Assembly: GCA_903828975.1 (NCBI GenBank)
Contig: CAIKOD010000028.1
Location: 1 to 38,079, forward strand
Length of the DNA stretch: 38,079 nucleotides
Direction of reading: 5' to 3'
From: an uncultured Methanomicrobiales archaeon
GTDB lineage: Archaea; Halobacteriota; Methanomicrobia; Methanomicrobiales; Methanospirillaceae
In this document: piece by piece, positions 1 to 38,079 of the stretch
Position numbering within the stretch: position 1 is the first letter of the stretch
Layout: the number at the start of each line of letters is the position of its first letter
Position numbers and translations under genes: made by a program
Notes under the pieces: generated by a model
The model's input: the letters and a program-made list of their open reading frames with translations, nothing else
What the model was told of the DNA's origin: nothing
The model's database searches: none

Positions 1-318
1 ATGATATCTCCCGGAACCGGCCGGTCCTGGTTACCGGTCTGGTTCCGGGGGTTGGCGTCCCTGTATGCATCGAGCCATGATTTCAGGGCTGCCGTGTCCC
101 CGTTCTGGATAGCAGTCTTTGCTGCCGAAACATCGACGCCCTTCTGCTCAAGTTTGTCAATGATATCTCCCGGAACCGGCCGGTCCTGGTTACCGGTCTG
201 GTTCCGGGGGTTGGCGTCCCTGTATGCATCGAGCCATGATTTCAGGGCAGCCATGTCCCCGTTCTGGATAGCAGTCTTTGCTGCCGAAACATCTACCCCC
301 TGCTGTTCAAGTTTATCA
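1..318. repeat. 159-bp tandem repeat, two units
   Basis: Units run 1-159 and 160-318, and the start of a diverged sequence follows at 319. I count about seven substitutions between the units, clustered in the last third, while the first roughly 90 bp are identical. The period is a multiple of three and encodes 53 residues of the minus-strand protein. Near identity at the DNA level suggests recent duplication or homogenisation. Confidence 0.9.
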
Positions 319-482
319 ATGATATCTCTGGGTAATCCATGACCCTGCCCCGGGGTAGTTTCATTTCTGGCGGCTTTTCCAAAGAGATGCGGGGTAACAA
401 CTGCTGCTCCGGCGAATCCTACGACCAGCGCAACAACCACACAGACTCCGAGAGCCCCGATAAATATTCCTGGTTTTTTCAT
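1..482 (-). CDS. Secreted or anchored protein with 53-residue tandem repeats (3' end outside window)
   Basis: The start is an ATG on the minus strand with a good SD (GGAG) upstream. The protein begins with Met-Lys-Lys, then a hydrophobic segment of about 20 residues (GIFIGALGVCVVVALVVGFA) that fits a signal peptide or membrane anchor. After a short linker come 53-residue repeats starting DIIDKLEQ and containing VDVSAAKTAIQNGD and ALKSWLDAYRDANPRN, each followed by a Thr/Asn/Gln/Pro linker. Two full repeats are seen and a third begins at the window edge, where the frame is still open. I do not recognise the family. The helical repeats joined by polar linkers suggest an extracellular binding or spacer protein, but that is inference. 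The plus-strand reading frame across the same DNA is a shadow of this repeat. Confidence 0.75.
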   Translation of the reverse strand, partial: MKKPGIFIGALGVCVVVALVVGFAGAAVVTPHLFGKAARNETTPGQGHGLPRDIIDKLEQQGVDVSAAKTAIQNGDMAALKSWLDAYRDANPRNQTGNQDRPVPGDIIDKLEQKGVDVSAAKTAIQNGDTAALKSWLDAYRDANPRNQTGNQDRPVPGDI

Positions 483-541
483 GATATTTCTCCTGTATCG
501 TTTCGGTGCTGGTGCAGTGCCCTGCACGCACCTTGTATAGA

Positions 542-557
542 ACATTATACATAATGT
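542..557. promoter_or_regulatory. Perfect palindrome upstream of the repeat protein
   Basis: ACATTAT-AC-ATAATGT is a perfect palindrome with 7-bp arms, in a very AT-rich stretch about 60 bp upstream of the minus-strand start at 482. It lies where an archaeal core promoter or operator would be expected. The gap between this gene and the XRE gene (483-724) otherwise shows no coding signal. Its role as an operator is inference. Confidence 0.4.
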
Positions 558-724
558 AATAAATACATTTCTTTAAATTGCGTATAACATACTATATGTG
601 GGATATAATCGATAAGTTCAACCACCGGACCACAATTACCCTGGTGATATGCAACAGGTTATGTGAGCGTACCGGGCAGCCAGTGAATTACACCGGTTAC
701 TGCTGGAGTGGTAAAAAAAGCGTG

Positions 725-943
725 TTATTTGATCTGACTGGCGTTTTCTTCGTCTTCGTACGTGAATACCTCCTCAATAGAGACCCCGAAATATCGTGCG
801 ATTCGGAAGGCGAGATCCAGTGAAGGTACATATTTTCCTTTCTCAATTGCCAGGATCGTCTGCCGGTTGACCCCGATCACCTGTGCCAGGTGCTCCTGGG
901 TCAGGTCATGCATAGCCCGGAATACCTTGATTTTATTCCTCAT
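725..943 (-). CDS. XRE-family helix-turn-helix transcriptional regulator
   Basis: This 72-residue protein is essentially one HTH_3 domain: MRNKIKVFRAMHDLTQEHLA, then the recognition helix region VNRQTILAIEKGKY and the PSLDLAFRIARYFGVSIEEVF tail typical of small YozG/Cro-like regulators. The chosen ATG overlaps the end of the upstream membrane-protein gene and has an SD (GGGAG) inside it; an upstream frame-extension start would lie deeper in that gene. The two genes therefore form a translationally coupled operon. DUF2178 membrane protein plus small XRE regulator is a recurrent archaeal pair. The regulator probably controls its own operon through the palindrome at 1420-1446, which is inference. 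Confidence 0.9.
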   Translation of the reverse strand: MRNKIKVFRAMHDLTQEHLAQVIGVNRQTILAIEKGKYVPSLDLAFRIARYFGVSIEEVFTYEDEENASQIK

Positions 944-1388
944 CGGTCTCCCAGTCCCCGTATTTACCTGCATAATAGATCCGGAACCCGACGTACAGGA
1001 AGATCATCAGGCAGAGAAGGCCCAGCTGGACAAAGCCGATCAGCCGTGGTGAAAGCAGCTCCGGAAGAATTGGTGGATGCTCCGTTGGAAATCCCCTGGG
1101 AAACGTGGGTGCCCTGAGCAACTGCATTACAGCCCCGATAGAGAATGCACAAAAGACGACCCAGAAGACCTGCATTGTCCGTAGCACTGCCTGCTCGGTA
1201 ATCTTTACATCCCGTTCGTCCTCTTTTAAGTCGGATACCTGGCGACGGATCAGGTAGATCCCAGCAACTGCCACGATGAAAGATAACTCTATCAGGAGGG
1301 GTGTATGGATCACATCAGAATACCAGAACAGTCCGACCAGTGCAATGGCGATACACCCGATGATGAGGTAAAATGTATTCTTCTTCAA
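933..1388 (-). CDS. DUF2178-type membrane protein
   Basis: The protein has 151 residues and four predicted membrane segments: about 6-24, 31-47, 70-90 and 119-139. The acidic DERD motif after helix 2 (KEDERDVKITEQAVLRT) is the hallmark I associate with DUF2178. The start is TTG: an in-frame stop lies 15 nt upstream, no ATG or GTG is available, and a GAGGGAG SD sits just before it. It overlaps the XRE gene by 11 nt and is cotranscribed with it. Function is unknown; a membrane sensor or anti-regulator role for the XRE partner is possible but unproven. Confidence 0.85.
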   Translation of the reverse strand: MKKNTFYLIIGCIAIALVGLFWYSDVIHTPLLIELSFIVAVAGIYLIRRQVSDLKEDERDVKITEQAVLRTMQVFWVVFCAFSIGAVMQLLRAPTFPRGFPTEHPPILPELLSPRLIGFVQLGLLCLMIFLYVGFRIYYAGKYGDWETDEE

Positions 1389-1419
1389 TCTCTCCCTCTG
1401 TTAACGGAATTCTACCTCT

Positions 1420-1446
1420 GGTATATAGAATGTGACTATATGTACC
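1420..1446 (-). promoter_or_regulatory. Palindrome overlapping the TATA box of the DUF2178-XRE operon
   Basis: The plus strand reads GGTATATAG, a 7-nt spacer, then CTATATGTACC. The arms are inverted repeats with a 2-nt insertion. On the minus strand this contains CTATATAC about 30 nt upstream of the TTG start, a plausible TATA box. A dyad overlapping TATA is a typical place for an archaeal repressor operator. The cognate protein would be the XRE product of the same operon (inference). Confidence 0.5.
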
Positions 1447-1536
1447 TTCCCTGGGGACAAGAATCCACCAATGAACAATGTCTGTTCAATTCAGTTGTTT
1501 AAAAAAGGATAGTAAATTTCTCTTGAAATCCCGCTA

Positions 1537-2046
1537 TCAAGGGTTTATCGCCTTGAACGGGACTATTTCATCATAGGTCTTGACTTTTCCCACGGTCGGA
1601 GCGGTCACCCAGATCTCCATCCTGTTCTGGTAGGTACTGCACGGGAATGACACGTATTGCCCGACATAGAATGGTGGCAGCATAAAGTCCTGCTGTGATG
1701 ATCCGTCCGGCTTTGTGAAGATCACATCAACGCGGGAATCAAAGTTCATACCGTTTCCGCCCCGGAGTGTCACTACCATAAAGGGGTTGGCGGTATCCCC
1801 GTTACCCTGTACCATGAAATCAAGCATATAGTTAGGCGGAAGCATTTGTGTTGGCCCCGGAGTGCCCATCCCCACCTTTGGAGTGGTTGCAACCGGTGCT
1901 GTTGCCTGGGGGGGGAGCGGTGTTGCAACCGGACTTGCAACCGGGGTCTGTGTTACCGCCGGGGGTGTAGCATTCTGGGTACATCCTGCCGTTAATACGA
2001 ACGCAACAACGAGTACCAGGCTTATTACAAGGATCGAAGATTTCAT
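1537..2046 (-). CDS. Secreted lipoprotein, paralogue 1
   Basis: The 169-residue protein has a signal peptide (MKSSILVISLVLVVAFVLTAGC) with lipobox LTAGC, so it is probably lipid-anchored outside the cell. A Pro/Thr/Ala/Val linker (about 25-60) precedes a compact domain with MLDFMVQGNGDTANPFMVV, RGGNGMNFDSRVDV and a C-terminal VGKVKTYDEIV. Family function is not known to me. The next gene upstream is a close paralogue of identical length, so this is a recent tandem duplication. Upstream boxes are identical in sequence and distance in both copies. A TATA-like TTATAC ends 23 nt before the ATG, which predicts a leaderless or nearly leaderless mRNA. Confidence 0.85.
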   Translation of the reverse strand: MKSSILVISLVLVVAFVLTAGCTQNATPPAVTQTPVASPVATPLPPQATAPVATTPKVGMGTPGPTQMLPPNYMLDFMVQGNGDTANPFMVVTLRGGNGMNFDSRVDVIFTKPDGSSQQDFMLPPFYVGQYVSFPCSTYQNRMEIWVTAPTVGKVKTYDEIVPFKAINP

Positions 2047-2069
2047 AGATGAAGATCAGACAAAAGAGC

Positions 2070-2087
2070 GTATAATCCTATCGTACC
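2070..2087 (-). promoter_or_regulatory. Promoter of lipoprotein paralogue 1
   Basis: The minus strand reads GGTACGATAGGATTATAC, ending 23 nt upstream of the ATG. The same 18 bp at the same distance precede paralogue 2, while the flanking bases have diverged. It reads as BRE plus TATA with transcription starting at or near the ATG. Confidence 0.6.
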
Positions 2088-2164
2088 ATTGGCCCCGGAT
2101 AAATCAGTCTCATTAATCTGTGGTGCGAAAAAAAGGAATATTAATTTTTCCTTATATCCCGTTC

Positions 2165-2674
2165 TTACGGGTTTATCGATTTGAACCCTACTATATCGTC
2201 ATATGTCTTGACCTTTCCCACGGTTGGAGCGGTCACCCAGATCTCCACCCTGTTCTGGTAGGTACTTGACGGGAATGTCACTTGTTGCCCGACATAAAAC
2301 GGCGGTAGCATAGAGTTCTGCTGGGATGTTCCATCCGGCTTTGTGAAGGTCACATCAACGCGGGAATCGAGGTTCATACCGTTTCCGCCCCGGAGCGTCA
2401 CTGCCATGTAGGGGTTAGATGTATCCCCGTTACCCTGCACCATGAAGTCGAGCATGTAGTCAACCGGGAGCATTTGTGTTGGTCCCGGGGTCCCCATCCC
2501 GATCTGCTGGACCGTCGTTACCGGTGCCGGTGACTGGGAGGCTACCGGGGTTGTGACCGGAGCTGCGGTTGGAGTAGCTGTTACCACCGGTGGCGTTGCA
2601 TTCTGGGTACACCCTGCTGTTAAGACGAACGCAACAGCGAGTACCAGGCTTATTACCAGGATTGAATAGTTCAT
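2165..2674 (-). CDS. Secreted lipoprotein, paralogue 2
   Basis: This 169-residue paralogue of the neighbouring lipoprotein has the same layout: signal peptide with lipobox LTAGC, a Thr/Pro/Val-rich linker that differs between copies, and a conserved C-terminal domain of about 110 residues (MLDFMVQGNGDTSNPYMAVT, RGGNGMNLDSRVDVTFTKPD). The start was set at the ATG giving MNYSILVISL. A longer frame upstream would put 40 residues before the signal peptide and read through the promoter, so I reject it. Domain identity between copies is high and the linker has drifted, which suggests selection on the globular part. Confidence 0.85.
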   Translation of the reverse strand: MNYSILVISLVLAVAFVLTAGCTQNATPPVVTATPTAAPVTTPVASQSPAPVTTVQQIGMGTPGPTQMLPVDYMLDFMVQGNGDTSNPYMAVTLRGGNGMNLDSRVDVTFTKPDGTSQQNSMLPPFYVGQQVTFPSSTYQNRVEIWVTAPTVGKVKTYDDIVGFKSINP

Positions 2675-2697
2675 ACCTGAATATCGGATAATATACC

Positions 2698-2715
2698 GTA
2701 TAATCCTATCGTACC
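2698..2715 (-). promoter_or_regulatory. Promoter of lipoprotein paralogue 2
   Basis: This is the same 18 bp (GGTACGATAGGATTATAC on the minus strand) as before paralogue 1, again ending 23 nt from the ATG. Retention of box and spacing after duplication supports function. Confidence 0.6.
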
Positions 2716-2853
2716 AAACAATGTGCTGTGTAATAAAATCAGCCCCCGCGTAATCCCATTTCCTGATTAACTGTTTATATCCACCCGGATCCACGGATCC
2801 CTAGACTCCCTTTCCCATTGATTCCAGGTACGGAATAAACACCTTCATCACCC

Positions 2854-3540
2854 ATGAATTCCAGAACAAGGACTATGTGCATGTTCGACGATTCCTCCGG
2901 AACGGTACTCGATGAGATTATCAACGCCCGCCGGACGTACCGGATCTTCCGGCCGGGTGTCCCCCCGGCAGTTCATATCGGCGGGATCATCCAGGCGGGC
3001 CTTGCTGCACCCTTTGCCGCCGCAGCGGTTGGTGGAAAGGGCCATGAGTATTTCAGGCAGTTCTTTGTCTTTCCACGTGGAAGCCGCGACCTTGTGATCG
3101 CCGGGGGACTCCTGATGCAGAAAGTCCACATGATGGCAGAAGAGCTTGAAATGCAGATGAAGAACAACCCGTCATTAAGGCCGAAGGTTGAACCATTTTA
3201 TTGTCGTCTTGAGATGATCCGGAAGGCAGGGGTTGTACCAGGGGTAGAGACTGCCCCGTATTACATCGTGGTCGCTGAACGCAAAGGGTACCCCCCGGTC
3301 GAGCAGCAGTCGCTCGCCCACTGCCTGGAAAACATGTGGCTTAAAGCGACCTCCTTAAATCTAGGGTTCCAGCTGGTGTCAGTGACCGGGCAGATGGGAC
3401 CAGACCCCGAGTTCTGCCGGCTCCTAGGTATCCAGCCTGATGTCTTCGAACTGAACGGGTGTGCAGTTGGGTATTACCAGGAGCAGTTGCCCCCGTCCAT
3501 CCGTCCCCCTGCAGAACTGGTGACAAGGTGGATGGAATGA
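2854..3540 (+). CDS. Nitroreductase-family flavoprotein
   Basis: The 228-residue protein has the nitroreductase fold signature: N-terminal ARRTYRIFRPG (the RRSxRxF-like FMN contact), a middle region of helices, APYYIVVAERKG, and a late LENMWLKATSLNLGFQLVS helix followed by GxxPDVFELNGCAVGYY, the usual C-terminal pattern. It is expected to be a cytoplasmic FMN-dependent NAD(P)H or ferredoxin oxidoreductase with unknown substrate. Starts at 2875 or 2881 are also possible because the first eight residues are not conserved-looking. It is monocistronic and ends convergent to the DUF4349 gene, with a MITE-like copy between them. Confidence 0.8.
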   Translation: MNSRTRTMCMFDDSSGTVLDEIINARRTYRIFRPGVPPAVHIGGIIQAGLAAPFAAAAVGGKGHEYFRQFFVFPRGSRDLVIAGGLLMQKVHMMAEELEMQMKNNPSLRPKVEPFYCRLEMIRKAGVVPGVETAPYYIVVAERKGYPPVEQQSLAHCLENMWLKATSLNLGFQLVSVTGQMGPDPEFCRLLGIQPDVFELNGCAVGYYQEQLPPSIRPPAELVTRWME

Positions 3541-3627
3541 ACTGGAATTCCTAAAACTTTGTCCCGATACCTGGAATACTCCTATTGAAGGGGCATTTTA
3601 CTCCCCTGAAAAATTATTGGATATACT

Positions 3628-3890
3628 GCCTTTGTTGAAACCCTGCGTGTTTAGAAAGAGGAAGGGAAAATATGTAGACAGGAAGGGGTTTCACCACCTC
3701 CCTGTCTCACACCCGACAAGGTATCCTTTGGGCAGGGTTCAACTCCAGTATTCCCCAAAATTTCAGAGATTAGAGAGACCAGTCCCTAATCCCGGCCGGG
3801 GCCGCCGAAGCGACGGGGTGGAGCCCCGGAAGCATGTATACGTTCCGGAATACCCGTTTGCTCACCAGGATGGATTTCAGGGGATGTCAA
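3628..3890 (+). mobile_element. MITE-like element, copy A (degenerate right end)
   Basis: The left end GCCTTTGTTGAAACCCTGC matches the other copies. It continues with a T/A-rich tract, the GGAAGGGG-TTTCA-CCACCTCC hairpin region, the internal inverted copy GCAGGGTTCAA (3732-3742), AAAATTTCAGAGATTA, and a GC-rich hairpin module with GGCCGGGG...GAGCCCCGG. The right end has decayed and ends near GATGTCAA. It lies between the convergent 3' ends of the nitroreductase and DUF4349 genes, 16 bp from the latter's stop. No protein of its own is encoded. Confidence 0.75.
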
Positions 3891-3906
3891 ACCCTTCCCC
3901 GGGATT

Positions 3907-4851
3907 TTATTTCTTTTCAGGTGTTTCCGGTTTCGGAGGAGCCGCTCCCGTTGCGGTCTTTTTTGACTGGCGCCAGCGGTACACTCCGTATCCGGCAGCC
4001 CCGATAATTATCAGCGGCAGCAGGGTGAACAATGCCACGATCAGGAGATCGATCATCCCTACAAGCCCGGAAATACCTTCATTGATGGTACTGATAAAAC
4101 TGTGTCCTGGCTGCCCACCGACGGGTTCTTTCTCTGCCAGGTTCACCGTTATCGTCGAGAGGTCTATCCGGTTATTCAGGTACCGCATCCTGCCCTCGAG
4201 CCGGTCGAGACTGGTCTGGACCCGGTCAATCTGCTCCTGGACCTTTATGATATCCTCTACCTTTTCGCTCTTTTTCATTATTTCGTTATATTGTGCGATC
4301 TGGTTCTGGTAGGAGGCCTTCTGTGCCAGGAGGTCGGTATATTCGGCCGTTACATCTTCACCGTTCGTTGTGGCTGACCTGACATTTCCGATTTCTTTAG
4401 CACTGGCGAGCACGCTTTCGAATTCCTTTGCAGGGACCCGGAGCACGACCGTTGCAGTCCGGCGGTCATTGTAGAGAGTGCTGAAGGTTGAGGATGCTAC
4501 ATAACCTCCTCTTCCTGCTGCAATGGCTTTTAAACTGTCAACAGAAGCAGCTACATCGGGGACTTCAAGACTTAGCTGTGCTGTATAGATGAGTTTCTGG
4601 TCAATCGCTCCACCCTGGCCCGCTGTGTCTGTGCTGCCTGACGCAACAGGTGCCTGGGTAGGTACAGGGCGATAACTCCCCTGCCCGATACCAGATTCGT
4701 AATTCGTTCCACCTGTCGCGTCATTTGGGGCTGACACCAGGGACTTCTGCCCGCTTCCGCCCGTTATCGTTGTGCAACCTGCTGATAGTACGGCGATAAC
4801 CACGACCAGCAGGACAAGGGTCACGTAGGTACCTCGGTTCATAAAGAACAT
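3907..4851 (-). CDS. DUF4349 lipoprotein with C-terminal membrane segment
   Basis: The 314-residue protein has an N-terminal signal with lipobox LSAGC and a low-complexity Gly/Ser/Thr linker to about residue 85. A DUF4349 domain follows (KLIYTAQLSLEVPDVAASVD, YVASSTFS, VVLRVPAKEFESVL, TTNGEDVTAEYTDLLAQK). Next come a coiled-coil helix pair (about 175-230) and NNRIDLSTITVNLAEKEP, then a transmembrane segment around 265-290 and a basic Lys/Pro-rich tail. DUF4349 proteins are surface proteins of unknown function found in bacteria and archaea. An ATG three residues in is an equally good start; neither has a clear SD. Confidence 0.85.
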   Translation of the reverse strand: MFFMNRGTYVTLVLLVVVIAVLSAGCTTITGGSGQKSLVSAPNDATGGTNYESGIGQGSYRPVPTQAPVASGSTDTAGQGGAIDQKLIYTAQLSLEVPDVAASVDSLKAIAAGRGGYVASSTFSTLYNDRRTATVVLRVPAKEFESVLASAKEIGNVRSATTNGEDVTAEYTDLLAQKASYQNQIAQYNEIMKKSEKVEDIIKVQEQIDRVQTSLDRLEGRMRYLNNRIDLSTITVNLAEKEPVGGQPGHSFISTINEGISGLVGMIDLLIVALFTLLPLIIIGAAGYGVYRWRQSKKTATGAAPPKPETPEKK

Positions 4852-4924
4852 GATAACCGGGTGAATATTTATACCAACGTATGAATGTGAAATATTTCGC
4901 AGTTAAAAAACCGCGTTTACTCAT

Positions 4925-5273
4925 AATAACCCGTATTTTCAGCCCTTTTTGGGAAAACAGAATATTGTTGTGACTTTATGGCTGTTACCGGGCTTCATCC
5001 AGGTTTCCGGTCAATCCCGGCATTTTTATGTGATTTTTTTCAAAATTTACCGGTAAGGACTGAAAGTTGTTCATCCCCTGGCTAACTGTTTCATTCTCCT
5101 GAGTCTGGTGGTAGTCCCTGTCCTGTTCATGCGAAAATGACCTGCACTGCAGGAAGGAACCCTATAAATCTATGAGATTGTCCGAAATACAGGTTATTCC
5201 TGTCCGAAGGTGAGCATGTATCAACATCGAAATATCTATTGCATAGGATTATGCAACGATAGGATGTTACAAC
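4925..5273. other. Intergenic region, probable regulatory leader of the response regulator
   Basis: These 350 bp between divergent genes carry no convincing reading frame. A TATA-like CCTATAAATC lies at 5161-5170, about 105 nt before the response-regulator ATG. Nearer the ATG, GCATAGGATTATGCAACGAT contains a small dyad (GCATA...TATGC). It also contains the words AGGATTAT and CGATAGGAT that occur in the lipoprotein promoters. Confidence 0.35.
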
Positions 5274-6398
5274 ATGATTCAGGTTCTCTACGTGGATGAT
5301 GAGCCAGGTCTCCTTGAAATCGGAAAATTATTCCTGGAGAGGACGAAGGATATCAAGGTAGAGACAATTAATTCAGCCACGCAGGGGCTGGACCAGCTTG
5401 ACCTTATGAATTATGACGTTATCGTTTCAGATTTCCAGATGCCGCACATGGACGGAATAGAATTTTTAAAAAAGGTCCGTGCTGCAAAAGGTGATATCCC
5501 GTTTATCCTTTTCACCGGCAGGGGAAGAGAGGAAGTGGTGATCGAGGCGATTAATAGTGGTGCCAATTTCTATCTCCAGAAGGGTGGGGAACCGAAGGCC
5601 CAGTTCGCCGAGCTTGCCCACAAGATCCGCCAGCTTGTCAGGAGGACCAGTGTTGAAGGGATGCTCCAGCAGAACGAGACCTGGTTTCAGGCGATTATCC
5701 GGCATTCTGACGAGATTATCACCCTGCTCAACAAGGATGGCGTGATTATCTATGCGTCCCCCCCGATCCAGCGGATGCTCGGGTACAAGGCGATGAGCAT
5801 GACCGGGAAAAAACAGATGGACCTTGTCCACCCTGATGATGTTACCGCTGTAATCAATGAATTTTCCCGGGCGTTTGAAAAGGACCATCTCCGGACTCCC
5901 GTACGGTACCGGATCATGAAATCTGATAACTCTTATATGCAGGTGGAATCGGTTATCACCAGCCTCCTCGATGTACCTGAAATACAGGGGGCGATGATGA
6001 CCACAAGGGATATTACCGTGTGGAAAGAAGCGGAACATGCCATGCAGACTGACCTTGCCCGTTACCATCGTGCCGAGTGCCTGGTCAGGTCGGGGTACTG
6101 GGAACAAAAAACCGGGACCGGTACCGTTACCCTGTCTGAAGGTGCAAAGGCCCTGTTCGGTCTTCCGGCTGTAGAGTGCCCCGTGCCGGATTTTGAAGGA
6201 CTCACCCTTCCCGAGCACCGGGAACAACTGGAACAGGCAAAACAGGCATTGATATCAGAAGGCCTGCCATACAGGCTTGAGTATAAAATCCGGAGGAAGG
6301 ACGATGGGACTGTCATTACAGTCCATTCAGTTGCAGAATATGACCCGGAATCGCAGGTTATGTTCTGTGCCGTTCACGAAGTGGCCGGTGTTTCGTAA
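5274..6398 (+). CDS. Response regulator with REC and PAS domains
   Basis: The 374-residue protein has a REC domain at 1-120 with acidic pair D8/D9, phospho-acceptor D53 (VSDFQMPHMDG), T81 and K103, all present. A PAS domain follows at about 133-255 (FQAIIRHSDEIITLLNKDG, IYASPPIQRMLGY, HPDDV, TTRDIT). A second PAS-like segment covers about 265-374 (LVRSGYWEQKTGTG, YRLEYKIRRKDDGT). There is no histidine kinase HisKA/HATPase domain after the PAS domains, and the gene stops cleanly. REC-PAS proteins without kinase or DNA-binding output are common in Methanomicrobiales. Output is probably through protein interaction. No partner kinase is adjacent. Confidence 0.9.
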   Translation: MIQVLYVDDEPGLLEIGKLFLERTKDIKVETINSATQGLDQLDLMNYDVIVSDFQMPHMDGIEFLKKVRAAKGDIPFILFTGRGREEVVIEAINSGANFYLQKGGEPKAQFAELAHKIRQLVRRTSVEGMLQQNETWFQAIIRHSDEIITLLNKDGVIIYASPPIQRMLGYKAMSMTGKKQMDLVHPDDVTAVINEFSRAFEKDHLRTPVRYRIMKSDNSYMQVESVITSLLDVPEIQGAMMTTRDITVWKEAEHAMQTDLARYHRAECLVRSGYWEQKTGTGTVTLSEGAKALFGLPAVECPVPDFEGLTLPEHREQLEQAKQALISEGLPYRLEYKIRRKDDGTVITVHSVAEYDPESQVMFCAVHEVAGVS

Positions 6399-6516
6399 TA
6401 TCAGGCCTGCACTGATGACCTGTTATGGACTAAAACCTCTGGCAGATTGTACCGGGCGGGATTAACAGGGTGAAAGTCCGGAAGACCCACACTCTATCCT
6501 ATGATCCCGGTGGCTT

Positions 6517-6690
6517 AATTTCGAGACAAATGCAATTATTTACGATGAAAAAGTAGCAGAGGAATTCAAACAGGCTTATCTCAATGACCTGTCGTTCTGT
6601 ACTGAGCTCACACCAGAGTGGTATCCCACCAGGTCAGGATATTTCAAGGCCAGGTCTTCTTTTTCCCGCCTCTTCTCACCGATCCTGTGC
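6517..6690 (+). pseudogene. C-terminal remnant of a cardiolipin synthase / phospholipase D family gene
   Basis: Reading from 6517 gives NFETNAIIYDEKVAEEFKQA then YLNDLSFCTELTPEWYP and an RLFSPIL end. This matches the extreme C-terminus of bacterial-type cardiolipin synthases (NFExNAxIYD, then a basic RLFSPLL tail). The frame is closed by a stop just upstream, and neither HKD motif nor an upstream domain is present, so only about 58 codons survive. The frame runs on to a stop at 6736-6738, overlapping the 3' end of the PHP gene. Most of the source gene was deleted or lies elsewhere. The assignment comes from motif memory only. Confidence 0.6.
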
Positions 6691-6730
6691 GGTGGGGGCA
6701 CCGTGTTTTTTCCACATCGTCACGACCTGG

Positions 6731-7600
6731 TTATTTAATCAGGTCGCTCAGGTACTGCTTCAACCTTGGAACATTCTGTTCATAATGGACCTGCAGGGAG
6801 GATACCGTGTAGGGGATGTAGTTCCAGGCGATAACCCCTGCTGTCATCCCTTTGTGAAGAGGGCTTACAGTTGAACCGATGACGATGCTTTCCTTCGAGA
6901 GGATACCGTTAAGGAACCCGTCCTCGGTATCTGCCCTGACACAGGTAACGACGCTGCCTACCGAGGGGAGCACATGAGCGTCGGAACCCCCTGTTATCGG
7001 GAAATTGTGTTCTCCTGCATACCTGGCAGCTTTTTCATTGATGTCCCGGCTCATCCCCCCGCATATAACCTCTATTCCATCAATGTGATCGATTGTCCCG
7101 GCGGGAAGGGTCTTATTATCGATGCATTTCAGTATACCACGGTTGATGCCAAAATACCCGAACGGGTGGGCCGCGACCTTCACACAATGGTAGTCCTCTG
7201 CTGATTCGAGGATCTTCTCTGTCGATAACTGCAGTGCCATGTACTGGCTTTTTCGGAGCGTTCCCCTGATATGGGTGATAAAATAATCCACCAGCTCGTC
7301 AGCGGAGTAAAAATAAAGGAGGATATGAGGCCCTTCGTGTGAACTGAGCTCAATTCCCGGGATAACGAGGACACCACGGGACTGCTGGCATGCCTCGATT
7401 ACTCCCTGGATCTCGTTATGATCGGTAATTGCAACCCCTGTACCAAGGTGTTTTGCACGGGTAAGGAGCGAAGGGATGCTGATAGCGGCATCAGAGTGAC
7501 GGGTATGGATATGCATATCCACCGGCATATACCCCCTGTCCCTGATCTCGTGGAGAACCGGGGTTGAAAAATGTATAGGGTGGTGGGAATACGGACTCAT
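6731..7600 (-). CDS. PHP-domain metal-dependent phosphoesterase
   Basis: The 289-residue protein has the complete PHP metal site: DMHIHT (28-33), ITDHNE (58-63), PGIE (81-84), AHPFGY (144-149) and GSDAH (205-209). PHP proteins of this size act on phosphate esters or nucleotides (TrpH/YciV-like), and the substrate here is unknown. The HSDAAISIPSLLTRAKHLG stretch, typical of this COG0613 group, follows the first motif. The ATG start has no strong SD. The gene ends over the 3' part of the cardiolipin-synthase remnant. It looks intact and functional. Confidence 0.88.
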   Translation of the reverse strand: MSPYSHHPIHFSTPVLHEIRDRGYMPVDMHIHTRHSDAAISIPSLLTRAKHLGTGVAITDHNEIQGVIEACQQSRGVLVIPGIELSSHEGPHILLYFYSADELVDYFITHIRGTLRKSQYMALQLSTEKILESAEDYHCVKVAAHPFGYFGINRGILKCIDNKTLPAGTIDHIDGIEVICGGMSRDINEKAARYAGEHNFPITGGSDAHVLPSVGSVVTCVRADTEDGFLNGILSKESIVIGSTVSPLHKGMTAGVIAWNYIPYTVSSLQVHYEQNVPRLKQYLSDLIK

Positions 7601-7896
7601 GACGACACCAGTGTACTATAATTAGTTGTTACCCGCCAGATGAAAATAGCTGGTATTAAGCAAATAATTGGGGAATTTATGGCTGTTCTCAATATAATTT
7701 CCCTGGATAGTCCTGGTCTTCCACGGCACAAAAGATCTCATACTGTTATGCGGTACCGGGTTTATTATTTCCTTTCATTAATGAGGTATATTTCGTGAAA
7801 ACTCCACGTTTTCGGGAGGAAGGTATCGGGATTTCCCCTTCTAGTACCACGCGGGCTCTTCTCTGCTGATTGAAATAGCGAAAAAAAACCGGTATA
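7601..7896. other. Intergenic region without visible features
   Basis: These roughly 300 bp separate the promoter side of the PHP gene from the 3' end of the HEAT-repeat gene. I see only A/T-rich promoter-like sequence near 7620-7680 and no coding frame with an SD. Confidence 0.3.
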
Positions 7897-8469
7897 TCAG
7901 GGAATGGGTTTCTTCTGTCTGAGTATTTGAATTGAAACAAGTGCGGCGTCCCTGGCTTTTAAATCAGGGTCGTTTGTAAGGCTTTGAAGGGCTGGCAGGG
8001 CGCGTGGGTCCCCGATCTGCCCGAGAGCCCTTGCCGAAACCTCACGCACATCATGTTTCTTATCGGTGAGGAGCCCGATGATCGGTTCAACCGCTGATGA
8101 GGCACGCAATTTTCCCAGTGCTTCAGCGGCATTCTTCCGGAGCCATTTCTCATCTGAACCGAGCACAGCAATAAGAGGCCCCACTGCGCGTGGGTCCCCG
8201 ATTTTCCCGAGTGACTCTGCGGCAAGCCAGCTGATCGTCGGGTCACCCAGAGCCTCGATGAGCGCGGGGACGGCTTCCGGGTTGCCGATTTCCCCAAGAT
8301 AATCGGATGCTTTTTCGCGATCGAGCTGGTGCGGGCTTTTTAAAAGGTAAACCAGCACCGTAACATCCTTACTGTGCTTCGATTTCATTTCAGCCTTGAT
8401 CTGTTCTAACTGGTACGGGGTTTCCGCATGCCCCCCATGTGCGTCCTGCTCGTCCGGAGTCTTTGTCAT
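7897..8469 (-). CDS. HEAT-repeat (PBS lyase-like) protein
   Basis: The 190-residue protein carries about four to five short HEAT repeats of the EZ/PBS-lyase type: LDREKASDYLGEIGNPEAVP, AAESLGKIGDPRAVGPLIAV, NAAEALGKLRASSAVEPIIG and SARALGQIGDPRALPALQ. The N-terminal 45 residues are charged and not repetitive. Such proteins are soluble scaffolds, and archaeal ones often have no assigned partner. The start ATG has SD GAGG about 6 nt upstream. It is monocistronic; no phycobilisome or lyase function is implied. Confidence 0.85.
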   Translation of the reverse strand: MTKTPDEQDAHGGHAETPYQLEQIKAEMKSKHSKDVTVLVYLLKSPHQLDREKASDYLGEIGNPEAVPALIEALGDPTISWLAAESLGKIGDPRAVGPLIAVLGSDEKWLRKNAAEALGKLRASSAVEPIIGLLTDKKHDVREVSARALGQIGDPRALPALQSLTNDPDLKARDAALVSIQILRQKKPIP

Positions 8470-9116
8470 TCGTATCCTCTACGGTGAAAATGGTTCTCCT
8501 GGTTCCCGTATATGAGAATTCCTGCCGGTGAATATCAATTCTTGCATAGGGGTAGACCGGTTGCATCCGCGGCCGACCCCGAACCTGGTCCGGCAGGTGA
8601 CTGGTCCCGTGACTACGGATGCAGGGTTCCAGTAGCAATGACGCGCAGGAGACATAGGTCCCGCCAGTGGAGATTGGAGGTAATGAATACCATTAATTTA
8701 AGCCTGATTTAAAAATAAGGAGCTATTGCAGTCAATTGTTCACCAGCATTTAGGGGTTGTGGTAGGAGAAAATATCCCCAGACCCGGCATGCCGGGCATT
8801 TCATCCTGCACCGGAGATAGAAATTCCGGAAGGGTATTTCGCTGTTCACCCGTCGATTTTTCGAAATAGCGCTGAACAGAGGATTTCAGAATCTTTTTAT
8901 ACCCCTTTATTTCCACTGGAGCGCACGATTTTACAGACGTATTTCGTCCGGGTGTGATCAACCTTCCCGGGACATGTTGAAGGTTTTAAGTGATATGTGG
9001 TTGATAATTGAATAACGGGGAAATTTCCCTGTTATTATTCCCGTCAAAGAACTGCGGTCGCACTTCTTCTCGTTTCATTTATCTCCGATCCGGAAGAGAA
9101 CTCCTGAGTGATTATC
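8470..9116. other. Long intergenic region with an inverted repeat
   Basis: About 640 bp lie between divergent genes. A short minus-strand frame at 8740-8961 has no recognisable product and I do not call it. TGCATCCG (8562-8569) and CGGATGCA (8616-8623) are exact inverted repeats around a 46-nt GC-rich loop, so a structured transcript is possible. Part of this stretch (GCAGGTGACTGGT then GATGCAGGGTTC) has a diverged partner at 18617-18650. Confidence 0.3.
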
Positions 9117-9605
9117 ATGAGAATATTATGCGTATACTATTCATGGAAAGGCCATACTGCAAAAGTTGCAGAAAGGCTCGCTGATTTATTGCATGTTGAA
9201 CCGGTACGGATTGAACCTGCCGTTGAATCAGGTATGTTCAGTAAGGCAATGAAAGCCCTTCTTGGCTGGAGCTCCCCCATTAAACCGGTGAAAGAGGACC
9301 TTACTGATATCGATGTACTGGTACTGGCATCTCCGGTCTGGGCAGGGAAGGTCCCCCCGTATGTGAATGAGTATATCAACAGGATGTCGATGTGTGAGGG
9401 AAAACGGTGCTACGTACTCGTAGAAATGGGGGCCTCCGGGGCAGAGAGGGCCATCGCACACTTAAAAGGGCGCCTTGAAAATAAAGGGATGAAACTCGCC
9501 GGATCGACATTCACGATAGAAAAGGAAGTGGATGAGGATTTAGTATACGAGCACCTGATCTCATTTGTGGAAACAATTCACGGGAAGACCATAGTACTGG
9601 TATAA
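9117..9605 (+). CDS. Flavodoxin family protein
   Basis: The 162-residue protein opens with MRILCVYYSWKGHTAKVAE, the FMN phosphate-binding loop of flavodoxins. It continues with DIDVLVLASPVWAGKVPPYV (FMN-ring loop with Trp) and CYVLVEMGASGAERA. The ATG at 9117 is preferred over a GTG three codons upstream because that GTG lies inside an SD-like GAGTGAT. In methanogens such proteins carry low-potential electrons or act as flavin reductases. It is a single gene, convergent with the large fusion gene, and a full-length MITE-like element lies between them. Confidence 0.88.
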   Translation: MRILCVYYSWKGHTAKVAERLADLLHVEPVRIEPAVESGMFSKAMKALLGWSSPIKPVKEDLTDIDVLVLASPVWAGKVPPYVNEYINRMSMCEGKRCYVLVEMGASGAERAIAHLKGRLENKGMKLAGSTFTIEKEVDEDLVYEHLISFVETIHGKTIVLV

Positions 9606-9633
9606 TCCGGATATATTTTTCAACAGTTCTTCT

Positions 9634-9995
9634 GGCTTTGTTGAAACCCTGCTTATTTTTTTTAATAAAAAAGGAAATACGTGGAGAGGAGGGGGTTTCA
9701 CCCCCTCCCTGTCCCACCCCTGTTAAGATACTCTTCGGCAGGGTTCAATTGGGACATTCAAAGAAAAAATTAAGAGATGGAGAGATCATTCCCTATCCCA
9801 ACCGGGGCCGTCAAATCGGCGGGACGGAGCCCCAGGAACGTTGGAAAATTTCGGAATAATCCTAAATAAGTAAAATTCGGGTAGAGAGTTTCCCATGAAA
9901 ATGCCTGAACGGCCCCCAATATAAGGAGATTTTTAACGAAGCATTTTCAATCGTCCGGGAGTGAATTCCCTGCTCATGTGTGTTTCAATAAAGCC
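9634..9995 (+). mobile_element. MITE-like element, copy B (full length, about 362 bp)
   Basis: The left end GGCTTTGTTGAAAC and right end GTTTCAATAAAGCC are terminal inverted repeats matching at 13 of 14 positions. Order inside: TTGAAACCCTGC (9641-9652), T/A-rich tract, perfect 9-bp-stem hairpin (9688-9708), inverted GCAGGGTTCAA (9738-9748), AT-rich spacer, conserved ATTCCCTATCCCAACCGGGG, GC hairpin with GGGGC/GCCCC (9804-9833), then TGCCTGAACGGCCCCCAATA and the right end. It has no transposase. I see no clear target duplication. It fills the gap between two convergent genes almost completely. Confidence 0.8.
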
Positions 9996-10020
9996 GGAAT
10001 ACGCTGTATTATCCCTGAAT

Positions 10021-12966
10021 CTAGATTCCCCGGGCAATCTCTGCGACGGCCGTAAGAAGCATATCCACGTCGTACTCGTTATTATACAGGGCAAGACTGG
10101 CACATACTGTCCCCTTCGGAAGAGCGAGGGCCTCCATGAGCGGTCCGCAACCCTGAAGGCCGGATTTTACCATGATATCTGCATTTTCATCAAGGTATCG
10201 GGCGATATCGTCCGGGTCAAGGGCCCCGATAGTGAATGAAATGACCCCTACCCGCCGTCCGGGATCATCCGTGGCGAACACACGTACGCCGTCGATACCC
10301 TTCAGGCCATCAACAAGGCGGGACGTGAGGTGGATATCATGGCGCCTGACCCTGTCCATTCCGATAGCACTCAAATAATCCACCGCCGCACCAAGACCAA
10401 TACCCCCTGAAATATGGGGTGTTCCCGCTTCATACTGCTGGTATCCTTTTACCGGGATACTACCTGTCACCTTGAGGGCCCCTGCCACTCCGCTGTCGGA
10501 CATTGGTGGGGAAAGGGTCCCCTGCTCTTTTATCCATAGGACCCCGGTACCAGTCGGACCGAGCATGGCATGGCCGGAACAGCAGAAGAAATCTGCACCG
10601 AGCTGGGTTACGTCCACGGGGATGTGTGGGACAGACTGTGACCCGTCAACAAGCAGCAGGGCACCATGCTTATGGCAGACCCGGGCAATCTCCCGTACCT
10701 GGGTAATCACCCCGAGCACGTGAGATGCGTGGGTCATGGCGATGAGTCTCACTCCTTCCCTGACAAGTAACTCATCGAGTACGGACATGTCAGGCAGGAA
10801 GTCCGGGCCAACCGGGAGGAGATCAAGGGTCGTTCCAGGGGCATTCTTCCCTTTCCATGGCAGGAGGCTGGAATGGTGCTCAAGCACAGTGGTGATGATG
10901 CGGTCCCCGCGTTGCCAGGAAATTCCACGGGCCACGATGTTCAACGCTTCAGTGGCATTTTTTGTAAAAACAAGCTCTCCACCGGCCCCACCGATGAACG
11001 CGGCAACCTTTTCATGCGCATGGTGGTACCGCTGGGTCGCAATCCCCGAAAGGCGGTGCACATTTTTTCCGACATTCGAACGGTAATTCCGTTCATATTC
11101 CAGCATTGCCTGGAGCACAGGCTCAGGTGAGAGGCCCATCGATGCGCTGTCAAGGTAAATAATATCAGTAAGCAGGGAGAAGTCAGGGCGAAGGCCCTCA
11201 AAAAAATCCTCCTCTTCACGTGAATGAAAAAAACGGTCCGTACCTGACGGAATTGAGGTTTCAATGCCGTATCTCTCTGCCTGGACGGGTTGATCAGGTA
11301 ATGGTACCATTGCCGTAGTGACTACCGGTTTGATATCCGGCATATTGCATGTTTCAGCCGGTCGTTCACCCGACTTTGAACTGGTAACCCCGGTAAAGGG
11401 CTGATGACTCCGTAGCGGGTTTTCTTTTCCCTTCGGGGGACCAGCGGTTACATTTCCAACCGGTGCAGCACTGATCTTTCCCATGGTCCTCGGTTCCTGC
11501 CTGGTCCCGGATGATGTTCCAGGGCCGGGGGATACCCGGGTTTTTTCCCTTGAAGTAAGGGATGCACCAGTAGACAGCGGTACTACCACAACCCCATCTG
11601 CGGTTTCGCGGAGTAGGATATTGTGCTGCCGGCAGAGTTCCTGCATCTTGTTCGGGAGTCCCTTCCAGCGCCAGAGCCCGAACGTGACATATTCAGGGGG
11701 GAGTCCCTTCTTTTCAGCCCAACGGGTGAGGAATTCCATGCACCTGGCCATGAGATCCGGGTGAATCCGCCAGAGTTCCGAGAACTCGGATTCAAGCATC
11801 GAGGGGCATGGATAGCAGCCAATCCGTTCAAGTCCCATATCGTAAAGCGGATTGATGGGGGCGTCCTGCCACCAGAGGTAGAGGAATACTTCGAGCGCCC
11901 GCCAGTTCCGTATAGGGGAGACGTTCAGCTGGAGCGGGTTTAAGGGGTTCTGGACTGCAAGCTCGAGATCGGCCCGGTTCCACGACTCGTACCACCTGTT
12001 GCCCTGTATGGTAACACAGGGGCCGGTCTTTTCCAGGTGGAGCCGGAGCGGGTTCTGTTTTTGGAGCTTGCAGCACCAGCGGTTGTCCTTGGCAGGTGGA
12101 CCTGCCTTCTCAACGGCCGCCCAGAAATTACCCGCCCCGCTGATCACCTCTATCCCGAGCGAATGAACGAACTCAATCGTCTCCGGGAACTCGATGCCGG
12201 TGTCAAGGAAAAATGCATCATTCACCCCGGCCTTCCTTGCCAGCAGGAGGATGGCCGTGCTGTCCTTTCCGCCCGAGAACGAGACATTTGCCACCGGGCG
12301 GTCGTTCATATGCTGTTTTATTGAGCGGACCGCGTTTCGTTCCAGGTTTTTTAAGTGGTACGTATTCCTGGTGACCGCTTCTGTCCATTCAGGGTCCCCA
12401 GGTCTCACCGGGGTGACCGGCATTACTTCTTTTACCCTTAATGACCCGTCTTTTAATACCGCTGTTCCGAACCGTCCCCGGTACTTTACTATTACAGTGC
12501 CGTCCGGGACACCGGTTGTAATCGTGAAACGTTTGCCCCCGATCCTGCCCCTGGTGTCACGGTCACCTGAAAGGACTGCGGCCTGTTCGAGGTCGACAAT
12601 ACCCTTCGTGGCATACGGGAGGACAAACGGGATGGCCTCGGGGGTGATGTCGAACCCGAACTGCCTGGAGACCGGGTCAAAGGATAACCAGCCAAAACGG
12701 GTTCCGTTTACAATAACAAGGTCATTCCGGTCGAGGCCGCCGGCTTTATTCAGGAGGACAATATTCGGGAGCGGTATATCCCCGAACTGTCCTGACACAA
12801 GGGCCTTGATCATCTCCATGTCAGCCCGGAGCGCAGGGCGTACATCATAAGGCTGGAGGAGCTCTATCGCCCGGCCATTAGCGCCACAGCTGCAGGACCT
12901 TCCAATGAGCGGAATATTGCACTGGTCACACCAGAAGAGGGTGGTCTTTACCGGGGGCTCTCTCAT
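10021..12966 (-). CDS. Zinc ribbon-PUA-PAPS reductase-like / cysteine desulfurase-like fusion protein
   Basis: The protein has 981 residues. A zinc ribbon (C13, C16, C25, C27) precedes a PUA-type RNA-binding region (about 100-185). Next is a CysH-like ATP-pyrophosphatase domain (about 200-450) with P-loop SGGKDST (231-237), C298/C299 and GCYPCPSM (C384, C387). A Ser/Pro/Thr/Gly-rich linker (about 465-570) leads to a class V aminotransferase domain of SufS/CsdA type (about 600-981). The last domain keeps NATEALNIVA, EHHSSLLPW, LLVDGSQ and GTPHISGG, but has SGHAMLGPTG where the family has SGHK, so the PLP lysine is Ala800. The region usually reading GHHC is GLQGCG (C940). PUA plus pyrophosphatase suggests RNA or tRNA sulfuration rather than PAPS reduction (inference). 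It is divergent from a TauE-type exporter. Confidence 0.85.
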   Translation of the reverse strand: MREPPVKTTLFWCDQCNIPLIGRSCSCGANGRAIELLQPYDVRPALRADMEMIKALVSGQFGDIPLPNIVLLNKAGGLDRNDLVIVNGTRFGWLSFDPVSRQFGFDITPEAIPFVLPYATKGIVDLEQAAVLSGDRDTRGRIGGKRFTITTGVPDGTVIVKYRGRFGTAVLKDGSLRVKEVMPVTPVRPGDPEWTEAVTRNTYHLKNLERNAVRSIKQHMNDRPVANVSFSGGKDSTAILLLARKAGVNDAFFLDTGIEFPETIEFVHSLGIEVISGAGNFWAAVEKAGPPAKDNRWCCKLQKQNPLRLHLEKTGPCVTIQGNRWYESWNRADLELAVQNPLNPLQLNVSPIRNWRALEVFLYLWWQDAPINPLYDMGLERIGCYPCPSMLESEFSELWRIHPDLMARCMEFLTRWAEKKGLPPEYVTFGLWRWKGLPNKMQELCRQHNILLRETADGVVVVPLSTGASLTSREKTRVSPGPGTSSGTRQEPRTMGKISAAPVGNVTAGPPKGKENPLRSHQPFTGVTSSKSGERPAETCNMPDIKPVVTTAMVPLPDQPVQAERYGIETSIPSGTDRFFHSREEEDFFEGLRPDFSLLTDIIYLDSASMGLSPEPVLQAMLEYERNYRSNVGKNVHRLSGIATQRYHHAHEKVAAFIGGAGGELVFTKNATEALNIVARGISWQRGDRIITTVLEHHSSLLPWKGKNAPGTTLDLLPVGPDFLPDMSVLDELLVREGVRLIAMTHASHVLGVITQVREIARVCHKHGALLLVDGSQSVPHIPVDVTQLGADFFCCSGHAMLGPTGTGVLWIKEQGTLSPPMSDSGVAGALKVTGSIPVKGYQQYEAGTPHISGGIGLGAAVDYLSAIGMDRVRRHDIHLTSRLVDGLKGIDGVRVFATDDPGRRVGVISFTIGALDPDDIARYLDENADIMVKSGLQGCGPLMEALALPKGTVCASLALYNNEYDVDMLLTAVAEIARGI

Positions 12967-13284
12967 CAGAGTAGCATTGGGGCGGAACGCTCATAATAGC
13001 GATCTTTCCGGACTGGCTCCGTGTACCAGCTACCCATACCGGTAACGGGAACGATGCACCGGTTTCGACATCTCGTCACCGGACCCTGACCATGACAGGG
13101 TTGTTCCCCCCTTCCTGTTTGTTAAATGGTTTTCCGTTACAGGGGTAACTATTATCTTTATCCGCATTTCATCTCTCTTTTAAATAGAAGGGCAACCAGG
13201 GATTTTTCCGGGTCGGATATCGGATAGACCGGGAACAACGTGGGAAAATGACCTGGCCGCTCCAGTCCGGATAGGTTGGACTCC
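12967..13284. other. Divergent promoter region
   Basis: These 318 bp lie between the divergent fusion gene and the TauE-type gene. TTTTAAATAG near 13178-13187 is a possible TATA for the rightward gene. No reading frame here looks real. Confidence 0.35.
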
Positions 13285-14103
13285 ATGATTGAAACCTGGC
13301 TAGCTGCTACCATACTTGTAATAACCGGGGTACTTGCTGGTTTTTCGTCAGGGCTCCTTGGCCTTGCCGGTTCGTATATTGACAACCCGGTCATGTACTG
13401 GATGCTCACCCACTACGGGTATGACACAGACACCTCTGTCCGCGTCGCATTTGGTACCAGTGTTGCCATTGCCCTGGTGATATCCGCAGTCAACACCCGG
13501 GAGCATGCAAAAGAACGGTCAATTATCTGGAAAATTGTTGTACTTATCGGGAGTGCGGGCATTGTCGGTGGCATTATCGGGGGGACCATCGCCACGCATG
13601 TTCCCGGGGGACCATTAAAAATACTGTTCGGACTGTTCCTCATAATATCTGCCATACGAATGGTATTACCGCTCCCGGAGGACTGGGGGAAGAAAAGAAT
13701 ACCCTGGTTTTACTGGAGTATTGCAGGCTTTTTATTCGGCCTGGTATCCGGGATCATAGGGATTGGTGGCGGGCTTATTATCCTCCCGATGTTAGTCTGT
13801 ATTTTTGGTGTACCGGTACACGAAGCAATGGCCACATCCTCAGCATGTATCATCTTCTCTTCCGCCGGGAGCACGATCGCCTATATTATTAACGGGATTG
13901 GTGTACCGGGCCTCCCGCCATTCTCTATCGGGTACGTGAACCTGGCGTTCTGGGCCGTTATTGTTGGTGTGACAATCCCGTTTACTATTCTCGGGGTACA
14001 TGTTGCAAACCACCTCCCTGCCAGAAAACTATCGGTAATATTTGCATTCCTGCTCATCCTGATCGCCCTTTACATGCTGGGGCTAATCCCGTCACCCACG
14101 TGA
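13285..14103 (+). CDS. TauE/SafE (DUF81) family membrane permease
   Basis: The protein has 272 residues with about eight hydrophobic segments. It has the two family-typical glycine-rich repeats, ITGVLAGFSSGLLGLAGSYI at the N-terminus and LFGLVSGIIGIGGGLIILPM in the middle, each followed by SVRVAFGTS or EAMATSSACII. The ATG was chosen; a TTG three codons upstream is possible. Family members move sulfite, sulfoacetate, taurine products or other organic anions. The divergent neighbour is a sulfur-transfer-type protein, so a sulfur-related substrate is plausible but only by context. Confidence 0.88.
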   Translation: MIETWLAATILVITGVLAGFSSGLLGLAGSYIDNPVMYWMLTHYGYDTDTSVRVAFGTSVAIALVISAVNTREHAKERSIIWKIVVLIGSAGIVGGIIGGTIATHVPGGPLKILFGLFLIISAIRMVLPLPEDWGKKRIPWFYWSIAGFLFGLVSGIIGIGGGLIILPMLVCIFGVPVHEAMATSSACIIFSSAGSTIAYIINGIGVPGLPPFSIGYVNLAFWAVIVGVTIPFTILGVHVANHLPARKLSVIFAFLLILIALYMLGLIPSPT

Positions 14104-14259
14104 ACCGGGGTAGCGGTCGCCCTTTTTGAATTGAACATAAACTCCAGTAAGCAGGATTCCACGGATGTGTGATTAACTGTATGAAATAACACTCAATCTG
14201 AAACAGGGCATATCAGGATTATAAAGAGCAGGGAAGGGAGAAAAGTTTTAATTATATCT

Positions 14260-14588
14260 GCTTTGTTGAAACACACATGAACGGGAAGTTCACACCCGAA
14301 CCATGAAAACAGACATGATGTCAAAAGGTCACAGGCATAAGAAATGAAAATGCCAGGTTGGTTTTTTCATATTAAATGCCACGTTCAAAATCTCCTTATA
14401 TTGGGGGCCATATTGGGGGCCGTTCAGGCATTTACATGGGAAACCCTCCAAAATCTATCTTGTAGATTGGGGTATTCCAATATTTAGTCACGCTCCCGGG
14501 GTTTACGCCCCGCCGCTGTGGCGACTCCGGTTGGGATAGGGAATAGCTTTCTCTCTCTGAAATTTTCAGGAATACCCATACTATCTTT
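14260..14588 (-). mobile_element. MITE-like element, copy E (left part missing)
   Basis: In minus orientation this copy retains the ATTCCCTATCCCAACCGGAG module, the GC hairpin, the ATGCCTGAACGGCCCCCAAT segment (with GGCCCCCAATAT duplicated), and the terminal right end GTTTCAACAAAGC. The right end sits at 14260-14273 on the plus strand as GCTTTGTTGAAAC. The left module and left terminal repeat are absent; homology stops about 20 bp from the stop codon of the STAS gene. It lies between convergent genes (TauE-type and STAS) and explains most of the 500-bp gap. Confidence 0.7.
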
Positions 14589-14609
14589 TTTCGGAACGCT
14601 CCCCCCGGA

Positions 14610-15917
14610 TTATTCATGCCGTTCGATTGATGAAATATAGGAGACACCGATCTTGGCCTTGCGCAGCCTGGTCTCATCCATCAGGTGGCGCATGTCCACG
14701 AATTCCCCGTCCTCTGCGATGGTCTTCACCTGGCGAGAGATTTCAAATTTCGGGTCATAGGGGGTGTTCCGGAAGACGACGCCGTGGTTGTGGAGGTACA
14801 TTGTTGCCGTCCCCTTGTTCCCCGGGTGGACATAATGGAGTGCGTCGAGGTCTTCGGATGAGAAGGTTGAGAGATCCCCGGACAAATCGATGCCAATCCC
14901 AAAACTCACGAGAGTATCACCGCGGTACCGGGGTTCCCGGTTTGTGTCATTCCATTCGTCATAATTTTCCGGGTCCATGATCGATTTATGGTTCGCCGGG
15001 GCCCGCTCCTGCATGGGGGAATGGGTGATCTCAGAACTGATTACGCCCTCCACAACTCCCCAGATAACAAGGCTGATTATTCCCTTGAAATCGGCCTTCC
15101 GTGCCCGTGCGAGGATAAATATTGCCGAATAAACCTCTGCCAGTGATACCCCGTTCTCATGGGGAGTTTCGAAGGTGAACAACTCGTGGAACGGACCGGA
15201 GAGCCGCACATTGAACCCCGTGAAAATTTTTACCTCCCCCGTCTCCTTTACCGGGGTGAAGAAGTCGGGAGTAAAATGGCCGTCAGTCGGGACGTAGACC
15301 ATCGAACCATGGAGCGTAATCATCTCCCCCATCAGTGGCAGTGCGTCTGCTGCATCTTTTCCAAGCGCACCAAGACCGAGGGAATAATCCGCCTCCTTAA
15401 ACCCGAGGGTCCGGATGTCCTGCAGGGTGATCGCGGAATTCAGGACCTTCAAAAGGCTCCCCGTGACGATAAGCGATGCGCCCTTCGGGGACCCGGGTTC
15501 GATTGTGTAGGTAACCCCGTCAACCACAAAAGACGGGTGCCTTACCCCGAACAGGACGCCCTCCTCGCTGGGTTTCACCCGGCATGCAACCTGGGCCTCC
15601 TGGAGTGTTGGGTAGATATCAAGTACTTTAAGGAACCCGGCCATTTCCAGCACACTTTTTGGGAATTCCCTGACATTGATAAGGGCAAGTGTCCCGTCTC
15701 TCAGCTTCAGCCTCTTCTTCAGCCCAAGGAGTACGCGGATCCCTGCACTTGAAAGGTAGTCCACCCCTGCAAGGTTGAAGATCACTGATCTTGTGTCATC
15801 CCTCACAATTTCCTTCAGTCCAGTCTCCAGTTGCTGTGCTCCGAACCCGTCGAGTCTTCCTGTAAGGGTCACTATCGGCACCTCGTCCTCGTTAGCCAGC
15901 CGGATCTCAATACTCAT
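14610..15917 (-). CDS. STAS-domain protein with a large uncharacterised C-terminal region
   Basis: The protein has 435 residues. Residues 1-105 are a STAS domain (VPIVTLTGRLDGFGAQQL, VIFNLAGVDYLSSAGIRVLL), with S57 at the position phosphorylated in SpoIIAA-like antagonists. Residues of about 115-435 form a soluble domain that I do not recognise. It contains LGLGALGKDAADALPLMGEM, HGSMVYVPTDG, EGVISSEITHSP, VSFGIGIDLSGD, and a late HNHGVVFRNTPYD. The STAS part implies regulation by a Ser kinase/phosphatase, so the rest may be the effector (inference). The start ATG has AGGA about 9 nt upstream. It is encoded alone. Confidence 0.8.
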   Translation of the reverse strand: MSIEIRLANEDEVPIVTLTGRLDGFGAQQLETGLKEIVRDDTRSVIFNLAGVDYLSSAGIRVLLGLKKRLKLRDGTLALINVREFPKSVLEMAGFLKVLDIYPTLQEAQVACRVKPSEEGVLFGVRHPSFVVDGVTYTIEPGSPKGASLIVTGSLLKVLNSAITLQDIRTLGFKEADYSLGLGALGKDAADALPLMGEMITLHGSMVYVPTDGHFTPDFFTPVKETGEVKIFTGFNVRLSGPFHELFTFETPHENGVSLAEVYSAIFILARARKADFKGIISLVIWGVVEGVISSEITHSPMQERAPANHKSIMDPENYDEWNDTNREPRYRGDTLVSFGIGIDLSGDLSTFSSEDLDALHYVHPGNKGTATMYLHNHGVVFRNTPYDPKFEISRQVKTIAEDGEFVDMRHLMDETRLRKAKIGVSYISSIERHE

Positions 15918-15957
15918 ATAAATCGTTCCTGAAAAGGTGTATAGACCCCCTGCCTCA

Positions 15958-16485
15958 TTAAATGGGTGTATCTGTCAGGTTACCGGTGTGGATCTGGGAA
16001 AAGGTGATACGGCCCCCGTTCTCAAGATAGCGTTTTACTTTTTTCTGGCTCTCTGAAAGGGCACCTGTTTTCCCACTCTTTACCTCGACAAAGATAATGC
16101 CATCGAGTTCCTTATCTTCCGATAGACCTGAAAAGACAATCAGGTCGATCGGGGTACCAATAAAACGTGTGTCTCTCGGGTTCCACGGGAAATCAGGGAA
16201 ATATGGGAGAAGGTGCTGCGTTACATTCCCCCGGATCGTTGCACCGCTCTGCTTCACAGCTTCCGCTCTTGATGCCTTCTCCCTGTCGAGGACCCATTCC
16301 CGGTTGATGAGGTCTGCACGGCTGGCTGCCTCATGCTCCAGGGTGCTGCTCTTCCATTCTTCGAACATCTGCCTTGCCCGGGACTCTGTTCCACCGGCGA
16401 GTGATGCATACCGAAAGGCGATAACGACGAGCCCGGCCCCAAGGACCAGGGACGCAATAAGGAGCACAGCGGTAATACTATCCAT
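15958..16485 (-). CDS. Membrane-anchored endonuclease-like protein related to archaeal Holliday junction resolvases
   Basis: The 175-residue protein has an N-terminal transmembrane helix (about 5-24), a charged coiled-coil region (30-85), then a nuclease-like domain. That domain contains NVTQHLLPYFPDFPWNPRD and RFIGTPIDLIVFSG with D114, then IIFVEVKSGK with E134 and K136, and a final helix after LSESQKKV. The D...ExK arrangement is the PD-(D/E)XK signature. It matches the group described as predicted secreted or anchored endonucleases distantly related to the Holliday resolvase (COG4741, from memory). Catalytic residues look complete. No DNA-uptake or repair genes are adjacent. Confidence 0.8.
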   Translation of the reverse strand: MDSITAVLLIASLVLGAGLVVIAFRYASLAGGTESRARQMFEEWKSSTLEHEAASRADLINREWVLDREKASRAEAVKQSGATIRGNVTQHLLPYFPDFPWNPRDTRFIGTPIDLIVFSGLSEDKELDGIIFVEVKSGKTGALSESQKKVKRYLENGGRITFSQIHTGNLTDTPI

Positions 16486-16762
16486 TACAAATCCATTGGT
16501 GCTGCCGGGTTAACTGGTTTACCGGTAATTGCCCGTACAATACATAACCCGCTGCCGGGCCGTGTCTGCATCCTGACCTGGAACACCTGGGAGTTTTTGC
16601 CGAATGAACGGCAGGCCCTGACAGGTCTATGTAGTGTCCAGCAGAGGAAGGACTGGTCACCGGAAAGGCTACTTGGTGGGCGTGGCGGGACCAGCAACCA
16701 TTACGTGTAATACGTGACTATATTGATGAAATGAAAGTGGAAATGGGTACCCGGAGTTTAAA

Positions 16763-16951
16763 ATGGAACGGCTGGAACTGATTGTACTGCTGATATCGGT
16801 CGTCATCTCGGTCATTGTGGGTGAATACCTCTACTCGGTTACACATAACGTGCTGGCCAATGTGGTCACGATTCTTGTTCTGACCCCTGTCCTGTATTAC
16901 GGCGTGAAATGGCTTGCCAGGGCTGCGGGGTACCCGCTCCGGGAGTATTAA
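16763..16951 (+). CDS. Small two-helix membrane protein
   Basis: The 62-residue protein is almost entirely two hydrophobic helices (LELIVLLISVVISVIVGEYL and NVLANVVTILVLTPVLYYGV), ending in a basic/aromatic tail. The start ATG has SD CGGAG about 7 nt upstream. I do not recognise the family. The good SD, clean helices and lack of an alternative overlapping gene make it credible. Confidence 0.6.
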   Translation: MERLELIVLLISVVISVIVGEYLYSVTHNVLANVVTILVLTPVLYYGVKWLARAAGYPLREY

Positions 16952-17158
16952 TGTTTTTAGCTGTTTTAAAACCGTTTTGTATTCAAGATCCTGACCATGA
17001 CAACACACCCGGCCGGAACGGTTAATACCCATTCCTGCACTCCATGTCTTTTTCAAGGCGCTGTTTTGGTTGTGGTGCCCAGGCTGTATCAAAATTCCAA
17101 CTACCTTTATGTCGCCGTTGATTATTCTGGCAATTGTTAATCAGCAGATTATCGGGGT

Positions 17159-17509
17159 CTACCGCCTTTTATTGCCAGAACTTCCCGGTGTGACCCGGGA
17201 AATAACCAGGTCTATAGATTCGCTGGTGAGCCGGCCACGTTTTCCGACAACATCACGGGGGTGGATCGTACTGACATTGGATAAAAGGATGTAGCTCTCG
17301 TTGAACATATCAAGACCCCCCTCCAAAAAATCATCAAGGGAAAGAGGCATTGACGGTGAGTCCGTAGAAGGCTGGCTGCTTACCGGGACGACGAGGAGGT
17401 TATTATTCTTTTCAGTCCCGACCACCACGGCAGGACGGAGTTTTGCGCCGGCTCTCCCGAAACACGGGACCTGTGCAATAATTACGTCCCCCCTGGCAAA
17501 ATGCCCCAT
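17159..17509 (-). CDS. MazF/PemK-like protein, no adjacent antitoxin
   Basis: The 116-residue protein has GDVIIAQVPC, KLRPAVVVGTEKNNNLLVVP, VSSQPS and SYILLSNVSTIHPRDVVGK, the pattern of the MazF/PemK SH3-like barrel toxins. Family members are ribosome-independent mRNA interferases. The start at 17509 is chosen because GAGGAG lies about 9 nt upstream; ATG at 17530 and GTG at 17554 lack an SD. No antitoxin-like frame precedes or follows it on the same strand. It may be a solitary toxin-like nuclease or rely on a distant antitoxin. Confidence 0.8.
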   Translation of the reverse strand: MGHFARGDVIIAQVPCFGRAGAKLRPAVVVGTEKNNNLLVVPVSSQPSTDSPSMPLSLDDFLEGGLDMFNESYILLSNVSTIHPRDVVGKRGRLTSESIDLVISRVTPGSSGNKRR

Positions 17510-17642
17510 ACCAAAGCTCTCCTCTGCCATGGATATAAGACGTTCGCCTGCCACCTCATCACCATGCCTTCCCGCACCAGCGTTTTACCGTGACTCAATG
17601 ATAATGTATATTATTGAATGGAGAGATAGCGTCTGGTTAATC

Positions 17643-18293
17643 ATGCGGCAAGTCTTTTCAAACCCCTTCATTTTTTGTTGTGCCGTGATGCTGGTCATTT
17701 TCGCCCTGGTAATTCCGGTATCTGCGACCTTCCAGATCCAGCAGTCTGCACTTAATCCTTCGAAAACACCACTGCAGCCAATGACACAACAGTCCGTTAC
17801 TGCAATTATTGCGATTATACCCCAGGGGGCGACCACCTTTATCGTTGGAAACCAGTTGCAGCTGACAACCGACCTGGTCGGTCCCCAGTGGGATGTACAG
17901 GTAATGGTAAACGGGATACCAGCGGCAGTGATTCCCGCGAAGGGCAACACGGCTTTTATTAACGGCTTCCTGCTCTCCTACCCAGACAGTAATGATGTAT
18001 CTGTCTCTGCAGCAGTGACAGGGATTGTACCTGCGGGGGTATCAAGTGTCAACCTTCTCCAGGTGCAACAACTGAATAACGCAGGGCAGACCGTCCCCGG
18101 GTCGGTGCAGACCATTTCAGAACCTGTTGCTGTTCCCCCAACACCGGAGCTGACGGCTCCCACGGCCCCCGTCTCCCCTGTTGCTACCATGGCGGCACCG
18201 GCACCGACCCAATCTTCAGGGTCAGGTGCGGGCATCCTCATTATTGGATTGCTGGCAGCCGCACTGGCACTCTTCATTGTAAAAAAAGGCTGA
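17643..18293 (+). CDS. Surface protein with signal peptide, Pro/Thr stalk and C-terminal anchor
   Basis: The 216-residue protein has a signal peptide (MRQVFSNPFIFCCAVMLVIF then ALVIPVSA). A beta-rich segment follows with GATTFIVGNQLQLTTDLVGP, QWDVQVMVNG and AFINGFLLSYPDSNDVSVSA. A Pro/Thr/Ala-rich stalk covers about 160-190, and a C-terminal hydrophobic helix (AGILIIGLLAAALALFIV) is followed by KKG. The layout resembles DUF3821-type archaeal surface proteins. Starts at 17598 and 17604 would add 13-15 residues before the signal and are less likely. A T-rich stretch after the stop (18313-18340) probably terminates transcription. Confidence 0.75.
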   Translation: MRQVFSNPFIFCCAVMLVIFALVIPVSATFQIQQSALNPSKTPLQPMTQQSVTAIIAIIPQGATTFIVGNQLQLTTDLVGPQWDVQVMVNGIPAAVIPAKGNTAFINGFLLSYPDSNDVSVSAAVTGIVPAGVSSVNLLQVQQLNNAGQTVPGSVQTISEPVAVPPTPELTAPTAPVSPVATMAAPAPTQSSGSGAGILIIGLLAAALALFIVKKG

Positions 18294-18312
18294 ACTATTT
18301 CGTATAAACCAA

Positions 18313-18339
18313 TCTTTTTATTTATTTTCCGTTTTCTAT
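18313..18339. terminator. T/A-rich terminator between convergent genes
   Basis: The run CTTTTTATTTATTTTCCGTT lies between the stop of the surface-protein gene and the stop of the convergent YHS gene. Oligo-T tracts of this kind terminate archaeal transcription. Confidence 0.45.
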
Positions 18340-18540
18340 TTAATCATCAGAATCAAACGATTCGCCCCGATAATCGGCCTCTGACTCATCAGGGTCTGCA
18401 TACATATAGGCGTCCGGGTCCCGGTCAAACTCCTCGCGGCATACTGCCGAACAAAAATAATACTTAATCCCTTTGTAGACGCTTTCGTTTTCTGCACGCG
18501 TTTCATTCACATTCATCCCGCAAACCGGATCAATCGCCAA
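18340..18540 (-). CDS. YHS-domain protein
   Basis: The 66-residue protein starts with AIDPVCGMNVNE and contains YKGIKYYFCSAVCREEFDRD, the full YHS/TRASH-like motif with three cysteines likely to bind metal. It ends in a strongly acidic tail (Asp/Glu/Ser). The start is taken as the TTG at 18540, which sits 9 nt after a GAGGGAG SD. A TTG three codons upstream touches the SD directly and is less likely. YHS proteins handle heavy metals or iron. No ATPase or transporter is adjacent. Confidence 0.8.
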   Translation of the reverse strand: MAIDPVCGMNVNETRAENESVYKGIKYYFCSAVCREEFDRDPDAYMYADPDESEADYRGESFDSDD

Positions 18541-18708
18541 TTTTTTCAACTCCCTCGGTTATCCAGAAATCCCTTTCGGAATTATTACATACAGGGACTT
18601 AATTATTTGTATCGCTGCAGGTGACCAGTGTCCGTCGCATGCAGGGTTCAAGGGATCCACCGCCAGTTATACGCCGTTGAAACCGCATGTTTTTCATGTT
18701 TGAACTGA

Positions 18709-19884
18709 TTAACCAGGAATATCGAGTTCTTTAAGTCTTCGGCATGCTTCGTCAAGGGTCTCGTCCTTTTTTGAGAAGGTAAACCGGAGCCTGTCCGCGC
18801 CACCGTCGTGGTAAAATGAGCTCCCCGGGACTGCCGCGATACCCCCTTTCTCTACAAGGTATCGTGCGAAATCAATATCGGGCATTCCGAAATCACTGAT
18901 TTCGGTAAAGATATAGTAGGCCCCCTCCGGGAGACGGCACCGAAAACCGGCGTCAGAGAGCCCCTTAAATAGTTTCCTGCGCTTGGACTCGTATAACCTC
19001 GCAAGACTACGGTAATACGAATCAGGCAGGGAGAGTGCAACAGCACAGGCCGCCTGAAGGGGTGCCGGGGCCCCGACCGTGAGGAAATCATGTATCTTCC
19101 GTATCCTCCCGGACAATGCTTCACTGGCCAGGGTATACCCAACCCTCCACCCGGTCACACTGTAGGTCTTCGAAAAACTGCCGATGGTGATTGTCCGGTC
19201 CTCCATTCCGGGGAGCGACCCTATCGAGACGTGTTTCCGGCCGTCATATAGGATATGTTCATAAATCTCATCAGTGACCGCGATCACGTCATGGTCGATA
19301 CAAAGATCGGCGATAAACCGCAGTTCTTCACTAGAAAATACCTTCCCTGTAGGGTTATTTGGTGTATTGATAATAATTGCCCGGGTACGCGCTGAAAAAG
19401 CCTCTTTCCAGGTCTCCTCCTCTAGCGGGGCATTGTCGGTGATTGGGACAAAATTCGGAGTTGCGCCTGATATGATGGCATCCGGGCCATAATTCTCGTA
19501 AAATGGTTCCGGGACAATCACCTCGTCTCCGGGGGAGATCAGGGCGAGCATCGACGCCATCATCGCCTCAGTGGACCCGCAGGTGACGGTGATCTCGGTC
19601 GCCGGATCAAATTCCATGTGGTTATACCTGCTGACCTTTGCGGAGAGAGCTTCCCTGAGTTCCTGTGCCCCCCAGGTAATTGCATACTGGTTGATATCTG
19701 CATTCACCGCATCACAGGCTGCCTGTTTCAGTTCATCAGGGCACGAAAAGTCAGGAAAACCCTGTGCCAGGTTTATGGCCTTGTGTTGTATGGCAAGGCG
19801 GGTCATTTCCCTGATAACGGATTCGCCGAATGCATCAGCACGCGAAGCTGACGGGCCGGGTGTCTTCCTCTCATTGTTATGCAT
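18709..19884 (-). CDS. Class I/II PLP-dependent aminotransferase
   Basis: The 391-residue protein has NLAQGFPDF (38-46), NQYAITWG (65-72), CGSTEAMMASM, EPFYENY, NTPNNPTG (with N177), VTDEIYEH (D205, Y208), and the Schiff-base SFSKTYSVTGWRVGY (K239). A conserved arginine occurs late in RLRFTFSKK. The pattern fits the methionine/kynurenine (YbdL/KAT-like) or aspartate-type group Ib. Exact substrate is not determinable here. The start is the ATG giving MHNNERK; a longer frame upstream reads into a MITE-like element and has no homology. Confidence 0.9.
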   Translation of the reverse strand: MHNNERKTPGPSASRADAFGESVIREMTRLAIQHKAINLAQGFPDFSCPDELKQAACDAVNADINQYAITWGAQELREALSAKVSRYNHMEFDPATEITVTCGSTEAMMASMLALISPGDEVIVPEPFYENYGPDAIISGATPNFVPITDNAPLEEETWKEAFSARTRAIIINTPNNPTGKVFSSEELRFIADLCIDHDVIAVTDEIYEHILYDGRKHVSIGSLPGMEDRTITIGSFSKTYSVTGWRVGYTLASEALSGRIRKIHDFLTVGAPAPLQAACAVALSLPDSYYRSLARLYESKRRKLFKGLSDAGFRCRLPEGAYYIFTEISDFGMPDIDFARYLVEKGGIAAVPGSSFYHDGGADRLRFTFSKKDETLDEACRRLKELDIPG

Positions 19885-19990
19885 GGTGGTCACTGGTCTG
19901 GTCTCCCTAGCTCCGGTGTGGGCTGACAAAATTGTTCCGGATAGATAGACTTTTTGAGATGAGAAGAAAAATGTGCCGATTCTGGCACTG

Positions 19991-20249
19991 TGACATGCTC
20001 TCAAATCTATCCAGGAGATCAGGGTATTCCCAAATTTAGCCACGCTCCCGGGGCCCCGCCACCCCCCTAGGCGACCCCGGTTGGATTAGGTAATGGCCTC
20101 GAAATCTCTGAATTTTTTTGGAATTATGCAGTTGAACCCTGCCCAAAGGATATCTTAATGGGGGTAGGACAGGGTGGGGGGGAAATCCCCTCGCAGTCTT
20201 ACGTTATTTTCCCTTCTTTTTTCTAACCATGCAGGGTTTCAACAAAGCC
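19991..20249 (-). mobile_element. MITE-like element, copy D (degenerate right end)
   Basis: In minus orientation the left end GGCTTTGTTGAAACCCTGC is at 20231-20249. The hairpin region is G/C-rich but imperfect. The inverted internal GCAGGGTTCAA (20132-20142) is kept, followed by TTCAGAGATTTC and CCTAATCCAACCGGGG with the GC hairpin. The right end (near 19991-20010) has decayed. Unlike most copies it lies between divergent genes, upstream of both the aminotransferase and the repeat surface protein. Confidence 0.75.
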
Positions 20250-20431
20250 CCGATCCTAAAAAAACCGTTGATGACGTAACAAGGCACCTGCTAAATCAAG
20301 CTTTCCACAGTTCAGAGGCAAATACCATCCAATCCACAATTATTTATCAATATCTTCTGATCATCCCCCTTCTCATCCGGTACGGTTTTTATACTAGCCT
20401 CTCCCAGTCAGAACTACAGGAGAAGATTCTG

Positions 20432-21130
20432 ATGCAGAAAAAATGGATTTCATTACTGGTTGTCCTTCTTGCCTTAATGGCAGGGAGCCATATCGTTTCA
20501 GCAGCAAGCCCGATCGGTGGAGACCAGGGATGGTATGTTGTGTATTGTAATGTAAATGGCGCAAGTGTCTATTTCGACGGGGTTTTGCAAGGGCAGATTG
20601 CCCAGGGCACTCTTACCGTACCGGTCTATTCCACCGGGACACCTTACAAAACATACTCAGTTCAAATGGCGGGCTATACTACCTTCAATGCACCAATTAC
20701 GCAGTACCCTGCAAAGGGAGAACAGGTTGACCTCTACGCGACCCTGAACCCGGTCGCTCCGACGACACCCCCGCAACCCATCGGGGGGAATATCGGGTGG
20801 TACGTGGTGAACTGTAACGTGGACGGTGCGACGGTCTTCTTCGACACGACCAATGAGGGGCAGATCGCGCAAGGTACCCTAACGGTCCAGGTCTACACAA
20901 CCGGGACTCCGTTCAAGACCTATAGTGTCCAGATGCCCGGATATACTACATTTAACGCGCCAATCACGCAGTTTCCCAGCCAGGGTGAGAAAGTAAACCT
21001 CTATGCGACCTTAAACCCCCTGCCGACAGCCCTCCCGACTACGAAAGCCCCGATAGCCGCCGGGGTTGTCGTGATGGCCGTGATGATTGCAGGCCTGGGA
21101 CTTGCTATATGTTCACGAAAGAAATTCTGA
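20432..21130 (+). CDS. Surface protein with two 79-residue PEGA-like repeats
   Basis: The 232-residue protein has a signal peptide (MQKKWISLLVVLLALMAGSH then IVSAAS). Two repeats follow, each running from GWYVV(Y/N)CNV(N/D)GA and (Y/F)FD through GQIAQGTLTV, VY(S/T)TGTP(Y/F)KTYSVQM and GYTTFNAPITQ to LYATLNP. A C-terminal membrane helix (AAGVVVMAVMIAGLGLAI) with basic end CSRKKF anchors it. The repeats resemble PEGA beta-domains of archaeal surface proteins. The ATG has SD AGGAGA about 8 nt upstream. A longer frame upstream is rejected since it reads through MITE copy D. Confidence 0.8.
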   Translation: MQKKWISLLVVLLALMAGSHIVSAASPIGGDQGWYVVYCNVNGASVYFDGVLQGQIAQGTLTVPVYSTGTPYKTYSVQMAGYTTFNAPITQYPAKGEQVDLYATLNPVAPTTPPQPIGGNIGWYVVNCNVDGATVFFDTTNEGQIAQGTLTVQVYTTGTPFKTYSVQMPGYTTFNAPITQFPSQGEKVNLYATLNPLPTALPTTKAPIAAGVVVMAVMIAGLGLAICSRKKF

Positions 21131-21157
21131 CCCGGTCCTGGAGTAATTCCCCGACTA

Positions 21158-21176
21158 TTTTTCTTTTTTTTCTTTT
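21158..21176 (+). terminator. Oligo-T terminator
   Basis: A T-run broken only by single C residues follows the surface-protein stop by about 28 bp. It is the typical archaeal intrinsic terminator form, without a required hairpin. Confidence 0.6.
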
Positions 21177-21289
21177 GGTACATAATACGGGTTACAATCC
21201 AGCAGCTGATATCCGGCATTTTTGTTTAGTTCGTAGTCGATAGCATTACCTTATCCCGGGGACGACATCTGTTACACAGGTGAAGTCTC

Positions 21290-21856
21290 ATGGTGATCAA
21301 GGTACGCTATTCTGCCAACGTGTTTATGTATCCCATGCCGGTTACCCTTCTCGGGGTGAATGTCAACTCTGTCCCGAATTTTATGGCGCTTAGCTGGGTG
21401 TCACGGGTTAATGCAAACCCCCCGTTGATCGGGTGTGGTGTGGGAAAACACCATTATACGAACAGGGGCTTTTTGGAAAACAAGACCTTCAGCATCAATT
21501 TTCCCACAGCTGGAATGATTGAAAAAACAGATTACTGTGGACTGGTATCTGGAAAGACAACTGACAAATCAGCCTTGTTTGACATATTCTTCGGGGACCT
21601 GAAATCTGCACCAATGATCAGTGAGTGCCCGCTCTCTCTTGAATGTCGCCTTGTCAATACGGTAGATAACCCGACAAATAACTTCTATATCGGGGAGATT
21701 GTGGCATCGTATACTGAAGAAAAATACCTGACTGACGGTCACCCCGATATTAAAAAGATCAACCCGCTCCTCCTTACCATGCCTGACAACCACTACTGGA
21801 GTATCGGGGAGTACATGGGTGATGCCTGGAAGGCAGGGAAGAACCTTAAAACGTGA
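21290..21856 (+). CDS. Flavoredoxin / flavin reductase-like FMN-binding protein
   Basis: The 188-residue protein starts VRYSANVFMYPMPVTLLGVN, followed by NFMALSWVSRVNANPPLIGC and HYTNRGFLENKTFSINFPTA, then a GLVSGKTTDKSALF segment. This pattern is the flavoredoxin subgroup of the flavin reductase-like fold in anaerobes. It binds FMN and passes electrons from ferredoxin or reductases. SD AGGTGA lies about 7 nt before the ATG. The next gene on the same strand is a ferredoxin-linked aldo/keto reductase, 180 bp away; a functional link is plausible but the gap is large. Confidence 0.88.
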   Translation: MVIKVRYSANVFMYPMPVTLLGVNVNSVPNFMALSWVSRVNANPPLIGCGVGKHHYTNRGFLENKTFSINFPTAGMIEKTDYCGLVSGKTTDKSALFDIFFGDLKSAPMISECPLSLECRLVNTVDNPTNNFYIGEIVASYTEEKYLTDGHPDIKKINPLLLTMPDNHYWSIGEYMGDAWKAGKNLKT

Positions 21857-22036
21857 TATCATGTCTTCTACGTTACTGTACTTCACCAGGACAGGGGAAT
21901 TCCCCTGCCGGGAATTATAACCGGGAACGAAGGGAAAACCGGCCATGAGCAGGGGCTCCGGCCATGGATGCAGGGAAGGACATGGGGGATCCCCCAGGTC
22001 AGGTATCATTAAGGATTTCGGGAGTGTGAAAGGCAC

Positions 22037-23164
22037 ATGTTATATCGCACAATGAAAAAGGCCGGGGAGAAACTCTCAATACTTGGGTTTGGGTGCATGA
22101 GACTGCCCCAGACTCCTGACTGCCATATTGACGAGGAAAAAGCGACTGAAATGGTTCACTATGCCATATCGCGGGGTGTGAATTATTTTGATACGGCGTA
22201 TGTGTACCATAACGGGGAAAGTGAAGGCATTCTCGGGCGAGCCCTTTCTGACGGGTACCGGGAGAAGGTCAATATCGCGACAAAAATGCCTGTCTGGGCG
22301 GTGGAGAAACCTGAGGACATGGACCGGTTCCTCGATGAGCAGCTGGAGCGGCTTCAGACCGACCACATTGACTTTTATCTCCTCCACGGGCTCATGAAAA
22401 AGACCTGGAACCAGGTGATTGACCTGGACGTGACCGGGTTCCTTGACCGGGCAATCGAAGACGGGCGTATAAGGTACGCGGGGTTCTCGTTTCACGATAA
22501 TCTCTGCCTTTTCGAGGAAATCGTTAATTCCTACAACTGGACATTCTGCCAGGTCCAGTATAACTACATGGACGAGGAATACCAGGCCGGGACAGAAGGG
22601 CTCCGCTACGCGCATGAACGTGGCCTTGGTATCATGGTCATGGAGCCGCTCCGCGGTGGGACGCTGACAAACCAGTCCGGGGTTTTGAAAAAAATCTGGG
22701 CGGAAACCGGGACCTCCCGGGCCCCGGCTGAATGGGGATTACGGTGGGTATGGGACCACCCGGAAGTGACCGTTGTCCTGTCGGGGATGAGCAAACTCAG
22801 CCAGGTCAAGGATAACGCAAGTTACGCAAATCACGGGACTCCCTCAACACTCACCGGCGAGGAACTGTTGGTATACGAAAAAATAAAAAGGGTGTACCGG
22901 GAAAAAATGAAAATCCCATGTACTAAATGCGGTTATTGTCTCCCCTGCCCAGGGGGAATCGCGATACCCGACTGTTTCTCGATCTATAACGATGCGTTCA
23001 TCTATGATGATGCCGGTAATGCGAAACTGGTATACGAGGTCTTTACCGGATTTGGTGGTGCCGCGTCCTGTTGCCAGGACTGCGGGGTCTGCGAAAGTTT
23101 ATGCCCACAGCACATCCCTATCCGCAAATGTCTCAAAGAGGTAGTACGGCTGTTTGGAAAATAA
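22037..23164 (+). CDS. Aldo/keto reductase with C-terminal 4Fe-4S ferredoxin domain
   Basis: The 375-residue protein has an AKR TIM barrel: ILGFGCMRLPQ, NYFDTAYVYHNGESE (catalytic Asp and Tyr), ATKMP (Lys) and DFYLLHG (His). GIMVMEPLRGG and TVVLSGMSKLSQV form the cofactor end. The C-terminal about 85 residues carry CTKCGYCLPCP and CCQDCGVCESLCPQHI, which supply ligands for two iron-sulfur clusters. This COG1453-type architecture is common in anaerobes and is likely to use ferredoxin electrons. The start ATG is preceded by a modest SD (AAAGG). The tetrad and the cysteines all look intact. Confidence 0.92.
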   Translation: MLYRTMKKAGEKLSILGFGCMRLPQTPDCHIDEEKATEMVHYAISRGVNYFDTAYVYHNGESEGILGRALSDGYREKVNIATKMPVWAVEKPEDMDRFLDEQLERLQTDHIDFYLLHGLMKKTWNQVIDLDVTGFLDRAIEDGRIRYAGFSFHDNLCLFEEIVNSYNWTFCQVQYNYMDEEYQAGTEGLRYAHERGLGIMVMEPLRGGTLTNQSGVLKKIWAETGTSRAPAEWGLRWVWDHPEVTVVLSGMSKLSQVKDNASYANHGTPSTLTGEELLVYEKIKRVYREKMKIPCTKCGYCLPCPGGIAIPDCFSIYNDAFIYDDAGNAKLVYEVFTGFGGAASCCQDCGVCESLCPQHIPIRKCLKEVVRLFGK

Positions 23165-23252
23165 TGGATCTTTGGCTGGTATGAAAAACTCCAGGCAAAT
23201 ATCGGAATACCCATCTTTCTCATACTCATCTATGTGCCAAGGCCTCATAGCG

Positions 23253-23520
23253 CGTTTTGTTGAAATCCTGCATATTTTTTTTTTTAAAAAAATAGGAAAT
23301 ACGGTGACAGGAGGGGGTTTCACTCCCTCCCTGTCCCACGCCCGTTAAGATACTCATGTGCAGGGTTCAATTGGTGCATTCAAGAAAATTTCAGAGATTT
23401 GGATATCATTCCCTATCCCAACCGGGGCTGCCAAAGCGGCGGGGCGGGGCCCCGGAAGCGTGACTAAATTTTGGAATTTCCTAATCTGTGAGATTGATTT
23501 GAGAGGGTTTCCACAAAGCC
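23253..23520 (+). mobile_element. MITE-like element, copy C (internally deleted, 268 bp)
   Basis: The left end is TTTTGTTGAAATCCTGC. The T11 tract, the GGAGGGGGTTTCACTCCCTCC hairpin with one mismatch, GCAGGGTTCAA, AATTTCAGAGATTT and ATTCCCTATCCCAACCGGGG all follow in order. It then ends at GAGGGTTTCCACAAAGCC. Compared with copy B, the segment between an internal GTTTCC and the terminal GTTTCAATAAAGCC is missing, so this is a deletion form with a restored end. It lies downstream of the aldo/keto reductase gene and upstream of the AhpD-like gene. Confidence 0.75.
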
Positions 23521-23667
23521 TAGTTCCGGAATATTTCCATTAAAAACCATTTTGATATTCATTCCGATTTCCGGTATCTGCGACTATAGCACTTCATCCT
23601 TGCCCACCCTGCGGTATGTAACAACCTTATTGCCGGAATAACCCTCATATACGGGTAAGAGGATGAA

Positions 23668-23976
23668 ATGAGCGAAAACCCGATGGAAATTTTCCAGAAC
23701 GAAGCACCGGAAGTTGCGAAGGCATTTAACGGCCTGATCATGTCACTCGTCGCCTCCAAGGGACTTGACCAGAAGACAAAACAGCTCATCTACATTGCCA
23801 TGAAGGCCTCGATGGGGGACGAGAAGGCGGTGAGGGCGCATATCCCCATGGCGAAACAGGCCGGTGCGACAAAAGAAGAAGTTGTGGATGCAATCCTGAT
23901 GACACTGACGGTGTCAGGGATACGGGGGGTTGCGACATGCCTGCCTGGAGCAGTGAAGCAGTTCGAAGGAATTTAA
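23668..23976 (+). CDS. Carboxymuconolactone decarboxylase / AhpD-like family protein
   Basis: The 102-residue protein has LDQKTKQLIYIAMKASMGDE, then AVRAHIPMAKQAGATKEEVV and DAILMTLTVSGI. The helical core matches the CMD/AhpD fold. The CxxC pair of peroxidase-active AhpD is replaced by MGDEKAVRAHI, so thiol-disulfide activity is unlikely; a single Cys is near the C-terminus. SD GAGG precedes the ATG. Family members act in gamma-carboxymuconolactone decarboxylation or redox stress; the role here is unknown. Confidence 0.85.
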   Translation: MSENPMEIFQNEAPEVAKAFNGLIMSLVASKGLDQKTKQLIYIAMKASMGDEKAVRAHIPMAKQAGATKEEVVDAILMTLTVSGIRGVATCLPGAVKQFEGI

Positions 23977-24166
23977 AACGGTTCAGCCAGGACGGACAAG
24001 GGACCCGGGTCAAGCTGCTGCTGAAACAATTTTACGGCAAATATATGGTCTGGCAGGTAAAATAACGTGTGAGAAGAGAGATCTGTCCATAGGTGAGAAA
24101 CGGCTGGTTTAATGCAGGAAGATACTAAACTACCCACTTATCCAAGCTGGTTCCAGGGTGAGAAAT

Positions 24167-24850
24167 TTGTCGGATACCAATAAAAAAGATGAGCCTGAGA
24201 TCCGGATCACAAAAAACGGCCCTTATATCGTATCAGGAAACGTCCCGCTTGTAAGGCTGACACTTGTCTGCAATTCCAGCGGGGATGCGGTCGAATGGAA
24301 AGAGGGTGAACGGTACCCGGTACAGGAGACCTATGCCCTGTGCCGTTGCGGAGGCTCCCACAATAAACCCTTCTGCGATGGTACCCACCTGAACAATCAT
24401 TTTGAAGGGACTGAAACCGCCAGCCGTGTTCCATATCTTAAGCGGGCAGGATGGACTGAAGGTCCCGGTATCAGGTTAGGCGATGCACCGGGTTTTTGCT
24501 CACATGCCCGTTTCTGTGTCCGTGGAAAAGGGATCTGGGAACTTGTCGAAGAGTCTGGCAATCCCAAAGCGAGGAAAACCGCCATACAAATGGCAGCTGA
24601 CTGCAATTCGGGTCGACTGGTTATCTGGGATAAAAAAACAAGGGAGCCGCTTGAGCCCGCGTTTGAAAAATCCATCGGGCTTGTGGAAGGCCCTATAAAA
24701 GGCATTTTTGGCCCGCTCTTGGTCCGCGGAGGTATTCCCGTCATCTCCGCCGATGGGTTTGTGTATGAAATCCGCAACCGCGTTACCCTGTGCAGGTGTG
24801 GTAATTCAGGGAATAAGCCATTTTGTGACGGCTCACATATGAGAGGGTAG
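24167..24850 (+). CDS. Two-motif CDGSH iron-sulfur protein
   Basis: The protein has about 227 residues with two CDGSH-type [2Fe-2S] motifs, CRCGGSHNKPFCDGTH and CRCGNSGNKPFCDGSH, one near each third of the chain. The middle region (PGFCSHARFCVRGKGIWELV then AADCNSGRLVIWDK) matches the divergent iron-binding domain usually found with archaeal and bacterial CDGSH repeats. Starts are GTG at 24158 or TTG at 24167; TTG is preferred because AGGGTGA lies just before it, overlapping the GTG. It is expected to be a cytoplasmic cluster or electron-transfer protein. It stands alone. Confidence 0.88.
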   Translation: MSDTNKKDEPEIRITKNGPYIVSGNVPLVRLTLVCNSSGDAVEWKEGERYPVQETYALCRCGGSHNKPFCDGTHLNNHFEGTETASRVPYLKRAGWTEGPGIRLGDAPGFCSHARFCVRGKGIWELVEESGNPKARKTAIQMAADCNSGRLVIWDKKTREPLEPAFEKSIGLVEGPIKGIFGPLLVRGGIPVISADGFVYEIRNRVTLCRCGNSGNKPFCDGSHMRG

Positions 24851-25014
24851 TATGAAAAGCAGCAGTTTTTTTACGATACCCAATTAAAGTATAGAATTGA
24901 GTAATAGTATAGAATTGAGTAATCCCTGAAAAATCGAAAAATATTACGATTGACCAGATATTTTTCAGATGCCTGTACAGATCTTTGTGCAGGGTATCTG
25001 GCAGGAGAACAATC

Positions 25015-26868
25015 ATGGTGCGTGCTACCCTCATATTTGTTACCATAATGCTCATCGGCATATGTCTGCTTGTCCAGCCTCTCGCTGCTATTCACATCCC
25101 CACCGTCAGCGAAGGTCTTCTTTCAGAGAAAGGATGTTATGCAGGCGTGTATCTCGGTGGAAATGTAGGGACATTAGGCCCAAATAACTTTAAGAACAGC
25201 AATTCAGATGGCCATCTCTATGAGACACAATTCCTGGACCAGCCTGGGTCCTATGGTGAAACGATATCAGGCGGCCTTGATTCGATAGATACAGGGATCT
25301 TGTCTTTCCGTGCATCGGTGAATGCCGTACAAAGCGGTTCCGGGGCCAGACAGGTCATATTTTCCCGGTACTACCTGATGAACTTCTACCCTGACAACGA
25401 TTACGGGAAAAAAGCATATACCGCGTCCCCGGGACCCGACGTATGGGCTGAAAAAGTCATTCTGGATGGCGGGGTCCCCATGATTGCACTCGCCCCCTAT
25501 AACGGGCATGTCTTTTCATTGTCTGATACCTATCCCAACGGGAAAACGGGAAGTCAAATCCTCACCGATCTGGTCACAAAATTAAAAGAAGTATCTGACC
25601 GGAACAAAGACTCTTCGGGAAAAGGTGCGACAATCCTGATCTGGCTGGCTCCCGAGTTCAACACGCATGTTGAAGTAAATCCTGAAATAAATGACCATGT
25701 TGACAGCCCGGCGAAAAAGGCATTCCGCCAGTGGTTCCGTGATGCTTACACGCTTATCCACCAGAAGGGCGGGGATAACATCCAGGTCGTCTGGGCAGGA
25801 AATATTGCGCAGACAAAAGATGACAGGAAGGTCTACTGGCCCGGGAATAATGACAACCTGGAACAGCTGCCTGCCGATTCTGTTGACTGGGTAGGGATGA
25901 CGTGGTATTCCTGGCCGGACGGGCCTAAAAAACTATCAGATATCAAAGGGTTTTACGACTTTTACTCAAAGGAGAGGAACCATCCGTTCATATTCACCGA
26001 GACGAGCAGTGACGGGCAGGGTGATTCCGGTCAGGAAGAATCTCTTAAAGTTTCCCACGTAAGCGAGGTCTATAACGCGAGTGTCCTCTCATCAATCTAC
26101 CCGAATATCAAGGGCATTACCTGGTTCAATGTCATCAAGAAAGAGGCAAGAAGTGGCAATGATCAGACACTTGTCAACAAGAATTTCCTCATTCCCGACG
26201 GGCTGTACCTTGACAACGGGAAGGAGACCCCGGGGTTGATCTACTCAGCATCAGACCCCACAAAACAGAAAAAAATGCTTTCAATCTACCCGGAAGCTGT
26301 CATGGACCCGTATTTCATTTCTGCATCGGGTACACCTACATTGCCCCCACCGGGACAATATGACCAGATTCACCTCTCACCGGGCTGGAATTTCGTTTCA
26401 ACACCTAAGCTTCTGGCAGCAGGGTCCAATACCGGTGCGATATTTGGTAATGTGGATATGGGGGGACATTCAGCATTCATGTGGGACGGCTCACTGAACC
26501 CGCAGCGCTGGGTAACGGTCCTCGCAACTACACCGGTACAACCTTTGTATGGCATTTGGGTCTATTCAGTTTCAGATACCGCGGTCACTCTCAATTTTGA
26601 CACGAATCTGAATTCCCCGCCAACTAGGAGCCTCCCGGCAGGATGGAACACAATAGGTTTCACGGGGTTGACCCCGACATCAGCCCGGAACACCTATCTT
26701 TCAGTCCAGCCGGACTGGGTGAACTCAATGGGATTTGATTCAATTACACAACATTATGAACTGACAATCTTCAATGAGGACACAAGCGAATCAACACTGT
26801 TGTACCCGACCAGGAGTTACTGGCTCTACATGAGGAGTCCGGGCAATCTTGCGGCGATTGGGGCTTAA
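25015..26868 (+). CDS. Secreted GH26-like glycoside hydrolase with C-terminal surface domain
   Basis: The 617-residue protein has a signal peptide (MVRATLIFVTIMLIGICLLV, cleaved near LAA). A barrel-like catalytic region follows: GCYAGVYLGGN, ILSFRASVN, GGVPMIALAPYN, ILIWLAPEFNTHVEV with E214, VVWAGN, DWVGMTWYSWPDG and PFIFTETSSDGQ with E329. The two Glu positions match acid/base and nucleophile of GH26-type enzymes. After a linker comes a domain with LSPGWNFVSTPKLL and LPAGWNTIGFTGL, a GWN-type module found in methanogen surface proteins. The ATG has SD AGGAG about 8 nt upstream; a TTG ten codons earlier is discarded. Substrate is unknown. Confidence 0.7.
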   Translation: MVRATLIFVTIMLIGICLLVQPLAAIHIPTVSEGLLSEKGCYAGVYLGGNVGTLGPNNFKNSNSDGHLYETQFLDQPGSYGETISGGLDSIDTGILSFRASVNAVQSGSGARQVIFSRYYLMNFYPDNDYGKKAYTASPGPDVWAEKVILDGGVPMIALAPYNGHVFSLSDTYPNGKTGSQILTDLVTKLKEVSDRNKDSSGKGATILIWLAPEFNTHVEVNPEINDHVDSPAKKAFRQWFRDAYTLIHQKGGDNIQVVWAGNIAQTKDDRKVYWPGNNDNLEQLPADSVDWVGMTWYSWPDGPKKLSDIKGFYDFYSKERNHPFIFTETSSDGQGDSGQEESLKVSHVSEVYNASVLSSIYPNIKGITWFNVIKKEARSGNDQTLVNKNFLIPDGLYLDNGKETPGLIYSASDPTKQKKMLSIYPEAVMDPYFISASGTPTLPPPGQYDQIHLSPGWNFVSTPKLLAAGSNTGAIFGNVDMGGHSAFMWDGSLNPQRWVTVLATTPVQPLYGIWVYSVSDTAVTLNFDTNLNSPPTRSLPAGWNTIGFTGLTPTSARNTYLSVQPDWVNSMGFDSITQHYELTIFNEDTSESTLLYPTRSYWLYMRSPGNLAAIGA

Positions 26869-27238
26869 CTACTCTTAACCTCTCATTTGGAAACGAGAGA
26901 AATAATAAACAACAATAATTCTTTTTCGGCTTTGTTGAAACACATATGAACTGGATGATCTTTAAAGGGCAGATTTTTCATAATCTCTTTCAAATCAAAA
27001 TCCTTTTCCATTTCATTGGACTGTAAGGATTTAAAGGATACATGAGTGAGAATCCTTATCCGTGTGAATAATGTTCCTGACCTTCAGGCAGAAACCCCCC
27101 GGGCCGCATGGAAAACCAAAACCTTATTTCTGACAAAATCAGGAATCAATCCATCCTAAGTCTCATCAAGGTGTGGGAGCCCCGGGATCACGGTGGAAAC
27201 AGCATCCGAATCGAAAGGGTCTGCACGCTCCAGCCGGT
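26869..27238. other. Intergenic region between convergent genes
   Basis: These 370 bp hold one solo end of the MITE-like family (26928-26951), described separately. The remainder shows no reading frame with a start and SD. Confidence 0.4.
26928..26951 (-). repeat. Solo terminal repeat of the MITE-like family
   Basis: GGCTTTGTTGAAACACATATGAAC matches the right terminus of copies B and E in inverted orientation, including the subterminal CATATGAAC, which matches CACATGAAC in E. No other module of the family is recognisable next to it. It could be a relic after deletion, or an end of a related element. Confidence 0.6.
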
Positions 27239-27751
27239 TCAGGTCCCGAGATAGAACCGCCATTTGCAGAACATGCCAGGGGGGTGCGGATCCGGGGGAG
27301 CAAAAACGCATTCAATACAGATCCGGTCGTCAATTTCCTTCGCAAAACTGGTGAACTCAGCCCGGTGCATCTCCCGGCATACATATTCACCCAGCCCGCG
27401 GTTTAAGCGCGCTTCCTGTGTCGGGCAGGACGGGACTGATATGATGACCTCATCTTCATGCTCATCTATGGTATAACCAACAATAACTGCCCAGGGAAAG
27501 TGACGGAGTGCTTTTACGAACCCGGGAAGGCCAGTTTCGGTAATATTGAAACGCCGAATAATATCCTTTGCGGCCATACCAGCGACCCGGCCCCATACCT
27601 GTTCATTGACAGACTCCGCTGCAGGCTGGCCGTACGTTTCACTGACATAGATAAACCAGAATGCGTCCACGACGCGGTAGTGCCAGAGGAGAAATTCCAA
27701 GTAGTTCTTCTTATCAGCATCATCCATCGCTTCAAAAATTCCCAGGTCCAT
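27239..27751 (-). CDS. DUF6125-like protein
   Basis: The 170-residue soluble protein starts [20 protein letters not shown], followed by [21 protein letters not shown] and [19 protein letters not shown]. Later there are Cys-containing segments [18 protein letters not shown] and [13 protein letters not shown]. This resembles DUF6125, a family with conserved Cys residues and no assigned function. The ATG was chosen because AGGTGAG, overlapping an upstream GTG, is a well-spaced SD for it. The conserved cysteines could bind metal or cofactor (inference). Confidence 0.65.
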
Positions 27752-28199
27752 TCTTGTTCTCACCTGCCTATTGGTTAATCAAAAGGAAAATTCGCGACTT
27801 TCCCGTTTACCAGATTGCCTAAGACCATTGGGGGCTGATTGGTCCCATTACATCGATGATCATCCCGTCCCGGAAAACTCCTGAGCTCCCGGGAATTCAT
27901 GTCCCCTGATAACAGGCAGCGGACATAAGTAAAAGGCGCAGCGAACAGGTCCGGATAGTGGCTGGATTTTTTTGACAACTTCAATCTGGTATCATGACCT
28001 ATCTGTCGCATTTCGTAATGAACATTGACCTCTACCATAGCTTATGTCCGGTTTTTTCCTTATCCGGGACCATTGAGATTGTTATATAATTCGCCAGGAT
28101 GAAAATGAAACTGGTTTTGGCAGGGTTCCACAGTTATAAATGTTGGGATACATTAATTGCGTCAGACATCATTTATACTCTGAATCAGGAGTTGGGTCA
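27752..28199. other. Intergenic region with aIF1A promoter
   Basis: This is a long gap between divergent genes. A minus-strand frame at 27775-28038 has no SD and no recognisable product, so I do not call it. TTATAAAT (28134-28141) and TTATATAATT (28082-28091) are candidate TATA boxes for aIF1A. The SD AGGAG at 28187-28191 belongs to the same gene. Confidence 0.45.
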
Positions 28200-28538
28200 A
28201 TTAGGAATAACCAGAATAAAAATGGCGAAGAAGTAGATCTGAATGCAGTAAATCCGGACGGAACCCCGACAGCCCGTGTCCGTTTACCTAAAAAATGGGC
28301 CAAAGAGCAGTTCGCGCAGGCTGAACTGATGATGGGTGCAAACCATATCAGGGTCCGTTGCTATGACGGGATCACCCGTATGGGCCGGATCAAGGGAAAA
28401 ATCAAGAAAAGAGTCTGGATCCGTGAAGGGGATACCCTTATCGTGACCCCATGGAGTTTCCAGGACGAGAAATGCGATATAATATACCGGTACATGCCTC
28501 CCCAGGTGGACTGGCTGCGGCGCAACCGGTACATCTGA
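28200..28538 (+). CDS. eif1A: Translation initiation factor aIF-1A, possibly with ATT start codon
   Basis: The 112-residue protein has the aIF1A OB-fold: VRLPKKWAKEQFAQAELMMG, NHIRVRCYDGITRMGRIKGK, IKKRVWIREGDTLIVTPWSF and DIIYRYMPPQVDWLRR. It binds the 30S A-site region during initiation. In frame near the N-terminus there is no ATG, GTG or TTG. An AGGAG SD ends 8 nt before an ATT that would give (M)RNNQNKNGEEV. The alternative is an ATG at 28140, adding 20 residues (LGYINCVRHH...), but it overlaps the TATA-like TTATAAAT, so it would lie upstream of transcription if that box is used. The start is therefore uncertain; the product is certain. Confidence 0.85.
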   Translation: MRNNQNKNGEEVDLNAVNPDGTPTARVRLPKKWAKEQFAQAELMMGANHIRVRCYDGITRMGRIKGKIKKRVWIREGDTLIVTPWSFQDEKCDIIYRYMPPQVDWLRRNRYI

Positions 28539-28771
28539 TAAGGGTTTTCTTAAGACCTATCCTTTTTTAAAGACCTGTCTACAGGCGCCGTTTGTGGTAC
28601 TTTACCTCTCATGGTTTGTCAGCTGCTATCCCGGTGAAATGATTTCCTGTAATTCCTGCTCTTCAGGTAGACGGAAATGGCAGAAAACCCAGTGAAAAAC
28701 CAATTGGAGGCTCCTGAGAGAAATAAGGAGATGATATCTTCCCCATGACAGGATATCTCAAGGATACTCTT

Positions 28772-29476
28772 CTATTTCGTCCGCCGGCCGAGCAGCATCA
28801 GTGCAATCATTGAAAGGACAATTGTCGCCGGTATTACTCCGGAAGCACGGGTTGGGGGCGGGGAGGCCACCTGTGACGGCGAGGGTGTTTCCACACCTGC
28901 GGGTGTGGGATTGACGAAGACGGACCCATTCACAGATGACAGTGGTATAATAACCTCGGTACGTGCGCCCTCCTTCACGACCACCTGTGTTGTAAGGTTC
29001 TCGTATCCCGGTAAGGATACAACTATCAGATGGTTTCCAACGGGAAGGTCAGTTATAGTGACCGGTGTAACCCCTCTATTTTCCCCGTTCAGGAAAAGAA
29101 CCGCTTCTTCAGGTATGGTCCTGACCATAAGTGCCCCGCTCGCGGTTGATGACCATGCGACGATCCCAGGTTGTTGCAGGAAGACGGGAATAGAATGATA
29201 ATCGCTCCCGCTCAGGTGGGACCTGTCAACCGGCCTGTCGGTTACCCATATCGTGTAGGTACCGGTATCGATTTTCCCACCAAGCTGGTTTGTGTACCAT
29301 TTGTAGACCCAGTGGCCGTCAGGATCGACATCGGCAGTTGTAAAGCCTCCCATATCTGCCCTGCGGTTGATATTGTTCAGTGCCACCCCGTTCGGGGGAA
29401 GGTTCGGGCCCGTCATGAAGATGTAGACAATATCGCTCCCGGGTGAAGATCCTGATAATGTGACCATATCTCCCAT
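28772..29476 (-). CDS. DUF3821/PEGA-domain surface protein, N-terminus disrupted
   Basis: Residues counted from the first internal ATG: a DUF3821-like region (TLSGSSPGSDIVYIFMTGPN, FTTADVDPDGHWVYKWYTNQ, GTYTIWVTDRPVD) is followed by a PEGA domain (LMVRTIPEEAVLFLNGENRG, VTPVTITDLPVGNHLIVVSL, PGYENL). A Pro/Thr/Ser stalk and a C-terminal membrane helix (IPATIVLSMIALMLL) with RRTK tail complete it. The frame continues upstream through a clear signal-peptide h-region (NLILLCLVLGAGASA, ending at Ala-Ala) but reaches TAG at 29567-29569 before any usual start. ATG at 29597-29599 is in frame beyond that TAG. It may be a pseudogene, have an odd start, or contain a base error. Confidence 0.7.
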   Translation of the reverse strand: MGDMVTLSGSSPGSDIVYIFMTGPNLPPNGVALNNINRRADMGGFTTADVDPDGHWVYKWYTNQLGGKIDTGTYTIWVTDRPVDRSHLSGSDYHSIPVFLQQPGIVAWSSTASGALMVRTIPEEAVLFLNGENRGVTPVTITDLPVGNHLIVVSLPGYENLTTQVVVKEGARTEVIIPLSSVNGSVFVNPTPAGVETPSPSQVASPPPTRASGVIPATIVLSMIALMLLGRRTK

Positions 29477-29802
29477 GTAGGCAGTTTTCGTCCCTGCTGC
29501 AGAGGCCCCTGCCCCGAGAACAAGGCAGAGCAGGATTAAATTCCCTTGGTTGTAAGAATAGCCGCGCTAACGTGACCCTGCTTCCGGTACGTGGCGCATG
29601 GTCTTATACCTTGGTGTTCCCGTTCATGTATCTCGTTTCTGTATCTCATCGGGGTGTTGGTCCTGGACAATGCTGAAGTAATGGTTATGTCGTCCTTACC
29701 ATATCCCGTTTTATGGCCAGTGCCGGGAGTTCTAAACATAGTAATCCGGGTAATACAAAGACAACACGGAATTTTCCTTCATCTTTATTGTTCCCCGGGT
29801 TT

Positions 29803-30237
29803 TCAGGACTTCCTTACCACCAGTACGGAACAGGGGGCTGTCCTGATTATAGTCTCAGCGACGCTCCCGAGGATAAGTTTTCCAAGGCCGCTTTTACCCT
29901 GGGTACCGACTACCAGCAGGTCTGCACCCTGTTCCTTAACAAAGCGGGTGATCTCTGAAGCTGGTTTCCCGGCAAGGAGGAACGTATCTGCATCAAGGTC
30001 ACCTGCCAGCTCTTTTGCCTGTTCAAGTGCCTGTTCCCCCTCTCCGCGGAGGCTGTCATACATGCCGGCATACGACTCCTCGATGACACCCGTGGTCAGG
30101 GGTTTTGTATCAATTACATAAACAATATGGAGTTTTGCCCCGGAAACACGGGCGATCATCAACCCCTCAATTACCGCACTCAGGTTTTTTTCTGATCCAT
30201 CGGTTGCAATTACAATCTTCTGGTAAATCCCTGTCAT
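29803..30237 (-). CDS. Universal stress protein (UspA family)
   Basis: The 144-residue protein begins MTGIYQKIVIATDGSEKN and has the ATP-binding GTQGKSGLGKLILGSVAE (G-x2-G-x9-G-S form). It ends TAPCSVLVVRKS, the classic Usp strand. It is probably an ATP-binding UspA-like protein in stress signalling. The ATG at 30237 follows GGGTGG; 25 further residues upstream have no homology and are left out. It is a single gene. Confidence 0.92.
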   Translation of the reverse strand: MTGIYQKIVIATDGSEKNLSAVIEGLMIARVSGAKLHIVYVIDTKPLTTGVIEESYAGMYDSLRGEGEQALEQAKELAGDLDADTFLLAGKPASEITRFVKEQGADLLVVGTQGKSGLGKLILGSVAETIIRTAPCSVLVVRKS

Positions 30238-30445
30238 TTTCCACCCGGGTTGTAACAGGCCTGTCATACTCACTGGCGTGAGTACCCCTGCCCATGATCC
30301 ATCCTGTTGCACGGCGTGGTACTTATAGGGTATGATTCAGTTATACACGACCAGGGGTTCACGGGAATACCGGGTCGGCACCATTTCCATCTGAAACCGG
30401 GGGATAAGGAAAGATAAATATCGTAAACAGGCATGTAATGTAGCG

Positions 30446-31099
30446 GTGAGTCCTGTTACCGGGCCTGTTTTTCCGTTTGTTATTGCACCCCTTGTCGGAA
30501 GTGATACTATGGAAGCAACCAGGTGTTATGCGGATGTTTTTCTCAACCATGAGCCGATGACCCGCTATTCCAGGATTAGTCCGGACCTCTTTTTCCCTCC
30601 TGCACGTGTTTATGTTACCCTGTGCGCCAGGGACTCCCTGAGTTTCATCGCGAGGGATACCATATCCGGGGACCTCGCAGGTTTCGTGTTTTGCAGCGAC
30701 CTTGCCACTGACTGGTCGTCCCGTGATCCCCTGATGGCCGATATGTTTTCACTTTTTAATGAGATTACCTGTATCCTCGGCAGGCTGGAGCAGTGCTACC
30801 GGGAAGATTTCCGCTTCGGGCCCGGGGAGTCCCTTCACCTGTTCCAGGTGGGTACCACTCCCCGGTTCCAGGGGAAGGGGGTCGCGAAAGCCATGGTGAT
30901 GGCTGCGGTGGACCACGCCCGCACCAGGGGATTTTCATACGCCCTTGCCGAGTGCACCTCGCCTGCATCCCTGGAGTTATTTTTATCCTGTGGTTTTTTT
31001 GAGGCATATGTAGTGCCGTTCAGGGATTTTTCCGTCGAGGGAACCTGTTATTTTATGGACCTGCCCGGGGAGATCACGCTATTAGTCAGGGAATTATAA
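30446..31099 (+). CDS. GNAT-family N-acetyltransferase
   Basis: The 217-residue protein has FVIAPLVGSDTMEATRCYAD and VFLNHEPMTRY near the N-terminus, then LHLFQVGTTPRFQGKGVAKAM, the acetyl-CoA pyrophosphate-binding motif (Q-G-K-G-V-A). FSYALAECTSPASLELFLSC then GF follows, the GNAT motif B region. It starts at GTG; the N-terminal strand is needed for the fold, so later ATG starts are less likely. The substrate could be an amine such as a polyamine or peptide N-terminus; the sequence does not tell. Confidence 0.85.
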   Translation: MSPVTGPVFPFVIAPLVGSDTMEATRCYADVFLNHEPMTRYSRISPDLFFPPARVYVTLCARDSLSFIARDTISGDLAGFVFCSDLATDWSSRDPLMADMFSLFNEITCILGRLEQCYREDFRFGPGESLHLFQVGTTPRFQGKGVAKAMVMAAVDHARTRGFSYALAECTSPASLELFLSCGFFEAYVVPFRDFSVEGTCYFMDLPGEITLLVREL

Positions 31100-31275
31100 C
31101 AGACTCCTTCTCCCTGCTGACTTCGGCCGGTCTTCTCAAGGGGCGCACCGGCGGGAGGACAGTACATGGAACGGTAACACTTGGCATATCCCGGTATTCG
31201 TAGTGCGTGGCATACCTGGCAGGGACCCGATAAGAGAGCGGAACTACACACGACCCGGAATTTCATTAGTTAGTT

Positions 31276-32007
31276 CTATAGAATGTACCGTTGCCCCTCC
31301 CGTTTAAGACGTCCCCTTCGTTCGGGGTAATCAGGCATCAATTCCCGTACCGTTCCCCAGAATTCCCTGGAATGGTTTTTATGCCTGATATGGCAGAGTT
31401 CGTGCACCACCACGTATTCAACTAGATCGATCGGCGCCATGATGAGCCTCAGATTAAAATTCAAGTGATTCTTGTGGCTGCAACTCCCCCAGCGTCGCCT
31501 GATATTCCTCAATCTGAAAGGTGGCAGTTCCACTCCGAGGGAAATGGCATATCCGCCAACTTTTTCACCGATTATCCGGGCAGCCTGTTCACGGTACCAG
31601 TCCTGCACCAGCCTTCTGGTGTACTGTGCCTGATCAGGCCCGGGAAGTGACCGTGGTGTATCCACAAAAAGATGACCATCAGCACACCGGATACCCCCGG
31701 TGGCGGTGTCACCCGTAACTGACAGCGTAATCGGGGTACCGAGGAAAAAAAACATCTCTCCATCGTTGTAATTCCGTTCTACCTGTAGTTCTGCCATCGA
31801 ATCGAGGACCTTTAGCCGTTTCACGATCCAGGCCACTTTCTTTCCGGCAAGGCCATGAATATATGATGCCGGGGTACCGGACGGGGCCTTTATCTCAACC
31901 CGTTTCGTGCGGTGGACTACAATCGAAATACTGTTCCGCCGTGGGCTGTAAGTAATATCATAGGGTATGGTAAGGCCTTCGTAAACAATTGAATTGCCTG
32001 CGGTCAT
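31276..32007 (-). CDS. YgjP-type zinc metallopeptidase (DUF45)
   Basis: The 243-residue protein has YSPRRNSISIVVHRTKRVEI at the N-terminus, RRRWGSCSHKNHLNFNLRLI (170-189), then zinc site VVHELCHIRHKNHSREFW (HELCH at 202-206, third His at 212). This is the DUF45/YgjP (WLM-like) family. The gene begins 6 bp after the stop of an HNH nuclease gene on the same strand, so the two are probably one operon. DUF45 peptidases are also known as parts of restriction-associated loci, but no restriction or modification gene is visible here. Confidence 0.9.
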   Translation of the reverse strand: MTAGNSIVYEGLTIPYDITYSPRRNSISIVVHRTKRVEIKAPSGTPASYIHGLAGKKVAWIVKRLKVLDSMAELQVERNYNDGEMFFFLGTPITLSVTGDTATGGIRCADGHLFVDTPRSLPGPDQAQYTRRLVQDWYREQAARIIGEKVGGYAISLGVELPPFRLRNIRRRWGSCSHKNHLNFNLRLIMAPIDLVEYVVVHELCHIRHKNHSREFWGTVRELMPDYPERRGRLKREGQRYIL

Positions 32008-32013
32008 CGGGTC

Positions 32014-32463
32014 CTAGTCTCCAGTGGAAACCTGTTTCCGCTGCAACCGGTAATGGTTGATGACCCTCAGTACCTGGCCCGCACCGCCCTCCCGGTGGAG
32101 GTCAGCATGGGCACGGGCATGGCAGAAATTACAGAGGGTTACGAGGTTTGACGTGTCGTCATTCGTCAGGTCCCTGTCGATATGGTGGATGTGTAACCCT
32201 TCGTTTCTTTCACAGATCACACACTGGTTACCGTCACGTGCCAGTACAATATCCCGTGCTGATTTCCACTCTTTCAACGAATATTTTTGCCCGTTGCTTA
32301 CGGGTCTTCTGAAACGGGTGCAAAAAATGCGATGTTCCCTCCGGATTGAATAAACGCAGGGAAGGCAGTTCTTTTTATGGGCGTTCAGTCCGGGGACTGC
32401 TTTACAGCGGAGCGGGCTAATGGTACTGAAACTATCAAGCGATAACTGGATCTCGTATTTCAC
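32014..32463 (-). CDS. HNH endonuclease-domain protein
   Basis: The 149-residue protein has an N-terminal Cys-containing segment (NCLPCVYSIRREHRIFC) and a C-terminal HNH domain: LARDGNQCVICERNEGLHIH, then HIDRDLTNDDTSNLVTLCNF and CHARAHADLH. Zinc ligands (CVIC and CNFC) and the HH-x-N-H catalytic residues are intact. It is probably a DNA nuclease of the McrA-like group. It is the first gene of a two-gene unit with the DUF45 metallopeptidase. Confidence 0.88.
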   Translation of the reverse strand: MKYEIQLSLDSFSTISPLRCKAVPGLNAHKKNCLPCVYSIRREHRIFCTRFRRPVSNGQKYSLKEWKSARDIVLARDGNQCVICERNEGLHIHHIDRDLTNDDTSNLVTLCNFCHARAHADLHREGGAGQVLRVINHYRLQRKQVSTGD

Positions 32464-32729
32464 GAACGTGCCCCCCTGGATACCTTTATAAGAACCAGGG
32501 CCGAAAGGTCTGTTTTTGGATTAGTCCGGGTTATCCCTGCCGGTTTGTAACGGAAGTTCTTCGGTATCAGGTCATAACTGAGTAATTGTTATGCAGATAC
32601 CGGGAATAATGTTGCGCAACCATTCCATTGTAGACCAATGATTTAGCTGCAATTCAAAGATGAATGGGGTATTTCGCGGGTTTCCCGTTTTATCAGTCGC
32701 CAGGTATTTTTTACCCGTCTGCCGGGAGG

Positions 32730-32990
32730 TCAGGAGTCAGTGAGGCACTGCTCAATAAAGGATTTGTCTATGATACCGCCTGGGAACAGGTCATTACCCA
32801 TGTAAAATCTTTCTTTTACCTGTAAAACCGGGGCTCTCGCATGAGAGAGTCCACGGTTGCGGAGGTCATGGATGGCCTGGGTGCTCCCGAGATACACCTC
32901 TTCAAATGAGATATTGTTATCCCACAGTTCCTGTTTCAGGTGATTGGAGTGTTCACAGGAATCGAGGCAGAATACTTTTATGGTTTTCAT
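32730..32990 (-). CDS. Glutaredoxin-like protein with CxxS motif
   Basis: The 86-residue protein has a thioredoxin/glutaredoxin-like layout: MKTIKVFCLDSCEHSNHLKQ, then HDLRNRGLSHARAPVLQVKE, the cis-Pro strand. The active site reads CEHS (C12, S15), with an extra Cys at 8 giving CLDSC. Absence of the second Cys of CxxC suggests monothiol chemistry, or a C8-C12 pair. ATG at 32990 is chosen; AGTGAT upstream is SD-like and overlaps a GTG. The partner is unknown. Confidence 0.75.
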   Translation of the reverse strand: MKTIKVFCLDSCEHSNHLKQELWDNNISFEEVYLGSTQAIHDLRNRGLSHARAPVLQVKERFYMGNDLFPGGIIDKSFIEQCLTDS

Positions 32991-32999
32991 TGGTATCAC

Positions 33000-33312
33000 T
33001 GGTTCCCGGTGGTGTGATATTTTCCGGCATTTTTTTCTGGTGCGTGGGGTTCAGAGCCCGGACATCTCATCCATGTCCCATGATCCCGGTCCCGGACAAC
33101 AGACCCCTGATGATATTCGCAGGAACAATTGAACCGTATGGAACCGGAACGATAGAACAAAAAACGGATGACTTATTTTCCAAATATTGGTGATAATTAC
33201 TGATGAATGTTATCCTCCTGCGTTGCAACCCTGTTGTTAAGATCCCGTTGGTATCATGTGTGCTCGCTCGAAATGCGAATCCCTATATATCAATGTGTTA
33301 AATATGGAATCC
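33000..33312. other. Intergenic region with the promoter of the small membrane protein
   Basis: No gene-like frame is seen between the glutaredoxin-like gene and the membrane protein. A TATA box CTATATATC lies at 33283-33291, about 25-29 nt before ATG 33313, which predicts a leaderless transcript. Confidence 0.45.
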
Positions 33313-33579
33313 ATGACTGAAAATGTTCCAAAACCGGCACCACTCAGGATTGTTGCAGGGGTGATCCTCGGTATATTTGCAGGATTTTTTATATTTTTTG
33401 CTATTTCGCTTCTGATCGGGATGATTAACAACCTTCTTGGGACATCACTTTCAATGAGCATGAAATTCAATGAGGATATCTGGAGTGCAGTCCTCCTGGC
33501 AGTAATCATAATTGCCTGTACCGCGGGGGTAGTATGGCTAATCTATAAAACTCCTCCAACGCCTGAATCGGAAGACTGA
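33313..33579 (+). CDS. Small two-helix membrane protein
   Basis: The 88-residue protein has an N-terminal polar segment (MTENVPKPAPLR), a Gly/Phe-rich helix (IVAGVILGIFAGFFIFFAIS), a short loop with LGTSLSMSMKFNED, and a second helix (AVLLAVIIIACTAGVVWLIY). It ends with a Pro/Glu tail. The start at 33313 fits a leaderless message from the TATA box at 33284-33290; ATG 33304 is the alternative. Family is not recognised. Confidence 0.65.
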   Translation: MTENVPKPAPLRIVAGVILGIFAGFFIFFAISLLIGMINNLLGTSLSMSMKFNEDIWSAVLLAVIIIACTAGVVWLIYKTPPTPESED

Positions 33580-33806
33580 TCAGTGTCAGCCGGAGCACAT
33601 CCAAGAGCCCTGCAGGGATCCCCCGGGATGCCAGGGCAAGTCATCATTTTTTCATGCCGTCTGTTTTTGACCCCTGCATATTCATGCAAAAACCTCTCTT
33701 AATGAATGCCGGGCTAAAAGGATACCATATCATAAAGGGGAATCATACAGCAGAATTATTTTCCCACAGATTCAATGAGTACCAGAAGGTAACATGGTGA
33801 ACCTGG

Positions 33807-34370
33807 ATGTCCGAACAAAATAGCCCTGGTACTCTGGCCTCAGTAACGTTCAGAACGATTGCCCATTTTTATGATTCTGATGACCCTTCCCCGGAATATG
33901 ACCGTGAACTTACCGATCGTGCAGAAAATGCGATAGTCCTCTCTGTCCTTGACGTTCCCGACAAAAAAATTTCACCAATCTGTGACCATATCGAACTTCA
34001 GTTCCCTTCATCCGATCTCACTCCTGAACGGCAGGCAGCGATTGTTTCTGCAACGAGGTCGCATTTTAAAAACCGATCAGCTGAGATAAAAAGAAGCGGC
34101 ATCCTGACTACCAGGGTCGGGTTACGGGAGGTCTGGCTCACAATCGGTGTCGCAATTCCCTCCTTTATCGGGATTGCACTATTAACCGAGTTTCCGCATG
34201 TTGCCCCTGCAGTTATTGCACTCAACATCCTCGTGATTTTCTGCTGGGTGGTAATCTGGCAGCCATTCCAGTCTCTGGTCTTTGACCGGTGGACCCTCGC
34301 GGAAAAATCAAAAGTGTACCGGCAGATTGCAGATATGGATATCAGGGTAATTCCGTCTGGGGAAGAATAG
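33807..34370 (+). CDS. Uncharacterised protein with a two-helix membrane segment
   Basis: The 187-residue protein has a soluble N-terminal part (about 1-105: TFRTIAHFYDSDDPSPEYDR, NAIVLSVLDVPDKK, HIELQFPSSDLTPERQAAIV). Two close membrane helices follow (LTIGVAIPSFIGIALLTEF and AVIALNILVIFCWVVIWQPF), then a short cytoplasmic tail (DRWTLAEKSKVYRQIADMDI). The start ATG follows GGTGA by 6 nt. I do not recognise the family; the layout suggests a membrane-associated accessory protein. Confidence 0.7.
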   Translation: MSEQNSPGTLASVTFRTIAHFYDSDDPSPEYDRELTDRAENAIVLSVLDVPDKKISPICDHIELQFPSSDLTPERQAAIVSATRSHFKNRSAEIKRSGILTTRVGLREVWLTIGVAIPSFIGIALLTEFPHVAPAVIALNILVIFCWVVIWQPFQSLVFDRWTLAEKSKVYRQIADMDIRVIPSGEE

Positions 34371-34385
34371 CCCAGGGGGAGGTTG

Positions 34386-34736
34386 TCACTTCCTCCCATG
34401 GCGGCGTGTGGTGATTTCCACAATCTTCTCCCTGCACCGCTCCGCTTCATCCGTCCTCCCAATCCTTTCAAATGTGACAGAAATATTGTTCCAGGCATCA
34501 AGGTTATCGGGATCGATTTCTATGGCATTTGCGTAACATTTGAGTGCCAGGGAATAGTGCCCTTCCCGGACTACCGTATTTCCAACTGTTATCCACACCG
34601 TGGCATCGCTAGCAACCGCCCGGAAAAGCGGGTTAATAAGGAATAACTTCATCCTGCTGAAGCTATCGGGCGACAACCTGTCCGTGCCGTGCAGGTTCGT
34701 GATGAGGACGAGCAGGTCGTGGTCCATTGATGGCAT
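34386..34736 (-). CDS. TPR-repeat protein
   Basis: The 116-residue protein has one clear TPR (AVASDATVWITVGNTVVREG, HYSLALKCYANAIEIDPDNL) and most of a second (DAWNNISVTFERIGRTDEAE). It ends in a short basic tail. It is likely a scaffold for protein contacts. The ATG at 34727 is also possible. It is convergent with the membrane protein upstream, 15 bp apart. Confidence 0.75.
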   Translation of the reverse strand: MPSMDHDLLVLITNLHGTDRLSPDSFSRMKLFLINPLFRAVASDATVWITVGNTVVREGHYSLALKCYANAIEIDPDNLDAWNNISVTFERIGRTDEAERCREKIVEITTRRHGRK

Positions 34737-35084
34737 ATGAAAAATTCATCCCTCAAACCATATAGACTAGTACTAAACAGTGTAACGGGCCCTGTACTGG
34801 TGGATGATCCTTCACGTTTCCCGATTAAAATTATAAGAAGTATCCTGGAATTAAAATGGTACTCGTATATGCGGTTTTTGGTCCTCGTTGACCATTCCGG
34901 GGTAGACTTTCCTGTATAGTTCATGAAGATCACAAACGGGCCGCAAGACCCCTATGCGAAAAAACAGCTGACTGGCTTCTGGGAGACGAAAGTCCGGGCG
35001 GTCCCCGGTTACGGGTGCGTCCCCCCGGGAACCTTAAAAAAATACCTTTTCGTTAATTATAAATCCTGTATTATCACATTCCGA
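34737..35084. other. Intergenic region with the promoter of a leaderless small gene
   Basis: A short plus-strand frame at 34737-34919 abuts the TPR start and has no SD, so I do not call it. TTATAAAT at 35057-35064 lies about 25 nt before ATG 35085. Nothing else is recognisable. Confidence 0.4.
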
Positions 35085-35273
35085 ATGATAACAATGGATT
35101 GGATTGCTCTTATCGCATTTATAGTTGGTATTATCCTGGTCATCCTGGGGATTGCCTTCCTGTTTAACCTGTCTGCAATTATGCTCTTCTTTGAGAAAAT
35201 TATCGGGTTCCTATGTATCCTTCTTGGGGTAGTAGCACTTTTTTTTGGATGGAAACTGGTAAAAAGTGTGTGA
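35085..35273 (+). CDS. Small two-helix membrane protein
   Basis: The 62-residue protein comprises two helices (IALIAFIVGIILVILGIAFL and EKIIGFLCILLGVVALFFGW) and a short basic end. The ATG at 35085 is placed exactly where a TATA box at 35057-35064 predicts a leaderless start; ATG 35094 is the alternative. An open frame extends 54 codons upstream, but it crosses the promoter. Family is not recognised. Confidence 0.6.
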   Translation: MITMDWIALIAFIVGIILVILGIAFLFNLSAIMLFFEKIIGFLCILLGVVALFFGWKLVKSV

Positions 35274-35294
35274 TCCGGGAGCCCTGACACCATA

Positions 35295-36956
35295 CTATTT
35301 TTTTGCCAGTGTTGCGTACAAGGCTGCGATCCCGATAATGATCGCGATGAAATATACCATGAAGACGGCATAGAAGAGGTTCCCCATGATCACTGTACCT
35401 GATGCGAGGGCGTGAACCACGATCGAAGAACCTATAACGATTGCAGCGATAATCACCGATACCATTACCCTCCCCGACGCCTGCTGGATACTGGTGGAGA
35501 GGGTCTTCATGTCGTCGACTTCGACCTCTAGTTTGAAATCCCCTTTTCCAAGGGTGTTGAGCGTATGGTTAATTGCCTTCGGGATGTTCATGACGCCCTC
35601 TGCCATTTCCATGAACGAGAGCGGGAGTTTTTTCAGGGTATCGGGCGAGAGATAACTACCCTCAATAATCTCGTCGAAATAAGGTTTTACTCTCTGGTTA
35701 AAATTGAACCCCGGGTCCAGTTTTACCGCAACGGCAAAGATCATCCAGATGACTTTCAGCACCATCATCAGCGAACCCGGTACCGCCACGTTATATTTCT
35801 GCATGATTTTTGGCAGGGAATCCATGGCACTCCCGACATTCAGCTGACCGAGTTCAGAAGTCTGGTACTCACGGAGGGCGGCGTAGAGTTCGTCTTTTAA
35901 CGGCTCGATATCTTCAGGCCGAAATTCGAGCCCGAGCTTTTCGAAACATTCGATGAGAGTATCGACGTCGCACCCGACGATAGACATCAGTACCTTGATG
36001 AAGATCTTGCGTCGTTCCGGCCGGATAAGGACGACCATCCCGAAGTCAAGGAATATCAGCCGGCCTTCGGGGGAGACGAGGAGGTTACCAGGGTGAGGGT
36101 CGGCATGGAAGAACCCGTCCCTAAATATCTGCCTGATATATGCATGAAAACCAACATCCGCAATATGCACCGGCTCCACATTATACGCCTTGATGATTTC
36201 AACATCATCGATCCGGCACCCTTCTACGAATTCCATGGTGAGGACCTTTTCCCCGGAGTATTGCCAGAAGATCTTCGGGATTTTTATCTCCGGGATATCG
36301 GCCATACTGGCCGCAATAATCTCTGAATTCTTTCCTTCGTGGGTGAAATCAAGTTCTTTCCTGATCTGGACCGCAAACTCCTGCACCATGATCTTCGGGT
36401 TGAATACCCGGGCATCAGGTGAAAGTTTCTCGATCCGCTCGGCTAGGTTCTCGAAGAGCGGGAGATCGGTCTCGATTGCTTCCCTGATACCGGGGCGCTG
36501 GATTTTCACGGCGACAATGGTCCCGTCCCTGAGCACCGCCTTATGGACCTGTGATACGGAAGCTGCAGCAAATGGCTTCGTATCAAACTCCAGGAATACG
36601 TCCTCGATCGGACCGCAATATTCCTCAACGGTGGTACGGAGATCTTCGAATGGGACAGGGGGCACCTTGTCCTGAAGTTTTATCAGTTCCTCGTACATCT
36701 CGGGCGATATCATCTCACGCCTGGTAGAAAGGATCTGGCCGAATTTTACAAATGTCGGGCCCAGGTCCTCAAGCACGTGCCGCATGCGTTCATATACGGT
36801 CATACCACGGATTTGCGGGTGGAGCCTTGTACTGATATCCATGTTTCTGAGACCCGGTGAGAGGTCCTCGAGGAACGTGGAGACAAATCCCCATTCATAC
36901 AGGACCTCCGCGATCTCCTTATAGCGTTTCAGACTAACCCCGGTCTTCGTCTGCAT
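35295..36956 (-). CDS. AarF/UbiB (ABC1) family atypical kinase
   Basis: The 553-residue protein has the family signatures: KFGQ (71-74 within FVKFGQILSTR), the Ala-rich AAAS loop (130-133), invariant Lys in VAVKIQRP (K151), HADPHPGN (284-291) and LDFG (303-306). Two C-terminal membrane helices (about 500-520 and 525-548) anchor it. Proteins of this group act in isoprenoid quinone or lipid metabolism as atypical kinases or ATPases. In methanogens without ubiquinone the substrate is unclear, and membrane lipid or methanophenazine-like roles are only guesses. The Lys, HxDxHxxN and DFG residues look intact. Confidence 0.92.
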   Translation of the reverse strand: MQTKTGVSLKRYKEIAEVLYEWGFVSTFLEDLSPGLRNMDISTRLHPQIRGMTVYERMRHVLEDLGPTFVKFGQILSTRREMISPEMYEELIKLQDKVPPVPFEDLRTTVEEYCGPIEDVFLEFDTKPFAAASVSQVHKAVLRDGTIVAVKIQRPGIREAIETDLPLFENLAERIEKLSPDARVFNPKIMVQEFAVQIRKELDFTHEGKNSEIIAASMADIPEIKIPKIFWQYSGEKVLTMEFVEGCRIDDVEIIKAYNVEPVHIADVGFHAYIRQIFRDGFFHADPHPGNLLVSPEGRLIFLDFGMVVLIRPERRKIFIKVLMSIVGCDVDTLIECFEKLGLEFRPEDIEPLKDELYAALREYQTSELGQLNVGSAMDSLPKIMQKYNVAVPGSLMMVLKVIWMIFAVAVKLDPGFNFNQRVKPYFDEIIEGSYLSPDTLKKLPLSFMEMAEGVMNIPKAINHTLNTLGKGDFKLEVEVDDMKTLSTSIQQASGRVMVSVIIAAIVIGSSIVVHALASGTVIMGNLFYAVFMVYFIAIIIGIAALYATLAKK

Positions 36957-37070
36957 GAACTAGTAGTTGAGACCACACCGGGAATAAAAGTATCATTGAA
37001 TTTACTGGATTAATCCCACACCCTGTTTCTATTGATGAAGGACCTGTCTTGTGTTACCACTCTTTACAGC

Positions 37071-37080
37071 GATATAAATG
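37071..37080 (+). promoter_or_regulatory. TATA box of the YaaH-type gene
   Basis: GATATAAATG lies about 80-90 nt before the chosen ATG, leaving an mRNA leader of about 60 nt that contains the SD. Confidence 0.45.
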
Positions 37081-37158
37081 TGCTCGGGTAGAAGGAAATG
37101 ATCTTCCATATATACAATCTCACCCCACCATTGACTTTACTCAATGAGGAGTATTCTT

Positions 37159-37749
37159 ATGAGCGAACACGAGAGAGAGTCAGTTATTAAAATAAAGGAT
37201 ATCACTGCGGGGGCCGGGGCACTTGGTCTCCTTGGCTACGGGATGACCGGGGTCCTCCTCGGTCTTGTAAACGCCGGGTTGATTGAGGTTGGATCGATGA
37301 TCCTCGGCATGGTCATCTTTTATGGTGGGATCGCACAATTTGTTGCCGGTCTTATGGAGTGGAAGAAAGGGAATACCTACGGGATGGTGGCATATGCATC
37401 ATATGGGCTGTTCTGGTTCTCGTTCGGGGCCCTCCTCCTACTTCCTGTGCTCGGTCTTGCAAAGACTACCGGGGGTGCGGGTGCAATCGCTGCATACCTT
37501 GCATTGTGGGGTATTTTCACGACAATCCTGTTTATAGGTTCATTAAAGATGTCGAAAGCGCTTCAGTTTGTCCTTGGAACACTTGCCTTACTGTTCTTCC
37601 TGCTTGCAGCAGGGGCAGCAACCGGCAACAGCACTCTTACGGTGATCGGAGGATATGTGGGGATCATCAGCGGATTTGCGGCCATTTACACCGCATTTGC
37701 CCCTGTCTTAAATGATATTTATGGCAGGACCGTTGCACCACTTGGATGA
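37159..37749 (+). CDS. GPR1/FUN34/YaaH-family acetate/succinate transporter-like protein
   Basis: The 196-residue protein has six membrane segments, from AGALGLLGYGMTGVLLGLVN to GYVGIISGFAAIYTAFAPVL. It includes GLLGYGMTGVLLGL (the NPxPLGL-like N-terminal region), FYGGIAQFVAGLMEWKKGNT (family hallmark GG-x-Q-x-x-G) and ASYGLFWFSFG. Members conduct acetate or succinate; acetate uptake would fit a methanogen. The ATG at 37159 is chosen because the upstream ATG (37144) overlaps the SD GAGGAG. Confidence 0.9.
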   Translation: MSEHERESVIKIKDITAGAGALGLLGYGMTGVLLGLVNAGLIEVGSMILGMVIFYGGIAQFVAGLMEWKKGNTYGMVAYASYGLFWFSFGALLLLPVLGLAKTTGGAGAIAAYLALWGIFTTILFIGSLKMSKALQFVLGTLALLFFLLAAGAATGNSTLTVIGGYVGIISGFAAIYTAFAPVLNDIYGRTVAPLG

Positions 37750-37988
37750 TCGGAAAAAAGATACATCCAGTCCTTTTTTTAATTGCCGGTGTTTATGCAG
37801 GTCTTCGCAGCTCCCCGGTCTTATGTTCAAACAAACGTGTGTGGGTAAAATGTGGTTACCCCGGATGTAACGTGCTCCTGAATGAGGTTCACCCGTCACT
37901 ATGTCTTTCCTGCGTGGAAACAGCGACTAGCGCACGAGGCCATCTAAATTTGAGGGTAAAGCCTTTTCAATTTTATTCGTGCATCTGA
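37746..37988 (+). CDS. Possible small Cys-rich (zinc-ribbon-like) protein, uncertain
   Basis: This 80-residue frame starts with an ATG overlapping the stop of the YaaH-type gene by 4 bp. It contains KCGYPGCNVLLNEVHPSLCL then SC, a C-x4-C...C-x2-C arrangement like a small zinc ribbon. Against it: an oligo-T run (37774-37780) that would terminate the upstream transcript lies in its first third, and there is no SD. An internal GTG before WVKCGYPGC is a second possible start. I give this low weight. Confidence 0.25.
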   Translation: MIGKKIHPVLFLIAGVYAGLRSSPVLCSNKRVWVKCGYPGCNVLLNEVHPSLCLSCVETATSARGHLNLRVKPFQFYSCI

Positions 37989-38079
37989 TGTCATGAATTG
38001 CCAATCCACAGACTTTTGATTTTCATTACGATTTTGTTCCCATTTTTTAGTCTCATTTCTCAAAGTCTCCAAATTTTTC
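37989..38079. other. End of window, AT-rich, no gene seen
   Basis: The last 90 bp are AT-rich with several T-runs and carry no frame with start and SD. Confidence 0.3.

What the first reader, a model, noticed from the sequence alone, without database searches (positions are those of the whole stretch)
9634..9995. A MITE-like family of about 362 bp with GGCTTTGTTGAAAC ends, one apparently complete copy
Five related non-coding blocks occur (3628-3890, 9634-9995, 14260-14588, 19991-20249, 23253-23520), plus a solo end at 26928. The copy at 9634 has both terminal inverted repeats (GGCTTTGTTGAAAC and GTTTCAATAAAGCC, 13/14 match), all modules in order, and no protein. The ends recall termini of IS903-type (IS5 family) elements, from memory, so a trans-acting transposase elsewhere in the genome is likely. 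I do not recognise a described family.
Basis: partly seen in the sequence, partly recalled or inferred. Interest (0 to 1): 0.75.

Follow-up and report, generated by a model that had tools for sequence, protein, structure and literature searches.

The report
Archaeal mini-transposon family (IS5-type MITE)
The 362-base block is one of about 140 copies of a small gene-less jumping DNA (a MITE) in a methane-producing archaeon; its ends and its 8-base footprint match a transposase-bearing insertion sequence found in the same genome, so it is a real but ordinary kind of element, unusual mainly for its copy number and its add-on end modules.

Summary
9634-9995 belongs to a dispersed non-coding family with ends GGCT(T/C)TGT(T/A)GAAA. 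The genome (2.58 Mb, 186 contigs) has 139 matches to its 21-base core and 123 to its 14-base end (0 in both reversed controls). Seventy-four candidate end pairs show an 8-bp target duplication (0.63 identity against 0.35 ± 0.02 shuffled; lengths 5-7, 9 and 10 only slightly raised), so it is a MITE.

The partner is an IS5-family transposase (NF033579/PF01609). Intact ~1.0-kb ISs in Methanoregula and other methanogens have TIR GGCTCTGTAGAAA and the same 8-bp duplication. The window's genome carries pieces of such an IS at contig ends; beyond position 13 its right and left ends resemble the MITE's left and right ends respectively.

Corrections: the IS903 (9-bp) link is wrong; 8 bp fits the ISH1-like group. 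The focal copy has no duplication; 19984-20249 is also complete and keeps one (7/8). The family is modular: L-R1 core (~260 bp), optional R2 insert (~355 bp), and an outer ~80-bp cap ("X") that can act as the mobile end. New member of a known kind.

The parts
9634..9995 (+). Focal copy, long form (L-core-R1-R2), no target duplication
9634..9647 (+). Left terminal inverted repeat GGCTTTGTTGAAAC
9688..9708 (+). Conserved L hairpin GGAGGGGGTTTCACCCCCTCC
   Evidence: column identity 0.9 or more
9802..9822 (+). G+C-rich conserved core (CCGGGGTCGCCAAAGCGGCGG in consensus)
9893..9981 (+). R2 module, present in long copies only
9982..9995 (-). Right terminal inverted repeat GGCTTTATTGAAAC
19984..20249 (-). 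Complete short-form copy with 8-bp duplication CCGATTCT (19976-19983) / CCGATCCT (20250-20257), 7/8
23253..23520 (+). Short-form copy with both TIRs
23174..23252 (+). X cap module (GGCTGGTATGAAAAACTCC ... hairpin) outside the 23253 copy
14259..14588 (-). Truncated long-form copy: core-R1-R2, left end missing
3628..3890 (+). Short-form copy, right end decayed
26928..26960 (+). Solo R2-type end fragment

Best explanation
A non-autonomous DNA transposon (MITE) family of a Methanoregula-related archaeon. It carries no gene. A DDE transposase of an IS5-family insertion sequence (NF033579; ISH1-like by size and 8-bp duplication) recognises the GGCT(T/C)TGT(T/A)GAAA ends in trans, moves the element, and inserts it through 8-bp staggered cuts that are filled into direct repeats. 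Shown: the repeat family, its sharp ends, the 8-bp duplications, transposase-encoding ISs with matching ends and the same duplication length, and pieces of such an IS in the same genome. Inferred: that this IS is the helper, whether the element is cut or copied, and that the helper is still active.
For: 139 core and 123 end matches against 0 in controls. 8-bp duplication in 74 candidate pairs, 0.632 against 0.349 +/- 0.020 shuffled, 9 perfect. Partner ISs: 48 candidate end pairs, TIR GGCTCTGTAGAAA, 8-bp duplication 0.654 against 0.400 +/- 0.024, 17 perfect; intact transposases over the NF033579 cut-off. Pieces of the IS at five contig ends of the window's genome; positions 14-18 of MITE L match the IS right end and those of R1 the IS left end. 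Syntenic intergene of the focal copy in congener G001 lacks the MITE.
Against: No intact helper is assembled in this genome. The commonest MITE end GGCTTTGTTGAAAC differs at two or three positions from the resident IS ends. R2 and X ends do not match the IS beyond the outer bases. The focal copy has no duplication.
Confidence: 0.85

Rival explanations
1. A MITE as described, but mobilised by a different, unsampled transposase whose ends are exactly GGCTTTGTTGAAAC.
For: Resident IS ends (GGCTCTATAG.., GGCTTTGTAG..) are not identical to the commonest MITE end; the assembly is fragmented.
Against: No IS6-type transposase (PF13610) in the genome; 8-bp duplication and two-ended match point to the IS5_2 group; related ISs with GGCTCTGTTGAAACCCT ends exist in the same order (L222, L241).
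Confidence: 0.13
2. A structured non-coding RNA or cis-regulatory element spread across intergenic regions.
For: Folding energy z = -4.5 for the focal copy; blocks of 0.90-0.94 column identity between blocks of 0.56-0.70.
Against: No Rfam match; consensus fold of 33 copies has 14 pairs, only 2 with any two-sided change; 8-bp duplications show that copies arise by transposition.
Confidence: 0.05
3. A segmental or recombination-driven repeat with no transposition.
For: The focal copy lacks a duplication; some copies are nested or truncated.
Against: Abrupt ends and an 8-bp duplication far above shuffles.
Confidence: 0.01

Closest known systems
Archaeal IS5-associated MITEs (ISMac15-, ISMma12-, ISMba19-, ISMbu10-associated; PMC3852290 Table 4)
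   Same: Short, gene-less, multi-copy, sharing essentially only the terminal repeats with an IS5-family partner
   Different: Those have 140-252 bp and 5-24 copies with duplications of 0 or 3 bp listed; here ~260 or ~355 bp, about 140 copies, 8-bp duplication, and add-on end modules. Sequences were not compared.
IS5 family, ISH1-like group (e.g. ISTth7, PMC6352166)
   Same: Partner ISs are mostly ~0.94-1.06 kb with one DDE transposase gene and an 8-bp duplication
   Different: Group membership was not tested by a transposase tree or ISfinder; the MITE itself has no transposase
IS903 group of IS5
   Different: 9-bp duplication from own knowledge; 8 bp found here

Membership tests
MITE | Short, multi-copy, no transposase gene | tested here: met
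   ~260/355 bp, 139 core matches, longest ORF 73 aa in the focal copy
MITE | Terminal inverted repeats with abrupt boundaries | tested here: met
MITE | Target-site duplication of fixed length | tested here: met
   8 bp; the focal copy alone lacks it
MITE | Ends match an autonomous partner | tested here: met
   IS5_2 elements elsewhere and IS pieces in the same genome
MITE | Movement by the partner's transposase in trans | not testable with these tools
   needs an assay
IS5 family (partner IS) | IS5-type DDE transposase | tested here: met
   NF033579 190-211 bits against cut-off 140; PF01609
IS5/ISH1 group (partner IS) | About 0.9-1.15 kb with 8-bp duplication | tested here: met
IS5/ISH1 group (partner IS) | Transposase clusters with ISH1 | not tested
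   no ISfinder at hand
IS903 group of IS5 | 9-bp duplication | tested here: not met
   9-bp identity 0.361 against 0.323 shuffled
IS6 family | DDE_Tnp_IS240 transposase in the genome | tested here: not met
   0 matches
Described RNA family | Rfam match | tested here: not met

The most novel reading that the evidence does not exclude
The family gains new functional ends by capture: an outer module (X) joined outside the original inverted repeat, and an R2 module placed inside it, each then serving as or at the new boundary, so that a MITE lineage swaps ends (and perhaps helper transposases) while keeping its core.
Probability: 0.35. Interest if true: 0.5.

Novelty: new member of a known kind. 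Interest (0 to 1): 0.3.

Why it matters
Adds a very high-copy MITE family to methanogen genomes (about 140 copies against 2-34 for the archaeal MITEs of PMC3852290 Table 4) and names its likely helper. The core pattern was found only 1-8 times in each of three congeneric genomes, so it expanded in this lineage. The interchangeable end modules allow a test of how MITEs acquire ends and whether end-swapping lets them change transposase. Annotation should mask these blocks rather than call genes or RNAs in them.

Tried and rejected
IS6 helper: no PF13610 in the genome. IS903 (9-bp) link: the duplication is 8 bp. Structured RNA: no Rfam match, little covariation. Exact core string in named genomes and viral contigs: none (the window's own records may be left out there). 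Base-exact empty site of the focal copy in congeners: the syntenic locus was found without the MITE but the intergene is too diverged for an exact join. Paper searches found no described MITE family of Methanoregula among the titles and abstracts listed.

Full report
Observation. Window 9634-9995 has inverted ends GGCTTTGTTGAAAC and (other strand) GGCTTTATTGAAAC and no sizeable gene. The window is contig C28 of a 2.58-Mb, 186-contig genome. BLASTN of the block lists 50 matches there; the 14-base end occurs 123 times at up to one mismatch and its reversed control 0 times; the 21-base core occurs 139 times at up to three mismatches, control 0. That is far beyond chance.

Anatomy. Listing the ends with flanks gives an abrupt boundary at GGCT(T/C)TGT(T/A)GAAA and three inner contexts: L (GAAACCCTGC..., then hairpin GGAGGGGGTTTCACCCCCTCC), R1 (GAAACCCTCTCAATCTATC...) and R2 (GAAACACACATGAACGGGAAGTTC...). 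Short elements (~260 bp) are L-core-R1; long ones (~355 bp) carry the R2 block within the right end. The focal copy is the long form. Column identity is 0.90-0.94 in the left TIR, the hairpin and the G+C-rich core, and 0.56-0.70 in the blocks between.

Transposition footprint. In 74 candidate end pairs of 150-600 bp from the fetched stretches of this genome, the flanks agree clearly only as an 8-bp direct repeat: 0.632 identity against 0.349 +/- 0.020 with right flanks shuffled, nine perfect; the other lengths tested (5-7, 9, 10) exceed shuffles by 0.04-0.06. Some pairs are overlapping or nested candidates, which should dilute rather than create the signal. Within the window, 19984-20249 keeps the duplication (7/8); the focal copy does not (3/8).

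Partner. A search for DDE_Tnp_1 in this genome and relatives led to transposase fragments abutting GCTCTGTAGAAA ends, assigned to NF033579 IS5_2. Relatives occur in 29 of 100 genomes of the family and, in a named collection, in Methanoregula, Methanosarcina, Methanolobus, Methanococcoides and Methanoculleus among others, plus two records titled Cloacimonas/Cloacimonadota. Forty-eight candidate IS end pairs, mostly near 1.0 kb, have TIR GGCTCTGTAGAAA or close to it and an 8-bp duplication, 17 perfect at 8 and none at 6, 7, 9 or 10. Intact transposases score 190-211 bits against the NF033579 cut-off of 140. ISTth7, an IS5/ISH1-group element, is listed with 900-1150 bp and 8-bp repeats (PMC6352166).

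Is the partner in this genome? Pieces of such a transposase lie at the very ends of contigs C36, C41, C54, C103 and C108. A multi-copy IS often breaks a short-read assembly this way, so intact copies are likely but were not seen. Its right end reads GGCTCTATAGAAACCCTAG and its left end GGCTTTGTAGAAATGCTC. Past the shared 13 bases (positions 14-18), L resembles the IS right end (3.57 of 5, against 1.93 for the left end) and R1 the IS left end (3.62 against 2.58); R2 resembles neither (1.84, 1.73). Two contig ends (C54, C41) look like the two sides of one IS insertion into a MITE at GAAATTTC; that they belong together is inference.

X module. About twenty places, in this genome and in another genus (G010), carry ~80 bp beginning GGCTGGTATGAAAAACTCC and ending in a hairpin ATGAGCC-N(2-5)-GGCTCATAGCAC directly outside an L, R1 or R2 end. 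Taking X as the outer boundary, the 8-bp duplication is perfect in L036 and L282 and 7/8 in L046, L279 and L292 (the best of the candidate far ends was taken for each, so this is weaker). X can therefore probably serve as the mobile end. The window copy at 23253 is X-capped from 23174 but shows no duplication.

Spread and age. The core pattern occurs 4, 8 and 1 times in three congeneric genomes. The syntenic intergene of the focal copy in congener G001 contains no MITE; in G003 other sequence lies between the same flanks. The listed copies are 73-86% identical to the focal one (main matches), so the expansion is lineage-specific but not all recent.

Comparison with what is known. Archaeal MITEs generally share only end segments under 20 nt with their IS partner, and several IS5-associated ones are listed with 5-24 copies (PMC3852290). 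This family fits that kind. I did not compare it with ISfinder, so an existing name cannot be excluded.

Verdict. An ordinary kind of element, well supported: a new high-copy IS5-type MITE family with interchangeable end modules.

Noticed in passing
G000 contigs C36, C41, C54, C103, C108 (contig ends; L295, L297-L300): Open-frame pieces of an IS5_2 transposase at contig ends, as expected if a multi-copy IS breaks the assembly.
   Followed up: partly
L006, L036, L042, L046, L279-L292 and window 23174-23252: X module (~80 bp, GGCTGGTATGAAAAACTCC ... ATGAGCC-N-GGCTCATAGCAC) capping MITE ends in two genera; origin unknown.
   Followed up: partly
G024, G013, G053, G058 (L066-L069, L074, L075): Short matches to the L hairpin region only (query about 51-97) in other genera; may be a wider hairpin module or chance.
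   Followed up: no
window 1-318: Tandem duplication of a 159-nt unit, 96% identical, inside an ORF.
   Followed up: no
window 1501-1800 and 2129-2428: Two 300-nt copies, 84% identical, in adjacent minus-strand ORFs (1537-2046, 2165-2794): a likely tandem gene duplication.
   Followed up: no
L098 (C41:10691-13190): A different IS5-family transposase fragment (NF033581) abuts an R2-type MITE end.
   Followed up: no

Follow-up and report, generated by a model that had tools for sequence, protein, structure and literature searches.

A CysH-SufS fusion has been described for the Methanomicrobiales as cluster 536 (PMC11237513), and the protein discussed here shares both its two-domain architecture and its archaeal order. 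The accessible portion of that report sets out the architecture and makes no mention of active-site loss; most of the fusions that we surveyed do have an intact desulfurase site, an orthologue from Methanospirillum stamsii (L028) being one example. Lysine-less archaeal desulfurase homologues have been described separately, namely, Archaeoglobus fulgidus IscS (Lys to Asp) and, as a second candidate, Methanosarcina acetivorans IscS1 (PMC7585200). According to that study, A. fulgidus IscS has lost its desulfurase activity and plays a structural role with IscU, in which its Cys acts as a cluster ligand. As with these two proteins, at least as they are presented there, the C-terminal domain considered here is a desulfurase fold in an anaerobic archaeon in which the PLP lysine has been replaced (Ala800). 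However, whereas A. fulgidus IscS and M. acetivorans IscS1 are standalone proteins of the IscS (group I) type, our domain is closest to SufS (group II) and is fused to a PAPS-reductase-like domain. Moreover, unlike the A. fulgidus protein, it has also lost the nucleophilic Cys (C939G, leaving only the neighbouring Cys940) and the substrate Arg. It has the same fold as the group II desulfurases SufS/TON_0289 (PDB 5b7s and 5b7u; Z 53, with ca. 40% identity to TON_0289) but lacks their catalytic Lys, Cys and Arg.

We surveyed 53 loci from genome contigs, together with further domains from 232 genomes of the order. The window (the entire 38,079-nucleotide stretch of DNA that was analyzed) comes from one of four genomes that make up its genus in this survey: G000 (the window), G003 (locus L001), G001 (L002) and G002 (L003 and L005). 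Positions 10021 to 12966 of its reverse strand, on which all features of the gene are given below, encode a 981-residue protein in which a PAPS-reductase-like domain is followed in a single frame by a SufS-type domain, as in the CysH-SufS fusion. Pfam recognizes PF01507 (PAPS_reduct) at residues 227 to 389 and PF00266 (Aminotran_5, class V) at residues 603 to 970, the latter with an E value of 1.6e-95. The best NCBIfam desulfurase match of the C domain is TIGR01979 (sufS), at 312.7 bits and below its cutoff of 475.1. By column comparison, the N-terminal part (residues 1 to 452; 11611 to 12966) is intact. It is followed by a long, variable and fast-evolving linker (residues 456 to 595; 11182 to 11601), with an omega of 0.46 against L001, and then by the SufS-type desulfurase fold (residues 596 to 981; 10024 to 11181), which alignment, an AF2 model and invariant columns together describe as a retained fold with a decayed catalytic site.

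The N domain combines its PF01507 match with an intact PP-loop motif, SFSGGKDS (residues 229 to 236; 12259 to 12282), and with both halves of a CC...CxxC motif, a pattern known from the [4Fe-4S] APS reductases. The first half, Cys298-Cys299 (12070 to 12075), occurs without exception in all 39 intact fusions and in those decayed fusions whose sequence covers it; the second is Cys384-x-x-Cys387 (11806 to 11817). The domain therefore looks, in sequence, like a [4Fe-4S] APS-reductase-like PP-loop domain, and it probably binds a [4Fe-4S] cluster through these cysteines. No PUA or other RNA-binding domain was matched by Pfam in the N-terminal part up to an E value of 1, and for this reason we do not claim an RNA substrate for it. 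Only 1 of the 121 columns that are invariant in the N domain of the 39 intact fusions has changed in the window. This is W409C (11740 to 11742), which is common to all four genus members and might form part of an interface with the C domain or act as a newly acquired functional Cys.

At codon 800 (10567 to 10569), within SGHAMLGPTG, the window reads GCC (Ala) where, in alignment, B. subtilis SufS and T. onnurineus TON_0289 have their PLP lysine and E. coli SufS has K226; the earlier note had both the codon and the residue right. The lysine that an active group II (SufS/CsdA) desulfurase carries in SGHK is absent. Among 171 related archaeal domains, this position is Lys in 166, Arg in 4 and Ala in the window alone (the alignment of 172 domains includes the B. 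subtilis reference, with which the Lys count is 167), so that Ala800 is not chance variation. The lysine codon is AAG or AAA in 52 aligned relatives, and the change to GCC thus requires three base changes. The Ala codon forms a short tandem repeat, GCCATGCCATG, at 10561 to 10575, which may hint at an origin of the three-base change by template slippage. The orthologue alignment that had been suggested as a check on whether Ala is fixed among Methanomicrobiales fusions shows that it is not: the other three genomes of the genus (G003, G001 and G002) have Lys, and Ala occurs in this genome alone. Orthologues with Lys had been named among the things that would refute the earlier claim, and as regards the specific Ala they do so; a base error at codon 800 would nevertheless matter little, since the other losses described below are common to independent assemblies. 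We also looked for a replacement lysine. The window-only lysines include K707, K766 and K832, but none stands at a position where the relatives have a conserved Lys, and a substitute lysine would not make up for the missing Cys and Arg. Elsewhere in the order, one otherwise intact fusion domain (L187, from G198) has Gln instead of His before the PLP lysine (GQK).

The earlier note had all other PLP-site motifs remaining, and this stands for the PLP-holding positions T672, H697, D774, Q777, H799 and T849, which the alignment shows to be retained. It does not stand for the rest of the site. Intact fusions, which read SGHHCC...GTVRAS, show almost no variation at the Lys, Cys, Asn and Arg positions (residue table, 172 domains). 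In the window, the persulfide-forming Cys (C364 of E. coli SufS), expected in the H-C loop of an active group II enzyme, is Gly (C939G), a change found in all four genus genomes, and the preceding His is replaced in the window only (H938Q); the two codons span 10150 to 10155. Cys940 (10147 to 10149), the second Cys of the HCC motif, is kept throughout the genus. The Arg that binds the substrate carboxylate (R379 of E. coli SufS) has become Cys (R955C; 10102 to 10104) in the window and L001. The Arg at the E. coli R359 position has been lost genus-wide (R934K in the window, 10165 to 10167, and Lys or Thr across the four members), as has the Asn at the E. coli N175 position (N749H; 10720 to 10722). 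In the loop that precedes the beta-hairpin, the conserved GG reads G824D and G825S (10492 to 10497), G825 being lost genus-wide. Desulfurase activity has probably been lost, judging from these residues. The earlier expectation that normal chemistry should be gone is thus supported by the sequence, but not with the lysine as its cause, since all four genus members already lack the Cys and the whole site has decayed.

A wider count gives the same picture. There are 87 columns of the C domain that are invariant in the 39 intact fusions, and 15 of these have changed in the window, 11 in L001, 10 in L002 and 11 in L003; intact fusions judged leave-one-out have on average 0.69 and at most 3 changed. 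For the most part, the 15 coincide with or adjoin positions known from SufS structures; they include the Lys, the Cys, both Arg, the Asn, the His that precedes the Cys, the GG ahead of the beta-hairpin and the R-G within VHRGVH. Among the structure matches of the C domain are PDB entries named for the mutants C364A, R359A, R56A, H121A, C361A and R376A.

We consider it likely that the C domain is a pseudo-desulfurase that has decayed stepwise and is still under selection, serving most probably as a structural, dimerizing or docking module, with sulfur coming from sulfide or from a donor in trans. The first step, in an ancestor common to the genus, would have removed the nucleophilic Cys along with the counterparts of N175 and R359. 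Loss of the carboxylate-binding Arg would have followed in the window and L001. Branching within the genus is weakly supported in the DNA tree (87/92 and 93/97) and collapses in the protein tree, so that R955C may represent either one loss or two parallel losses. The final losses, confined to this genome, would have been those of the His preceding the nucleophile and of the PLP lysine, the lysine apparently being the last to go.

The retention of the fold is seen both in a predicted structure and in substitution rates. The AF2 model of the C domain (pLDDT 91.7, pTM 0.91) superimposes, with 384 residues matched at ca. 1.5 Å (Z 53), on the structures of SufS and TON_0289, although, as the AF2 alignment consists mostly of intact relatives, the model speaks for compatibility with the fold rather than for stability. 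Together with the PF00266 and subthreshold TIGR01979 matches, it places the domain in the fold type I, class V aminotransferase fold with a SufS-like sequence. When the window is compared with L001, which likewise lacks the Cys and the Arg, the C domain shows a dN of 0.106, a dS of 0.73 and an omega of 0.146 (95% interval, 0.103 to 0.197), against 0.054 (0.034 to 0.080) for the N domain and a median of 0.091 (5 to 95% range, 0.06 to 0.15) for the C domains of intact-fusion pairs. The C domain is under purifying selection after the loss of its Cys, with a constraint that is somewhat below that of active relatives and still strong. This omega argues against a recent pseudogene as the preferred reading. 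It is because the fold has been kept by selection that we favor a structural, dimerizing or docking role.

The same rates bear on the best surviving alternative, namely, plain decay: the C domain would be unneeded and on its way out, its frame and fold kept only by recency and by the need to spare the N domain. Catalytic residues have indeed been lost one by one, the fused domain is absent altogether from other genomes, and C-domain omega within the decayed genus (0.12 to 0.165) exceeds the intact median of 0.091, a moderate rise that leaves room for a slow relaxation towards loss. However, the four genus lineages are separated by pairwise dS values of 0.7 to 1.0, and each is Cys-less yet has a full-length frame and an omega far below 1; the window still has 72 of the 87 invariant columns unchanged; and a second clade of decayed fusions likewise retains the fold, with an omega of 0.200 (0.142 to 0.272) between L070 and L117. 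We therefore regard plain decay as unlikely.

This second clade belongs to another family of Methanomicrobiales and consists of L070 (316 to 2982; G038), L117 (1483 to 4122; G061), L183 (G137) and L184 (G053). The decay of its site took place separately from that in the window genus, and its members have in common the changes of Lys to Arg, Asn to Gly, Gln to His, Cys to Asp or Gly and Arg359 to Ser or Gly. The second clade (support, 96) and the window genus (support, 100) form separate clades among intact fusions in a phylogeny of 74 C domains; it was built by a quick method with the catalytic columns left out, and its long branches leave the precise positions uncertain. L070 and L117 have lost 14 columns in common, six of which belong to the 15 changed in the window (hypergeometric P = 0.013), and the identical change T610M has arisen in both clades. 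The pockets of L070 and L117 have Asp or His at several positions (H697D/E, Q777H, H799D and C939D), and could be a site for a different ligand. One broader and quite tentative proposal is that fused desulfurase domains became selected noncatalytic modules at least twice independently in the Methanomicrobiales, partly through the same positions (T610M included), with the Asp/His-rich pocket of the second clade holding a new ligand or function.

A second alternative, which we think more doubtful than plain decay, is that the pocket of the window domain binds some other ligand (PLP held noncovalently, a metal or a sulfur species on Cys940) and has acquired a new activity or a sensing role. The six retained PLP-holding residues would suit such a role, as would the acidic and histidine residues of the second clade, the T610M shared by both clades and the presence of Cys940 in 7 of the 8 decayed members (including three of the four in the second clade). 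On the other hand, the pocket varies within the window genus (R934 has become K or T, residue 955 is R or C and residue 800 is K or A), which resembles drift rather than a new fixed site. The earlier view that a preserved fold points to a selected noncatalytic or altered role is borne out as to selection on the fold, which fits a noncatalytic role, while an altered role is favored less. It is very improbable that Ala800 reflects an erroneous base or assembly and that the enzyme is an ordinary desulfurase: the residue is known from a single fragmented assembly (186 contigs, in collections with one genome per species) and the change creates the short tandem noted above, but an error would require three adjacent base changes in a gene that is otherwise open, C939G, R955C and N749H are common to independent assemblies, and Lys at 800 would still leave the Cys and Arg missing.

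On the reading that we prefer, a stepwise-decayed and still selected pseudo-desulfurase, the C domain would dimerize, stabilize or dock the intact N domain, which in turn would be fed by free sulfide or by a separate desulfurase rather than by cysteine in cis. In the genome survey of the order, many relatives have an N domain to which no desulfurase is fused; sulfur supply in cis is thus not obligatory, and the C domain can in principle be dispensed with. All four genus members encode a standalone desulfurase homologue in which K, HCC and R are retained (L084, L097, L098 and L099). The second clade has an intact one in three of four genomes, G038 (L110), G061 (L185) and G053 (L112), the remaining genome, G137, being only 56% complete. 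By comparison, a second strong desulfurase match was counted by eye in about 35 of about 150 genomes with intact fusions. The association of decayed fusions with a standalone desulfurase is suggestive, drawn as it is from two independent lineages only. In the window genome, a sulfur-transfer cluster (contig C9, L096:2983-10163) encodes ThiF, NifU/IscU, an IscS/NifS-type protein, the standalone SufS-type protein, FdhD, a PP-loop protein and NadA; the stop codon of the standalone desulfurase gene, which lies at L096:5714-6919, directly precedes fdhD, and this desulfurase may therefore serve FdhD and not the fusion protein. As regards sulfide, the [4Fe-4S] PP-loop tRNA thiolase NcsA of M. maripaludis works with inorganic sulfide in vitro (PMC10067955), ThiI of the same organism is able to work with sulfide in vitro, and for the methanogens studied it is reported that the donor is not free cysteine (PMC5372739).

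The gene lies between a flavodoxin-like gene (9108 to 9605, forward strand; syntenic in L001 and L002) and a TauE/SafE-type transporter gene (13276 to 14103, forward strand; beside the fusion in L001 and L005). When positions 7897 to 16485 of the window were compared with L001, L002 and L005, an order of endonuclease-like, STAS, TauE-type, fusion, flavodoxin and HEAT genes proved syntenic within the genus; around the fusions of other genera, no such neighbourhood was detected.

Our literature searches on pseudoenzyme desulfurases and CysH-SufS fusions yielded nothing further beyond PMC11237513, and we have not found described a SufS-type domain within a fusion that has lost its Cys, Arg and Lys, in which the site has been lost in two clades and the fold is still selected. 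Intact fusions and the decayed members of the window genus together form a stepwise series for the death of a PLP enzyme within a bifunctional protein (intact, Cys lost, Cys and Arg lost, and Cys, Arg and Lys lost), with the fold still selected and the second clade serving as a replicate. Because the donor half of the fusion has probably lost its activity and the partner half is intact, the series makes it testable whether the sulfur-transfer enzymes of methanogens need a cysteine donor or run on sulfide.
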